This document shows positions 1 through 62,748 of a stretch of DNA of 62,748 nt, one piece after another. A program made the position numbers and the translations under genes. The stretch's first letter is position 1. Each line of letters starts with the position of its first letter. Origin of the DNA: Burkholderiales bacterium 70-64 (GTDB taxonomy: Bacteria > Pseudomonadota > Gammaproteobacteria > Burkholderiales > Burkholderiaceae_E); assembly GCA_001898645.1 (NCBI GenBank), contig MKUQ01000063.1, positions 1 through 62,748 on the forward strand, given 5' to 3'. Under the pieces are notes generated by a model. That model was not told where the DNA came from, ran no database searches, and saw nothing but the letters and a program-made list of their open reading frames with translations.

Positions 1-62
1 CTCGTTCACTCTCGACCGCTTCGTCTCGCCTCAGTGTGCCGCGCGGACGGGCGCTGCGTTAA

Positions 63-287
63 TCAGATGATCCTTAGCTGCTTCGGCCTGCAATCGCGCG
101 GCTTCACGGCGGCGGATTCAAACGCATCGGCGATGTAGTCTGCAAGCATCGGCGGCATAGGTTGTCGGTTGCGCAGATATTCGACGGCCAACAACAGTAG
201 TTGCGATGCCGCGTCGGGGTCAGCTTCAACGCGCCGCAGTAGTTCGAAGGCACGCGAATCAAACGAAGCACGCAACTTCGCCATCAC
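63..287 (-). CDS. Small hypothetical protein downstream of integrase (74 aa)
   Basis: This 74-residue soluble ORF is not a family I recognise. It is Ala/Arg/Leu-rich and predicted largely helical, with no membrane segment or cysteine motif. Its start codon overlaps the stop of the integrase by 4 bp (ATGA arrangement), so the two are probably co-transcribed and translationally coupled. Small proteins beside P4-type integrases are sometimes excisionase-like or simple cargo, but no helix-turn-helix is evident here. Lower GC than the chromosomal genes to the right supports membership of the mobile element. Real coding is plausible because of the coupling; the function is unknown. Confidence 0.55.
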   Translation of the reverse strand: MMAKLRASFDSRAFELLRRVEADPDAASQLLLLAVEYLRNRQPMPPMLADYIADAFESAAVKPRDCRPKQLRII

Positions 288-1606
288 GCCGCCCCTTGCT
301 TGAGTTCAACAACGTTGCCTGCGGCGATCTTGGCGCAGTAGTTCGCCCAATCCTGCATCAAGGCGCGACGGCGTTCGACCATATCCGTTCGACGGTAGGC
401 GCGTTCCACTTCGCTGCCTACAGTGTGGGCAAGCGCCATTTCGGCCATGTCGCGGTCATAGCCTATTTCGGCAGTCCAATCGCGGAACGTCGAGCGGAAA
501 CCGTGGACGACCGCGACGCGACCGGAACGAACATCCGTCCAGCCGGTGCCTTCCTTCGCGGTATCGTCTTCGTGCATACGACGCACTACGGCGGTTAGCG
601 CCATGTCCGACAGCGTGCCGGGCTTGCCTTTGCCGCCGCGCGGGGCCGGGAATACGTAGCTGGTGCCCACAATGCGCGGCAGGCTCTTAAGCAGCTTCAC
701 GACGGTATCGGACAGGGTAACGACGTGTTCGCGGTTCGCCTTCATGCGCTCCTTCGGAATCGTCCACGTCTCCGCCTTCAAGTCGATTTCGTCCCAAGTC
801 GCGCCGCGCACTTCGCCTGATCGCGCGGCGGTAAGAATGGCGAATTCCAGCGCACGCGCCGATACGCCTTCACGCTTGCGAAGTTCGGTCATGAAGGCGC
901 CGATGCGTTTGTGCGGCAGCGCCGGATGATGCTGCTTGCCTTCCTGCTTCTGTTCGCCCAACAGCGGTTCAAGGCAACCCTTCCACGCTGCCGGGTTGTC
1001 GCCTTCGAATGCTTCGACGGCCTTCGCGTAGTTGAAGACGGCTTCGATGCGCCCGCGCAACCGGCTTGCCGTTTCGCGCTTAGTGTGCCAAATCGGTTCA
1101 AGTACGGCCTTCACGTCGTACTTGGTTAGTTCGGCGACCTTGCGACCGTCGTTCAAGATGGGGTAGGCGTAGGTTTCGAGCGTCGATTCCCATTGCGCCA
1201 GCGCCTTGGCGTTGCGCAGCTTTTCGCCCTTCTTCTCTATGACCTTTTCGGCGCACTCTTTGAAGGTCTTTGCCTTCGCTGCTTCGATTCGCTCGCGCGC
1301 CTTCGTTGCCCGGCGTTCTTCGATAGGGTCGATGCCGTTCCGAACCTGCTTTCGCAGTCCGCGTGCCTTCTCGCGGGCTTCGGCCAACGACACTTCGGGG
1401 TAGCTGCCTAGTCCTACGTCCCGGCGATGCACTACGGACTTGCCGTCGCTATTCGTCCGGGTTCCGACCGCTACGCGCAAGACCCATGCGCGGGAGGCCC
1501 CGGCGATGCGAAGGTGCAGGCCGTCCGCGCCCCCTACCGCATACCGTCCTTCGGCCTTAAGCCTCGCTACCGCCAGTGCAGATAGTTCTTTGGCCTTCTT
1601 GGGCAC
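284..1606 (-). CDS. int: P4-type tyrosine recombinase / integrase
   Basis: Site-specific recombinase that would integrate and excise the genomic element at a tRNA 3' end. The 440-residue length is typical of the P4/DUF4102 integrase family. The N-terminus (about residues 1-90) matches the arm-type DNA-binding domain. A core-binding SAM-like region spans about 110-215, and the catalytic domain about 225-410. Catalytic residues visible are Arg262 (TAARSGE), His368 and Arg371 (HGFR), His394 (LAHTVGS) and the nucleophile Tyr404 (ERAYRR). The gene is complete, so the enzyme may be active. It reads away from the chromosomal core genes, and its promoter side faces a putative attachment site near 1763-1777. 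Codon use is visibly less GC-rich than in the neighbours to the right. Confidence 0.95.
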   Translation of the reverse strand: MPKKAKELSALAVARLKAEGRYAVGGADGLHLRIAGASRAWVLRVAVGTRTNSDGKSVVHRRDVGLGSYPEVSLAEAREKARGLRKQVRNGIDPIEERRATKARERIEAAKAKTFKECAEKVIEKKGEKLRNAKALAQWESTLETYAYPILNDGRKVAELTKYDVKAVLEPIWHTKRETASRLRGRIEAVFNYAKAVEAFEGDNPAAWKGCLEPLLGEQKQEGKQHHPALPHKRIGAFMTELRKREGVSARALEFAILTAARSGEVRGATWDEIDLKAETWTIPKERMKANREHVVTLSDTVVKLLKSLPRIVGTSYVFPAPRGGKGKPGTLSDMALTAVVRRMHEDDTAKEGTGWTDVRSGRVAVVHGFRSTFRDWTAEIGYDRDMAEMALAHTVGSEVERAYRRTDMVERRRALMQDWANYCAKIAAGNVVELKQGAA

Positions 1607-1878
1607 AGCTGCCTTCCCCTTTGTCCATCATTCTGTCCCACATAGATTACGGGATTTTAGGGGATACAGCAAGATGTTTTTGGACGTTGTATCGTCCTAA
1701 CTTATTGGTATGTAACGGATATTTTGAACTTCTTCGAATGTCACTAGATACCAGCTAGGCGGCCTCCGTCTCCGCCACCCAACTCGTTGAGTTGAAGTCA
1801 AGCCTCTCCTCGTAGAGATTCTCCGCGGCGAGCCCGCCGGGGAATTACCATACGTGCACCTGTTTTGTGGAGGTGCCC
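1607..1878. other. AT-rich element border between integrase and first core gene
   Basis: This 272-base gap has no convincing gene. The part next to int (about 1620-1760) is AT-rich, unlike the rest of the window, and probably carries the int promoter and arm-type sites. At 1763-1777 lies a tRNA-Ser-like 3' end. Just after it, 1780-1794 forms a short hairpin (CAACTC-GTT-GAGTTG), perhaps a remnant of the tRNA's own downstream sequence. GC rises again from about 1790 onward. Confidence 0.6.
1763..1777 (+). repeat. Displaced tRNA-Ser 3' end, putative attachment site
   Basis: The sequence CCTCCGTCTCCGCCA reads as the last T-stem bases, 7-nt acceptor strand, discriminator G and CCA of a class II tRNA-Ser (which begins GGAGACG). 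No T-loop, anticodon arm or 5' acceptor strand precedes it, so it is a fragment rather than a gene. P4-family integrases use such tRNA 3' ends as attB, and this fragment sits 157 bp from the int start. The intact tRNA-Ser should then lie left of the window on the plus strand. The att assignment is inferred from one site only. Confidence 0.6.
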
Positions 1879-2292
1879 ATGGAGGGAAGAAAGAACGTCG
1901 GGTGGGGGTTCCTGTTCCTCGGCCTGTTCATGGCCATCGGCTTCTTCCTCGGCTACATGCACGACCTCGCGCCGGAGAAGGAGCGGTGGATCGCGCAGTA
2001 TGCGAGCGGGACGCACTTCGAGATCCGCCTCGCGCACGTGCATGGCGCGCTCTTCGGCCTGATCAATATCGCGGCCGGACTCGCTCTCCTCGGGCTCCCG
2101 GTTCCTTCGTCCCGGGCGCGCTGGATCTCCTGGCTCGCGCTCGCCGGCCTGCTCATGCCGATCGGCATACTCCTGCATGCGCTCTTCGCCGTGCCGCCGG
2201 TGCTGGTCCTCCTCGGCGGCGCGGCGGTGATCGTCGCGGCGCTGTGGCTGGGCTGGGAGGCGTTGCGGCTGGGCTCGGCCGCGCGTCCGTGA
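1879..2292 (+). CDS. Small four-helix membrane protein
   Basis: A 137-residue integral membrane protein with about four hydrophobic segments (residues 7-25, 50-70, 80-98 and 103-125). A conserved-looking motif, RLAHVHGALFG, sits at the start of the second helix. The layout vaguely resembles small isomerase-type membrane proteins of the HabB/StyC group, which carry a similar His-x-x-Gly helix, but I would not assign that activity. The ATG at 1879 is chosen because GGAGGTG ends a few bases upstream; an in-frame GTG at 1867 lies inside that ribosome-binding site. The gene is convergent with lysC, 14 bp away, and is the first gene right of the element border, so it probably belongs to the core chromosome. 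Confidence 0.7.
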   Translation: MEGRKNVGWGFLFLGLFMAIGFFLGYMHDLAPEKERWIAQYASGTHFEIRLAHVHGALFGLINIAAGLALLGLPVPSSRARWISWLALAGLLMPIGILLHALFAVPPVLVLLGGAAVIVAALWLGWEALRLGSAARP

Positions 2293-2306
2293 GGAAATCG
2301 TCCGCG

Positions 2307-3572
2307 TCAGCCAGCGCCCGCCGCCGGGCGATCCAGCCCGAAGGCCTTGTGCAGGGCGCGCACCGCCAGCTCGAGGTACTTGTCCTCGATGACCACCGAG
2401 ATCTTGATCTCGCTGGTGGAGATCATCTGGATGTTGATCCCCTCCTCGGCCAGGGTGCGGAACATCAGGCTGGCCACGCCGACGTGCGAGCGCATGCCGA
2501 TGCCGACCACCGACACCTTGGCGATCTTCGGGTCGCCGATGATCTCGCGCGCGCCGATGCTCTCGCGGACCCGGGCGTTGAGCACCTCGATGGCGCGCTG
2601 CAGGTCGTTGGTCTGCACGGTGAACGAGAAGTCGGTGGTGCCCTCGATGCTCTGGTTCTGGATGATCATGTCGACGTCGATGTTCGCGTCGGCGATGGCG
2701 CCCAGGATCTGCGAGGCGATGCCCGGACGGTCGGGCACGCGCGTGATGGTGATCTTGGATTCGTCGCGGTTGAACGCGATGCCCGAGATGACGGCCTTCT
2801 CCATTTCCGTGTCTTCCTCGAATGTGATCAGCGTGCCCGACTTCGCCTCGATCTCGACCGGGATGTCGGGCGGCGTGAGGCTGGAGAGCACGCGCGTCTT
2901 GACCCGGTACTTGCCGGCGAACTCGACGGCACGGATCTGCAGCACCTTCGAGCCGAGGCTGGCCATCTCGAGCATTTCCTCGAAGGTGACGCGATCGAGG
3001 CGGCGCGCCTCGGGAACGATGCGCGGATCGGTGGTGTAGACGCCGTCGACGTCGGTGTAGATGAGGCACTCCTCGGCATCCAGCGCCGCGGCGATCGCCA
3101 CCGCGGAGGTGTCGGAGCCGCCGCGGCCGAGGGTGGTGATGTTGCCGAGCTCGTCCACGCCCTGGAAGCCGGCGATGACGACCACGCGCCCGGCGTCGAG
3201 GTCGGCGCGCACGCGCGCGTCGTCGATGGTGACGATGCGCGCCTTGGTGTACGCGCTGTCGGTGCGCACCGGCACCTGCCAGCCGCTGTAGCTGACCGCG
3301 TCGACGCCGATCGACTTGAGCGCCATGGCGAGCAGGCCGACCGAGACCTGCTCGCCGGTGGCGCAGATCATGTCGAGCTCGCGCGGGTCGGGCTGCGGCT
3401 GGATCTCGCGCGCCAGCGCGATCAGGCGATTGGTTTCGCCCGCCATCGCCGACGGCACGACGACCATGCGATGGCCGGCGGCGCGCCAGGTGGCGACGCG
3501 GCGCGCGACGTTGCGGATGCGCTCGACCGAGCCCATCGAGGTGCCGCCGTACTTGTGAACGATGAGTGCCAT
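2307..3572 (-). CDS. lysC: Aspartate kinase
   Basis: Phosphorylates L-aspartate with ATP in the first step of lysine, threonine, methionine and diaminopimelate synthesis; cytosolic. At 421 residues it matches the single-function, feedback-inhibited class. The kinase domain starts with VHKYGGTS, and regulatory ACT domains follow (for example VPDRPGIASQI around residue 275 and a second toward the C-terminus). The family usually has an internal start giving a beta subunit in some taxa; I cannot tell whether that occurs here. It follows tilS and accA on the same strand, an order common in betaproteobacteria, after a 112-bp gap. It pairs functionally with dapA at 35.9-36.8 kb. Confidence 0.96.
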   Translation of the reverse strand: MALIVHKYGGTSMGSVERIRNVARRVATWRAAGHRMVVVPSAMAGETNRLIALAREIQPQPDPRELDMICATGEQVSVGLLAMALKSIGVDAVSYSGWQVPVRTDSAYTKARIVTIDDARVRADLDAGRVVVIAGFQGVDELGNITTLGRGGSDTSAVAIAAALDAEECLIYTDVDGVYTTDPRIVPEARRLDRVTFEEMLEMASLGSKVLQIRAVEFAGKYRVKTRVLSSLTPPDIPVEIEAKSGTLITFEEDTEMEKAVISGIAFNRDESKITITRVPDRPGIASQILGAIADANIDVDMIIQNQSIEGTTDFSFTVQTNDLQRAIEVLNARVRESIGAREIIGDPKIAKVSVVGIGMRSHVGVASLMFRTLAEEGINIQMISTSEIKISVVIEDKYLELAVRALHKAFGLDRPAAGAG

Positions 3573-5092
3573 GGTTGCGCGGGGAATGGCGCACCGGAGC
3601 CTGCCGGCGCGGAAAACCGGAAATTATACGGCAGCGTCCTGCGACGCCGGAGGCCATCGCCCGGGGCGATGGCCCCTCGCGCTCTCACTCGCCGAAGGCG
3701 GCGCGCGGGTCGCCGGGATCGTCCGGCTGCCAGCGCAGGCGCACCGCACCGGCCGCCGCCGGCTCGTGCGCGCAATCCATGCCGAGGCCGGCCACGTAGA
3801 GCAGGCGCTCGCCGGCGAACACCGCCGGCATGCCCGCGCGCAGCCACGGCGGCACGCCGCGCTCCTGGAACAGGTTCTTGAGCGAGCGGCTGGGGGCGCC
3901 GGCGCGCAGGCGCAGCCGGGCGCCCGCCGGGGCGGCCTTCACCTGCAGCGGGACGGCGGCCAGCCGGTCGGCATCGAGGCCGCAGCCGTCCGCGTCGCGG
4001 GAGAGGTGCAGCCGCGCGCGCCAGCCGGGCAGCTCGATGACCTCGGCGCCGGACCAGCGCAGCATGAGCGGCGGCCCCGGCTCGCGGCGCCAGTCGCGCG
4101 CCTGGACCGCCTCGACGGCGATGAGGTTGCGGTAGCGGCGAAAGCGCCAGGCGCCTGCGGTCACCGCCGCAGCGGCCGAGCCGCCGTCCAGCATCTGCGC
4201 CATCCATTGCGCGAGCCTCGGCTGCGGCGGCATGGCGATGCCGAGCGCGCGAAACCATGCCCGCACGGCCTGGCTGCGGCGCGCCGGCGGCAGCGCGGCG
4301 AGGACGCGCCGGTCGATCGAGCGCGCATCCGGCGCCAGGCCGGCCGCGCGCAGGTCGGCCTCGCCGAGCTCGCGCAGCGCATCGCCGGCTTCGCGCAGCA
4401 GCCGCGCCGAGCGCAGCACGCTCTCGCGCAGGCCCGGCGCAGCGGCGCAGAACGCCGGCAGGACGCGGTGGCGCAGCGCACTGCGCAGCAGCGTCTCGTC
4501 GGCGTTCATCGGATCCTCGACCCAGCGCAGCCCGCGCGCCTGCGCCCACGCCTGCAGCCGCTCGCCCGGCACCTCGAGCAGGGGGCGCAGCAGCCAGCCG
4601 CCCGGGCGCCGCTCGGCCGGCGCCATGCCGCCAAGGGCCTGCGGGCCGCCGCCGCGCGCGAGGCGCATGAGCACGGTCTCGAGCTGGTCGTCGGCGTGGT
4701 GCGCCGTGACGAGGGCCGCCGCGCCGCTCGCAGCCACGGCGCGCCACAGGGCCGCATAGCGCGCCTCGCGCGCCCAGGCCTCGAGGTTCTCGCCGGGAGC
4801 CGGCCGGGTTTCGAGCCGGGTGCAGCCGAACGCCACGCCGAGCCGCGCCGCTTCGCCTTCGCAGAAGGCCGGCCAGCGCTCGGCCGCAGGCTGCAGGCCG
4901 TGATGGACGTGCCAGGCGACGATGCTCGAGGCGCCGCGCGCCAGCGTCAGCGCATCGAGCAGGACCATGGAGTCGCGCCCGCCGCTGAAGGCCACGACGA
5001 TGCGCGCGCCCGCCGGCACCGCGCACAGCGCGCGATCGAGGATGCCGGGCAGCGCGGGAAGCGGCTCTTCGCGCGCGCGGCCGGGGGGCGGC

Positions 5093-6061
<969 letters not shown>

Positions 6062-6130
6062 CGATGTTTCACCCGCCGCCCGTCGGAGCGCAGCAGATTA
6101 GAGACCAGAAAGAAACGCCTGTCCAGCCGC

Positions 6131-7576
6131 TCAGGCGCGGCGCCAGACGGTGCCCGCCGAGGTGTCCTCGAGCACGATGCCCTGCTCGCCCAGCTCGGCG
6201 CGGATGCGGTCGGCGCGGGCGAAGTCGCGCTCCTTCTTCGCCGCGGCGCGCTGTGCGATCAGGGCGTCGATGGCCGCATCGTCGAGCGCGCGCGCCGCAT
6301 CGGCCGCCTCGCTGCCGTGCAGGCCGCTGTGCTTGACCGCCGCCGGCGCCGCCCCGAGCAACCCCAGCAGGCCGGCCAGCGCGCGCAGCAGCGCCTCGTG
6401 CGCACGCGCCGCTGCCGGCGCCTGGGCGCGCGCGCGGTGCGCCTCGCCGGCCAGGTCGAACAGCACCGCCAGCGCCACCGGGGTGTTGATGTCGTCGTCC
6501 ATCGCGTCGCGAAAGCGCGCCGCGTAGGGGTCGGACCAGTCGATCGGCGCCGCCCCGGCACCGGCCCGCTCGGTACCGGCCGGCCCGGCATCGTCGGACA
6601 GCGCGCCGTACAGGCGCAGCAGCGCCTGGCGCGCGTCTTCGAGATGCGCGTCGGAGTAGTTGAGCGGGCTGCGATAGTGCGCGCGCAGGATGAACAGGCG
6701 CACCACCTCGGCGTCGAACTTCCTGAGCACCTCGCGGATGGTGAAGAAGTTGCCGAGCGACTTCGACATCTTCTCGTCGTCCACGCGCACGAAGCCGTTG
6801 TGCATCCAGTAGCGCACGAACTGGCACTTCAGCGCGCCCTCGCTCTGCGCGATCTCGTTCTCGTGGTGCGGGAACTGCAGGTCGGCGCCGCCGCCGTGGA
6901 TGTCGATGGTCTTGCCGAGCAGGCTGGTGGACATCGCCGAGCACTCGATGTGCCAGCCGGGCCGCCCAAAGCCGTAGGGCGACTCCCACTTCGCCTCCTC
7001 GGGCTCGTCGGCCTTGGCGGCCTTCCACAGCACGAAGTCGAGCGGGTCTTCCTTGGCGCCGTCCACGGCCACGCGCTCGCCGGCGCGCAGGTCGTCGAGC
7101 GACTTGCCCGAGAGGCGGCCGTAAGCGGGAAAGCGCCGCACGGCGTAGTTGACGTCGCCGTCGGCGGCGCGATAAGCGAGGCCATTCTTCTCCAGCAGGT
7201 CGATGAGGCCCAGCATCTGCGGCACGAACTGCGTGGCGCGCGGCTCGTGATCGGGCCGCTCGACGCCGAGGGCATCGGCGTCCTCGTGCATGGCGGCGGT
7301 GAAGCGCGCGGTGAGCTGCGCGATGGTCTCGCCGTTGTCGACCGCGCGCCGGATGATCTTGTCGTCGATGTCGGTGACGTTGCGCACGTAGGTAAGCCGG
7401 TAGCCCGAGGCGCGCAGCCAGCGCTGCACCGCATCGAAGACCACCAGCACGCGCGCATGGCCGACGTGGCAGTAGTCGTAGACCGTCATGCCGCACACGT
7501 ACATGCGCACCTTGCCGGCCTCGAGCGGAACGAAATCTTCCTTTCTGCGCGTCAGCGAGTTGTACAGTCGGAGCAT
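6131..7576 (-). CDS. cysS: Cysteinyl-tRNA synthetase
   Basis: Class I aminoacyl-tRNA synthetase charging tRNA-Cys. The HIGH-type motif reads HVGHARV near residue 37, the KMSKS loop is intact (about residue 270), and the zinc-site residues are visible as CGMTVYDYC at the N-terminus and in HIECSAM and FPHHENE. The protein is 481 residues, a little longer than E. coli CysS (461), owing to an Ala-rich stretch in the C-terminal anticodon-binding region. It is transcribed toward accA and divergently from the TPR-protein gene, with 78 bp between the starts that must hold both promoters. Confidence 0.97.
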
Positions 7577-7654
7577 GGAGGGTGGGGAGGCAAGACCGGC
7601 CGCGGTGTCGAAGGACGATCGGGTCCGCCGCGGCGCGATTGCTAGAATGCGCGG

Positions 7655-8368
7655 ATGCGATCGAGTATATCAGCAGCCCGCAAGCCGCGAGGAGCCTGCC
7701 TCACCGCGCTGCTGCTGGTGCAGGCGGCGATCTTCGCAGCCTGGAGCGGGCCGGCCGCGGCGCAGGCGGCGCCCGGCGCGCGGGTACCCCCCGCCTCGCG
7801 CGCGCCGTTCGATGCCCCGGTCGAGCCCGGCATGCCGGATGTACGCGCCGCGGCCAAGGCGCTCGAGCAGGCGCGCAAGCTGTTCGCCGAAGGCAAGAGC
7901 GACGAAGCGCTGGCGGCCATCGACAGCGGGCTGAAGGCGGCGCCCGACGACGCGCAGCTGCGCTTCCAGCGCGGCGTGATCGAGGCCGACAGCGGCCGCA
8001 CCGATGCGGCGATCGACACCTTCACCGCGCTCACCCAGGATTTCCCCGAGCTGCCCGAGCCGCACAACAACCTGGCCACTCTGTACGCGGCGCGCGGCGA
8101 CATCGACCGGGCGCGCAGCGCGCTCGAGGACGCCATCCGGGCGCTGCCCTCGTACGCGCTGGCGCACGAGAACCTTGGCGACATCTACCTGCGCCTGGCC
8201 GAGCGCGCCTACCAGCGCGCCTTCGCCGCCGACCCCGCGAGCCGCTCCGCCCGCGACAAGCTGGCGCTGGTGCGCGAGCTGGCCGCCAAGGTGTCGCCCG
8301 ACGGCGATCGGCCGTCCGGCACCCGACCCGCCCGCGCGCGCCCGGCCGCGCCGGCCGGCACCCGCTAG
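7655..8368 (+). CDS. Secreted TPR-repeat protein
   Basis: This 237-residue exported protein has an Arg-containing N-region, a hydrophobic core (about residues 14-31) and an AAAQA-type signal peptidase I site. The mature part contains at least three tetratricopeptide repeats between about residues 60 and 190 (for example around [14 protein letters not shown] and [13 protein letters not shown]), predicting a periplasmic protein-protein interaction scaffold. The C-terminal 25 residues are Pro/Ala/Arg-rich. It precedes a cyclophilin and lpxH on the same strand, a common betaproteobacterial order, suggesting a link with envelope-protein folding, but its partner is unknown. Confidence 0.88.
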
Positions 8369-8423
8369 CCGGGGCCTGCACGCTGCGACCGGGCCCTGAT
8401 ACCCCCCTTCACTGGAGCCTCCC

Positions 8424-9038
8424 ATGCCTGGAAAACTGCCGCTCATCGGCAAATTGCCGCTCGTCAGCGCCCTCGTGGCCGCCCTGTCCATCGTCGCCGA
8501 CGGCGCCGCCGCCGCGCCCAACCCGCAGGTGCTGGTCAAGACGTCGATGGGCGAGTTCGTCATCGAGCTGTACCCCGACAAGGCGCCGGTCACGGTGGCC
8601 AACTTCCTGCAGTACACCCGCGACGGCTTCTACGACGGCACGATCTTCCATCGGGTGATCGGCAACTTCATGATCCAGGGCGGCGGCTTCGGCACCGACT
8701 TCTACAAGGGCGCGCTGCGCCCGAAGGCCACGCGCGCGCCGATCGCGCTGGAAGCCAGGAATGGCCTGAAGAACGACACCGGCTGGGTGGCGATGGCGCG
8801 CACCGGCGATCCCAACTCGGCCACCTCGCAGTTCTTCGTCAACGTGGTCGACAACGCCGGCCTGAACCATCCGCAGCCCGACGGCCACGGCTATGCCGTG
8901 TTCGGCAAGGTGGTGCGCGGCATGGAGGTGGTCGATGCGATCCGCAAGGTGCCCACCACCTCGGTGGGCCCGTACCGCGATGTGCCGGTCGAGGCGGTGA
9001 CCATCGACTCGGTGAGCGTGCTCGCCGGCACGCGCTGA
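8424..9038 (+). CDS. ppiA: Periplasmic peptidyl-prolyl cis-trans isomerase, cyclophilin type
   Basis: Catalyses proline cis-trans isomerisation of envelope proteins. A signal peptide (residues 1-33, ending GAAAAP) is followed by a complete cyclophilin domain with the core blocks FHRVIGNFMIQGG, GWVAMART and SQFFVNV. The 204-residue length fits secreted PpiA. The N-terminal region contains a tandem GKLPLI/GKLPLV duplication, probably just codon-level slippage. Many betaproteobacteria carry a second cytosolic ppiB between ppiA and lpxH; here only one cyclophilin is present before lpxH. Confidence 0.92.
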   Translation: MPGKLPLIGKLPLVSALVAALSIVADGAAAAPNPQVLVKTSMGEFVIELYPDKAPVTVANFLQYTRDGFYDGTIFHRVIGNFMIQGGGFGTDFYKGALRPKATRAPIALEARNGLKNDTGWVAMARTGDPNSATSQFFVNVVDNAGLNHPQPDGHGYAVFGKVVRGMEVVDAIRKVPTTSVGPYRDVPVEAVTIDSVSVLAGTR

Positions 9039-9086
9039 AGGCGGCGCGCCGCCGGCGGGCGTGCACCGGATCCACCGCGTGACGGC

Positions 9087-9920
9087 GTGACGCAGCGCGA
9101 CGCCATGATCGAGATCGGGCGATCGGCGCGCGATTGCGCGCTGTTCTGCTCCGACATGCACCTGGGCGACCACGATCCGGCCACCGCCGCGCTGTTCCTC
9201 GAGCGGCTCGCCGTGCACGCACGCGAGGCCACCCACCTGTTCCTGCTCGGCGACCTGTTCGAGGCCTGGGTGGGCGACGACCAGCCCGATGAAGCCGCCG
9301 CCGCCCTCGTCGAGCGGCTCGCCCGGCTGTCGGCCGCCGGCACCCGGGTGCTGGTGATGCGCGGCAACCGCGACTTCCTGCTCGACGTGCCCTTCCCGCC
9401 CGACGCCGCCCGGCGCCCCGACGCCTCGTTCGGCGCGCGCACCGGCGCGACCCTGCTGGAGGACCCGTGCACGCTGCGGATGTTCGGCGCAGCGGTGCTG
9501 CTCGCCCATGGCGACGCGCTGTGCACCGACGACCAGCCCTACCAGCGCGCGCGCGCCGAGGTGCGCAGCGCACGCTGGCAGGCCGGCTTCCTGCGCCGCC
9601 CGCTCGCCGAGCGGCTGCGCATCGCGCACGAGCTGCGCGCCGAGAGCCGGCGCAGCCAGGCGGCCCGCACCATGATGGGCGATGCCGACCCGGGCGACGT
9701 GAATCCGCACGCCGTCGATGCCGCGCTGCGTGCGGCGGGCGCGCACACGATGATCCACGGCCACACCCATCGGCCGGCATGCCATCGCTGGCAGCTCGAC
9801 GGCGCGCCGGCCTGCCGCTGGGTGCTGCCCGACTGGCACGCCGGCGACCCGTGCCGCGGCGGCTTCCTGCGCGTGGACGCCGCCGGCTGGTCGCGGATCG
9901 GGTCCTGGGAGTCTGCCTAG
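9087..9920 (+). CDS. lpxH: UDP-2,3-diacylglucosamine diphosphatase
   Basis: Hydrolyses UDP-2,3-diacylglucosamine to lipid X and UMP in lipid A synthesis, at the inner face of the cytoplasmic membrane. The calcineurin-like metallophosphoesterase motifs are all present: DMHLGD, GDLFEAW, GNRDF, a His in LLAHGDALC, and HGHTHRP. At 277 residues it is about 35 longer than E. coli LpxH, mostly from a short insertion around residues 110-120 and the C-terminus. The start is uncertain between GTG at 9087 and ATG at 9105; both keep the metal site. It shows that the organism makes conventional lipid A, consistent with kdsA at 50.2 kb. Confidence 0.95.
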   Translation: MTQRDAMIEIGRSARDCALFCSDMHLGDHDPATAALFLERLAVHAREATHLFLLGDLFEAWVGDDQPDEAAAALVERLARLSAAGTRVLVMRGNRDFLLDVPFPPDAARRPDASFGARTGATLLEDPCTLRMFGAAVLLAHGDALCTDDQPYQRARAEVRSARWQAGFLRRPLAERLRIAHELRAESRRSQAARTMMGDADPGDVNPHAVDAALRAAGAHTMIHGHTHRPACHRWQLDGAPACRWVLPDWHAGDPCRGGFLRVDAAGWSRIGSWESA

Positions 9921-9942
9921 TACCCCGGCCGCACCCGCGGGC

Positions 9943-10686
9943 CTACTCGACCATGCGGTTGAGGGCGCGCGCATCGAGCGGCTCGCACGCCTCGGGCACC
10001 TCGGTGCCCATCCGGGCCAGCGCCGCATGCAGCCGCTCGATGTTGCGGTCCTGCTCGGCCACATGCTCGATGAGGCGGTGCAGCGCGATCGACAGCGGAT
10101 CGTCGCCGCCCTGGGTCACGGCATAGGCCGAGAACCCCATCTTCACCGCCTGCGCCTCGCGGCGCTTGTCGGCGTCCTCGACGATCATGCGCGCCGGGAT
10201 GCCGATCGCGGTGGCATCGGCCGGCACCGCCTTGACCACCACCGAGTTCGAGCCGATGCGCGCCCGCTCGCCCACCGTGAACGGGCCCAGCACCTTGGCG
10301 CCGGCGCCCACCACCACGCCGCGCTCCAGCGTCGGGTGGCGCTTGCCGCGCTCGAGCGTGGTGCCGCCCAGCGTGACGCCCTGGTAGATGGTGCAGTCGT
10401 CGCCGACCTCCGCGGTCTCGCCGATGACCACACCCATGCCATGGTCGATGAACACCCGCCGCCCGATGGTCGCGCCGGGGTGGATCTCGATGCCGGTGAA
10501 CAGGCGCCCGAGGTTGGAGATCATGCGCGCCAGCGTGAGCAGACCGGCGCCCCACAGCGCGTGCGAGATCCGGTGCACGATGAGCGCATGGATCCCCGGA
10601 TAGCACAGCAGCACCTCGAGCGCGGAGCGCGCGGCGGGATCCTTGCCGAGCACCGTCGCGATGTCTTCGCGCACGCGTTCGAACAT
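9943..10686 (-). CDS. cysE: Serine O-acetyltransferase
   Basis: Transfers acetyl from acetyl-CoA to serine, supplying O-acetylserine for cysteine synthesis. The N-terminal helical domain begins [12 protein letters not shown], and a left-handed beta-helix of hexapeptide repeats follows (about residues 110-200), including [15 protein letters not shown]. The ATG at 10686 (247 residues) is preferred over an upstream in-frame ATG at 10770 because GGAGATGG sits directly before it and family members begin here. It lies 43 bp downstream of trmJ on the same strand. Feedback inhibition by cysteine is typical of the family and resides in the C-terminal tail, which seems intact. Confidence 0.94.
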
Positions 10687-10729
10687 CTGGCCATCTCCGA
10701 AAATGGACTGAACAATCCAGTTTAATTCC

Positions 10730-11542
10730 TTATCGGTTCCCGTGCCGCTCGATCCGTGAACAGATTCCACGCAGGATCGCCACTTCCCCGGCCTCCAGGC
10801 GGGTGCGCGCGAAGAGCCGGCGCAGGCGCGGCATCAGCTTGCGCGGCCGGCGCGGATCGAGGAAGCCGATGAGCGCCAGCGACCGCTCGAGGTGCTCGAA
10901 CATGGCCTCGATCTGCGCCTGCGAGGCCGGCCGCTCGGAGAACGCCCCGCTGGCGGGCCGCGCCGGCTCCGGCCGCCCGGCGGGCACCGCGGCAGCCTCG
11001 CTGCGGGCGTGCGTGCTCAGGCAGTACGCCAGCACCTGCACCGCCTGGGCGAGATTGAGCGACTGGTAGGCCTCGTCGCCGGGAATGCTGCACACCGCCT
11101 GGCACAGGCCGACCTGCTCGATCGACAGGCCGGTGCGCTCGGGGCCGAACACCAGCGCCACCCGGTGGCGGGCATCGGCGCGCGCGTGTGCGCAGGCGAG
11201 CGCGGCGATCTGCTCGGGCGGCTGCGGCGGCGGGCCGAACTCGCGCGTCTCGGCGCTCACCGCGATCGCCAGCGTATGCCCGGCCAGCGCCGCGGCGAGG
11301 TCGGGCGCCAGGCGAGCCTGGGCCAGCACCTCGTCGGCGCGGCTGGCGCGCGCCAGCGCCTGCGGATGGCGGCACACGTCGGGGTCGCGCGGCGCCGCCA
11401 GCACCAGCCGGCGCAAGCCCATGGCGCGCATGGCGCGCGCGGCCGCGCCGACGTTGCCGGGATGGCTGGTGCCGAGCAGCACGAAATCGATCTGCCCGAA
11501 CCATGCGGGCGCCGGGCGATGCAGGCTGGAGGAGGTCGACAT
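10730..11542 (-). CDS. trmJ: tRNA (cytidine/uridine-2'-O-)-methyltransferase TrmJ
   Basis: SpoU-family (SPOUT) methyltransferase that modifies the ribose at position 32 of several tRNAs using S-adenosylmethionine. The 270-residue protein shows the family start [19 protein letters not shown] and the knot-forming segment [13 protein letters not shown] around residues 130-142, followed by the expected helix-rich C-terminal dimer extension. It lies upstream of cysE on the same strand and divergently from suhB, a neighbourhood seen repeatedly in betaproteobacteria. The 73-bp gap to suhB must contain both promoters. Confidence 0.93.
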
Positions 11543-11615
11543 GGGCGCGGGCGTGATGTCTTACAATGCGCGGTTCCGCGCGAGCGGTTCACCGACAACG
11601 AGGCCCGATCGTCCC

Positions 11616-12443
11616 ATGCACCCGATGCTCAATGTCGCGATCCGGGCGGCGCGACGCGCCGGCCGCATCATCAACCGCGCGAGCCTCGATCTCGAGACGC
11701 TGGCGGTAGCCCGCAAGCAGCGCAACGATTTCGTCACCGAGGTCGATCATGCCTCGGAGAAGGCCATCATCGAGACGCTGCTCACCGCCTATCCGGACCA
11801 CTCGATCTTAGCAGAGGAGTCGGGCCACCTGATGAAGGGGGTGCCGGCCGCCGCCGGGCACAAGGTCGAGGAGGCCGAGCACGTGTGGATCATCGATCCG
11901 CTCGACGGCACGACCAACTTCATCCACGGGCTACCGCAGTACGCCGTCTCGATCGCGCTCATGCAGCGCGGCGTGGTCACGCAGGGAGTGATCTACGACC
12001 CCACGCGCGACGAGCTGTTCACCGCCTCGCGGGGCAGCGGCGCGTTCCTGAACGACCGCCGCATCCGCGTCTCCAAGCGCCAGCGCTTCGACGAGGCGCT
12101 GATCGGCACCGGCTTCCCCTACCGCAAGATCGACCAGCTCGACGAATACCTGGCCATCTTCCGCGGCATGACCGAGCGCGCCGGCGGCATCCGCCGTCCG
12201 GGCGCGGCGGCGCTCGACCTGGCCTACGTGGCATGCGGGCGCTTCGACGGCTTCTTCGAGATGGGGCTGATGCCCTGGGACGTCGCGGCCGGCAGCCTGA
12301 TGATCACCGAGGCGGGCGGGCTGATCGGCAACTTCACCGGCGAGGCCGACTACCTGTTCACCGAGCGCGTGGTGGCCGGCACGCCGAAGATCTTCGTGGC
12401 CATGATCTCGCTGCTGCGCGACGCGCCGCCCGCGCAGGGCTGA
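11616..12443 (+). CDS. suhB: Inositol-1-monophosphatase family protein
   Basis: Mg2+-dependent phosphatase of the IMPase superfamily. In gammaproteobacteria SuhB also takes part in rRNA transcription antitermination. Metal-binding motifs are present: EES near residue 67 (ILAEESGH), [12 protein letters not shown] near 92-103, and WDVAAGSLM in the C-terminal half. The 275 residues fit the family. The ATG at 11616 aligns with the usual N-terminus MHPMLN, so longer readings of this frame were discarded. It is divergent from trmJ and convergent with the MBL hydrolase. Confidence 0.95.
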
Positions 12444-12514
12444 ACGCCGCGCCGGCGGCTTCGCCGTTCGCCCTTCCCGGTCATCCTTCCGGCGCTTTCC
12501 CCTCTCCGCTCCCC

Positions 12515-13465
12515 TCAGCCCTTGCCGCTGGCGTCGAGCCACGCCGCGAGCCCGTCGGCGTTGAGCATGATGTCCAGCTCGAACAGCGCCAGCACCTCCT
12601 CGTCCGGCACCGGCCACGCCTGGCGGCGGGCCTCCTCGAGCAGCAGCGCGCGCACGCCCTCGCGCAGCCGCCGCGCGCGCTCGGCACCCGCGTCGCGGCA
12701 CGCGAGCGCGAGCGCGGCGTGCGCGTCGACCAGGCGATGCAGCTCCTCGCCGCGGCGCTGCACGTCGCGCACCTGCCCGAAGTGGGTGACGTAGATCGCG
12801 CCCGGCGCGCGCGCCAGGAGCCGGTCGATCGAGGCGTGCAGCGCCGGCGGATCGAACTGCACCGGCGTGGTCGAGGGAAAGATCCCCTGGCGCCCGTCGT
12901 GCTCGAGCTCGCGGTACGACAGCCCGAAGGTGTCGCCCGCGAAGACGTGGCCCGAGCGCTCGTCGACGATGCACACGTGGTGGCGCGCATGCCCCGGCGT
13001 ATCGAGGAACTCGAAGCGCCGCCCGGCGAGCGAGACGCTGGCGCCATCGGGCGTCTCGAGCACGCGCTCCGCGGGCACCGGAACGATGGTGCCGTACATG
13101 CGGCGCGCCACCTCCTCGCCGTAGACGGCCACCGTGGCCGCGCTCAGGCGCGAGGGATCGATCATGTGGCGCGCGCCGCGCGGGTGCACCGTCAGACGCG
13201 CGTTGGGCAGCTTCGACATCAGCAGTCCCGCTCCACCCGCGTGGTCGAGGTGCACGTGGGTCAGCATCACCCAGTCGACCTGCTCCGGGGCCAGCCCGCG
13301 CGCGGCCAGCGCGGCCAGCACGTAGGGCACCGCGTCGTTGGAGCCGGTGTCCACGATCGCCGCGCGATCGCCCTCGACGACGAGATGGACCGCATCGAGC
13401 ATCGGGCGCACCAGGTGCGCGTCGACCGCGGTGATGCCGTGGTCGTAGTCAATCCAGGAAGGCAT
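12515..13465 (-). CDS. MBL-fold metallo-hydrolase
   Basis: A 316-residue metallo-beta-lactamase-fold hydrolase. The metal motif HVHLDHAGG (HxHxDH) lies at about residues 90-95, with additional His in PGHARHH and an Asp in FAGDTFG, so a dinuclear site is predicted. The substrate cannot be told from sequence; it resembles the stand-alone hydrolase group next to NUDIX enzymes rather than glyoxalase II. Its start overlaps the end of the NUDIX gene by 17 bp, indicating an operon. The overlap and shared orientation suggest that the two process related activated metabolites, possibly CoA esters; that last step is speculative. Confidence 0.85.
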   Translation of the reverse strand: MPSWIDYDHGITAVDAHLVRPMLDAVHLVVEGDRAAIVDTGSNDAVPYVLAALAARGLAPEQVDWVMLTHVHLDHAGGAGLLMSKLPNARLTVHPRGARHMIDPSRLSAATVAVYGEEVARRMYGTIVPVPAERVLETPDGASVSLAGRRFEFLDTPGHARHHVCIVDERSGHVFAGDTFGLSYRELEHDGRQGIFPSTTPVQFDPPALHASIDRLLARAPGAIYVTHFGQVRDVQRRGEELHRLVDAHAALALACRDAGAERARRLREGVRALLLEEARRQAWPVPDEEVLALFELDIMLNADGLAAWLDASGKG

Positions 13466-14324
13466 CGAATCCCTCGGGTGGTTCGAACAGCGGGCCGCGC
13501 ATGACCAGGCGCGTCGGTCCCGGCATGGCGCGCGTGCGCACCGGATGGCGCTCGTCTCCGGGATAGACCATGGTGCGCACGCCCTCGTCCTCGAACGATT
13601 CGGGCTCGACCACGAGCGGCGGGCGCCGGCCCGCCTCCTCGAGCACCGAGGCGACGGAGGCGTGGCGGCCGACGTGGTCGAGCGTCATGATCTGCGCCGG
13701 CACGAGCAGCATCTCGCCGCGGCGATAGCGCTGCAGCGCCGCGTGCGGAGCGATCCACACGCTTTCGGTGACCTCGCGCCCGTCGTGGCGTGCCTGCTGG
13801 CCGGGCGGCAGCGCCGCGACGAAGAAGCGCGTGTCGAAGCGCCGGTTCATCAGCGCCGGCACGCGCGGCGTGATCCAGCGCGACCAGGGAACGAGCGTCT
13901 CGCTGGCCAGCTCCAGGCCGAGCTGCGCCAGCACCGCACCGAACGCCGCGCCCGCGTGCAGATGCCGGTGCACCCGGCCGGCGAGCTCGCCGTCGGCGCC
14001 GCGCGCGAGCAGCACGCACGCCTCCTCGACCGTCTCGCGGCACGCGGCCACGAACAGCCCCGCGGCGATGCGCGCCTCCAGCGCATGCTCGCCCAGCCGC
14101 GCCTGCAGCGCCTCGGGCGGCGCGCCGGCGCGCGCGAGCAGCGCCTCGTCGCTGTCGTGCTCGTCGAGCTTGCCGCCGGGAAAGACGTAGGCTCCGCCGA
14201 GCACTTCCGAACCGCCATGACGACGCACCATCATCACTTCGGGGCCGTGCTCGCCGTCACGCAGCAGCACCACCGTCGCCGCCGCTCTCGGCGGCGTGTT
14301 CACCGGGCGAAAGAGGGGTTCCAT
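13449..14324 (-). CDS. NUDIX hydrolase (NUDT7/19-like)
   Basis: Nucleoside-diphosphate-linked hydrolase of 291 residues. The N-terminal strand is followed by GGAYVFPGGKLDEHD and, after an insertion, by the helix RETVEEACVLL. This split NUDIX box with a long insertion is characteristic of NUDT7/NUDT19-like enzymes, which act on CoA derivatives. The insertion and the replaced Gly at the end of the box are normal for that group but make the substrate uncertain. The ATG at 14324 has GGAG five bases upstream; longer in-frame readings lack support. It is the first gene of a two-gene unit with the MBL hydrolase. Confidence 0.85.
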   Translation of the reverse strand: MEPLFRPVNTPPRAAATVVLLRDGEHGPEVMMVRRHGGSEVLGGAYVFPGGKLDEHDSDEALLARAGAPPEALQARLGEHALEARIAAGLFVAACRETVEEACVLLARGADGELAGRVHRHLHAGAAFGAVLAQLGLELASETLVPWSRWITPRVPALMNRRFDTRFFVAALPPGQQARHDGREVTESVWIAPHAALQRYRRGEMLLVPAQIMTLDHVGRHASVASVLEEAGRRPPLVVEPESFEDEGVRTMVYPGDERHPVRTRAMPGPTRLVMRGPLFEPPEGFDAFLD

Positions 14325-14775
14325 CGATCTCCAGAGCCGGCCGGCGCGATGTGCGCCGCACCAGTGCATTCTGCCTGATCCGCCCTGCCCCGTTCCTCCC
14401 GGCCGCAGGTGCGCTCCCTCCCAGCCACACGCCCCCGCCCCGCCCCGCCCCGGCACCGGCATGGACTTTTCCCCAGGGTCGGCTATCATTGACGCTCGCC
14501 ATGAACGCAACGCACGTCATCCAGTCGTCGCACCGCGCCGCCTCCCGCCGGGGCTGCGCGTGGCCGCGCGCGCGCGTTGCCCGACCGGGAACCCGGGTCG
14601 AAGCCGCCTGCCCAATGGGCATGTCGGCCTTCGGCTCCTGAGCCCGGCGATCGCTACCCTTCTCGAGACCCTCCCCCTTCGAGATCGCCGGGCCCGCAAC
14701 GGGGGCCCGTGACGCGCCGCGTCCTCGGCGGCGCCTTCGCCCTTCCTCGAACCGCCCGTCTCACTGGAGTCCGCC
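14325..14775. other. 450-bp intergenic region between NUDIX and rnk
   Basis: This divergent intergenic region is long for this genome. It holds a possible small ORF (14501-14641) with a sigma70-like promoter just ahead of it (TGGACT at 14462, 16-bp spacer, TATCAT at 14484-14489). A GGGCCC...GGGCCC inverted repeat lies near 14690-14709 without a T-run. The stretch around 14395-14460 is very C-rich on this strand. No RNA family is recognisable to me. Confidence 0.5.
14501..14641 (+). CDS. Possible 46-aa small ORF ahead of rnk
   Basis: A 46-codon ORF beginning ATG-AAC-GCA, only about 11 bases after a TATCAT -10-like element, so it would be translated leaderless or nearly so. It has no ribosome-binding site. 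The product is Arg/Ala-rich with three cysteines or fewer and no recognised domain. It may be a small protein, a leader peptide for rnk, or chance in GC-rich DNA. Confidence 0.2.
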   Translation: MNATHVIQSSHRAASRRGCAWPRARVARPGTRVEAACPMGMSAFGS

Positions 14776-15186
14776 ATGACACGTCCCGCCCTCGATTCCC
14801 GCGTGCTGACCGAGCTCGACCACGTGCGCATCGACCGCCTGCTCAGCCGCACCCGGCACCAGGCCGACGAGTCGCTCAACGCGCTGCTCGACGATGCCGA
14901 CATCGTCCCGCAGCAGCAGGTGCCGGCCGACGTCGTCACGATGAACACGCAGGTGACCGTCGAAGACCTCCAGGACGGCACCCGGCGCAAGCTGACCGTG
15001 TGCTATCCGGAAAACGCCGATCCGAACACGGGCTTCGTCTCGGTGCTCTCGCCGATCGGCACGGCGCTGCTCGGGCGCCGCATCGGCGAGGAAACGGAGT
15101 GGACGACGCCCACCGGCGCGGTGCAGCGCCTGCGCATCCTCGAGCTGCTGTTCCAGCCCGAGGCGAGCGGCGATTTCACGCTCTAG
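14776..15186 (+). CDS. rnk: Nucleoside diphosphate kinase regulator (GreA/B-like, Rnk)
   Basis: A 136-residue GreA/GreB C-terminal-domain protein of the Rnk type. The N-terminal helix pair is short compared with GreA, and the FKBP-like domain (about residues 50-130) contains the family blocks NTQVTVEDL, ADPNTGFVSVLSPIGTALLG and RILELLFQPE. Rnk binds RNA polymerase in the secondary channel and was named for effects on NDP kinase levels. GGAG lies eight bases before the ATG. It sits directly upstream of the sigma54-controlled sqr gene but is separated from it by that promoter. Confidence 0.88.
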   Translation: MTRPALDSRVLTELDHVRIDRLLSRTRHQADESLNALLDDADIVPQQQVPADVVTMNTQVTVEDLQDGTRRKLTVCYPENADPNTGFVSVLSPIGTALLGRRIGEETEWTTPTGAVQRLRILELLFQPEASGDFTL

Positions 15187-15244
15187 CCTGGATCGAGCCC
15201 GCGCCGGCGGCCGCACGGCGCGGGGTGCGCTGCGAGCGGCCGGA

Positions 15245-15260
15245 TGGCACGGAAGGTGCT
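15245..15260 (+). promoter_or_regulatory. Sigma54 (-24/-12) promoter of sqr
   Basis: TGGCACGGAAGGTGCT matches the sigma54 consensus TGGCACG-N4-TTGCW at every defined position but one (G for the first T of the -12 element), with exact GG-to-GC spacing. It lies 62 bp before the sqr start codon and no other -24/-12 match was noticed nearby. A cognate sigma54 activator gene (16752-18116) lies immediately downstream of sqr. Confidence 0.8.
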
Positions 15261-15321
15261 TCGCTCCGTTTCGCCCGGCGATCCCCGATCGCCGGGTTCC
15301 ACCGAGAGGAGAGCGATACCC

Positions 15322-16602
15322 ATGGCCCACATCGTCATCGTCGGCGCCAGCACCGGCGGCATGCCCGCAGCCTACGAGATCCGGGACCGCGTCGGACCCG
15401 GACACCGCATCACGGTGCTCAACCCGTCGGACACCTTCAGCTTCGTGCCGTCCAACCCGTGGATCGCGGTGGGCTGGCGCACCCGCGCCGAAACCACCAT
15501 CCCGATCGCCCCGCACCTGAAGAAGAAGGGCATCGAGTTCATCGCGCAGGCGGTCGCCGCGATCCAGCCCGAAGCCAGCCGCGTGGTGCTCGCCGACGGG
15601 CAGCAGCTCGACTACGACTACCTGGTGATCGCCACCGGCCCCAAGCTGGCCTTCGACGAGATCGAGGGCCTGGGTCCCGACGCCCACACCGCGTCGGTGT
15701 GCACCCTGGAGCACGCGGAGAAGGCCTACGCGGCCTGGCAGGCGTTTCTGGCGGCGCCGGGCCCGATCGTGGTCGGCGCCACGCAGGGTGCCTCGTGCTT
15801 CGGGCCTGCCTACGAGTTCGCCTTCATCATGGACGCCGACCTGCGCAGGCGCCGCCTGCGCAGCAAGGTGCCGATGACCTTCGTGACCTCCGAGCCCTAC
15901 ATCGGCCACCTCGGGCTGGGCGGAGTGGGCGACTCCAAGACGATGCTCGAATCCGAGCTGCGCCAGCACCACGTGAAGTGGATCTGCAACGCCAAGGTGA
16001 CGCGGGTCGAGCCGGGCAGGATGTTCGTGGCCGAGCACGACGACAAGGGCGCCGTGATCAGGGAGCACGAGCTGCCGTTCGCCTTCTCGGCGATGATCCC
16101 GGCCTTCAAGGGCGTGGACGCCGTGGCGCAGGTGGGCGAGAAGCTGGTCAACCCGCGCGGCTTCGTCAAGGTCGACGAGCACCAGCGCAATCCGGCCTGG
16201 CCGAACATCTACTCGGTGGGGGTATGCATCGCGATCCCGCCGGTGGAGGCCACGCCGGTGCCCACCGGCACTCCCAAGACCGGCTACATGATCGAGTCGA
16301 TGGTGACCGCGGTCGCCCACAACATCGCCGACGACCTCGCCGGCAAGCCGGTGTCCCACAAGGGTACCTGGAACGCCATCTGCCTGGCCGACATGGGCGA
16401 CACCGGCGTCGCCTTCGTGGCCATCCCGCAGATCCCGCCGCGCAACATCGCCTGGATGAAGAAGGGCAGGTGGGTGCACCTGGGCAAGATCGCCTTCGAG
16501 AAGTACTTCCTGCACAAGATGAAGTCCGGCTCGTCGGATCCGATCTACGAGAAGTATCTGCTCAAGGCGCTCGGCATCACCCGGCTGCAGGACGCCGACT
16601 GA
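15322..16602 (+). CDS. sqr: Sulfide:quinone oxidoreductase
   Basis: Oxidises sulfide to sulfane sulfur and passes electrons to the quinone pool at the cytoplasmic membrane. The 426-residue protein starts with the FAD motif GASTGG. It follows the Acidithiobacillus-type SQR sequence closely: YIGHLG, TPVPTGTPKTGYMIESMV, FEKYFLHKM and an ITRL C-terminus. All three catalytic cysteines are present: Cys127 (SVCTLEH), Cys159 (ASCFGPAYEF) and Cys354 (AICLADMGD), so this is not a flavocytochrome c or a type II NDH. The C-terminal amphipathic region fits monotopic membrane attachment. A GAGAGGAGAG ribosome-binding site precedes ATG 15322. It is probably expressed from the sigma54 promoter under FisR. 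No persulfide dioxygenase or rhodanese gene is adjacent. Confidence 0.93.
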   Translation: MAHIVIVGASTGGMPAAYEIRDRVGPGHRITVLNPSDTFSFVPSNPWIAVGWRTRAETTIPIAPHLKKKGIEFIAQAVAAIQPEASRVVLADGQQLDYDYLVIATGPKLAFDEIEGLGPDAHTASVCTLEHAEKAYAAWQAFLAAPGPIVVGATQGASCFGPAYEFAFIMDADLRRRRLRSKVPMTFVTSEPYIGHLGLGGVGDSKTMLESELRQHHVKWICNAKVTRVEPGRMFVAEHDDKGAVIREHELPFAFSAMIPAFKGVDAVAQVGEKLVNPRGFVKVDEHQRNPAWPNIYSVGVCIAIPPVEATPVPTGTPKTGYMIESMVTAVAHNIADDLAGKPVSHKGTWNAICLADMGDTGVAFVAIPQIPPRNIAWMKKGRWVHLGKIAFEKYFLHKMKSGSSDPIYEKYLLKALGITRLQDAD

Positions 16603-16685
16603 AGCCGGCCGCGGGTACCCCGGCACGCTCCGGGGCGTGCGAGCCGCACCGGCACGCGAGCCGCATGGCGCCGGGGCCGCACTGG

Positions 16686-16722
16686 CGCGTCATGACAGGC
16701 AGGCCTACACTGTCATGACGCG
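16686..16722. promoter_or_regulatory. 13-bp inverted repeat, putative operator upstream of fisR
   Basis: Two perfect 13-bp arms, CGCGTCATGACAG and its reverse complement (16686-16698 and 16710-16722), flank an 11-bp spacer. Each half also contains the palindrome TCATGA. There is no T-run, so it is not an intrinsic terminator. The centre-to-centre distance of 24 bp is near two helical turns plus a few bases. Being just upstream of the activator gene, it is a candidate binding site for FisR itself or for another regulator. Confidence 0.6.
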
Positions 16723-16751
16723 TCATGGCCGACGGCGGCCAGGAGTTTTGC

Positions 16752-18112
<1,361 letters not shown>

Positions 18113-18116
<4 letters not shown>

Positions 18117-18670
18117 CCCTTGCCAACGACCCCGGACTGTCCCGGGCATCGACACCGCCGGCGCCGGGCAGCGGCTGGCAGCTCGCATGGGGCGTGCTGC
18201 TGATCGTCAGCGGCCTGCTCGCCGTGGCCATGCCGGGCGTGGCCGCCCTGGCGACCGTGCTGGTCCTGGCCTGGCTGCTGGTGCTCGGCGGCGCATTCGA
18301 GATCGCCTACGCGATCCAGACGCGCCGCGCCGGCGGCCTGGCCTGGAAGCTCGTCTCCGGCCTCCTCACCCTGGCGCTCGGCGTCCTGATCCTGGCCGCC
18401 CCCGTGGCCGGGGTCGCCTCGCTGGCGCTGCTGGTCGGCGCCTTCCTGTTCGTCACCGGCATCGCCCGCACCCTGCTGGCGCTGCGGCTCAGGCCGCTGC
18501 GCGGCTGGGGCTGGGTGCTCTTCGACGGGCTGCTGTCGATCGCAGTGGCGATCCTCGTCGCCATCGGCTGGCCGGAGAGCTCGGTGGCCCTCATCGGCCT
18601 GCTCACCGGCCTCTCGCTGATCTCCACCGGGATCTGGCGCATCGTGCTGCGGCGGCACGCGGCGACGTAG
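18113..18670 (+). CDS. HdeD-family (DUF308) membrane protein
   Basis: A 185-residue membrane protein with six hydrophobic helices arranged as three pairs, the layout of the HdeD/DUF308 family. E. coli HdeD is linked to acid and density-dependent stress, but the molecular function is unknown. Its ATG overlaps the fisR TGA (ATGA), so it is translationally coupled to the sulfur-sensing activator. That placement suggests, without proving, a role during sulfide or polysulfide exposure. The N-terminal 20 residues are polar and Pro-rich. Confidence 0.85.
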
Positions 18671-18689
18671 AGCCGGAATCGACGCGACG

Positions 18690-19589
18690 ATGCCGTTCCC
18701 CGGTTTCGAGCGCCGCCGCATCGCGACCGACGACGGCATCGAGATCCACGTCCTCGTCGGCGGCCGCGGCCCCCCGCTGCTGATGCTGCACGGCCATCCG
18801 CAGACGCACGCGATGTGGCACGAGGTGGCCGCGGCACTGGCCGCCCGGTTCACCCTGGTGCTGGCCGACCTGCGCGGCTACGGCGACTCGTCCAAGCCTC
18901 GCGGCGAGCCCGGTCACGCCAACTACAGCAAGCGGGTGATGGCCCGCGACATGCTGCGCGCGATGCAGGCGCTCGGCCACCCGCGATTCGACGTGCTGGC
19001 GCACGACCGCGGCGCGCGCGTGGCGCACCGGCTCGCGCTCGACCACGCCGGCGCGGTGCGCCGCCTGGTCCTGCTCGACATCGCGCCGACGCTGGCGATG
19101 TACGAGCAGACCAACGAGGAGTTCGCGCGCGCCTACTGGCACTGGTTCTTCCTGATCCAGCCGGCGCCGCTGCCCGAACGCCTGATCCTGGCCGATCCGG
19201 CGGCCTACGTACGCGACATGCTGGGGCGCAGCGGCGCCGGCCTGGCGCCCTTCGCTCCCCACGCCCTGGCCGAATACGCGCGGGCCCTGGCCCTGCCGGG
19301 CACCGCGCACGGCATCTGCGAGGACTATCGCGCCGCCGCCGGCATCGACCTCGAGCACGATCGCGCCGACCGCGCCGCCGGCCGGCGCCTCGAGGCGCCG
19401 CTGCTCGTGCTGTGGGGCGCGCTGGGCGTGGTCCACCGCTGCTTCCGGCCGCTCGCGGAATGGCAGCGCGTGGCCGCCGACGTGCGCGGCGAGCCCCTCG
19501 CATGCGGCCACTACATCGCCGAGGAGGCGCCCGATGCCTTGCTGGCGCGCGCGCTGCCCTTCCTGGCGCAGGCGCGGGAACCGGTCTGA
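18690..19589 (+). CDS. Alpha/beta hydrolase, predicted haloacetate (fluoroacetate) dehalogenase
   Basis: A 299-residue alpha/beta hydrolase closest in motifs to fluoroacetate dehalogenase of Rhodopseudomonas. The whole active site appears conserved. The nucleophile is Asp106 in HDRGAR, the acid Asp130 (LLDIAP) and the base His274 (CGHYIAEEAPD). The carboxylate-binding residues are Arg107 and Arg110, and the halide pocket is His151, Trp152 and Tyr213 (CEDYR). Known enzymes use the same set about four to six positions later. Epoxide hydrolases share the fold but lack this Arg pair and His-Trp combination. It lies 19 bp after the HdeD-like gene on the same strand, so it may be the last gene of the fisR transcript. 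Confidence 0.82.
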   Translation: MPFPGFERRRIATDDGIEIHVLVGGRGPPLLMLHGHPQTHAMWHEVAAALAARFTLVLADLRGYGDSSKPRGEPGHANYSKRVMARDMLRAMQALGHPRFDVLAHDRGARVAHRLALDHAGAVRRLVLLDIAPTLAMYEQTNEEFARAYWHWFFLIQPAPLPERLILADPAAYVRDMLGRSGAGLAPFAPHALAEYARALALPGTAHGICEDYRAAAGIDLEHDRADRAAGRRLEAPLLVLWGALGVVHRCFRPLAEWQRVAADVRGEPLACGHYIAEEAPDALLARALPFLAQAREPV

Positions 19590-19753
19590 CTCGCGACGAA
19601 CGGGCCGCGGCCCGCGCCGCCTCGCCGCCGGCTAGCCCGTCAGGTCGCCCGTCTTCTCGCAGGACGGCCGCGGCACGGACACATCGCCGGACATCCCGCC
19701 GATTTCGTCTTGAAGGAGCCGATGGCTAACATCGAGGCCTGAGGCTGGATTCA

Positions 19754-22555
19754 ATGAGCAAAATGGACGACTCCGCGCACACGCCGGTCATGCAGCAGTA
19801 CCTGCGCATCAAGGCCGATCACCGCGATCGCCTGCTGTTCTACCGGATGGGCGACTTCTACGAGCTGTTCTACGGGGACGCGGAGCGTGCCGCGCAGCTG
19901 CTCGGCATCACGCTGACGCGGCGCGGCGCATCGGCCGGTGTGCCGATCCCGATGGCGGGCGTGCCGGTGCACTCGGTCGAGCAGTACCTCGGACGCCTGA
20001 TCCGGCTCGGCGAATCGGTGGCAGTGTGCGAGCAGATCGGCGATCCGGCCGCATCGAAGGGCCCGGTCGAGCGCAAGGTGGTGCGCATCGTCACGCCGGG
20101 CACGCTCACCGAGGCGCAACTGCTGCCCGATCGCGACGACCGCGTCCTGCTGGCCGTGCTGCCGCGCAGCGGTGCGCTCGGGCTGTCCTGGATGGTGGTG
20201 GCCAGCGGCGAGTGCTGGCTGGCGCAGCTCGCGCCGGCAGCGCTGCTGCGCGAGATCGACCGGCTGCGCCCGGCCGAGGTGGTGATCCCCGAAGGGGCGG
20301 CACTGCCGGAGGCACTCGCCGAGGCGCTGGCCGGCACCGCCTTCACCCACTCGCCCGCGTGGCAGTTCGACGCGGTGCGCGCGCAGCGCCGCCTCACCGA
20401 GCTGCTCGGCACGCGCGACCTCGGCGGCTTCGGCGTGCAGGAGATGGACGCTGCGGTCGCCGCGGCCGGCGCGCTGCTCGACTACGTCGAACGCACCCAG
20501 GGGCAGGCGCCCACGCATCTGCAGTCGCTGCACGTCTTCACCGGCGACGAGTACGTGGTGCTGGACGCCGCGGCGCGCCGCAACCTCGAGATCGTCGAGA
20601 CGATGCGCGGCGACGACGGCGCGTCGCTGCTCAAGCTGCTCGATCGCTGCGCCACGAGCGCCGGCGGCCGCCTGCTGCGGCGCTGGCTGCTCGAGCCGCT
20701 GCGCTCGCAGCCGCAGGCGATGCGCCGCCAGGCCTGCGTGCAGGCCCTGCTGGGGCCCTCCGACGAATGGGACGCAACGCCCTTCGAGGAGGCCTTGCCG
20801 GCCGCTTCCGCCGACGCATCGGCCCCGGTCGCCTCGACCCTCTACGCGCCGGTGCTCACCGACCTGCGCGAGCTGCCCGACCTGGAGCGCATCGCTGCGC
20901 GCATCGCGCTGCGTTCGGCGCGCCCGCGCGAGCTGGCGGCGCTGCGCGACGCGGCTCCGGCGCTGCGCCGGCTGTGCGGGCGGCTGTCGAGGCTCGACGC
21001 AGCACTCTTCGGCGAGCTGCTCGAGGCGATGCAGGTACCCGAGGCCGCGCTGGCGCCGGTCGCCGCGGCGCTCGCCGACGAGCCGGCCGCGCAGGCGCGC
21101 GACGGCGGCGTGATCCGCGACGGCTACGACGCGGCGCTCGACGAGCTGCGCGCCATCGATCGCGACTGCGATGCCCTGCTCGCCGCGATGGAGGCGCGCG
21201 AGCGCGAGCGCACCGGCATCGCCAACCTGCGCGTGGGCTACAACGCGGTGCACGGCTTCTACATCGAAGTCTCGCGCGGGCAGTCCGCGCGCGTGCCCGA
21301 CGACTACCGGCGGCGCCAGACGCTCAAGAACGCCGAGCGCTACATCACGCCCGAGCTCAAGAGCTTCGAGGACAAGGCGCTGTCGGCGCGCGAGCGCGCG
21401 CTGGCCCTCGAGCGCCAGCTCTACGAGACGCTGCTGGAGTCGCTCGGCCCCACGGTGGCCGCCTGGCAGCGCGCCGGGCGCGCCGCCGCGCAGCTGGACG
21501 TGCTGGCGGCGTTCGCGCAGCGCGCGCATACGCTGCGCTGGGTGCGTCCGAGCTTCTCGGCAGCGCCCGGTATCGAGATCCGCGCCGGCCGGCATCCGGT
21601 GGTGGAGGCCGGCGTCGAGCACTACGTGCCCAACGACTGCGTGATGCGCGAGAACCGGCGCATGCTGCTGCTCACCGGCCCCAACATGGGCGGCAAGTCG
21701 ACCTACATGCGCTCGGTGGCGCTGATCGCCCTGCTCGCCTGCTGCGGCAGCTTCGTGCCCGCCGACGCCTGCGAGATCGGCCCGCTCGACCGCATCTTCA
21801 CCCGCGTGGGCGCCTCCGACGACCTGGCCGGAGGCCGCTCGACCTTCATGGTCGAGATGACCGAGGCCGCGGCGATCCTGCACGCGGCGACCGAGCGCTC
21901 GCTGGTGCTGATGGACGAGATCGGCCGCGGCACCTCGACCTTCGACGGGCTGGCGCTGGCGCATGCGATCGCCGCGCGGCTGCTCGCGCACAACCGCTCG
22001 CTGACGCTGTTCGCGACGCACTACTTCGAGCTCACGCAGCTGGCGGCCACGCACCCGCAGGCGGTGAACCTGCACCTGGCCGCCGCCGAGCACCGCGGCG
22101 GCATCGTGTTCCTGCACGAGGTGCGCGACGGACCGGCCAGCCGCAGCTACGGCCTGCAGGTGGCGCGCCTGGCCGGGCTGCCCGCCCCGGTCATCCGCGC
22201 CGCGGGCCAGATGCTGGCCGAGCTCGAGACACGCGCCCGCGCCCACGACGACCAGCTCGACCTGTTCGCGATGCCGCAGCCCGGAGCGCCCGGCGGCGAC
22301 GTCCTCGACGGCATGCCGGCCTTCGCAGCCGACGCGTCGCCCGCCGATGCGTCGTCTGTCGATGCGTTGCCTGCCGATGCGTCGCCCGCCTCCGCCGCAT
22401 CGACGCCGGGAACCGCCGGCATCGATGAGCCGGGCACGCGTGTGCTCGAGCGCCTGCGCGGCGTCGACCCCGATACGCTCAGTGCGCGCGAGGCGCTCGA
22501 GCTGGTCTACGCGCTGCGCGACGAGCTCGGCGGAGCGCCGGGGGCGGTCCGGTGA
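19754..22555 (+). CDS. mutS: DNA mismatch repair ATPase MutS
   Basis: Recognises mismatches and small loops and starts MutL-dependent repair. The mismatch-reading Phe-x-Glu lies in MGDFYELF near residue 37. Walker A reads [10 protein letters not shown], the signature segment STFMVEMTE, and Walker [14 protein letters not shown]. At 933 residues it is some 75 longer than E. coli MutS. The extra length is mostly a low-complexity Ala/Asp/Ser segment (about residues 855-890, built on ADAS-type repeats) between the ATPase domain and the C-terminal dimer/tetramer helices. It stands alone between an intergenic spacer and a palindromic element. Confidence 0.97.
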
Positions 22556-22575
22556 AGCGCAGGGGCGCGCGTTTC

Positions 22576-22680
22576 ATACGGTTTTGCGTTCGTTCGCAGA
22601 ACAAGGCGGGGCGCCGCAGACAGTGCTGTAGCACGGCAAGGCGCCCCAACGCAGTGATGCGAGCGAACGCAGAACCGTAT
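22576..22680. repeat. 105-bp nested palindrome between mutS and ctaA
   Basis: A nearly symmetrical element centred on 22628. The outer arms ATACGGTTTTGCGTTCGTTC and ATGCGAGCGAACGCAGAACC(GTAT) pair with few mismatches. The inner arms hold GGGGCGCC/GGCGCCCC. The apex is the perfect hairpin GTGCT-GT-AGCAC (22623-22634). The pairing continues weakly outward (GGGGCGCGC at 22562 and GCGCGCCCC at 22684). It lies between convergent genes and its last base overlaps the ctaA stop codon. It could act as a bidirectional terminator, or be a non-autonomous mobile repeat of REP/MITE type. Confidence 0.8.
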
Positions 22681-23792
22681 CAGCGCGCCCCGAGGCCGTG
22701 CAGCTTGGCCGGCGCCCGAAGCGCGGCGACTCCCGCCAGCACGCCGGCAAGGATGGCCGCCAGCGCGTTGTGCAGGGTGGCCGTGAGCAGGGGCTGACCG
22801 GCGGCGGCAGTGCCCATGCCCAGCAGCAGCTGCGCGACCAGCAAGGCCAGCAGCGCGCTGCGGCCGGCGCCGCGCAGCGCACCCGAGCGCAACACGAGCA
22901 GCGCCACGACGATGGCGAAGACGATGCCGAGCGCGCGATGGACGAGGTGCAGGCCGTGCGCCGCCGCCGCATCGACGCTCGCCTGCACACGCAGCGGATC
23001 GAACGCGGCGGCATCGAGCCGGACGCTCTCGAAGCACGAGGCGCCCATGCAGGCGTCGATGGCGTGGCGCGCGCCGATCATCGTGCCGACCCAGGCCAGC
23101 AGACCCAGGAGCACGAGCGCACCCCAGGCGAGCCGGACGCCGCGGGCGATGGCACCGGCGTCGGCGGAGGCGATAGCACCGGCGGGGGCGATGGCACCGG
23201 CACTGGCGACAGCCGGTTCGCCGGGCCGCCGCCCTCCCCGCGCCGCGATCCACGCGAAGGCCGCGGCGAGCGCCAGACCGCCGACCAGGTTGCCGACCGT
23301 CACCAGCGGCAGATCGTGCGGCGTGAGGCGGCCGAGCCAGGCGAGGAAGGCAGTGTCGGCAAGCGCCGCCGCCGCGGCCACGCGCGCACTGCCGTCCATC
23401 CCCGACCAGCCGAACACGGCGATCACCAGCACCAGCACGCCGACCAGCATCGCGCTGAGGCGGTGCAGCCCGCGCGCCGCAGTGACCGCCGGCGACGATC
23501 CATCCGGCGCGGCGGCCGCGACGCCTGCTGCGGAAGCCCCGGCTGCTCCGCCCGCTGCCGGCGCAGCAGCCGTCTCGCCCGCCTCCGGAGCCCGGGGCGC
23601 CTCGCCCGCTGCCGGCGCCCGGGCCGCCCCGCCCTCCTGCGCAGCCGATGCGGGGGCCCCGGCCGTCGCCTCGCGATAGCACCGGGGCCAGTCGTCGCAG
23701 CTCAGCCCGGCCTGCGAGTGGCGGATGAATGCGCTCGCGGCGGTGATGCACACCGTGAGCGCGCAGGCCACGAGCGCCAGCGCGCGGATCAT
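22680..23792 (-). CDS. ctaA: Heme A synthase (CtaA/COX15)
   Basis: Oxidises the methyl group of heme O to make heme A for a3/a-type reductases; polytopic membrane protein of 370 residues. Eight hydrophobic helices in two four-helix halves are seen, with the expected His residues in FIRHSQAG, LHRLSAM, HLVHRALG and LHNALAA, and Cys pairs in the periplasmic loops (CDDWPRC and CMGASC). A long Ala/Gly/Pro/Glu-rich insertion (about residues 42-97) sits in the first periplasmic loop, and a second repeat (AGAIA-type) lies near 200. It overlaps the preceding heme-copper gene by 4 bp and ends the operon, so heme A is probably needed for it. Confidence 0.88.
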   Translation of the reverse strand: MIRALALVACALTVCITAASAFIRHSQAGLSCDDWPRCYREATAGAPASAAQEGGAARAPAAGEAPRAPEAGETAAAPAAGGAAGASAAGVAAAAPDGSSPAVTAARGLHRLSAMLVGVLVLVIAVFGWSGMDGSARVAAAAALADTAFLAWLGRLTPHDLPLVTVGNLVGGLALAAAFAWIAARGGRRPGEPAVASAGAIAPAGAIASADAGAIARGVRLAWGALVLLGLLAWVGTMIGARHAIDACMGASCFESVRLDAAAFDPLRVQASVDAAAAHGLHLVHRALGIVFAIVVALLVLRSGALRGAGRSALLALLVAQLLLGMGTAAAGQPLLTATLHNALAAILAGVLAGVAALRAPAKLHGLGAR

Positions 23793-25213
23793 CGCGCGCG
23801 CCGGGTTGCGATCACGCTGTCGAGCACCACCCACACGAACAGCATGCCGCCGATGATCGCGATCAGTCCGCCCAGCCCCATCAGGCCCATGCCGGCCACC
23901 TCCTGCGTGGTGCGCAGCGTCTGCTCGGCGCCGGCCACCTTGCGCTGCACGCCGTAGCCGCCGGACCAGACCAGCCCGAGGATGTGCAGCAGCTGCCCGC
24001 CGCCATAGAGCCACGGCTGCCAGTCGGCGATGCGGCCGCCGGGCGCGCGGTAGCCCAGGCGCGGCAGCAGCGCGTAGGCCAGACCCATCAGCGCCAGCGT
24101 CACCCCGACGATCGAGCCGTGGTAGTGCGCCGGCACGCGCACGTCGGAGCCCTTGATGAGAAAGCCGATCAGGCCGCCGATCGAGAACAGCAGCAGCGAG
24201 GCGATCAGCGCCGCGCGCAGCGGCCTCGTCTCGGGCGCGGCCGGGGCGCCGCGCCGCACCAGCGCCACGGCCAGGGCCAGCACCATGGGCATGATCGCCA
24301 GCCCGCCGCCGAAGCGCATCAGCCAGGTCATCATGCGGTGGTGCTCGACCGAGAGCACGGTCCAGTTCAGGTAGATGAGCGGCGCGAGGAACACCGACAC
24401 CAGCCCGATCGCGTAGACCAGCACCACCACGCGCGGGCTCAGGGGCAGCGGCGAGCCGATCAGGGTCGCCAGCCAGGCCCAGGCGACCAGCATCAGCAGC
24501 GTCCAGGTGAACTGGATGACGTGCCCCGGTCCCCAGAACAGCAGCTCGTAGTAGGTCTTCGCCTCGAGCTCGCGCGGCACTTCCACCACCGACCACACCA
24601 TCGCCAGCAGCGCCACCGCGCTCGAGACCGCGGCGGCCTTCAGCCCGAAGCGCAGCGCATCGGAGCCGTCGAGCTGCAGGCTCATGCGCGCCGGGGCGAC
24701 GAACGAGCGCAGGGTGAGCAGCAGGAAGCCTGCGCCGAGCACGATCAGCCCCCAGGCGAACACGTCGTTGTCGATCACCGGCACGTAGTTCGACATCACC
24801 GGGATCGCACGGCCTGCGAACGGCGAGGCGGCCATGAAGAGCGCCCCCAGCCCGACGAGCCACAGCGCGAACCAGCCCAGCCCGGTCCAGCGCGGCGAGG
24901 TGTCGATGCTCCACAGCATGCCGGCCATGGAGACGAACCAGACCAGCACCGACAGGTCGACGTGCACCACCAGCGCGACGCGGAAGAAGTCGCCGGCCGG
25001 CACCAGGTTCGCGAAGAAGGGCGTGCGCGCGAGCACCAGCAGGATCGAGAACAGGCCGGCGCCGATCAGCGCGGCCACGCCCAGCAGCAGCCAGCCGGAG
25101 ACGAGCGCGCGCTGCTCGGCGGTCGGGATCTCGAGGTCGAAGCGATCGTTGCGCAGCAGCGCCGGCGCACCCCCGAGCGGCGCCGGGAATCCGCGTGGGG
25201 TGGCCAGCCTCAT
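23789..25213 (-). CDS. Second heme-copper oxidoreductase subunit-I-like protein, no cross-link Tyr
   Basis: A 474-residue polytopic protein with about 12 helices and all six histidines expected in heme-copper subunit I: His84 (low-spin heme), His231, His291 and His292 (CuB), and His363/His365 (HYH, heme ligands). The helix with the first CuB His reads GPGHVIQF, so the position four residues after the His is Phe, not Tyr, and a Gln precedes it. No replacement Tyr as in cbb3 enzymes is obvious. It is therefore not a standard oxygen reductase; NO-reductase-like or non-catalytic roles are possible. It overlaps both neighbours by 4 bp within the eight-gene operon. Confidence 0.8.
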   Translation of the reverse strand: MRLATPRGFPAPLGGAPALLRNDRFDLEIPTAEQRALVSGWLLLGVAALIGAGLFSILLVLARTPFFANLVPAGDFFRVALVVHVDLSVLVWFVSMAGMLWSIDTSPRWTGLGWFALWLVGLGALFMAASPFAGRAIPVMSNYVPVIDNDVFAWGLIVLGAGFLLLTLRSFVAPARMSLQLDGSDALRFGLKAAAVSSAVALLAMVWSVVEVPRELEAKTYYELLFWGPGHVIQFTWTLLMLVAWAWLATLIGSPLPLSPRVVVLVYAIGLVSVFLAPLIYLNWTVLSVEHHRMMTWLMRFGGGLAIMPMVLALAVALVRRGAPAAPETRPLRAALIASLLLFSIGGLIGFLIKGSDVRVPAHYHGSIVGVTLALMGLAYALLPRLGYRAPGGRIADWQPWLYGGGQLLHILGLVWSGGYGVQRKVAGAEQTLRTTQEVAGMGLMGLGGLIAIIGGMLFVWVVLDSVIATRRAR

Positions 25214-25716
25214 CGGATCACCACGCCGCCCTGGTCGGCGTTGAAGTCGATCAGCACCACCTGCCCGGGCACCACGTTCAGCTTGCGGTCGCCCTCGTAG
25301 TTGAAGCCCTTGACGCGGATGTCGTCGTTGAACTGCACCCGCAGCGCATGCTCGCCCGCCGGGATCTCGAGGCGGCGGTAGCCGCTGGCGGCGCCGTCGC
25401 GGCGCAGCCCGGCCGGGGGAAAGACCTCGTCGTAGAGCACCTTGCCGTCGAGCTCGACCCGCACGCGCACCGGCGAGCGCTCACGCGGGCAGTCCATCTG
25501 CGCGCGCAGTTGCGGCGGCAGCTTGGCCAGCTCCTCGGGCGAGCGCGAGCGGCAGTCGGTGACGAACTCTCCCGGGTGCCGGAACGACAGGCGCAGCAGC
25601 CCTTCGTCGGGCCCGAGGTGGTGGTACACGGGCGAGCTCGAGAAATAGCCGACGAACACGGCGAACAAGGCGTAGAGAATCCCCTGGCCGCCGTAGCGCA
25701 GGACCGCGTTACCCAT
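25210..25716 (-). CDS. Unknown membrane-anchored protein of the respiratory operon (168 aa)
   Basis: I do not recognise this family. The N-terminus has one membrane helix (about residues 11-30) followed by SSSPVYHH. The remainder is a probable beta-sandwich domain on the outer face, with two cysteines, Cys55 and Cys76, 21 residues apart. A repeated beta pattern ends in VVPGQVVLIDFNADQGGVVI. Two adjacent His at 32-33 and the Cys pair could bind metal or form a disulfide. It overlaps the cytochrome b-ferredoxin fusion by 8 bp and the second heme-copper gene by 4 bp, so its function is tied to these: an accessory subunit or an assembly factor. Confidence 0.75.
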   Translation of the reverse strand: MGNAVLRYGGQGILYALFAVFVGYFSSSPVYHHLGPDEGLLRLSFRHPGEFVTDCRSRSPEELAKLPPQLRAQMDCPRERSPVRVRVELDGKVLYDEVFPPAGLRRDGAASGYRRLEIPAGEHALRVQFNDDIRVKGFNYEGDRKLNVVPGQVVLIDFNADQGGVVIR

Positions 25717-27283
25717 CACTGACCTCCGTCGATGTTTCCTGTTGCGGCGCCCCCAGCCGGGCCCGGAACGCCTCGATGCCCGCCCGCAGCGCGGCACGCT
25801 CCTCGCGCGCGGCTTGCAGCACTTCCACCCGCTCGCGTTCGACGCCGCGGCGCAGACGCGGCTCGCGTTCGCCGGCCAGGCGCTCTCCGGTCCATCGGGC
25901 CCCGAAGCGGAACTCGCAGTCGGACGGCGGGCACGCCGCGACGACCACGCCGCTCGCGCCGCCGCGCAGGGCGTACTCGATGAACGTCGGCGGAAGCATA
26001 CCTGCGCACGGCAGTCCCAGCACCACAAGACCCCGGCCCGGCGCGGGTCCCAGCCCGGCGCCGCGCTGGCAGGTGAACACCACCAGCGCGCCCTGCCCGT
26101 GCGGGGCGCGCAGCGCCGCGTCGAGCGCCTCGCGCAGATCGCCCACGGTCGACCCCGGCAGATCGATGCCGCTCACCAGGCGCTCGCCGGCGCGAAACGG
26201 AACCGACGAGGGGCATGCCCCGGCGCAGATGCCGCACGAGGCGCAGCGGTCGGCATCGACCACCGCGATCTGGCCGCGGCCTCCCGGGTGCGGCGCCATC
26301 GCGATCGCCGCATAGGGGCAATCGGCGAAGCAGCGGGTGCAGCCGTTGCAATGATCCGGATCCACCACCGCCGGCGCCGGGCGCCGCAGCGGCCCCAGCC
26401 AGGGCGCGACCGCGAGCAGCAGCGTGAGGCCGGTGGCGACGATCCAGACCAGGGCCGGCGTAGCGGCGTAGATCGCCGTCAGCGGCGCCAGGTAGAACCA
26501 GTCGAGGGGCAGCGTCGCGGGCAGCCAGTCCAGCTCGGCCGGCGGCTGCGACACCGCGGGCAGCGCCAGCGACAGGAGCGACAGCGCGGCGAGCGTCCAC
26601 AGCGCCACCGCACGGCTGGCGCCGGTCTGCGGGCGGGTCAGCCGCTGGACATGCGCCCACATCACCAGCAACAGCACCAGCGGCACGCCGATGTGCAGGA
26701 AGACCACCAGCGAGAACAGCCGGTCCGAGACCGCGCCCTCGGAGATGAAGTTGCGCACCAGCGCCGGCCCGAAGCCCGGCAGCGCGCCGAACCATTCGGT
26801 GGTGGCGGTGGCCACGAACAGCGCCACGCTGTCCCACACCAGCCAGTAGCCGATGACGCCCGCGGCGACGGCCAGCCACAGCGTGGGCACGCCGCTGACC
26901 CAGGAATACCAGCGAAAGCCGCGATAGCGCCCGTAGGCCAGCTCGCGCACGAGGTGCAGCACGATCACCGCGACGAAGGCGTCCGAGGCGTAGCGGTGCA
27001 GGCTGCGCATCACGCCGCCGACCCATCGCTGGCCATGCGTGAGCTGCTCGACCGACGCATGGGCGCCCGCCACGCTGGTGTCGTAGAAGATGTAGAGGTA
27101 GCCGCCGGTGAGCGCGATCAGCCAGAACAGGTAGAAGCCCAGCCCGCCGAGCTGGCGAAGCGGGTTGTCGCGCTCGCCGCAGGCCCGGTCGATGGCGCGT
27201 TCGAGCGCACGCAGCGCGCGTGCCGCCACGCCGCTGCCCTCCAGGCGCGCCTCGGTCGGATTCAGCGTGTGGAAGGGGGACAT
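25709..27283 (-). CDS. Diheme cytochrome b - 2x[4Fe-4S] ferredoxin - MvhD-like fusion
   Basis: A 524-residue three-module redox protein. Residues about 40-215 match the N-terminal half of bc1-type cytochrome b, with heme pairs His96/His110 and His197/His211, each 14 apart. Two more helices follow (about 223-243 and 262-295). Residues 310-360 carry two CxxCxxCxxxCP clusters (C312/315/318/322 and C347/350/353/357). The C-terminal part (about 400-470) resembles MvhD, the delta subunit linking hydrogenase to heterodisulfide reductase, with Cys405, Cys426, Cys451 and Cys456. It would carry electrons between a cytosolic low-potential donor and the membrane. ATG 27283 is used; an upstream ATG at 27331 would add an unlikely Arg-rich tail. 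Confidence 0.83.
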   Translation of the reverse strand: MSPFHTLNPTEARLEGSGVAARALRALERAIDRACGERDNPLRQLGGLGFYLFWLIALTGGYLYIFYDTSVAGAHASVEQLTHGQRWVGGVMRSLHRYASDAFVAVIVLHLVRELAYGRYRGFRWYSWVSGVPTLWLAVAAGVIGYWLVWDSVALFVATATTEWFGALPGFGPALVRNFISEGAVSDRLFSLVVFLHIGVPLVLLLVMWAHVQRLTRPQTGASRAVALWTLAALSLLSLALPAVSQPPAELDWLPATLPLDWFYLAPLTAIYAATPALVWIVATGLTLLLAVAPWLGPLRRPAPAVVDPDHCNGCTRCFADCPYAAIAMAPHPGGRGQIAVVDADRCASCGICAGACPSSVPFRAGERLVSGIDLPGSTVGDLREALDAALRAPHGQGALVVFTCQRGAGLGPAPGRGLVVLGLPCAGMLPPTFIEYALRGGASGVVVAACPPSDCEFRFGARWTGERLAGEREPRLRRGVERERVEVLQAAREERAALRAGIEAFRARLGAPQQETSTEVSDG

Positions 27284-27334
27284 GCTGGGGTGCTGCGACG
27301 GGCGCGCGGGCCGGAGCTGCGCGCACCGCAATCT

Positions 27335-28171
27335 TCATGCACGCGAGGAGCGGCGCCACTCGCGCATGACCACCCAGGCGATCGCCCCCAGCGTGGTGAG
27401 TCCGGCAAAGATCTCGAAGAACAGGGAGTAGTTGACGCGATAGCCGCCGGTGAAGGGATCGTAGACGGTGCAGTACAGCTTCACCTTCTCCCAGAGGTTC
27501 TCCAGTGTCACTTCCCGCGATACCTGCCCCGAGAGCAGCTCCTTGAGCGGCTGCACCAGCATCGGCAGGTCGAAGTTCTCGCCGTAGACCTGGCGGTAGA
27601 TCACGCCGTCGGCATCGACGATGGTCACCTGGGTGACGTGGTCGAAGCCGCCGGCAGTGCGTTCGTAGCTGAAGCCCAGGTTGCGGGTCAGCGCATCCAC
27701 TTCCGCTGGATCGGGGCTGAGGAAGGCCCAGCGGGGCTCGACGATGCGGTTCTGGCGCTTGAACGCGGCCATCGCCTCGGGGGTATCGAAGGGCTGGTTG
27801 AAGCCGATCGACACCACGTCGAAGCGGTCTTCGCCGAGCGCCTCGCGCGCGGTGCGCACGGCCTTGGCGAGGAACTGGGTGGCCACCGGGCAGGCCTGGA
27901 AGCAGCCCGTGTACACCAGGCTGATGAGCAGCGGACGGCCGCGATAGTCGCTGAGCCGGACTTCCTTGCCGGTGCTGTCGCGCAGGCGGAAGTCGTCGAG
28001 GGGGCGGCCGATCGCGGCCTGGCTGGCCGCGAGCGCCTTGCGGAAATCGGGAGTGGGGCGATCAACGTCCTCGGCGGCGCGCGCCGCCGGGGACGCGGCA
28101 CCGATTCCGAACGCCAGGGCGAGGACGAAGAGCGCGCGCCGCGCGCGGCGTTCGGATCGATGCCGGGTCAT
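27335..28171 (-). CDS. SCO1/SenC-type copper chaperone with C-terminal anchor
   Basis: A 278-residue periplasmic thioredoxin-fold protein. A cleavable signal peptide (ASPAARAAE) precedes the domain. The copper ligands are visible: CFQAC (CxxxC) and the distal His in GGFDHVTQ. An extra transmembrane helix near the C-terminus (about 247-267) anchors it, unlike most SCO proteins, which are anchored at the N-terminus. SCO proteins insert copper into CuA. Its place between the heme-copper gene and the cytochrome b fusion, 7 bp from the former, fits maturation of the CuA subunit. Subunit II, subunit I, then a SenC-type gene is the order I recall for norSY-senC clusters of ammonia oxidisers. Confidence 0.9.
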   Translation of the reverse strand: MTRHRSERRARRALFVLALAFGIGAASPAARAAEDVDRPTPDFRKALAASQAAIGRPLDDFRLRDSTGKEVRLSDYRGRPLLISLVYTGCFQACPVATQFLAKAVRTAREALGEDRFDVVSIGFNQPFDTPEAMAAFKRQNRIVEPRWAFLSPDPAEVDALTRNLGFSYERTAGGFDHVTQVTIVDADGVIYRQVYGENFDLPMLVQPLKELLSGQVSREVTLENLWEKVKLYCTVYDPFTGGYRVNYSLFFEIFAGLTTLGAIAWVVMREWRRSSRA

Positions 28172-28178
28172 GCAGTCC

Positions 28179-29879
28179 TCAGCTGAGCCCCCACACCGTC
28201 GACAGGTACTTCCAGTTGACGAAGTAGTACAGCACGAAGGCGGCGAGGAAGACCAGGGCGAACACGAAGGTGCCCGGCGCGGCGAAGCCGCCGCCGTGGC
28301 CGTGGCCGGCCAGCGCGGCCTGCACCGGCATGCGCAGCGGGCTGATCGTGGTGGTGTAGGCGCCTGCGTCGAGCCGCTTGCCGAACAGGATGGTGCCGAC
28401 CGTCAGCCAGATGTACAGCGCGCCGCCGACCACCGCGATGATGCCGCCGATGCCGCCGATAGCCAGCATCAGCAGCGCCGTGCCCGGGAACTCGTAGGGC
28501 ATGGCCGCGCCGGCAAAGGTGATGTCCCAGTGGCGGCGCGGTACGCCCAGCGTGCCGGCGCCCATGAAGGCGAGCGTGAACAGGCCCATGCCGAGCGCGA
28601 AGATGTACGGCTGCAGCTTGGCCAGCCCGGGATTGATGATCTCGCGCTGGAACAGCGTCGGCAGCAGGAAGTAGGTCATCGCCATGAACGCGAGCGTGGT
28701 GCCCAGCACGACCGTTGCGTGGAAGTGGCCGGGCACGTAGATCGTATTGTGGATGATCATGTTCAGCTGCTCGGTGCCCATCATCACGCCCGAGATGCCG
28801 CCGAGGAAGCCGAAGCCGATCAGCGACATGAACATGCCCGAGAACACCGGGTTGCCCCACGGCGCCTTGCGCAGCCACTCGAACAGGCCCTTGGTGTAGC
28901 CCTTCTCGCGCTGCGCCACCTCGATCGCGCCCGGCACGGTGAGGCCGTGGATCATCGAGGCCAGCACCGCCAGGTACATCGCGTAGCTGGTGTTGAACAC
29001 CTTCCACTCGGTGCCCACGCCGGGATCGGCCAGGATGTGGTGGGCCGAGGCCAGCTGCAGGAAGCAGATGTACAGGAAGAAGGCGGTGCGGCTGATGCGC
29101 TCGGACATCGGCTTGGCGCCGAACACGATGGCGGCGATGGCGTACCACACGGCCACGTGCGCGCTGACGTTGATCTGCTGCGACGAGTGACCGAAGGCCC
29201 ACCAGATCACCCGGTACATGGCCGGATCGATGTGCTTGATGTAGCCGATCGACCAGCCGAAGGTCGGGATCAGGATGATCGCGCCCGAGGCGATGGTGAA
29301 GATCGCGATGATGCAGGCGGTGAGCGCCCCGAAGGTGACCAGGGGGATCGAGCCTTCGTAGGTCTTCTCCGCCTTGGCCACCACCAGCGTGCCCAGGAAG
29401 ATGAAGCAGGCGACCAGCGCGCCGACCGCGAACAGGATCAGGCCGAGGTAGAACCCGGGGACGGCCGGCATCGGCACGTACGAGGTCATCATGACCGTCG
29501 CATCGCCCATGAAGATGGTCGTGTTGAACACGACCGTGCCGACCACCATCAGGATCCACGCCAGCCAGGCCAGCCGCGGCGTGGCGAGCCGGCATCGCAG
29601 CAGCGTCGAGGAGCAGAAGTAGAGGACGGCGACCTCGAAGAAGATGATCCACACCACCAGCATGTCGAGGCCGTGGGCAGTGAGGAAGAGATAGAAGTTG
29701 TCGGCGTCGATGAGGTGCACCGCCTGCCAGCGCGTGAGCGTGATCAGCAGCGCGAGCACGCCGCCGACCAGCAGCGCCACGACGGCGGCGACGGCATTGA
29801 CCTTGATGAGGGTCTCGGCCGACTTGTGGAACTGGAGCCCCGTGCGGGGGCAGATTCGGAACTGGGCAGCGGTTGCCAT
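28179..29879 (-). CDS. B-family heme-copper reductase subunit I lacking the cross-linked Tyr
   Basis: Catalytic subunit of 566 residues with about 13 helices, closest in motifs to B-family (ba3-like) enzymes: HNTIYVPGHFHATV, and AHHILADPG. All six metal histidines are present: His69, His231, His280, His281, His385 and His387. The CuB-His helix reads AFGHSSQQINV: the residue four after His231 is Gln235, where oxygen reductases have the Tyr covalently joined to that His. This change marks the heme-copper branches proposed to be nitric oxide reductases (sNOR/eNOR-type). I infer NO reduction over O2 reduction, with moderate confidence. It is preceded by a CuA subunit and followed by SCO. Confidence 0.9.
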   Translation of the reverse strand: MATAAQFRICPRTGLQFHKSAETLIKVNAVAAVVALLVGGVLALLITLTRWQAVHLIDADNFYLFLTAHGLDMLVVWIIFFEVAVLYFCSSTLLRCRLATPRLAWLAWILMVVGTVVFNTTIFMGDATVMMTSYVPMPAVPGFYLGLILFAVGALVACFIFLGTLVVAKAEKTYEGSIPLVTFGALTACIIAIFTIASGAIILIPTFGWSIGYIKHIDPAMYRVIWWAFGHSSQQINVSAHVAVWYAIAAIVFGAKPMSERISRTAFFLYICFLQLASAHHILADPGVGTEWKVFNTSYAMYLAVLASMIHGLTVPGAIEVAQREKGYTKGLFEWLRKAPWGNPVFSGMFMSLIGFGFLGGISGVMMGTEQLNMIIHNTIYVPGHFHATVVLGTTLAFMAMTYFLLPTLFQREIINPGLAKLQPYIFALGMGLFTLAFMGAGTLGVPRRHWDITFAGAAMPYEFPGTALLMLAIGGIGGIIAVVGGALYIWLTVGTILFGKRLDAGAYTTTISPLRMPVQAALAGHGHGGGFAAPGTFVFALVFLAAFVLYYFVNWKYLSTVWGLS

Positions 29880-29892
29880 GGTGTCCCCTGAA

Positions 29893-30432
29893 TTATTTGA
29901 CGTACAGCCGCGAAGCCATCTTGTGATGGCCGATGCCGCAGAACTCGTTGCACACGATGTGATAGGTGCCCGTGCGGTTGGGCGTGACGTTCACCACGTG
30001 CTGGTAACCGGGGAGAACCTGGATGTTGATGTTCTCGGGCTGCAGCGAGAAGCCGTGCTGGTAGTCCATCGAGCTCAGGTTGAGCCGGTAGGTCTTGCCG
30101 GCCTCCAGCTCGAGGATGGGCCACCAGTCCCACAGGCGCGCGATGAGGTAGACGTCGCTGCCGGCCGGGGGAGCGACCACCGGGACCTTCAGATCGGTCT
30201 CGGTGCGCACCGTGTACTTGTCGACCATGGCCTGGGTGGCCTGGGCGAACAGCTCGGGCCGTACCTTGTAGGTTTCCGAGGACAGGTTCTGCTTACCGTA
30301 CAGGTGCCAGTACGGCATCATGAAAAACATGATCATGCACCAGACGAAGGCGATCACGATCCACAGGATCTCGACCTTGTCGACCGGTTGCTTCCACCAG
30401 ATCCGTTGCGGCGGGGGCAGTATGGCGCTCAT
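29893..30432 (-). CDS. CuA-containing subunit II
   Basis: Accepts electrons from a c-type cytochrome or cupredoxin and passes them to subunit I. It is 179 residues long, with one N-terminal transmembrane helix (about 20-40) and a periplasmic cupredoxin domain. All CuA ligands are there: His126 (YQHGF), Cys161, Glu163, Cys165, His169 and Met172 (CNEFCGIGHHKM). The single helix and the short length match ba3-type subunit II, not A-type CoxB. It is not a quinol-type subunit, since those lose the CuA ligands. It lies 13 bp before subunit I and 24 bp after a one-helix peptide gene. Confidence 0.92.
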   Translation of the reverse strand: MSAILPPPQRIWWKQPVDKVEILWIVIAFVWCMIMFFMMPYWHLYGKQNLSSETYKVRPELFAQATQAMVDKYTVRTETDLKVPVVAPPAGSDVYLIARLWDWWPILELEAGKTYRLNLSSMDYQHGFSLQPENINIQVLPGYQHVVNVTPNRTGTYHIVCNEFCGIGHHKMASRLYVK

Positions 30433-30456
30433 GCTCGTTTTCCTCGTGGAGGCTGC

Positions 30457-30642
30457 TTACTTGCCCAGCGGGGTGACGGGAATCGTGGCGATCTCCATCA
30501 CTCCCCACAGGATGTAGAGCACCGTGGGCAGCGTGATGCCGAGAAACAGCAGCAGGAACGGATTGTCCAGGATCTGCTGCATGACCGGCACGCGCTCCTC
30601 CTCCCCTTTTGCTTCGCCCTGCGACTGCACCTGTCCAGCCAT
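30457..30642 (-). CDS. One-helix small subunit of the reductase complex (61 aa)
   Basis: A 61-residue protein with a charged, Glu/Gln-rich cytosolic N-terminus (about 1-25) and a single transmembrane helix (about 27-49). Small one-helix subunits of this type (IIa in ba3 oxidases) stabilise B-family reductases, and this gene leads the operon in the right place for that role. A purine-rich GGGGGAAAG lies six bases before the ATG. There is no cofactor ligand in it. Sequence similarity cannot confirm the family at this length. Confidence 0.7.
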   Translation of the reverse strand: MAGQVQSQGEAKGEEERVPVMQQILDNPFLLLFLGITLPTVLYILWGVMEIATIPVTPLGK

Positions 30643-30713
30643 GACTTTCCCCCTTCCCCGTTTCGGAGTTCGATAGTGCCCGCGATGATGCTTGCAGCCC
30701 GCCCTCCGTTACC

Positions 30714-30727
30714 TTGACTCGCATCAA
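30714..30727. promoter_or_regulatory. FNR/DNR-type operator between the divergent respiratory genes
   Basis: TTGACTCGCATCAA matches the FNR/DNR/NNR consensus TTGAT-N4-ATCAA with one mismatch (C for T at position 5). Its centre is 79 bp before the first codon of the eight-gene operon. A weak -10 (CATCAT, minus strand, 30690-30685) would place the box near -41.5, the class II activator position. It also lies about 205 bp before the divergent cytochrome b fusion. It suggests control by low oxygen (FNR) or NO (DNR/NNR). Confidence 0.65.
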
Positions 30728-30924
30728 GGACGGCTCGTTACGGGCTTGCACCGCGACGCAAAAGATGTATTGCGAGACGCAAGCATGCAACGGTTGGCCC
30801 TTTTCTTGCAATCCCCGCGCAATCCGGCTAGGTTGCCGAGTCGATTTCAGCCCGGGCATTGTGCGCTGTCCGCAACAGCCGCCGCCGTCCCCGCGCCCGG
30901 GGCGCAACAGATCGGAGAACCTCG

Positions 30925-32847
30925 TTGCTGAAGAGAATCCAGGCCGTCGCCCAATGGTTTTTCCTGCGCATGGAAGCGGTGGGCAACCGCGTGTTCGGCG
31001 AACGGCTCAACCCGATGTACTACCTCGGGGCGACCAGCTACTGGATGTTCTGGATCGTCGTGGCCAGCGGGCTGTACGTCTACGCCTTCTACGAGACCGG
31101 GGTCGACAAGACCTACGCCTCCATGGAGGCGCTCACCCACGGCCAGTGGTGGGCCGGCGGCATCATGCGCAGCATCCATCGCTACGCCTCGGACGCGATG
31201 GTGCTGACCATGCTGCTGCACATGATCCGCCACTTCGCGTTCGATCGCTACCGCAGCTTCCGGGCGTTCTCCTGGGTGAGCGGCGTGATCGTGCTGTGGC
31301 TGGTCTACGCCTCGGGGGTCAACGGCTTCATGCTGCCCTGGGACAAGCTGGCCCAGTTCGTGGTGGTGGCCACCACCGAGTGGCTGGACGCGCTGCCGGT
31401 GTTCCGCGGCATGCTGACGCGCAACTTCATCACCCCCGAGGCCATCACCGACCGGCTGTTCTCGCTGCTGTCGTTCCTGCACATCGGCATCCCGCTGGTG
31501 GTCATGCTGGCGCTGTGGATCCACACCCAGCGCGTGCCGCGCGCCTCGCAGATGCCGCCGCGACGGCTGGCCTACGGCCTGCTCGTCATGCTGCTGGCGA
31601 TCGCGCTGGTCAAGCCGGTGGTGAGCCAGGCGCCGGCCGACTTCGGCAGCGTGCCCGTCACGCTGAGCTTCGACTGGTTCTACCTGCTCGTCTACCCCCT
31701 CATCTACTCCTGGGATCCGCTCAAGCTGTGGGTCCTGTGCGGCGGCCTCACCGTGCTGCTGATCGCCATGCCGTGGCTGCCGCCCAAGCGCAGCGGGCGC
31801 GGCCAGGTCTACCACCTGACCGCCCACCCGGGGCGCCAGGGCGCGCCGGTGCGCCCCGGCGAGACGCTGCTCGATGCCGGGCTGCGCGCGAGCATCCCCC
31901 TGCCCTACGAATGCCGCTCGGGCGGCTGCGGCGTGTGCAAGGCGACCCTGATCGGCGGGCAGGTCGAGATGTCGGGCTACCAGCCGAGCGCGCTGTCCGA
32001 GGACGAGCGCCAGGCCGGGCGCATCCTCCTGTGCGTGGCCTGCGCCCTGTCCGACGTCGAGTTCGAATACGAGCCCGACGCCGCCGCGCGCGGCACCGTG
32101 GTGGGCACCTACGAGGCCCGCGTCGAGCGGCTCGAGCGCCTGGCGCACGACGTGATGCTGCTCGCGCTGCGCCTGCCCGAGGGCCAGCGCATCGAGTTCG
32201 AGGCCGGCCAGTACCTGAGCATCATCCTCGACGACGGGTCGCGGCGCAGCTACTCGTTCACCACCCCCTCGGACGCGACCGACCTGGTCGAGCTGCACGT
32301 GCGCCTGATGCCGGGCGGGCGCTTCACGACCCACGTGTTCGAGACGATGAAGTTGGGCGACACCGTGAAGTTCGAGGGGCCGCTGGGCTCGTTCGTGCTG
32401 CACGAGCCGAGCGACAAGCCGCTCATCTTCGTGGCCGGGGCCACCGGCTTCGCCCCGGTCAAGGCCCTGCTCGAGCAGGCCTTCCGCATGGGCATCGAGC
32501 GCCCGCTCTACCTGTACTGGGGCGTGCGCCGCCCGCGCGACCTCTACCTCACCGAGCTGCCGGGGGAATGGGCGCGGGCGCACCCGAACTTCCACTTCGT
32601 GCCGGTGCTCTCCGAGCCCGCCCCCGAGGATGGCTGGAGCGGACGCACCGGCCTGGTCCACGAGGCCATCCTGCACGACTTCCCCAACCTTTCCGGCTTC
32701 TCGGTCTATGCCTGCGGATCGGTGCGCATGGTGCAGGCCGCCCAGCCCGCCTTCATCGCCCAGGGGCTGCACGAGGACGCGTGCTACTCGGACGCGTTCG
32801 TGCCGTCCGCCCGGCCGTCAGCCTCCTCGGCCGCCTCAACCTTCTGA
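30925..32847 (+). CDS. Diheme cytochrome b - [2Fe-2S] - FAD/NAD(P)H reductase fusion
   Basis: A 640-residue fusion. Residues about 30-205 are a cytochrome b N-terminal half with heme pairs His85/His99 and His186/His200, clearly paralogous to the fusion at 25709-27283 (shared MRS-HRYASDA and FLHIG-PL blocks). Two more helices follow. A plant-type [2Fe-2S] domain has Cys330, Cys335, Cys338 and Cys370. The C-terminal part is a ferredoxin-reductase module: FAD motif RRSYSF and pyridine-nucleotide motif GATGFAPVKA. It could move electrons between NAD(P)H and b-hemes or quinone. The TTG at 30925, with GGAG seven bases upstream, is preferred over an ATG at 30859. It is divergent from the reductase operon and may share the FNR/DNR box. 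Confidence 0.85.
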   Translation: MLKRIQAVAQWFFLRMEAVGNRVFGERLNPMYYLGATSYWMFWIVVASGLYVYAFYETGVDKTYASMEALTHGQWWAGGIMRSIHRYASDAMVLTMLLHMIRHFAFDRYRSFRAFSWVSGVIVLWLVYASGVNGFMLPWDKLAQFVVVATTEWLDALPVFRGMLTRNFITPEAITDRLFSLLSFLHIGIPLVVMLALWIHTQRVPRASQMPPRRLAYGLLVMLLAIALVKPVVSQAPADFGSVPVTLSFDWFYLLVYPLIYSWDPLKLWVLCGGLTVLLIAMPWLPPKRSGRGQVYHLTAHPGRQGAPVRPGETLLDAGLRASIPLPYECRSGGCGVCKATLIGGQVEMSGYQPSALSEDERQAGRILLCVACALSDVEFEYEPDAAARGTVVGTYEARVERLERLAHDVMLLALRLPEGQRIEFEAGQYLSIILDDGSRRSYSFTTPSDATDLVELHVRLMPGGRFTTHVFETMKLGDTVKFEGPLGSFVLHEPSDKPLIFVAGATGFAPVKALLEQAFRMGIERPLYLYWGVRRPRDLYLTELPGEWARAHPNFHFVPVLSEPAPEDGWSGRTGLVHEAILHDFPNLSGFSVYACGSVRMVQAAQPAFIAQGLHEDACYSDAFVPSARPSASSAASTF

Positions 32848-33312
32848 GGCAGCGCGCCGCTCCTGCTCGATCTCCTCGTCGCTGGCCTCCCGCACGTCCA
32901 GCACGCGCAGGTCGAAGCGCAGGCCCATGCCGGCCAGGGGGTGGTTGGCGTCGAGCACCACCGTGTCGTCGGCGATGTCGGTGACGATGTGGATGCGGCC
33001 GTCGCCGGGCTCGCCGGGCACGCCCTCGAAGGCCATGCCCGCCTCGAGGTCGTCCGGGAACAGGTGCCGCGGCGCCAGCCGCAGCAGCTCGGCGTCGTAT
33101 TCGCCGAAGCTCTCCTCGGGCTCGAGATGGACGCTGAGCGTCTCGCCGGCGGCCCGCCCCTCGAGCGCCGCCTCGATGCGCTCGAACACCGCGCCGTAGC
33201 CGCCGTGCAGATAGGTCAGCTCGCGCTCGCCCTCTTCGACCGGCTGGCCCTGCGCATCGAAGAGGCGATAGCGCAACTGCACCCAGCGGTCGGCCGCGAT
33301 GGTCAATGACAT
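32836..33312 (-). CDS. slyD: FKBP-type peptidyl-prolyl isomerase, SlyD-like
   Basis: Cytosolic prolyl isomerase and chaperone of 158 residues. The FKBP core is interrupted by an insert-in-flap domain: YLHGGYGAVFERIEAAL, then the SlyD-like stretch EPEESFGEYDAELL and the block LDANHPLAGMGLRFDLRV. It ends in a Glu/Arg-rich tail without the His/Cys-rich nickel-binding extension of E. coli SlyD, so a hydrogenase-nickel role is unlikely. The ATG at 33312 has AAGGAG eight bases upstream. The 3' end overlaps the end of the cytochrome b-reductase gene by 12 bp (convergent). Confidence 0.9.
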   Translation of the reverse strand: MSLTIAADRWVQLRYRLFDAQGQPVEEGERELTYLHGGYGAVFERIEAALEGRAAGETLSVHLEPEESFGEYDAELLRLAPRHLFPDDLEAGMAFEGVPGEPGDGRIHIVTDIADDTVVLDANHPLAGMGLRFDLRVLDVREASDEEIEQERRAASEG

Positions 33313-33379
33313 GCAAGACTCCTTGTCCCAATGACGCAACACCCATCGGCGGGGCTGTCGCGAGAATTGTTTACAAGTT

Positions 33380-33388
33380 TGCTATACT
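33380..33388 (+). promoter_or_regulatory. Extended -10 promoter of the repeat lipoprotein gene
   Basis: TGCTATACT is a good extended -10 element (TG-N-TATACT) in a locally AT-rich stretch, 95 bp before the lipoprotein start codon. No clear -35 hexamer lies at the usual distance, which is normal for extended -10 promoters. The downstream leader of about 85 bases has no recognised riboswitch. Confidence 0.5.
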
Positions 33389-33482
33389 TCAAGGTTCGAT
33401 GTGCCGGAATCTAGGGGTTTACCCTAGGTGGACGGCCGACGAAGCTTACCCATCCGATTTCCTCCAAGGATCAACCGCCATC

Positions 33483-33842
33483 ATGAAGAAGTCGCTCCTG
33501 CTCGCCTCGCTGATCGCCCTCACCCTGACCGCCTGCGGCAAGAAAGAGGAGGCGCCGGCGCCCGCTCCGGCCGCTCCCGCCGCCGAAGCTGCGAAAGACG
33601 CGGCTGGCGCGGCTGTCGACGCTGCCAAGGATGCTGCCGAGAAGACGGGCGAAGCCGCCGGTGCCGCCGCCGAAGCCGCCAAGGAAAGCGCCGGCGAGGC
33701 CGTGGACAAGGCCAAGGAAGCGGGCAGCAACGCCATGGAAGCCGCCAAGGACGCCGCCGGCAACGCGGTCGACGCGGCCAAGGAAGCTGCCGACAAGGCT
33801 GCGGCCGCCGCCAAGGAAGCCGCCGCTCCGGCCAACAAGTAA
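33483..33842 (+). CDS. Ala-rich lipoprotein with seven 11-residue repeats
   Basis: This 119-residue lipoprotein has a signal peptide with lipobox LTAC (Cys18), then a short Lys/Glu and Pro/Ala linker. Residues 36-112 divide exactly into seven 11-mers of the form AAKDAAGAAVD, with an acidic residue at position 11 of every copy and Lys often three or eight places earlier. This gives an 11/3 amphipathic helix like group 3 LEA proteins and apolipoproteins. A periplasmic, membrane- or peptidoglycan-associating helix is predicted; function unknown. AAGGA lies upstream of the ATG. It has its own extended -10 promoter and a strong terminator, so it is a single-gene unit and probably well expressed. 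Confidence 0.85.
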   Translation: MKKSLLLASLIALTLTACGKKEEAPAPAPAAPAAEAAKDAAGAAVDAAKDAAEKTGEAAGAAAEAAKESAGEAVDKAKEAGSNAMEAAKDAAGNAVDAAKEAADKAAAAAKEAAAPANK

Positions 33843-33890
33843 GCTGCGCGGTCTTCGACCGCTCGCGGCCGGCGTCATGCCGGCGGCTCG

Positions 33891-33921
33891 AACCGGCCCT
33901 CGCGGCCGGTTTTCTTTTTTT
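33891..33921 (+). terminator. Rho-independent terminator
   Basis: The stem AACCGGCC (33891-33898) pairs perfectly with GGCCGGTT (33904-33911) around a 5-base loop, followed by TTCTTTTTTT. It is the clearest intrinsic terminator in the window and ends the lipoprotein transcript. The MBL hydrolase on the other strand stops at its far end. Confidence 0.92.
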
Positions 33922-34712
33922 CAGACGGCGATCCAGTCGATGCCGCGGTCCTGGTCGGCCACCCGGATCAGGGCCGGATCGACCCGGTCGGCCGAAACCA
34001 GGGCCTGGCGCGCCAGCTCGGGCCGGTTGTTGTGCCGGCTCAGGTGCGCGGCCACCACGCTGCGCAGGCGCGAGGCGTCGATGGCCGCCAGGATGCGGGC
34101 CGCCTCGAGGTTGTCCAGGTGGCCCCACGGGCCGGCGATGCGCTGCTTGAGCATCGCGGGATAGCGCGGATTGTCGGCGAGCATCTGCGCATCGTGGTTG
34201 CACTCGAGCACCAGCGCATCGAGCCGCGAGAACGCCTGTACCACGTGCGGCGTGCCCTGCCCCAGGTCGGTCAGCACGCCGAGACGGCGACGCCCGTCGT
34301 CGATGACGTACTGCACCGGCTCGCGCGCGTCGTGCGGCACCGCGACCGGCTCGATGCGCAGCCCGGCGCAGTCGAAGGGATCGTGGACATCGAACAGCCG
34401 CAGCAGGTCCAGCGCCTCGAAGCGCTCCGGCAACAGGGCACCGGCCGCGCGCAGGGTGCCGTGCGTCAGATGGACCGGGATGCGGTGCGCCCGGGCCAGG
34501 CGGAACACCCCACCGATGTGGTCGGCGTGCTCGTGGGTGACCAGGATCGCGTCGAGCACGGCGGGCTCGCAACCGGCCGCGCGCAGGCGGCGCTCGACAT
34601 CGCGCAGGCCGAAGCCGCAGTCGATCAGCACGCGCGTCGTGCACGCGCCGTCGACGCTCTCGACGAGCAGCGCGTTGCCCTCGCTGCCGCTGCCCAGGCT
34701 GGCGAAACGCAT
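33921..34712 (-). CDS. MBL-fold metallo-hydrolase, YycJ/VicX-like
   Basis: A 263-residue metallo-beta-lactamase-fold protein. Family features are the N-terminal MRFASLGSGSEGNALL and the metal motif THEHADHIGG (HxHxDH). A distal metal His follows in VPHDA, and the C-terminal HLSRHNN resembles YycJ/VicX and other phosphodiesterase-like nucleases. YycJ proteins are linked to 5'-3' exonuclease activity and DNA repair in Firmicutes, but in proteobacteria the role is unproven. It is transcribed after bamC, with 73 bp between them, and its stop codon abuts the terminator of the lipoprotein gene. Confidence 0.88.
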   Translation of the reverse strand: MRFASLGSGSEGNALLVESVDGACTTRVLIDCGFGLRDVERRLRAAGCEPAVLDAILVTHEHADHIGGVFRLARAHRIPVHLTHGTLRAAGALLPERFEALDLLRLFDVHDPFDCAGLRIEPVAVPHDAREPVQYVIDDGRRRLGVLTDLGQGTPHVVQAFSRLDALVLECNHDAQMLADNPRYPAMLKQRIAGPWGHLDNLEAARILAAIDASRLRSVVAAHLSRHNNRPELARQALVSADRVDPALIRVADQDRGIDWIAV

Positions 34713-34785
34713 GGCGCCCGTGCCGCGGCCAGGAGTCTGTCGGAGTTGAATCGAGCCTGCGTGAGCCCCTGTCCGGGGCCCCGGC

Positions 34786-35940
34786 TCACTTCAACTGGTC
34801 GCGCAGCAGCGCCAGGATCCGTCCCGCGGTGCGCCGGTCGACGTCGGGCACCGGCTTGCCGTCCTGTGCGAGCACCGTCACGCGGCTCTGGGTGCCCGCC
34901 TCGGCGACGTGGACGCGGAACCGGCTGCCCGCGTCGGCACGCGGCTTGGCCGAGGAGAACAGCCGCTTGAAGAAGCCCGGCTTCTCGGCGACGCGCCCGC
35001 CCTCGACCTCGGGGTCGACGTAGCGCACGAAGTACAGCCCCTGCGAACGATCGCGATCCTCGACCGTGAAGCCGCCGCGATCGAGCGCCAGCCCGACCCG
35101 GCGCCAGGCGCGATCGAAGCCCTCGGCCACCTCGAGCGCCTGCCCGCCGCCGTCGCCGACCAGCTTGGCGGCCGCGCCTGCCGCCGGCGAGCCGGCCGCG
35201 GCCGTCTGCGTGGCCGCCTGCTCGGGAGCGAACTTCAGCAGCAGCCGGTTCAGGAACTCGGCCTCCAGGCCCGGATCGGGCGCCCGCGGCTGCCACATCG
35301 TGCGGTCGCGGCCCTCGGTGGTATAGACCTCCTGCATGCCGCGATGGCTGATGTAGATCTCGGTGGTGTTGCCGGTCCTCTCGAGCCGGGTGCGGAACTT
35401 GTCGCGCTCGGGCGTGGAATAGAAGCTCTCGAACGCCCGCCCGATGGTGCGCCGGATGAAGTCCTGCGGAATCTTGGCGCGGTTCTCGGCCCAGTCGGTC
35501 TCCATGATGCCCGTGGCGGGCGACTCGGTCTGCACCGTGAAGCCGTTGTCCTGCCAGAACTCGCGCAGCATCGGCCACACGCGCTCGGGCGGCGCCTCGA
35601 CCACCAGCCATCGTTCGGAGCCGGCTCGCTCGATGTGCGCGCCGGGAACCGCCGGCAGCACCACGCCGGTGCTGCCGGCGGGGCGCTCCGTGGCATGGCC
35701 GCGCTCGTAGCTCGAGAAGGTGCGCGCGCTCGCGTCGCGCTCGGGCACCGTGTAGCGGCCGTCGCTGGCCGGTGCGGCCAGGTCGGGCGGGATGTCGAGC
35801 GGCGGCACCTTGCCGGCGGACTTGTAGTCGATGCGGCCGGCCTGCTCGATCCTGTCGTTGAGCGCGCACGCGCCCAGTGCCGTGGCCAGGGCCGAAACCA
35901 CCGCCAGCCTGGCCGAAACAGCGAGAAACCCGTTCCTCAA
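34786..35940 (-). CDS. bamC: Outer membrane assembly lipoprotein BamC
   Basis: Accessory lipoprotein of the BAM complex, which inserts beta-barrel proteins in the outer membrane. It is a 384-residue precursor with lipobox LGAC at about residues 21-24. The unstructured N-terminal segment that contacts BamD includes [11 protein letters not shown]. Two helix-grip domains follow (about 105-215 and 260-380). The start is TTG at 35940, which overlaps the dapA stop (TTGA) and has GGAGTG six bases ahead; no ATG fits. A Thr/Ala/Gly-rich linker separates the domains. dapA-bamC is a conserved pair in beta- and gammaproteobacteria. Confidence 0.93.
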
Positions 35941-36815
35941 TTGATCACTCCTGAGCGCCTGAGCGCCGCGCGAACCAAGTCGTGGCGCTCGGCCGACAAC
36001 GGCGTGAGCGGCAGCCGGATGCCGCGGGACACGCGCCCCATCTCGGCCAGCGCCCACTTGACCGGGATCGGGTTGGCCTCGACGAACAGATCGACGTGCA
36101 ACGGCAACAGGCGGCGGTGCAGCGCGAGCGCCGCCGCCCATTCGCCGGCGAGCGCATGCCGGCACATCTGCGCCATCGGCCCGGGAGCGACGTTGGCGGT
36201 GACCGAAATGATGCCGTGGCCGCCCATCGCCATGAGCGCCAGGCCGGAGTCGTCGTTGCCGGCGTAGACCGCGAAGCCCTGCGGAAGCTGCGCGAGCAGC
36301 GCCGAGCCGCGCCCGATGTCGCCGGTGGCATCCTTCAGGCCGACGACGCCCGGCACCTGCGCCAGGCGCAGGACGGTGGCATTGGAGAGATCGGCCACCG
36401 TGCGCGCGGGCACGTTGTACAGCACCATCGGCAGGTCGACCGCCTCGGCCACCGTCCTGAAGTGGCGGTACATGCCTTCCTGGGTCGGCTTGTTGTAGTA
36501 CGGCACCACCTGCAGCGAGGCGTGCGCGCCGGCCTTGTGCGCGAACTCGGTGAGCTCGATCGCCTCGCGCGTGGAGTTGCCGCCGGCGCCGGCGATGATG
36601 GGCACGCGCCCGGCGGCATGCTCGGTGGCGACGCGGATGAGGGTGGCGTGCTCCTCGACGTCGACGGTCGGCGATTCGCCGGTGGTCCCGACGACGACGA
36701 TCGCCGCCGTGCCCTCCTCGACGTGCCAGTCGATGAGGCGGCGATAGCACTCGAGATCGAGGCTGCCGTCCTCGTGCATCGGACTGACGATCGCGACAAT
36801 GCTGCCCTGGATCAT
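35937..36815 (-). CDS. dapA: 4-hydroxy-tetrahydrodipicolinate synthase
   Basis: Condenses pyruvate with aspartate semialdehyde, the first dedicated step to lysine and diaminopimelate. This (beta/alpha)8 aldolase has 292 residues, the normal length. Motifs are GTTGESPT (residues about 44-51), the Tyr of VVPYYNKP and the Schiff-base Lys in VGLKDATGD (about 161). Lysine feedback residues appear in the usual positions but cannot be confirmed by eye. It is the first gene of the dapA-bamC unit and overlaps bamC by 4 bp. Confidence 0.97.
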
Positions 36816-36842
36816 GGCTGGCCGGAAACGAAAAGCGACATT

Positions 36843-37430
36843 CTAGCCGAGCGCGCGCAACGCCCCGTCGCCGCGTGCGCGCACCGCGCAGACGCGCTGC
36901 ACCACGGCCGGCGCGGGCTGCTGCCCGGGCGGGACCGCGCGCTCGACGATGCCGTGCTCGAAGGCGAGCACGGTCAGGCCGGCGCGCGTGCTGCGCTCGT
37001 ACAGCTCGCCGGGCGCCAGCAGGAAGGCCGGGTTCGACGGACGCCCGAAGCGCTCGTTGCCCTGGGCGAAGGTTTCGTAGATCAGCAGGCCGTTCGGCGC
37101 CACCAGCGCCGCGAGCAGCGCGAAGCGCGGCCGGAACAGGTAGCGGGTGACGATCACCGCATCGAAGCGCTCGTCGCCGAACGGCCACGGGCCGGCCTCG
37201 AGATCGGCCGCGCGGACCTGCACGCCGGGGCCGACGGCCGCCAGCGCCGTCGCATCGCGATCGACGGCGCTGGCGCGCAGGCCGCGGCGCGCGGCCTCGC
37301 GCGCGTGCCGGCCCGGGCCGCAGGCGAAGTCGAGCACGCTCGCGCCGCTCGGCAGCAGCGACAGCCAGCGGACCACCCACGGCGAGGGCGCTGCCCCCGC
37401 CGGGCCCTGATCGATCGACAGGACGGACAT
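36843..37430 (-). CDS. Class I SAM-dependent methyltransferase
   Basis: A 195-residue methyltransferase with the SAM-binding motif I VLDFACGPGRHA (about 33-44), the acidic residue after motif II (SAVDRD) and a motif-III-like DAVIVTRYLFRP. It is similar in size and layout to the TehB/UbiE-like small methyltransferases. The substrate cannot be deduced. It lies 27 bp upstream of dapA on the same strand and divergently from the GGDEF/EAL protein. Confidence 0.85.
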   Translation of the reverse strand: MSVLSIDQGPAGAAPSPWVVRWLSLLPSGASVLDFACGPGRHAREAARRGLRASAVDRDATALAAVGPGVQVRAADLEAGPWPFGDERFDAVIVTRYLFRPRFALLAALVAPNGLLIYETFAQGNERFGRPSNPAFLLAPGELYERSTRAGLTVLAFEHGIVERAVPPGQQPAPAVVQRVCAVRARGDGALRALG

Positions 37431-37508
37431 ATTCCTCGGCGCTCTGGATGGGATCCGCTACATTACCGCGGATGCCCCGCCTTTCGCGGCGCCCGCCTCC
37501 GGCCGGCG

Positions 37509-40376
37509 TTGCGAGACGCTGCCAGCCACCCCGGGAGAGCCACGATAGAACCGGCCGCCGCTGCTGTACCCCCGCTCGCCGCGCGCTGCCGGCGCGCACT
37601 GCCCGGTGCCGCGCTCGCCGCCCTGGTGCTCGTCCCCGGCGCGGCCCATGCCGAGACCGCATCGCCCGACTGGCCGCCGGTGGTCGCGGCGCTGCTGGCG
37701 CTGGCCGGCATCGCGCTGCTCGGCGCGGCGCTGCGCCGCGCGCTGTCCGAGCGGCGCCGCTCGCTCGAGGCGCTGGACCAGCTCCAGGAGCGCAACGATG
37801 CGGCCGAGAACCTGGCCGCGCTCGGTTCGTGGGTGCACGACCTGCGGCACAACACGCTGCAGCTGAGCGCCGGCGCGCTGCGGCTGTTCGGCATCGACCC
37901 GGCCGCCGGCGTGCCGCCGCCGCCCGAGTTCCTCGCCCACATCCATCCCAACGATCAGCCGCGCTGGCAGCAGGCCCACCGCGCGAGCATGCGCGACGGG
38001 CGCGAGGCACGGGTGGAATTCCGCTGGATCCGGCCCAACCGCGAAGTGGTCTGGGTACGCAGCGTGGCGCGTTCCGAGCGCGACGCCCGCGGCGAAACGG
38101 TGCGCATCGCCGGCGTGGTGCAGGACATCACCGGCATGCGCGCGATGCAGCAGCAGCTGGCCTCGAGCGAAGCCAAGTTCCGCGACCTCACCCACCTGAG
38201 CTCCGACTGGATCTGGGAGACCGATGCGCAGCACCGCGTCTCGTTCCTGTCGGATTCGATCGACGCGGTGATCGGGCCGTGGCGGCGCGCCCTGATCGGG
38301 CGGCGCCGCTGGGACCATCCCGAGGCCGACTTCCTGCATCCCGACTGGGACACGCATCGGGCGACCTGCGAGGCACACCGGCCGTTCGAGGATTTCGAGT
38401 TCGCGCAGATCGATCCGCAGGGCAAGGTGCACTACCTGTCGCTGAGCGGTCGCCCGGTGTTCGACGACGGCGGACGCTTCGCCGGCTACCGCGGCACCGG
38501 CCGCGACATCACCCTCGAGAAGCAGCAGCGCATGCTGCTCGAGATCGAGGGCGACATCGCCGCGATCATGCGCGAGCAGACCGATCCGCAGCGCGTGGTC
38601 ACCGCCATCGTCATCACCCTGTGCGGCAAGCTCGGCTGGATCGGCGGCGTGCACCTGGTGCGCAGCGGCCGCGCCATCGCGGTGCGCGAACGCTGGGGCT
38701 ATCCGGCATTCACCCGCATGGTCGCCGACCTGCCGGCGGAGATCCCGCTCGAGGACGACGGCATCGAGGGGCAATGCTGGCGCGAAGGCCGGCACGCCTG
38801 GATCACCGACCCGGCCGCGCACCCGGCGTTCGCGCAGCGCTACCGCATCCGGGCGCTGGGCGCGCGCGCGGCCTTCCTCGCGCCGGTCCACGACGAGCAC
38901 GGCCACACCATGAGCCTGCTGCTGTTCCTGAGCCCGGTGGCGTTTCGCGGCGAGCCCTTCCTCGGGCAGGCCGCCGACACGATCTCGCGCACGCTGTCGC
39001 TGTACCTGCAGCGCAAGGCGGCCGAATCGCGGCTGATGCACGCCTCGCTGCACGATGCGCTCACCGGCCTGTCCAACCGCGCCCACCTGCTGCAGCAGCT
39101 CGAGGCCTGCCTCGAGGCGAACCGGCGAGTGGCCCTGCTGTACGTCGACCTCGACCGCTACAAGCTGATCAACGATACGCTGGGCCACGCCGCCGGCGAC
39201 AAGGCGCTGGTGGAGGTCGCGCGCCGCCTGCGCGACTCGGTGGGCGGGCACGACGCGGTAGGCCGCATGGGCGGCGACGAATTCGTGGCGCTGCTCGCGC
39301 AGCCCGGCACGCGCGAGGAGATCGAGCACATCGCCCGCACCGTGCTGGCGGCGATCGAGAAGCCGCTGGTGCTGGCCAACCGCGCCTACTTCCTGTCGGC
39401 GAGCGTCGGCGTGGCCATCGCCCCCGACGACGCACAGGACGCCCGGACGCTGATCCGCTGCGCCGACAGCGCCATGTACCAGGTCAAATCCGACGGGCGC
39501 AACGACGTGCGCTTCTTCGCCGGCGGCATGTCCGACGAGCGCGCGGAGCAGCTGCAGCTCGCCGCCGAGCTGCCCATGGCCATCCAGCGCGGCGAGGTCG
39601 ACCTGCACTACCAGCCGATCATGAACATCGACGAGCGCTGCGTGATCGGCTTCGAGGGCCTGCTGCGCTGGCGCCATCCGACGCGCGGGCTGCTGATGCC
39701 GGACCGCTTCCTGCCGGCAGCCGAGCAGAGCAACCTGATCCGCGAGATCGGCCTGTGGGCGATCCGCCGCGCGCTCGACGACCGGGTGCGCCTGGGCATC
39801 GAGGCCTACCCCGACACCGCCGTGTCGGTGAACGTGTCGGCGCGCCAGCTGAGCGAGGACGGATTCCTCGTTCAGCTGGCCGAGATGATGCAGGAGCGGC
39901 GCTTCCCGCCGCGCCTGCTGCGCCTGGAGCTCACCGAGAGCGCGTTCATCGAGAACCCGGAGCGCACCGTGGCGCTGATCGGCGAGCTGCGCCGGCTCGG
40001 CGTACGGGTGATCATCGACAACTTCGGCACCGGCTACGCGTCGCTGTCGTACCTGAAGAACCTGCCGGTGGACGGCCTGAAGATCGATCGCGCCTTCGTC
40101 CAGAACCTGCCCGCCGATCGCGGCAACGCGGCCATCGTGCAGGCCATCACCACCATGGCCGCCAAGCTCGGGCTGCAGGCGATGGCCGAGGGCGTGGAGA
40201 CGGCCGCCGAGCTGCGCGGGCTGCGTTCGCTCGACTGCGACCAGGTGCAGGGATCGCTGATCTCCGAGCCGCTGCCGTTCACCGAGCTCAAGGACTTCCT
40301 CGAGGCGCTGCCGACGCTGCGCCAGATGCACCTGGTGCGCGAGTCGCGCGCCGGCGCGGGCGCCGTTCAGGCGTAG
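37509..40376 (+). CDS. Membrane PAS-GAF-GGDEF-EAL cyclic-di-GMP protein
   Basis: A signalling protein of about 955 residues: N-terminal signal or membrane segments (VLVPGAAHAE, then VVAALLALAGIALLG), two PAS domains (about 120-360), a GAF-like domain (about 365-500), GGDEF and EAL. The GGDEF motif is intact (residue 588); the inhibitory RxxD is absent. The EAL motif is EGL (716), and the metal motif DDFGTG reads DNFGTG (Asp837-Asn838), so phosphodiesterase activity may be weakened. No ATG or GTG fits the start. TTG 37509 lacks a ribosome-binding site, while an in-frame ATA at 37545 has GGGAG eight bases before it. The start is therefore unresolved. The 3' end overlaps trpS by 10 bp. Confidence 0.85.
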   Translation: MRDAASHPGRATIEPAAAAVPPLAARCRRALPGAALAALVLVPGAAHAETASPDWPPVVAALLALAGIALLGAALRRALSERRRSLEALDQLQERNDAAENLAALGSWVHDLRHNTLQLSAGALRLFGIDPAAGVPPPPEFLAHIHPNDQPRWQQAHRASMRDGREARVEFRWIRPNREVVWVRSVARSERDARGETVRIAGVVQDITGMRAMQQQLASSEAKFRDLTHLSSDWIWETDAQHRVSFLSDSIDAVIGPWRRALIGRRRWDHPEADFLHPDWDTHRATCEAHRPFEDFEFAQIDPQGKVHYLSLSGRPVFDDGGRFAGYRGTGRDITLEKQQRMLLEIEGDIAAIMREQTDPQRVVTAIVITLCGKLGWIGGVHLVRSGRAIAVRERWGYPAFTRMVADLPAEIPLEDDGIEGQCWREGRHAWITDPAAHPAFAQRYRIRALGARAAFLAPVHDEHGHTMSLLLFLSPVAFRGEPFLGQAADTISRTLSLYLQRKAAESRLMHASLHDALTGLSNRAHLLQQLEACLEANRRVALLYVDLDRYKLINDTLGHAAGDKALVEVARRLRDSVGGHDAVGRMGGDEFVALLAQPGTREEIEHIARTVLAAIEKPLVLANRAYFLSASVGVAIAPDDAQDARTLIRCADSAMYQVKSDGRNDVRFFAGGMSDERAEQLQLAAELPMAIQRGEVDLHYQPIMNIDERCVIGFEGLLRWRHPTRGLLMPDRFLPAAEQSNLIREIGLWAIRRALDDRVRLGIEAYPDTAVSVNVSARQLSEDGFLVQLAEMMQERRFPPRLLRLELTESAFIENPERTVALIGELRRLGVRVIIDNFGTGYASLSYLKNLPVDGLKIDRAFVQNLPADRGNAAIVQAITTMAAKLGLQAMAEGVETAAELRGLRSLDCDQVQGSLISEPLPFTELKDFLEALPTLRQMHLVRESRAGAGAVQA

Positions 40377-41569
40377 GCGAGCCCCATCGCCTCGCGCACC
40401 TCGCGCATCGTCTCCTGCGCGATCTTGCGCGCCTGGTCGCAGCCGTCGGCCACGATGTTGCGCAGCAGGCTCGGATCGTCGAGGTAGGGCTGGGCGCGCT
40501 CGCGGAACACCTGCTGCTCGGCGAGCACGGCATCGATCAGCGGCTGCTTGCATTCCAGGCAGCCGATGCCGGCGCTGCGGCATCCGGCCTGCACCCATTC
40601 CAGGGTGTCCTCGCCGCTGTAGACCTGGTGCAGCGGCCACACCGGGCAGCGCGCGGGCTCGCCGGGGTCGGCGCGGCGCACGCGCGCGGGATCGGTCGGC
40701 ATGGTGCGGATCTTGGCGCTCACCGATTCGGGGTCTTCGCGCATCGCGATGGCGTTGCCGTAGCTCTTGGACATCTTCTGCCCGTCGATGCCGGGCATGC
40801 GCGAGGCCGGGGTGAGCAGCGACTGCGGCTCGGCGAGAATGATCTTGCGGCTGCCTTCGAGATAGCCGAACAACCGCTCGCGATCGCCCATGCTCAGGTT
40901 CTGCGCCAGCTCGAGCAGCTCGCGGCCCTGCTGCAGGGCGGCCTCGTCGCCCTGCTCCTGGTAGCGCGTGCGCAGCTCGCGGTAGAGCCTGGCGCGCCGG
41001 CTGCCGAGCTTCCTGACCGCCTCGCGCGCCTTGTCCTCAAAGCCCGGCTCGCGCCCGAACAGGTGGTTGAAGCGGCGCGCCAGCTCGCGGGTGAACTCGA
41101 CGTGCGGCACCTGGTCTTCGCCCACCGGCACCCAGGCGGCGCGATACATGAGGATGTCGGCGGCCTGCAGCAGCGGGTAGCCGAGGAAGCCGTAGGTGGA
41201 GAGGTCGCGATCGGAGAGCTTGTCCTGCTGGTCCTTGTAGGTGGGCACGCGCTCGAGCCAGCCCAGCGGCGTGCACATCGACAGCAGCAGGTGCAGCTCG
41301 GCGTGCTCGGGCACCCGCGACTGGATGAACAGCGTCGACTGCTGCGGATCGATGCCGGCGGCCAGCCAGTCGATCACCATCTCCCAGACGTTGTCGCCGA
41401 TCACGCCGGGCGTGTCGTAGTGGGTGGTGAGCGCATGCCAGTCGGCCACGAAGAACAGGCACGGATGCTCGGACTGCAGCCGCACCCAGTTCTTGAGCGC
41501 GCCGTGGAAGTGGCCGAGGTGCAGCGCGCCGGTGGGGCGCATGCCGGAGACGACTCGTTCGGTGAACAT
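40367..41569 (-). CDS. trpS: Tryptophanyl-tRNA synthetase
   Basis: Class Ic synthetase charging tRNA-Trp. The 400 residues are longer than E. coli TrpS (334) but usual for the betaproteobacterial form, which carries an insertion around residues 180-240 before the KMSKS loop. Motifs are the HIGH-type block HLGHFHGAL (about 17-25) and KMSKSYGN (about 265). A Cys-containing C-terminal segment (CRSAGIGCLECK) is part of the anticodon-binding region of this type. The ATG at 41569 follows the stop of the M50 protease by one base (TGACATG). An in-frame ATG at 41581 would add four residues. It is last in a same-strand run starting at 44760. Confidence 0.95.
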   Translation of the reverse strand: MFTERVVSGMRPTGALHLGHFHGALKNWVRLQSEHPCLFFVADWHALTTHYDTPGVIGDNVWEMVIDWLAAGIDPQQSTLFIQSRVPEHAELHLLLSMCTPLGWLERVPTYKDQQDKLSDRDLSTYGFLGYPLLQAADILMYRAAWVPVGEDQVPHVEFTRELARRFNHLFGREPGFEDKAREAVRKLGSRRARLYRELRTRYQEQGDEAALQQGRELLELAQNLSMGDRERLFGYLEGSRKIILAEPQSLLTPASRMPGIDGQKMSKSYGNAIAMREDPESVSAKIRTMPTDPARVRRADPGEPARCPVWPLHQVYSGEDTLEWVQAGCRSAGIGCLECKQPLIDAVLAEQQVFRERAQPYLDDPSLLRNIVADGCDQARKIAQETMREVREAMGLAYA

Positions 41570-41570
41570 G

Positions 41571-42221
41571 TCACAGCGCAAGCAGCGTCGCGATCAGGCG
41601 GATCCCGAAGTCGATGAGCGGCGCCACCAGCCCGCCCAGCATGCCGGTGGCGAGCAGCGCGAGCAGGATGAACAGCCCGTACGGCTCCAGGCGCAGGTAG
41701 TGCGCGGCGAGCCGCCGGGGCAGCAGGCTCGCGACGATGCGCCCGCCGTCGAGCGGCGGCACCGGCACCAGGTTGAGCGCGGCCAGCGCGAGGTTCACCA
41801 GGATGCCCGCGAAGGCCATGTGCTGCAGGAACTCGCTGCCGCCGTCCGGCAGCAGCTTGAGCATGATTGCCCAGCCGATCGCCATCGCCACGTTCGCGCC
41901 CGGGCCGGCGGCCGCGACGATGCCCATGTCGCGGCGCGGCGAATGCAGGTTCGAGGGAACGATGGGCACCGGCTTGGCCCAGCCGAACAGCAGCCCGCTC
42001 CCGCCGAGCGACTTGCTGGCCAGCAGGATGAGCACCGGCACCAGCACGGTGCCCACCGGATCGACGTGCCGCAGGGGGTTGAGCGTGACCCGGCCCATCA
42101 GCTGCGCAGTGCGATCACCCAGGCGCGCGGCGACATAGCCGTGGGCAGCCTCGTGCAGCGTGATCGCGAACAGCACCGGAATCGCATAGACCGCAATCAC
42201 CTGCGGAAGGCTCGGTTCCAT
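41571..42221 (-). CDS. Site-2 protease family (M50) membrane metalloprotease
   Basis: A 216-residue polytopic zinc protease of the short YwhC/Rip-like type without a PDZ domain. The zinc motif HEAAHGY (HExxH) lies in the first helix (about residues 21-26), and the third ligand motif is VPPLDGGRI in a later helix. Five or six hydrophobic segments are predicted. Such short S2P homologues near trpS are widespread, and their substrates are unknown. It sits one base before the trpS start and 63 bp after yciO, on the same strand. Confidence 0.9.
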   Translation of the reverse strand: MEPSLPQVIAVYAIPVLFAITLHEAAHGYVAARLGDRTAQLMGRVTLNPLRHVDPVGTVLVPVLILLASKSLGGSGLLFGWAKPVPIVPSNLHSPRRDMGIVAAAGPGANVAMAIGWAIMLKLLPDGGSEFLQHMAFAGILVNLALAALNLVPVPPLDGGRIVASLLPRRLAAHYLRLEPYGLFILLALLATGMLGGLVAPLIDFGIRLIATLLAL

Positions 42222-42284
42222 GGCGCCGATTGTAGCAGCCGGTCTGCGGCGCCCCGCGCGCGGCGGCGCGGGCGGCGCCGGCCG

Positions 42285-42944
42285 TCAGAAGCGCACGCGC
42301 AGCATCGACGCCTCGAGCCCGCGCGCCACCATGCCCTCGATGCTGCCGCATCCGAGGCGCACGATCAGCGGCTGCTCGCCGGTCAGGTCGACGACCGTGG
42401 TCGGCACGAAGCCCTGTCCGCCGGCATCCAGGACGAGCTCGATGCGCCGATCCAGGCGCGCCAGGATGTCGTCGGCGTCGGTGAGCGGATCGTCCTCGCC
42501 GGGCAGGATCAGGCTCGAGCACAGCACCGGCTCGCCGTGCGCCTCGAGCAGGCCGCGCGCGACCGCGCTGGCGGGCACGCGCAGGCCGATGGTGCGGCGC
42601 GAAGGATGCCAGAGCCGCCGCGGCACCTCCTTGGTGGCGTCGAGCACGAAGGTGTAGGGCCCCGGCGTCCACTCCTTGAGAAAGCGGTACTGCCGGCTGT
42701 CGACCTTCGCATAGGTGGACAGCTCCGACAGGTCGCGGCACATCAGTGTGAGCAGGTGGCGCTCGTCCAGGCCGCGCAGCGTGCGCAGCCGGTCCACCGC
42801 CGCCTTGTCGCCCAGGCGGCAGGCCAGCACGTAGCAGGCATCGGTGGGCAGAGCGATCACGCCGCCGCTGCCCAGGATCTCCGCGGCCTGGCGCAGCAGC
42901 CGCAGCTGCGGCGTGGTCGGATGCAGGGTGAAGCGCTGGGTCAT
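42285..42944 (-). CDS. yciO: YciO/Sua5/YrdC-family protein
   Basis: A 219-residue protein of the Sua5/YrdC/YciO superfamily, with the fold's entry block GGVIALPTDACYVLAC, the segment TPGPYTFVL and a C-terminal STTVVDLT-like VPTTVVDLTGE. YrdC/TsaC makes threonylcarbamoyl-AMP for the t6A modification. The YciO subgroup is related but its role is not settled, and this sequence resembles YciO more than TsaC. It overlaps the PHP nuclease gene by 4 bp (ATGA), a pairing that is conserved, since yciV and yciO are also neighbours in E. coli. Confidence 0.88.
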   Translation of the reverse strand: MTQRFTLHPTTPQLRLLRQAAEILGSGGVIALPTDACYVLACRLGDKAAVDRLRTLRGLDERHLLTLMCRDLSELSTYAKVDSRQYRFLKEWTPGPYTFVLDATKEVPRRLWHPSRRTIGLRVPASAVARGLLEAHGEPVLCSSLILPGEDDPLTDADDILARLDRRIELVLDAGGQGFVPTTVVDLTGEQPLIVRLGCGSIEGMVARGLEASMLRVRF

Positions 42945-43855
42945 GCGCTCGCCAGGGTCCTCCCGCCGGCGGCCGTGCGCGCAACAGCCTGCGCGGCCTC
43001 GGGCCAATCGGCCCACACCGGCACCAGCGGTGCCGGCAGCGGCGGCAGGCGACCCAGCTCGACGTGGCCTTCGTCGGGGCCGTGGAAATCGGAGCCGCGC
43101 GAAGCGCGCAGGCCGAACTCCAGGGCGATCTCGGCGAAGCGGCGGTACTGCTGGCGCGCGTGCGAGCCGCACACGACCTCGATCGCCTCGCCGCCGCCGT
43201 CGCGAAACTCGCCGATGAGGGCGTGCAGCGCGTTGTCGCCGAGCCGGTAGCGGCCCGGATGCGCCAGCACCGCGGTACCGCCGGCGGCGCGGATCCAGGC
43301 GAGCGCATCGCCCAGCGCCGCCCACCGGTGCGGCACGAAGCCCGGCCGGCCTTCGGACAGATAGTGCCGGAACACCTCGCGGACGTCGGCGCAGCGGCCC
43401 TGGGCGACGATGAAGCGCGCGAAGTGGGTGCGCGACACCAGGGCGGGATTGCCGGCGTAGCGCAGCGCGCCTTCGTAGGCGCCCGGCACGCCGGCACGCG
43501 CCAGCGCCTCGCCCATCTCGCGCGCGCGGGCATCGCGCCCCGCGCGCGTGCGCGCCAGCCCCGCGATCAGCGCCTCGCAGGCGAAGTCGACGCGCAGCCC
43601 GAGCACGTGGATGGTCTCGCCGCCCCAGCTGACCGAGATCTCCACCCCGGGCACGAAGGCCATGCCGGCGGCGAACGCCGCCGCGCGCGCTTCGGAGAGG
43701 CCGGCGACCTCGTCGTGATCGGTGAGCGCGAACAGGCGTACGCCCTGCGAGGCCGCGCGGCGGGCCACTTCGGCCGGCGCGAGCACGCCGTCGGAGACGC
43801 GCGAGTGGCTGTGCAGATCGGCGTTGAGGGCGCGCGCGGCGTCCGGGCTCGGCAT
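42941..43855 (-). CDS. rnm: PHP-domain 5'-3' exonuclease (RNase AM / YciV type)
   Basis: A 304-residue polymerase-and-histidinol-phosphatase domain enzyme. Metal-binding motifs are ADLHSHS (about 13-18), LTDHDE (about 44-49), PGVEIS, and later VLAHPGRY and GSDFHG. E. coli YciV (RNase AM) removes mononucleotides from RNA 5' ends and helps to mature 23S rRNA, and this protein is similar in length and motif order. The start ATG 43855 overlaps the hydrolase stop (TGATG). It is in an operon with the alpha/beta hydrolase before it and yciO after it. Confidence 0.9.
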   Translation of the reverse strand: MPSPDAARALNADLHSHSRVSDGVLAPAEVARRAASQGVRLFALTDHDEVAGLSEARAAAFAAGMAFVPGVEISVSWGGETIHVLGLRVDFACEALIAGLARTRAGRDARAREMGEALARAGVPGAYEGALRYAGNPALVSRTHFARFIVAQGRCADVREVFRHYLSEGRPGFVPHRWAALGDALAWIRAAGGTAVLAHPGRYRLGDNALHALIGEFRDGGGEAIEVVCGSHARQQYRRFAEIALEFGLRASRGSDFHGPDEGHVELGRLPPLPAPLVPVWADWPEAAQAVARTAAGGRTLASA

Positions 43856-44760
43856 CAAGCGAGGAACTCCTCGATCAGGCGGGCGACTTCGTCCGGTCGA
43901 TCATGGTGGAGCATGTGCCCGGCACCCGCAACCGTGACCCTCCTGCGGGAACGGATCGCCTGCAGCCTGCGCCGGTACGCGGGCGTGTGGGCGAAGCGCT
44001 GCCACTCCTCGACGTGGCCGGCCTGCACCCACAGCACGTCGGCGGTGATCAGGCGCCAGCAGGCGAGCACTTCCTCCAGCCGGTAGAGCGTCGGCGAGAC
44101 CAGGCGGTGGACCGGATCGGCGAGCAGCTCGAAGCGGCCGGCCGGGGTCGGGCGCGACCAGTGCTGCGCCAGGAAGGCCGCGTAGTCGGCGCGCAGGCGC
44201 GGATTGGTGCGCATCAGGCGCGCGGCCACCTCGTCGCGCGTGGCATAGTCGCGCAGCGACGGCCCGGCCTTGAGCTCGTCGAGCCAGCGCGCATAGCGCG
44301 CCGGCGCCTGATCCGGCCGGGTCGTCGGCAGCCCGAGGCCGTCGAGGTTCACCAGACGGCGCACGCGCGCCGGGCGCACGCCGGCGTACAGCGTCGCGAC
44401 GTTGCCGCCCATGCTGTGGCCGGCGATGTCCGCCGGCCCCTCGGGCGCCAGGCTGTCGAGCAGCGCGTCGAGATCGCCGAGGTAGTCCGGGAACCAGTAG
44501 GTGTCGGACTGCGCCCGCGCGCTCAGCCCGAAGCCGCGCCAGTCGGGTGCGTACAGGCGCCAGTGCGCGGGCAGCGCATCGGCCACGAACTGGAACGACG
44601 CGGAGACGTCCATCCAGCCGTGCAGCAGGAACAGGGTGGGCGCGGGATCGTCCCGGCCGGGCGCGGGATCCCAGCAGCGCACGTGGTGGCGCAGGCCGCG
44701 AATGTCGAAGAACAGCGAGCGGCTCTCGCGGCGCGGCAGGTAGGGGTCGGCGGGCGGCAT
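43855..44760 (-). CDS. Alpha/beta-fold hydrolase
   Basis: A 301-residue alpha/beta hydrolase. The oxyanion segment is HGWMD, the nucleophile elbow GHSMGG (Ser about 132), and the catalytic His lies in AGAGHMLHHDRP near the C-terminus; the acid probably lies around residue 240. It is most like carboxylesterase/lipase-type members that precede the rnm-yciO genes in betaproteobacteria. The substrate is unknown. The ATG at 44760 is used; a GTG at 44772 in the same frame is possible. It begins the same-strand run to trpS and diverges from the acyl-CoA synthetase, with 51 bp between starts. Confidence 0.87.
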   Translation of the reverse strand: MPPADPYLPRRESRSLFFDIRGLRHHVRCWDPAPGRDDPAPTLFLLHGWMDVSASFQFVADALPAHWRLYAPDWRGFGLSARAQSDTYWFPDYLGDLDALLDSLAPEGPADIAGHSMGGNVATLYAGVRPARVRRLVNLDGLGLPTTRPDQAPARYARWLDELKAGPSLRDYATRDEVAARLMRTNPRLRADYAAFLAQHWSRPTPAGRFELLADPVHRLVSPTLYRLEEVLACWRLITADVLWVQAGHVEEWQRFAHTPAYRRRLQAIRSRRRVTVAGAGHMLHHDRPDEVARLIEEFLA

Positions 44761-44811
44761 CGAAGCGGGCACAATACGAAGTGGCGATTATAGAAACATG
44801 GGGGGACCGCG

Positions 44812-46482
44812 ATGACCGCCCTGGCGCGCGACGATTACGACACCCTGTATGCGCAGTTTCGCTGGCACGTGCCGCAGCGCTTCAACATCGCCGAGGCGTG
44901 CTGCGCGCGCTGGGCGCGCGACGCGCGTCGCACCGCGATGATCGTCGACGAGGGCGACGGGCGCGTGCGGCGCTGCACCTACCGGCAGCTGCACGAGCAG
45001 GCCGACCGGCTCGCCAACGCGCTGCACGCGCTCGGCGTGCGCCGCGGCGACCGGGTGGCGATCGTCCTGCCGCAGCGGCCCGAGACGGCCATCGCGCACT
45101 TCGCCATCCATCGCCTCGGCGCCATCGCCATGCCGCTGTCGATGCTCTTCGGCCCGGACGCCCTGCAATACCGCCTCGCCGACAGCGAAGCGGTCGCGGC
45201 GGTGGCCGACGCCCGGCACCTGGAGAACCTGCGCGCGGCGCGCGGCGAGGCACTGCGCCACGTCGTGGTGGTGCCGGCAGCCGGGCAGCGGCCCGCGCTG
45301 GCGGCCGGCGAGCACGACTGGCAGGCCCTGCTCGCGCGCGCCGCCGATCGCTTCCGGCCCGCCGACACGCTGGCCGACGATCCGGCGGTGCTGATCTACA
45401 CCAGCGGCACCACCGGCCCGCCCAAGGGCACGCTCATCGCGCACCGCACGCTGATCGGCAACCTGAGCGGCTTCGTCGCCTCGCAGAACTGGTTCCCGCG
45501 CCCACGCGACGTGTTCTGGTCGCCGGCCGACTGGGCGTGGACCGGCGGGCTGATGGACGCGCTGCTGCCCACGCTCTACTTCGGCAAGCCGATCGTGGCG
45601 CAGGAGGGGCGTTTCGCGCCCGATCGCGCATTCGAGCTGCTCGAGCGCCACGCCGTGACCAACGCCTTCCTCTTTCCCACCGCGCTCAAGATGCTGATGA
45701 AGCACGAGGCGCGGCCGCGCGCGCGCCGCCGCCTGGCGCTGCGCGCCGTGATGAGCGGCGGCGAGGCGGTCGGCGATGCGCTGTTCGACTGGTGCCGCGA
45801 CGAGCTCGGGGTCACGGTCAACGAGATCTTCGGCCAGACCGAGGTCAACTACGTGGTCGGCAATTCCTCCCTGCGCTGGCCGGCACGCCCGGGCTCCATC
45901 GGGCGCGCCTACCCCGGCCACCGCGTGGCGATCCTCGACGAGGCGGGGCGCGAGCTGCCGCCGGGCCGGCTGGGCGAGATCGCGGTCCACCGCCTCGATC
46001 GCCACGGCGACCCCGATCCGGTGCACTTCCTCGGCTACTGGCGCAACGAGGCCGCCACGCGCGCGAAATACAGCGGCGACTGGTGCCTCACCGGCGACCA
46101 GGCCGCCGCCGATCCCGACGGCTACCTGTGGTACGGCGGGCGCGCCGACGACATGTTCAAGGCCGCCGGCTACCGCATCGGCCCGGGCGAGATCGAGAGC
46201 TGCCTGGTGCGGCATCCGGCCGTGGCCAATGCCGCGGTGGTGCCCAGGCCCGATGCCGAGCGCGGCAACCTGGTCAAGGCCTTCGTGGTGCTCGCCCCGG
46301 GCCACCAGCCGTCGGACGTGCTGGCCGCGGCCCTGCAGGCCCACGTGCGCGGCAAGCTCGCGCCCTACGAGTACCCGAAGGAGATCGAGTTCATCGACGA
46401 GCTGCCGATGACCACCACCGGCAAGGTGCAGCGCGCCGTGCTGCGCGAGCGGGAACGCGCCCGCGCCGCCGGCGGCGGCTGA
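44812..46482 (+). CDS. Acyl-CoA synthetase (AMP-forming)
   Basis: Activates a carboxylic acid to its CoA thioester through an acyl-adenylate. The 556-residue ANL enzyme has the P-loop YTSGTTGPPKG (about 195-205), the A5 motif FGQTEVN, the hinge YWRNEAATRAKYSGDW.. region with TGD, and the catalytic C-terminal Lys in TTTGKVQR. It resembles acetyl/medium-chain acyl-CoA synthetases (AcsM/AcsA-like) rather than the long-chain FadD. The acid used cannot be fixed from sequence. It is followed 8 bp later by a membrane hydrolase-like gene, and further acyl-CoA genes lie at 53.9-59.7 kb. Confidence 0.92.
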   Translation: MTALARDDYDTLYAQFRWHVPQRFNIAEACCARWARDARRTAMIVDEGDGRVRRCTYRQLHEQADRLANALHALGVRRGDRVAIVLPQRPETAIAHFAIHRLGAIAMPLSMLFGPDALQYRLADSEAVAAVADARHLENLRAARGEALRHVVVVPAAGQRPALAAGEHDWQALLARAADRFRPADTLADDPAVLIYTSGTTGPPKGTLIAHRTLIGNLSGFVASQNWFPRPRDVFWSPADWAWTGGLMDALLPTLYFGKPIVAQEGRFAPDRAFELLERHAVTNAFLFPTALKMLMKHEARPRARRRLALRAVMSGGEAVGDALFDWCRDELGVTVNEIFGQTEVNYVVGNSSLRWPARPGSIGRAYPGHRVAILDEAGRELPPGRLGEIAVHRLDRHGDPDPVHFLGYWRNEAATRAKYSGDWCLTGDQAAADPDGYLWYGGRADDMFKAAGYRIGPGEIESCLVRHPAVANAAVVPRPDAERGNLVKAFVVLAPGHQPSDVLAAALQAHVRGKLAPYEYPKEIEFIDELPMTTTGKVQRAVLRERERARAAGGG

Positions 46483-46490
46483 CGACGCGC

Positions 46491-47516
46491 TTGGATTCCA
46501 TCTCGCAGGTCGCGTTGGGCGCCGCGGTGGGCGTGGCCGTGATGGGCCGCCGCACCTCGCCGTGGCGCGCCGCGCTGTGGGGCGGCCTGTGCGGCACGCT
46601 GCCCGACCTGGATGCCTTCATCGATCACGGCGACCCGGTCTCCAACGTGACGCTGCATCGCGCCGAGAGCCACTCGCTGTTCTGGCTGAGCGCCGCCTCG
46701 CTGCCGCTCGCCTGGCTGGTGGCATGGGCCAACCGGCAGCGCGACCGGCTGCCACGCTGGTGGCTGGCGGTGTGGCTCGCGCTGGTCACGCATCCGCTGC
46801 TCGACGCGATGACGATCTACGGCACGCGCCTGGCGCTGCCCTTCACCGACCGGCCGTTCGGCACCGGCAGCCTGTTCATCATCGACCCGCTCTACACGCT
46901 GCCGCTGCTGGCCGGCCTGGCGCTCGCGCTGGGCAGGCGTCCGGCGCGGCTGCGCTGGAACACCGCCGGCCTGGTGGTCTCGACGCTCTACGCCGGCTGG
47001 AGCCTCATCGCGCAGCAGCAGGTCGCCGCGGCGGTGCACGCGACGCTCGCGGCGCGCGGCGGCGCCCCGGTTCCGGAGGCGCGCATCCTGATCACGCCGA
47101 CCCCGTTCAACACCGTGCTGTGGCGCGTCGTGGTGATGCACGAAGACCGTTACGAGGAGGGCTTCCGTTCGCTGCTCGATCGCGCGCCGACGATGCGCTT
47201 CCACGGCTACCCCAGCGGGCGCGAGCTCTACCAACCGCTGCGCGCCCTGCCCGCGGTCGAACGCATGGTGCAGTTCACCCACGGCTTCTTCCGTCTCGCC
47301 GAGCGCGACGGCCGGATCGAGCTGACCGACCTGCGCATGGGACAGGAGCCGTGGTACTCGTTCTCCTTCGTCGTCGCGCAGCGCGACGGCAATCCGGGGC
47401 TGCATCCGGTGGTGCCGGTCAGCGTCGGCGGCCGCCAGGGCATGGACGTGCGCGCCAGCCTGCGATGGCTGGGCCGGCGCGCGCTGGGCGCCGACGTCGA
47501 TCCGCCGCCGCGCTGA
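46491..47516 (+). CDS. YdjM/DUF457-type inner-membrane metal-dependent hydrolase
   Basis: A 341-residue membrane protein of the family named after a LexA-binding putative membrane hydrolase (YdjM, DUF457). Typical features are the N-terminal [23 protein letters not shown], the [10 protein letters not shown] block and [14 protein letters not shown], whose His and Asp residues suggest a metal site at the membrane. Five helices cover residues 1-180; a soluble C-terminal domain of about 150 residues follows. The start is TTG 46491, 8 bp after the acyl-CoA synthetase stop, so the two are likely co-transcribed. The function is unproven. Confidence 0.82.
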
Positions 47517-47595
47517 GGGGGCGCGCGGAGCCGGGGTACGCGCACCCGCATCGCTTACACTGGGCCCCTCCCCCACGACACAGGATTCTCTTCCG

Positions 47596-48132
47596 ATGGC
47601 CATCTATCGTCTCGGCGACCGCGCGCCGCGCATCGATCCCGCCGCCTGGATCGCCGCGTCGGCGGAGCTGATCGGCCGGGTCGAGCTCGCCGCCGACTCG
47701 AGCATCTGGTTCAACTGCACGCTGCGCGGCGACAACGAGCCGATCCGCATCGGCGCGGGCAGCAACGTCCAGGAGAACTGCGTGCTGCACACCGATCCGG
47801 GCCATCCGCTGGAGATCGGCGCGCTCGTCACCGTCGGCCACCAGGCGATGCTGCACGGCTGCACCATCGGCGACGGCTCGCTCATCGGCATCCAGGCGAT
47901 CGTGCTCAACGGCGCACGCATCGGCGCGGAGTGCCTGATCGGCGCCGGCGCGCTGATCACCGAGGGGAAGGAGATCCCGCCACGCAGCGTCGTGATGGGC
48001 TCGCCCGGCCGCATCGTGCGCCAGCTCGACGACGCCCAGGCCGCCGACCTGCGCGCCAGCGCCGAGCGCTACGTCGAGCGCGCCAGGCTGTTTCGCCAGG
48101 CGCTCGAACCCATCGACCGAACGTGTGAATGA
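47596..48132 (+). CDS. Gamma-class carbonic anhydrase family protein
   Basis: A 178-residue left-handed beta-helix trimer subunit of the YrdA/PaaY/CaiE group. Zinc ligands are seen as His in VLHTD, VGHQAM and MLHGC, which fit the gamma-carbonic anhydrase metal site. The Gln and Arg of the active pocket (RGDNEPI, NVQENC) are also kept. Many members hydrate CO2 weakly or act as thioesterases on CoA products, so carbonic anhydrase activity is not certain. It has its own upstream region (79 bp) after the membrane hydrolase gene and is convergent with ftsB. Confidence 0.9.
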
Positions 48133-48222
48133 ACCTGCTGCGCGGCGCGACCTCGGGCCGCTCGCTACGGTTCCTTCACACGTTCTTATCACCGGAAGGA
48201 CGGGGACTCCTGCAGCCGGCCG

Positions 48223-48567
48223 TCACGGCCGGGCGGTGTGTCCGGCGTCGACCGCAGCGGTGCGCACGCGCTCGTCGCTGCCCGGGCGCGCCGCGGCCGC
48301 CTCGTCGATCTGCACGAAGATCTCGCCCGGCCTGACCATGCCGAGGTCGTAGCGCGCGCGCTCCTCGATCGCCTGCTTGCCTGCCTGCAGGTCCTCGACC
48401 TCGGCGGCGAGGGCCGCGTTGCGTGCCACCAGGCGCGCGTTCGTGCCCTCCTGCGCGTGCACCTGGCGGTCGAGCTCCCACACGCGCAGCCAGCCGCCCT
48501 TGCCCAGCCACAGCGGGTACTGGATGAGCAGCAGCAGCGCGGCGAGCACGAGGGCCAGAATTCGCAT
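48223..48567 (-). CDS. ftsB: Cell division protein FtsB
   Basis: Bitopic divisome protein that joins FtsL and FtsQ and helps to activate septal peptidoglycan synthesis. It is 114 residues: a transmembrane helix at about 4-21, a short GKGGW motif after it as in E. coli FtsB, a coiled coil (about 30-70) and a conserved [16 protein letters not shown] segment. The C-terminal 20 residues are variable. It follows eno on the same strand, 30 bp apart, the usual eno-ftsB pairing in beta- and gammaproteobacteria. The stop codon sits in the loop of a 7-bp GC hairpin (48216-48232). Confidence 0.93.
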
Positions 48568-48597
48568 CCGGGCGATCCCAAAGACGCGGTGGGCGCG

Positions 48598-53795
<5,198 letters not shown>

Positions 53796-53870
53796 GGCGT
53801 CGCCGGTGCGTCAGGGGCAGGCGGCTCGATCGCTTCGAGCGCCCGGCTCTGGCCGATTGTAGCGGCCCCT

Positions 53871-53876
53871 TATAAT
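53871..53876 (+). promoter_or_regulatory. -10 element upstream of scoA
   Basis: A perfect TATAAT hexamer 41 bp before the scoA start codon in otherwise GC-rich DNA. A -35 hexamer is not clear at the normal spacing. Confidence 0.5.
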
Positions 53877-53916
53877 CGTCGCTTGTGGGAGCCTGTCGGG
53901 CACAGCGAGGACATCC

Positions 53917-54618
53917 ATGAACAAGAAGGTGTATCCCAGCGCCGCCGCGGCGCTGGCAGGCGTGGTTGCAGACGGCCAGATGATCGCGGTCGGCGGCTTC
54001 GGCCTGTGCGGCATTCCGGAAGCGCTCATCGCGGCGCTGCGCGACTCCGGCGTGCGCAACCTCACCTGCGTCTCGAACAATGCGGGCGTCGACGGCTTCG
54101 GGCTCGGGCAGCTGCTCGCCACGCGCCAGATCCGCAAGATGATCGCCTCGTACGTGGGCGAGAACAAGGAGTTCGAGCGCCAGTACCTCGCCGGCGAGCT
54201 CGAGCTCGAGTTCACCCCGCAGGGCACGCTGGCCGAGAAGCTGCGTGCCGGGGGCGCCGGCATCCCGGCGTTCTTCACCCGCACCGGCGTGGGCACCATC
54301 GTCGCCGAAGGCAAGGAAGTGCGCGAGTTCGACGGCCATACCTACGTCATGGAGCGCTCGCTGGTTCCCGACGTCTCGCTGATCAAGGCGTGGATGGCCG
54401 ATCGCGCCGGCAACCTGGTGTTCCGCCGCACCGCGCGCAACTTCAATCCCAACGTCGCCATGGCCGGCCGCGTCACGGTGGCCGAGGTCGAGGTGATCGT
54501 GCCCACCGGCGAGATCGACCCCGACCAGGTCCACCTGCCGGGCATCTACGTGCACCGCATCGTGCACAACCCCACCCCCGAGAAGCGCATCGAGCAGCGC
54601 ACGACGCGGCCGCGATAA
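53917..54618 (+). CDS. scoA: 3-oxoacid CoA-transferase subunit A
   Basis: With ScoB it moves CoA from succinyl-CoA to acetoacetate or another 3-oxoacid, for ketone-body use or short-chain acid metabolism. It is 233 residues, the usual size for subunit A, with the family I CoA-transferase glycine loop [13 protein letters not shown] (about 26-37) and conserved [10 protein letters not shown]. It is 11 bp from scoB and is transcribed from a promoter with a TATAAT box. The substrate (acetoacetate or 3-oxoadipate) is assigned by overall similarity to ScoA and is not certain. Confidence 0.9.
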
Positions 54619-54629
54619 GGAGAATCGAC

Positions 54630-55283
54630 ATGCCCTGGACCCGTGACCAGATGGCCGCGCGCGCGGCCCGCGAGCTGCGCGACGGCTTCTACGTGAACCT
54701 CGGCATCGGCCTGCCCACGCTGGTGGCCAACCACGTGCCGTCCGACATGGAGGTGTGGCTGCAGTCGGAGAACGGCCTGCTCGGCATCGGCCCCTTCCCC
54801 ACCGAGGACGAGGTCGACCCCGACCTCATCAACGCCGGCAAGCAGACCGTCACCACCTTGGCCGGCTCGTCGATCTTCTCCTCGGCCGATTCGTTCGCGA
54901 TGATCCGCGGCGGCAAGATCAACCTGGCGATCCTGGGCGCCATGCAGGTCAGCGAGAAGGGCGACCTCGCCAACTGGATGATCCCCGGCAAGATGGTCAA
55001 GGGCATGGGCGGCGCCATGGACCTCGTCGGCGGCGTCGGGCGCGTGATCGTGCTCATGGAGCACACCGCGAAGAAGAAGGACGGCAGCGAGGAGGTGAAG
55101 ATCCTGCCCGAGTGCACGCTGCCGCTGACCGGCGTCGGCGTGATCAACCTCATCATCACCGACCTCGGGGTGCTCGAGGTCACGCCGAACGGGCTCAAGC
55201 TGCTCGAGCTCGCGCCGGGCATCACCGCGGATGAGATCGCCACGAAGACCGGCTGCACCGTCGACGTGTCGGGCGTGCAGTAG
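54630..55283 (+). CDS. scoB: 3-oxoacid CoA-transferase subunit B
   Basis: Catalytic partner of ScoA, 217 residues. The active-site glutamate lies in the family motif [10 protein letters not shown] (about residues 46-55), where it forms the glutamyl-CoA thioester intermediate. LNLGIGLPT-like [11 protein letters not shown] and the C-terminal block GCTVDV also match. A strong AAGGAG precedes ATG 54630. The pair is convergent with the thioesterase gene, 17 bp away. Together with ETF-QO, the SDR and the thioesterase it suggests fatty-acid or ketone-body metabolism. Confidence 0.92.
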
Positions 55284-55300
55284 AAGGCTGCCGGACGCCG

Positions 55301-55720
55301 CTACCGAAGCCGCGGCGTCACGATCGCCTGGCGCACGAACCCGGGCAGCGGCGCCGACTTGCGCTTCGGGTAGTCGACCCAGACGACCTTGGCCGCACCC
55401 TGGGCGTACACGGTCCCCGGATCGTCGGTGCGCAGCATGTCGGTGTACGTCTCGAAGCTCGAGCGCCCGATCGCCCCGACGTACTGCCGCGCCAGCACCG
55501 TTCCCGGATACTTCAGCTCGCGCAGGAACGTGCAGCTCGCGTTGACGATCAGCGGCCCCTCGCGCGACGGCTCGGGCACGAAGCCCATGGTACCGAACCA
55601 GTCGATGCGCAACTGCTCCATGTAGCGGAAATAGACCGTATTATTCACGTGGCCCACGGCGTCCATGTCGCCCCAGCGGATCGGCACCTCGATCTCGTAG
55701 ACCAGAATGCGCTCGTTCAC
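55301..55720 (-). CDS. 4HBT-type acyl-CoA thioesterase
   Basis: A 139-residue hotdog-fold thioesterase of the 4-hydroxybenzoyl-CoA/YbgC type. The catalytic Asp lies in RWGDMDAVGHVNN, which is the family signature, and FLRELKYPG and VDYPKRKSAPLP follow. It should hydrolyse an acyl-CoA; chain preference is unknown. The start is GTG 55720, supported by GGGAGGG six bases upstream; an in-frame ATG at 55768 would read into the divergent gene's 5' region. It is divergent from the DUF3422 gene with 29-56 bp between starts. Confidence 0.88.
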   Translation of the reverse strand: MNERILVYEIEVPIRWGDMDAVGHVNNTVYFRYMEQLRIDWFGTMGFVPEPSREGPLIVNASCTFLRELKYPGTVLARQYVGAIGRSSFETYTDMLRTDDPGTVYAQGAAKVVWVDYPKRKSAPLPGFVRQAIVTPRLR

Positions 55721-55749
55721 TCGTTCCCTCCCTTGATGCGTCGCCCGCG

Positions 55750-57060
55750 ATGTCGCGAGCGCCTCCACGGACCATCATGATCGGCCACCCCGACCGGGTA
55801 GCACTGCACGACGAGATCCACGCCCGCCCGCGCCAGCCGGTGGCGACCCCGCAGCGGATATCGCACATCGCGCTGCTGCGGCCGGGCCGCGGCGAGCCCG
55901 CACCGGCCGTCGATCCGCTGGCGACGCTGCGCGAGATCGCCGGCCAAGCCGCGCCGGCGGCCGGCGACGACCACTTCTTCGCCGACTTCGGCACGTTCCG
56001 GCTCAAGCGCGAGCGCCACGGCGAGTTCGACGGCTATACCGTCTACTGCGAGGGCGGCGACCCGCTCGCGCCGTTCGCCCGGCCCGCCATCGATGCGTTG
56101 CCCGACGGCTGGCTCGACACGCTGCCGGGCTCGCTGATCGCCGCGGTCCATGTCGCCGTGCTGCCGGTGCACGAGATGCCCGAGGATCCGGCGGGCGCAG
56201 CCGCCGTGTTCGGCGAGACCGAGCTCAGTGGCGCGTCGATCGCCGACGGCGCGGCCTGCGCCTACACCGACTTCCGCCTCGACGAGCGCGGCTACACCCG
56301 CGTGCTGGTGGTCGATCGCTCGCTCAGCCCGGCCCATGCCGGGCGCATCGTGCAGCGCCTGATCGAGGTCGAGGTCTACCGGATGATGGCGATGCTGGCC
56401 TTCCCGCTGGCGCGTGCCAGCGCGGCCGAGCTCGACCGGGTCGAGGCCTCGCTGGGCACGCTGGTCGGCCGGCTCGAGTCGGCGCCGGTCGAGGAGGAAC
56501 CCGAGCTGCTGCGCGAGGTCAGCCGGCTGGCCGGCACGGTCGAGCGCATCGCCGCCTCGGTCGGATTCCGCTTCGGCGCGGCGCGCGCCTATCACGCGCT
56601 GGTGCGCCGGCGCGGCGCCGAGCTGCGCCAGCAGCGGCTGCCCGGCCTGCAGACGCCGACCGCGTTCCTCGAGCGCCGGTTCGATCCGGCGATGGCCTTC
56701 TGCGAGAGCGTCGGCCGGCGCATCGAGACCGTCGCCGGGCGCGTCGCGCGCGCCAGCGCCCTGCTGCGCACGCGGGTCGAGATCGAGCGCGAACGCCACA
56801 ACCAGGCCCTGCTCGCCGCGATGAACCGGCGCGCCAGGCTGCAGCTGCAGCTGCAGCAGACGGTCGAGGGGCTCTCGGTGGCGGCCATCACCTACTATGC
56901 CGCCGGCATCGCCGGCTACCTCTTCAAGGCGATGAAGTCGCTCGGCTGGCGGGTCGATCCGGAGCTGGCCACCGGCCTGTCGGTGGTGCCGATCGCGATC
57001 GCGGTGGCGCTGGGCGTGCGTCACATCCGCGAGGGCATCCGGCGCCGGCTCGGCTCGTGA
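55750..57060 (+). CDS. DUF3422 family membrane-anchored protein
   Basis: A 436-residue protein (427 if ATG 55777 is the start, which is equally plausible). It belongs to the DUF3422 family, recognised by the N-terminal HDEIHARPRQP, DFGTFRLKRERHGEF and RVLVVDRSLSPAHAGR. A long helical stretch (about 210-370) follows, and two transmembrane helices lie near the C-terminus (about 378-396 and 404-424), ending in Arg-rich VRHIREGIRRRL. The function is unknown. It is divergent from the thioesterase gene and convergent with the SDR. Confidence 0.88.
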   Translation: MSRAPPRTIMIGHPDRVALHDEIHARPRQPVATPQRISHIALLRPGRGEPAPAVDPLATLREIAGQAAPAAGDDHFFADFGTFRLKRERHGEFDGYTVYCEGGDPLAPFARPAIDALPDGWLDTLPGSLIAAVHVAVLPVHEMPEDPAGAAAVFGETELSGASIADGAACAYTDFRLDERGYTRVLVVDRSLSPAHAGRIVQRLIEVEVYRMMAMLAFPLARASAAELDRVEASLGTLVGRLESAPVEEEPELLREVSRLAGTVERIAASVGFRFGAARAYHALVRRRGAELRQQRLPGLQTPTAFLERRFDPAMAFCESVGRRIETVAGRVARASALLRTRVEIERERHNQALLAAMNRRARLQLQLQQTVEGLSVAAITYYAAGIAGYLFKAMKSLGWRVDPELATGLSVVPIAIAVALGVRHIREGIRRRLGS

Positions 57061-57109
57061 GCATCGGCCGCGGCTGACGCCATCGCCGCGGACGGCTTCC
57101 TTCGGGCCG

Positions 57110-57883
57110 TCACACGCCGAATCCGTCGTCGGCCGCGATAACCGCACCGTTGACGAAGTTCGACTGGTCGGAGGCGAGCAGCAGCAGCACGCCGTCGAGA
57201 TCCTCGGGCTTGCCCACGCGCCGGCGCGGCAGCATGCCGATCAGCTTGCGGCCCGCCTCGGTCTGCCAGTGGTGCGCGTTGATCTCGGTCTCGATGTATC
57301 CGGGACAGATGGCGTTGACGTTGATGTTGTAGCGCCCCCACTCGAGCGCCATGGCGCGGGTCATCTGGACCACCGCCGCCTTGCTCATGCAGTACACGCC
57401 GATCTGCGCGAGCACGCGCAGTGCGGCCATCGAGGCGACGTTGACGATGCGCGCGGAGCGCGTCGGATCGGCGCGCGCGCGCTCGATCATGCGTCGCGCC
57501 ACCTCCTGCGCGACGAAGAAGGCGCCGCGGGTGTTGGTGTCGAACATGAAGTCGTAGTCGTCGGGCGTGACGTCGATCAGGCGCTGGGTGGTGCTCACGC
57601 CCGAGTTGTTCACCAGGATGTCGATCGGCCCGGCCTCCGACTCGGCCTGGGCGACCGCCGCGCGGATGCTCTCGACATCAGTGACGTCGAGAGCCACCAC
57701 GTGCGCGTCGCCTCCGGCCGCCTCGATCTCGGCGCGCAGCTCCTTCAGGCGCTCGATGCGCCGCGAGGCGAGCACCACCTGCGCGCCGTTGTCGGCGAGC
57801 ATGCGCGCGAAGCGGGCGCCGAGGCCGCTCGATGCGCCGGTCACCAGGGCGGTCTTACCGTCCAGATCGAAGCGGGTGGGCAC
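57110..57883 (-). CDS. Short-chain dehydrogenase/reductase
   Basis: A 257-residue classical SDR. The cofactor motif TGASSGLG (about 15-22), an NNSG segment after strand beta4 and the catalytic YCMSK (Tyr and Lys four apart, about 163-167) are present; the catalytic Ser lies in VNVASMAA. The residue after the glycine motif (ASRRIERL) points to NADP(H). It resembles 3-oxoacyl-reductase (FabG)-like enzymes and those beside beta-oxidation genes. The substrate is unknown. It is divergent from ETF-QO with 169 bp between, and the two may be co-regulated. Confidence 0.9.
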   Translation of the reverse strand: MPTRFDLDGKTALVTGASSGLGARFARMLADNGAQVVLASRRIERLKELRAEIEAAGGDAHVVALDVTDVESIRAAVAQAESEAGPIDILVNNSGVSTTQRLIDVTPDDYDFMFDTNTRGAFFVAQEVARRMIERARADPTRSARIVNVASMAALRVLAQIGVYCMSKAAVVQMTRAMALEWGRYNINVNAICPGYIETEINAHHWQTEAGRKLIGMLPRRRVGKPEDLDGVLLLLASDQSNFVNGAVIAADDGFGV

Positions 57884-58052
57884 GATGGGTCTCCTGGGAA
57901 TGGGATCGGAATCGGGGTCGGAATCGCCCCGATGTTAGCCGAAAGTGCACGGCGCAAAAGGACGCCGGCCGATGCGGCGTTTGCGCGGCTCCCCCCGTTT
58001 CCGGACAATCGGGCTCACCCGCAAATTCCCCAGGCCCCGGAGAGCCTCGTTC

Positions 58053-59702
58053 ATGGACATTCAGCGCGATTCGATGGAGTTCGACGTCGTGATCGTCGGC
58101 GGCGGACCCGCCGGCCTTGCCGCGGCGATCCGTCTGAAGCAGCGAGCCGCGGAGAAAGGCAGCGAGATCGGCGTATGCGTCATCGAGAAGGGCTCCGAGA
58201 TCGGCGCGCACATCCTCTCGGGCGCGGTGATGGACCCGCGCGCCATCGGCGAGCTGCTGCCGGACTGGCGCGAGCGCGGCGCGCCGTTGCATACCGAGGT
58301 GGGCGAGGACCGCTTCCTGTTCCTGTCGGAAACCGGCGCGCGCCGGGTGCCGAACTGGATGCTGCCCGGCTGTTTCAAGAACCACGGCAACTACGTGGTG
58401 AGCCTGGGCAGCGTGGTGCGCTGGCTCGGCCAGCAGGCCGAGGCGCTCGGCGTGGAGATCTTCCCCGGCTTCGCCGCCGCCGAGGTGCTGTACAACGCCG
58501 ACGGATCGGTCAAGGGCGTGGCCACCGGCAACATGGGCGTCGGGCGCGACGGCCAGCCGACCGAGAACTTCCAGCCCGGCGTCGAGCTGCACGCGAAGTA
58601 CACGTTCTTCGCCGAGGGCGCACGCGGCAGCCTGGGCCGCCAGCTGATCGCGCGCTTCGGGCTCGACGCCGGCCGTGATCCGCAGAGCTACGCGATCGGC
58701 ATCAAGGAGCTGTGGGAGATCGCGCCGGAGAAGTTCGAGCCCGGCCTGGTCGTGCACACCGCCGGCTGGCCGCTCGACGCCGCCACCTACGGCGGCTCGT
58801 TCCTGTACCACTGGGAGAACAACAAGATCGCGATCGGCTACGTGGTCGGCCTGAACTACCGCAACCCCTACCTCTCGCCGTACGAGGAGTTCCAGCGCTA
58901 CAAGTCGCACCCGGCGATCCGCGCCTTCCTCGACGGCGGCAAGCGCATCGCCTACGGCGCGCGCGCGATCACCGCCGGCGGGCTGAATTCGCTGCCGAAA
59001 TTCACCTTTCCCGGCGGCTGCTTCATCGGCTGCGAGGCAGGCTTCCTCAACGCCTCGCGCATCAAGGGCAGCCATGCGGCGATCAAGACCGGCATGCTGG
59101 CGGCCGATGCCGCATTCGATGCCGTCGCCGCCGGGCGCACCGGCGACGAGCTCACCGCCTACCCCGAAGCGTTCGGCGCCTCGTGGCTGCACGATGAACT
59201 CCACCGCGCGCGCAACTTCAAGCCGGCGATGAGCAAGGGCCTGTGGCTGGGGACGCTGCTGGTCGGCATCGACCAGGTAGTGTTCAGGGGCAAGGCACCG
59301 ATCACGCTGCACACGCGCAAGCCGGATCACGAATACCTCCTGCCCGCGGCGGAATGCAAGCCGATCGCATATCCCAAGCCTGACGGCAAGCTCTCCTTCG
59401 ACCGCCTGTCCTCGGTGTTCATCTCGAACACCAACCACGAGGAGAACCAGCCTATCCACCTGACGCTGAAGGACCCCTCGGTGCCGGTGTCGGTCAATCT
59501 CGATCGCTACGCCGGCCCCGAGCAGCGTTACTGCCCGGCCGGAGTCTACGAGTTCGTCGTCGACGACGACGGCAACGACCGGCTGCAGATCAACGCCCAG
59601 AACTGCGTGCACTGCAAGACCTGCGACATCAAGGACCCGACGCAGAACATCGTGTGGGTGGTGCCGGAGGGCGGCGGTGGGCCGAACTACTCGGAGATGT
59701 GA
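58053..59702 (+). CDS. Electron-transfer flavoprotein:ubiquinone oxidoreductase
   Basis: Monotopic membrane flavoprotein that takes electrons from ETF (fed by acyl-CoA dehydrogenases) and reduces ubiquinone. It is 549 residues long. The FAD-binding motif is IVGGGPAGLAAA (about 13-24), the ubiquinone-binding region includes YGGSFLYHWE, and the C-terminal [4Fe-4S] cluster ligands lie in RYCPAGVY and NCVHCKTCDIKDP. GGAGAG lies nine bases before ATG 58053. Genes for ETF itself are not in this window. The 3' end overlaps the histidine kinase gene by 16 bp (convergent). Confidence 0.96.
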   Translation: MDIQRDSMEFDVVIVGGGPAGLAAAIRLKQRAAEKGSEIGVCVIEKGSEIGAHILSGAVMDPRAIGELLPDWRERGAPLHTEVGEDRFLFLSETGARRVPNWMLPGCFKNHGNYVVSLGSVVRWLGQQAEALGVEIFPGFAAAEVLYNADGSVKGVATGNMGVGRDGQPTENFQPGVELHAKYTFFAEGARGSLGRQLIARFGLDAGRDPQSYAIGIKELWEIAPEKFEPGLVVHTAGWPLDAATYGGSFLYHWENNKIAIGYVVGLNYRNPYLSPYEEFQRYKSHPAIRAFLDGGKRIAYGARAITAGGLNSLPKFTFPGGCFIGCEAGFLNASRIKGSHAAIKTGMLAADAAFDAVAAGRTGDELTAYPEAFGASWLHDELHRARNFKPAMSKGLWLGTLLVGIDQVVFRGKAPITLHTRKPDHEYLLPAAECKPIAYPKPDGKLSFDRLSSVFISNTNHEENQPIHLTLKDPSVPVSVNLDRYAGPEQRYCPAGVYEFVVDDDGNDRLQINAQNCVHCKTCDIKDPTQNIVWVVPEGGGGPNYSEM

Positions 59703-61087
59703 GGCAGCACGACGGTGAAGCGGGTCGAATCGTCGTGCGAGGCCACGGTGATGGTGCCGCCGTGGGCCTCGACGATCGACTTGGCGATTGCCAGGCCCAG
59801 GCCGGCGCCCTCGCCGGCCGGCCGGCGCGACGCCTCGGCGCGATAGAAGCGGTCGAACAGCCGCGGCAGGTGCTGCGGATCGATCGTCTCGCCGGGGTTC
59901 TCGATGGACAACTCGGTCGCTTCCGGTCCACGCGGGCGAATGCTCACCGCGATCGAGGCGCCGGCCGGCGTGTACCGGATCGCATTCGAGAGCAGGTTGC
60001 CGATCGCCCGGCGCAGCATCGCGCGGTCGGCGCGCACGACCGCATCGCCCTCGACCCGCAGGACTATCCCCTGCTCCTCGCACAGCGCCTCGTAGAACCC
60101 GAACAGGTCCTGCACCTCGGCGCGCAGGTCGACCGGCTCGTGCCCCGTGGTGATCAGGCCGTTGTCGGCCTTGGCCAGGAACAGCATGTCCGAGGTCATG
60201 CGCGCCAGCCGTTCGTACTCCTCGAGGTTGGAGTAGAGCACTTCGCGATACTCGTCGGCGGAGCGGATGCGCGAGAGCGCCACCTGCGTCTCGGTCATGA
60301 GGTTGCTCACCGGCGTGCGCAGCTCATGGGCGAGATCGGAGGAGAAATCGGAGAGCCGGCGAAAGGAATCCGCGAGCCGCGCCAGCATCTGGTTGAAGGC
60401 GACGGCCAGCTCGCGCAGTTCGACGGGCACCGTTTCGAGGGCCAGCCGCTCGTCCAGCCGGCTGGCGGAGATGCCCTGGGTGACGCGGACCATCTCGCGC
60501 ACCGGCGCCAGCCCGCGGCGGGCGGCGATCCATCCGAGCAGCACGGTCAACGCGATTCCGGTGGCGAGCGCCAGCCACAGGCTCCTCAGGAACACGGTCA
60601 TGAACTCGCGACGATGCTCGATGTTCGCCGCGATCGCGACGACGGCGGCCTTTCCTCCCGCGATGCCGGTGGGCGCAGCGCCGGCGATGCCGATGAACGC
60701 CTGCCCGCCCTCGCTCCACTCCAGCGGCCCGACCCGGACGGCGCCCCGCCCCGGCGCGATGTCGCCGAGCAGCGTTGCCGGGAAGCGGGCGCCCGCCGAG
60801 GCATAGAGCATGCGTCGATCCGGTCCGAGCACGGCCACCAGCAGGTCGTGGTGGCCCACCAGCGCATCGGAGATCCGGTCCGGCACCGCTTCCAGGGCTG
60901 CCGGGTCGTCGACCTTGGCCAGCGCATGGCGCACCAACTCGAGCTTGCCGTCGAGGGCGGCGAGATCCTGCTGCTCGAAGTGCCCCTCCACCAGTTTTCC
61001 CACCAGCACTCCGACCAGCAAGAGCACGGCCGTCGAAGCGATGGCGAAGGACATCGTGAGGCGGGCGGTGATCGACCTCTGCCTCAT
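59687..61087 (-). CDS. Heavy-metal-type sensor histidine kinase
   Basis: A 466-residue inner-membrane kinase of the CusS/CopS/IrlS group. Two transmembrane helices (about 11-31 and 167-188) flank a periplasmic sensor of about 135 residues, and a HAMP domain and DHp/CA kinase follow. The H-box is [10 protein letters not shown] with His254; the N-box is [11 protein letters not shown] and the G-box [11 protein letters not shown]. The sensor loop has several His but no Cys, which does not fix the metal. The start overlaps the regulator's stop (ATGA). Its partner regulator precedes it, and both lie divergent from an outer-membrane efflux gene. Confidence 0.92.
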
Positions 61088-61767
61088 GGCGAGGCATCCG
61101 GCGCCTCGAGCACGTAGCCCATGCCGCGCACGGTGCGGATCAGCCGGTGCTCGAAGCCGTCGTCGATCTTGGCGCGCAGGCGGCGCACCGCGACGTCGAT
61201 CACGTTGGTGTCGCTGTCGAAGTTCATGTCCCAGACCTGCGACGCGATCAGCGAACGCGGCAGCACCTCGCCGCGGCGGCGCAGCAGCAGTTCGAGCAGG
61301 GCGAACTCCTTGGCGGTCAGGTCGATGCGCCGCCCTGCGCGCACCACCCGCCGGCGCAGCAGGTCGAGCTCGAGGTCGGCGGCGTGCAGCCGGTCGGGCT
61401 CGCGCGCCTGTCCGCGGCGCAGCAGGGTGCGTACCCGGGCCAGCAGCTCCGAGAAGGCGAACGGCTTGACCAGGTAGTCGTCGGCGCCGAGCTCCAGCCC
61501 CTTGACCCGGTCGGCGACCTGGTCGCGGGCGGTCAGGAACAGCACCGGCATCGAGCGCCCGGCCTGGCGGAGCTCGCGCAGCACCTGCCATCCGTCGCGT
61601 CCCGGCAGCATGACATCGAGCAAGACCAGGTCGTAGTCTTCGGCGAGGGCGCGGTGCACGCCGTCGATGCCGTCGCGCGCGAGGTCGGTGACGAAGCCGG
61701 CCTCGCCCAGGCCCTGCTTCAGGTAGTCGCCCGTCTTGCGCTCGTCCTCGACGATGAGGATCCTCAT
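61084..61767 (-). CDS. OmpR/PhoB-type response regulator (heavy-metal group)
   Basis: A 227-residue two-domain regulator of the CusR/CopR/IrlR type. The receiver has the acidic pocket EDE (8-9), phosphorylated Asp51 (LLLDVMLPG), Thr in LTARD and Lys in YLVKPF. The C-terminal winged helix contains [13 protein letters not shown] and the recognition-helix block [18 protein letters not shown] 61767 opens with the standard MRILIVEDE. It is divergent from the TolC-family gene with 137 bp between, which includes a box like those bound by this regulator group. Confidence 0.94.
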
Positions 61768-61842
61768 ATCCGTCTCGTGCCGCGTTTCGTACGCGGCCAT
61801 TGTGCATGCGCCGCAGCCGAAACAGGCGCGGAGCGGCTGCAG

Positions 61843-61858
61843 ATTACGGAAATGTCAT
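61843..61858. promoter_or_regulatory. Putative heavy-metal regulator box between RR and tolC-like gene
   Basis: ATTACGGAAATGTCAT is a partial inverted repeat (ATTAC / GT-AT) in the divergent region, similar in layout to CusR/CopR-type boxes with TGACA/TGTCA half-sites. It lies 47 bp before the efflux gene start and 76 bp before the regulator start. Assigned by position and resemblance only. Confidence 0.4.
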
Positions 61859-61904
61859 CGGCTGGTCAGGTTCGCGTCGGCAAGGCGGCATCATCATCGC
61901 CGCC

Positions 61905-62748
61905 ATGGACACTGCGCTCGCGAGACGAACCTTTGCGCTGGCCGGTCTCGTGCTCGGCATGGCCATCGGCCTGCCGGCGAACGCACAGACCCTCGGCGAC
62001 GCGCTCGCACAGGCATGGTCGCGCCATCCGCTGGCCGCGCCGCTCGACGCGCTCGAGGCGCAGGCGCGCGCGCGTACCGAGGCAGCCGCGCGGGTGACGC
62101 CCGGCCCGGCGTCGGCCTCGCTCGCGACGCTCGACGATCGCTTCGACCGCAACCGGGGCGCGCGCAAGCTGGAGCTCGAATTGGGCGTGCCGCTGTGGCT
62201 GCCCGGCCAGCAAGGGGCCCGCCTCGGCGAGGCCCGCGAACTTGCAGCCGAAATCGGCGCACGCCGCGATGCCGTGCGCCTGCGCATCGCCGGACAGGTC
62301 CGCGACGCGTGGTGGATGCTCGCAGCCGCGCGCGACACGGTCGAGCTGGCACGGCAGCGCGTACTGAGTGCGCAAGCGCTGGAATCCGACGTGCAGCGCA
62401 AGTTCGAGGCAGGCGAACGGGCACGCATGGACGCCAACCTCGCACGCAGCGAGCGCGTGGCAGCCCAGTCCGACGAGGTCGACGCGCGACAGGCCCTCGG
62501 GCGTGCCGAGCAGGCCTGGCTCGGTCTGACCGGATTGGCGCCGCCGGCGGCGCTCCCGGCCGAGGAAACGCCCGCCCGGGCACCGCCGATCGAGGCCCAC
62601 CCAGGCATGATCGGGGCACTCGCCGCCGCGAAGGCCGCGCAGGCCTCGCTGGCCGCCGCGCAGAAGAACACGCGCGAGGCGCCGCGAGTGGCCGTGCGCA
62701 TCGAGCGCGACCGCGGCGACTTCGGCGAACCGTTCGGCAACTCGATCG
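61905..62748 (+). CDS. TolC-family outer-membrane efflux protein, 5' part
   Basis: The first 281 codons of an open frame that runs off the right end, so the C-terminal half is missing. A signal peptide (about residues 1-28, ending PANAQ) is followed by the helical hairpin pattern of outer-membrane efflux proteins (for example LEAQARARTEAAARV and RVLSAQALESDV). It is most like CzcC/CusC members of tripartite heavy-metal RND systems. Its position divergent from a heavy-metal two-component system supports that; the periplasmic adaptor and RND pump genes would be expected just to the right. ATG 61905 is the first start after the divergent region. Confidence 0.85.
   Translation, partial: MDTALARRTFALAGLVLGMAIGLPANAQTLGDALAQAWSRHPLAAPLDALEAQARARTEAAARVTPGPASASLATLDDRFDRNRGARKLELELGVPLWLPGQQGARLGEARELAAEIGARRDAVRLRIAGQVRDAWWMLAAARDTVELARQRVLSAQALESDVQRKFEAGERARMDANLARSERVAAQSDEVDARQALGRAEQAWLGLTGLAPPAALPAEETPARAPPIEAHPGMIGALAAAKAAQASLAAAQKNTREAPRVAVRIERDRGDFGEPFGNSI

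Follow-up and report, generated by a model that had tools for sequence, protein, structure and literature searches.

The window, that is, the whole stretch of 62,748 nucleotides that was analysed, carries a gene for the catalytic subunit (subunit I) of a heme-copper enzyme, and the question it raises is whether this enzyme reduces oxygen or nitric oxide. The gene is:

28179-29879, minus strand: catalytic subunit I, very probably of eNOR (566 aa plus stop; both ends of the open reading frame match those in the earlier note).

The earlier note had proposed a cytochrome c-fed NO reductase with a gene order resembling that of sNOR. Here we argue that the protein is very probably the catalytic subunit of eNOR, a B-family heme-copper NO reductase, an assignment from sequence made because of its glutamine residue, its subunits and its clade. 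The class proposed in the earlier note is thereby supported by the family (the Gln mark, the clade and the published activity), while the parallel with sNOR did not stand. The eNOR enzyme itself is not new but known and lately recognised, and its identity here is ordinary to a specialist; what is poorly explained is its partner genes, and the accessory set of this cluster is unexplained.

The active site of subunit I

The six metal-ligand histidines described in the earlier note (His69, 231, 280, 281, 385 and 387) are all present, and none of them varies in an alignment of 22 family members. The CuB helix has the sequence GHSSQQIN. HMMER aligned residues 58-498 to the Thermus ba3 oxidase (E 9e-49 with the best entry), and Gln235 falls one residue past the mutated position of the T. 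thermophilus ba3 entry 4g71 (V236N), i.e. on Tyr237, which confirms the claim that a glutamine stands at the position of the cross-linked tyrosine. Judged from the sequences of its relatives, Gln235 is real and neither chance nor a sequencing slip, because the motif GHxxQQ[IV]N is common to them, with tyrosine in 15/15 distant B-family relatives. The AlphaFold2 model of subunit I has a mean pLDDT of 76.9, the active-site block 231-240 being weak (pLDDT 61), and the top PDB matches of the model found by Foldseek are ba3 oxidases at 26-27% identity.

In the alignments, the counterparts of ba3 Tyr248, Ser261, Ser309 and Thr315 are kept in subunit I as Y246, S259, S308 and T314, and that of Thr312 is His311. 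These five are what we take to be the K-path residues of the ba3 oxidase. Since four of the counterparts are kept, a K-type path is probably the proton entry route of the window enzyme. A proton channel has been proposed in eNOR (PMC8114936, PMC10734462).

In the mechanism that we propose, electrons from reduced cytochrome c would enter at CuA of subunit II and pass to the low-spin heme (His69/His387) and on to the high-spin heme (His385) beside CuB (His231/280/281), where two NO would be joined and reduced to N2O and water. Gln235 would occupy the place of the cross-linked tyrosine. In oxidases this tyrosine donates an electron and a proton; it would be dispensable in NO reduction because the O-O bond stays uncut. 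By homology or from general knowledge, the most likely reaction is NO to N2O with cytochrome c as donor. Use of heme A is plausible, judged from the neighbouring CtaA gene.

Relatives and phylogeny

At least 562 of 593 candidate stretches in a scan of contigs encode a relative of subunit I, and the best 80 make up our named set. These best 80 of at least 562 are 69-89% identical to the window protein and nearly all beta- or gammaproteobacterial by title; the closest among the matches listed are from a Burkholderiaceae MAG (L039, 89%) and from Zeimonas arvi (L102, 87%; Zeimonas belongs to Burkholderiaceae). GHxxQQ[IV]N is found in every locus of this best-80 set (80/80), in 77 of them as GHSSQQIN, and the four homologues retrieved from plasmids (Defluviimonas, two Thermus, Thermomicrobium) share it. 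The more distant B-family relatives examined all have tyrosine at His+4 (15/15), and asparagine stands at this position in Ruegeria, in a second Thermomicrobium gene, and in two genes of the window genome (L005 and L006).

Subunit I is matched at E 1e-20 or better in 31 of 274 genomes of the class, with a wide gap between the 24 at 63% identity or more and the seven at only 26-31%. Within the genus, 11 of 13 genomes match (the window's own is counted, and one match is a 66-residue fragment); no match was found in the eight genomes of the rest of the order. Of 59 matching plasmid records, 12 span 80% of the query or more, namely those of Defluviimonas (64%), ten from Thermus (46-48%) and that of Thermomicrobium (49%). 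Haloarchaeal plasmid matches were rejected as eNOR, the six fetched (L123, L129, L143-L146) all being Tyr oxidases. Both Thermus homologues fetched (L120:7983-9665 and L121:7983-9668) read GHFK, not GHFH, a lysine replacing the second low-spin heme histidine.

The earlier note had looked to a heme-copper tree to place the protein. In our tree of 34 rows, from which the motif columns (residues 230-238) were left out, the 11 Gln rows group in a single clade (100/100) with the Thermus and Thermomicrobium homologues, apart from the Tyr oxidases and the Asn rows. The four Asn rows form a clade of their own (100/100), the 15 Tyr rows are not resolved as a single clade, and a qNOR-like protein of the window genome (L007) is a distant long branch. 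The tree program warned of possible false joining among the long branches of the A, C, qNOR and Asn groups, a warning that does not name the Gln clade. The protein is thus placed apart from Tyr oxidases and sNOR-type proteins; the rows include no characterised eNOR, and the Gln clade is tied to the eNOR name only by its residue and by the described distribution.

According to Table A4 of PMC8756737, the residue at the tyrosine position is Gln in eNOR, Asn in sNOR, Asp in gNOR and Glu in cNOR and qNOR. The same source lists eNOR homologues in Halobacteria, Chloroflexi and Alpha-, Beta-, Gamma- and Deltaproteobacteria, and its eNOR tree includes a Thermus sequence. Of these types, cNOR, qNOR and eNOR are described, together with bNOR, as biochemically characterised, and sNOR, gNOR and nNOR as proposed (PMC11388526). 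Subtype ba3-a1 is given as an NO reductase fed by reduced cytochrome c, hence eNOR (PMC8879329), with no catalytic tyrosine and with SCO within its operon (PMC6431628), and an eNOR sharing an operon with NirK has been reported (PMC4653789). Genes for eNOR are usually labelled cytochrome c oxidase and often misannotated as such (PMC8756737); homologues of the window subunit I are indeed annotated as 'cbb3-type' or 'ba3-type' oxidase. With eNOR annotated as oxidase, NO and N2O metabolism is undercounted.

Organisation of the gene cluster

The minus strand carries, in order, genes for a 61-aa peptide, subunit II, subunit I, SCO, a cytochrome b/2[4Fe-4S]/FlpD fusion, a 168-aa protein, COX1b and CtaA, and a cytochrome b/[2Fe-2S]/FNR gene is divergent on the plus strand. 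Besides subunit I, the features are:

22680-23792, minus strand: CtaA/COX15 heme A synthase (Pfam COX15-CtaA), with a 4-base overlap with the end of COX1b.
23789-25213, minus strand: COX1b, a second heme-copper subunit I homologue of 474 aa (Pfam COX1, 60 bits).
25210-25716, minus strand: 168-aa protein without a family, with one membrane helix predicted by eye.
25709-27331, minus strand: fusion of cytochrome b (b6-type N-terminal domain), two [4Fe-4S] motifs and an FlpD domain (Pfam).
27335-28171, minus strand: SCO/SenC copper chaperone (Pfam SCO1-SenC).
29893-30432, minus strand: subunit II, 179 aa, with a CuA domain (Pfam COX2) and an N-terminal membrane helix predicted from the sequence.
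30457-30642, minus strand: 61-aa single-helix membrane peptide, directly upstream of subunit II.
30859-32847, plus strand: fusion of cytochrome b, [2Fe-2S] ferredoxin and an FAD/NAD-binding reductase of the FNR type (Pfam).

That the operon has a CuA subunit II, SCO and a heme A synthase, as the earlier note had stated, is borne out by these Pfam matches and by the alignment of subunit II to the T. thermophilus ba3 CuA domain, in which the H, C..C, H and M ligands are kept. COX1b, the 61-aa peptide and the two cytochrome b fusions had gone unmentioned there. Near residues 45-100, the CtaA protein contains an Ala-rich insertion of low complexity. Of the 84 loci tested, 79 have a peptide with an NPF...G motif upstream of subunit II, and the Thermus and Thermomicrobium loci are not among these; by analogy, the 61-aa peptide is a possible counterpart of subunit IIa of B-type oxidases (PMC3128077). 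Pfam and NCBIfam gave no match to the 168-aa protein.

Most of the partners recur across Betaproteobacteria. We counted them in the 58 of the 80 named loci (best 80 of at least 562) that have at least 7.5 kb past subunit I. Subunit II, SCO and the 168-aa protein are each present in 58/58, COX1b in 56/58 and CtaA in at least 11/58, a lower bound because one or more CtaA-like frames escaped the count. The fusions were counted by their C-terminal parts (the shared cytochrome b domain cross-matches), giving 54/58 for the Fe-S/FlpD part, 51/58 for the ferredoxin-reductase part and 47/58 for both. At the cut-offs used, neither the fusions nor COX1b were found in the Thermus and Thermomicrobium clusters.

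The interval between subunit I and SCO is long enough to hold a gene in 65 of 73 loci and is below 300 bases in eight, the 73 being those with SCO in the stretch (seven of the best 80, of at least 562, have none there). In L039, the gene in this interval passes the NCBIfam cut-off for heme o synthase. In the window this gap is only 7 bases (28172-28178), in contrast to most relatives, L039 (89% identical) among them. No cyoE was found elsewhere in the window's 62.7 kb, and the UbiA-family genes of its genome sit on other contigs. Since the cyoE-size interval is absent from the window, the compactness of its II-I-SCO order stems from a local loss of cyoE and is no norSY signature.

COX1b, a homologue that may lack CuB

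The model of COX1b has the heme-copper oxidase fold (pLDDT 84.8). His84, 231, 363, 365 and 410 do not vary among 22 diverse members, and His84, 363 and 365 are of the heme-ligand type. The His-His pair for CuB is conserved neither in 62 aligned sequences of the family nor in the 22, and in a profile alignment to 7deg the His-His of the oxidase falls opposite non-His residues of COX1b. The window COX1b does have His291-His292, apparently off register. Judging from these alignments, COX1b may have kept two heme sites and lost CuB, and the unconserved pair led us to reject it as a second catalytic subunit. Of 24 eNOR genomes 19 carry COX1b, but so do ten genomes without eNOR, and it was for this reason rejected as an obligate eNOR partner. 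In two of the eNOR-less genomes (L159 and L163, by eye), it adjoins cyoE and cox genes. Among plasmids it gave no matches, and a literature search for a CuB-less heme-copper homologue gave nothing relevant.

The two cytochrome b fusions accompany eNOR in most loci of Betaproteobacteria and are possibly a dedicated electron input. A bolder proposal, which we consider improbable but worth stating, is that in Betaproteobacteria eNOR forms the centre of its own electron-transfer assembly, in which an NADH-type cytochrome b/ferredoxin/flavin reductase and the cytochrome b/[4Fe-4S]/FlpD protein would feed NO reduction beside or instead of cytochrome c, and COX1b would be a CuB-less two-heme protein serving as electron carrier or as a partner in heme or NO handling. 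If this is true, a heme-copper homologue devoid of its copper site would here have a role for the first time.

Genome context and regulation

The window genome has nine matches to PF00115, eight of them above the cut-off, including the eNOR subunit I and COX1b. Its ccoN-type genes are L002, above the NCBIfam cut-off, and L003, below it, and L001 is A-type-like by motif. L007 (886 aa) is qNOR-like by its length and by the Glu at the tyrosine position; NCBIfam gave no name for it. The Asn-type, sNOR-like genes L006 and L005 lie on contigs C21 and C22, each with a COX2-type neighbour. They stand at L169:7117-8607 (G000:C21) and L170:9486-10910 (G000:C22), and one of the neighbours is fused to a cytochrome c domain. 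With two Asn-type genes and a qNOR-like gene, an extra NO reductase would be redundant in its role, which counts against the eNOR reading.

Cytochrome d1 proteins are encoded in the genome, including NirS with its cytochrome c domain, and a NosZ propeller match (a fragment) lies at a contig end. No NirK was found above the cut-off in the window genome (best 53.9 vs 296.3 bits). On a Thermus plasmid nirS adjoins the eNOR homologue, and genes for Rrf2 and DUF542 adjoin another homologue. This denitrification context speaks for an NO reductase.

In the divergent intergenic region lies a candidate regulatory site:

30714-30727, no strand: FNR/DNR-like palindrome TTGATGCGAGTCAA (9/10 consensus bases).

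Scored by matches to the ten fixed bases of TTGATnnnnATCAA upstream of subunit II, a box at 9 or 10 of 10 occurs in 30 of 84 loci vs about 1.4 expected from control windows of the same loci, the loci being related and hence not independent. No match reached 9/10 in 54 of the 84 loci or in the four loci on plasmids, which counts against the eNOR reading. The box sequence does not separate FNR from DNR. From homology or general knowledge, we infer control by NO or low oxygen.

Substrate and alternative functions

Could the enzyme nevertheless reduce oxygen, perhaps with high affinity, either dispensing with the cross-linked tyrosine or using one located elsewhere? Its fold and its nearest solved sequences are those of ba3 oxidases, and heme A synthase and SCO are proteins that typically assist oxidases. 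Moreover, the Tyr-less B-type sNOR of Nitrosomonas may be a high-affinity oxidase according to PMC6967387, where NO reduction is disputed, so that loss of the tyrosine alone is no proof of NO reduction. Against this reading, the glutamine is invariant family-wide, the protein falls in a 100/100 clade whose Gln points to the group reported to reduce NO, and the genome already encodes A-type-like and cbb3-type oxidases to deal with O2; we regard it as very unlikely. The norSY-senC parallel of the earlier note would instead make the enzyme an sNOR. The window does have the order II-I-SCO, and the sNOR-type cluster of Ruegeria has it likewise. However, the published sNOR is of the Asn type, the residue here is Gln, and the Asn proteins form their own 100/100 clade. 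The Asn-type genes of the genome are on other contigs, and it is one of them, L006, that has Ruegeria as its best plasmid match (53%). The gene order itself loses its force where a cyoE-size gap parts subunit I from SCO in 65/73 relatives (from the best 80 of at least 562) and is missing from the window. On residue and clade we reject an sNOR identity and leave it practically no chance.

A reading with a real, if minor, chance is that of a bifunctional enzyme, which would mainly reduce NO at low oxygen with some O2 reductase activity and would serve in NO detoxification, not respiration. The FNR/DNR-like box, the hemerythrin, Rrf2 and DUF542 neighbours of some relatives, and the presence of several NO reductase-like genes within one genome all speak for it, but the full denitrification context (NirS, NosZ fragment) fits respiration too. 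We therefore keep to eNOR as the preferred reading. The window is then a clear case of eNOR in a denitrifying betaproteobacterium that also holds sNOR-like and qNOR-like genes. The likely product, N2O, is a greenhouse gas. The conserved partners, COX1b foremost, could reveal the electron route to the reductase, and COX1b could show if a heme-copper homologue without copper is functional in its own right.

Comparison with known systems

Like eNOR as described by Hemp and Murali, and as ba3-a1 by Degli Esposti, the window enzyme has a B-family subunit I with Gln, a CuA subunit II encoded directly upstream, and SCO. The window cluster differs in being betaproteobacterial and in adding two cytochrome b fusions and the putatively CuB-less COX1 homologue, and, unlike most eNOR relatives, it has no cyoE. 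With the ba3 oxidase of Thermus thermophilus it shares the fold (26-27% identity in the structural match), the six histidines and a CuA subunit, but the oxidase keeps the cross-linked Tyr237 where the window protein has Gln235. The sNOR of Ruegeria pomeroyi and Nitrosomonas (norSY-senC) is likewise a Tyr-less B-type relative with a CuA subunit and SCO; it has Asn at the tyrosine position, belongs to a separate clade and has a subunit I of about 475-500 aa, whereas that of the window has 566 aa and Gln. The bNOR (CuANOR) of Bacillus, which lies outside our tree sample, is a related B-family NO reductase that contains CuA, with Asn at this position (PMC8756737, Table A4) where the window has Gln. 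Finally, cNOR and qNOR have Glu at the corresponding position and an FeB site, whereas subunit I of the window has Gln.
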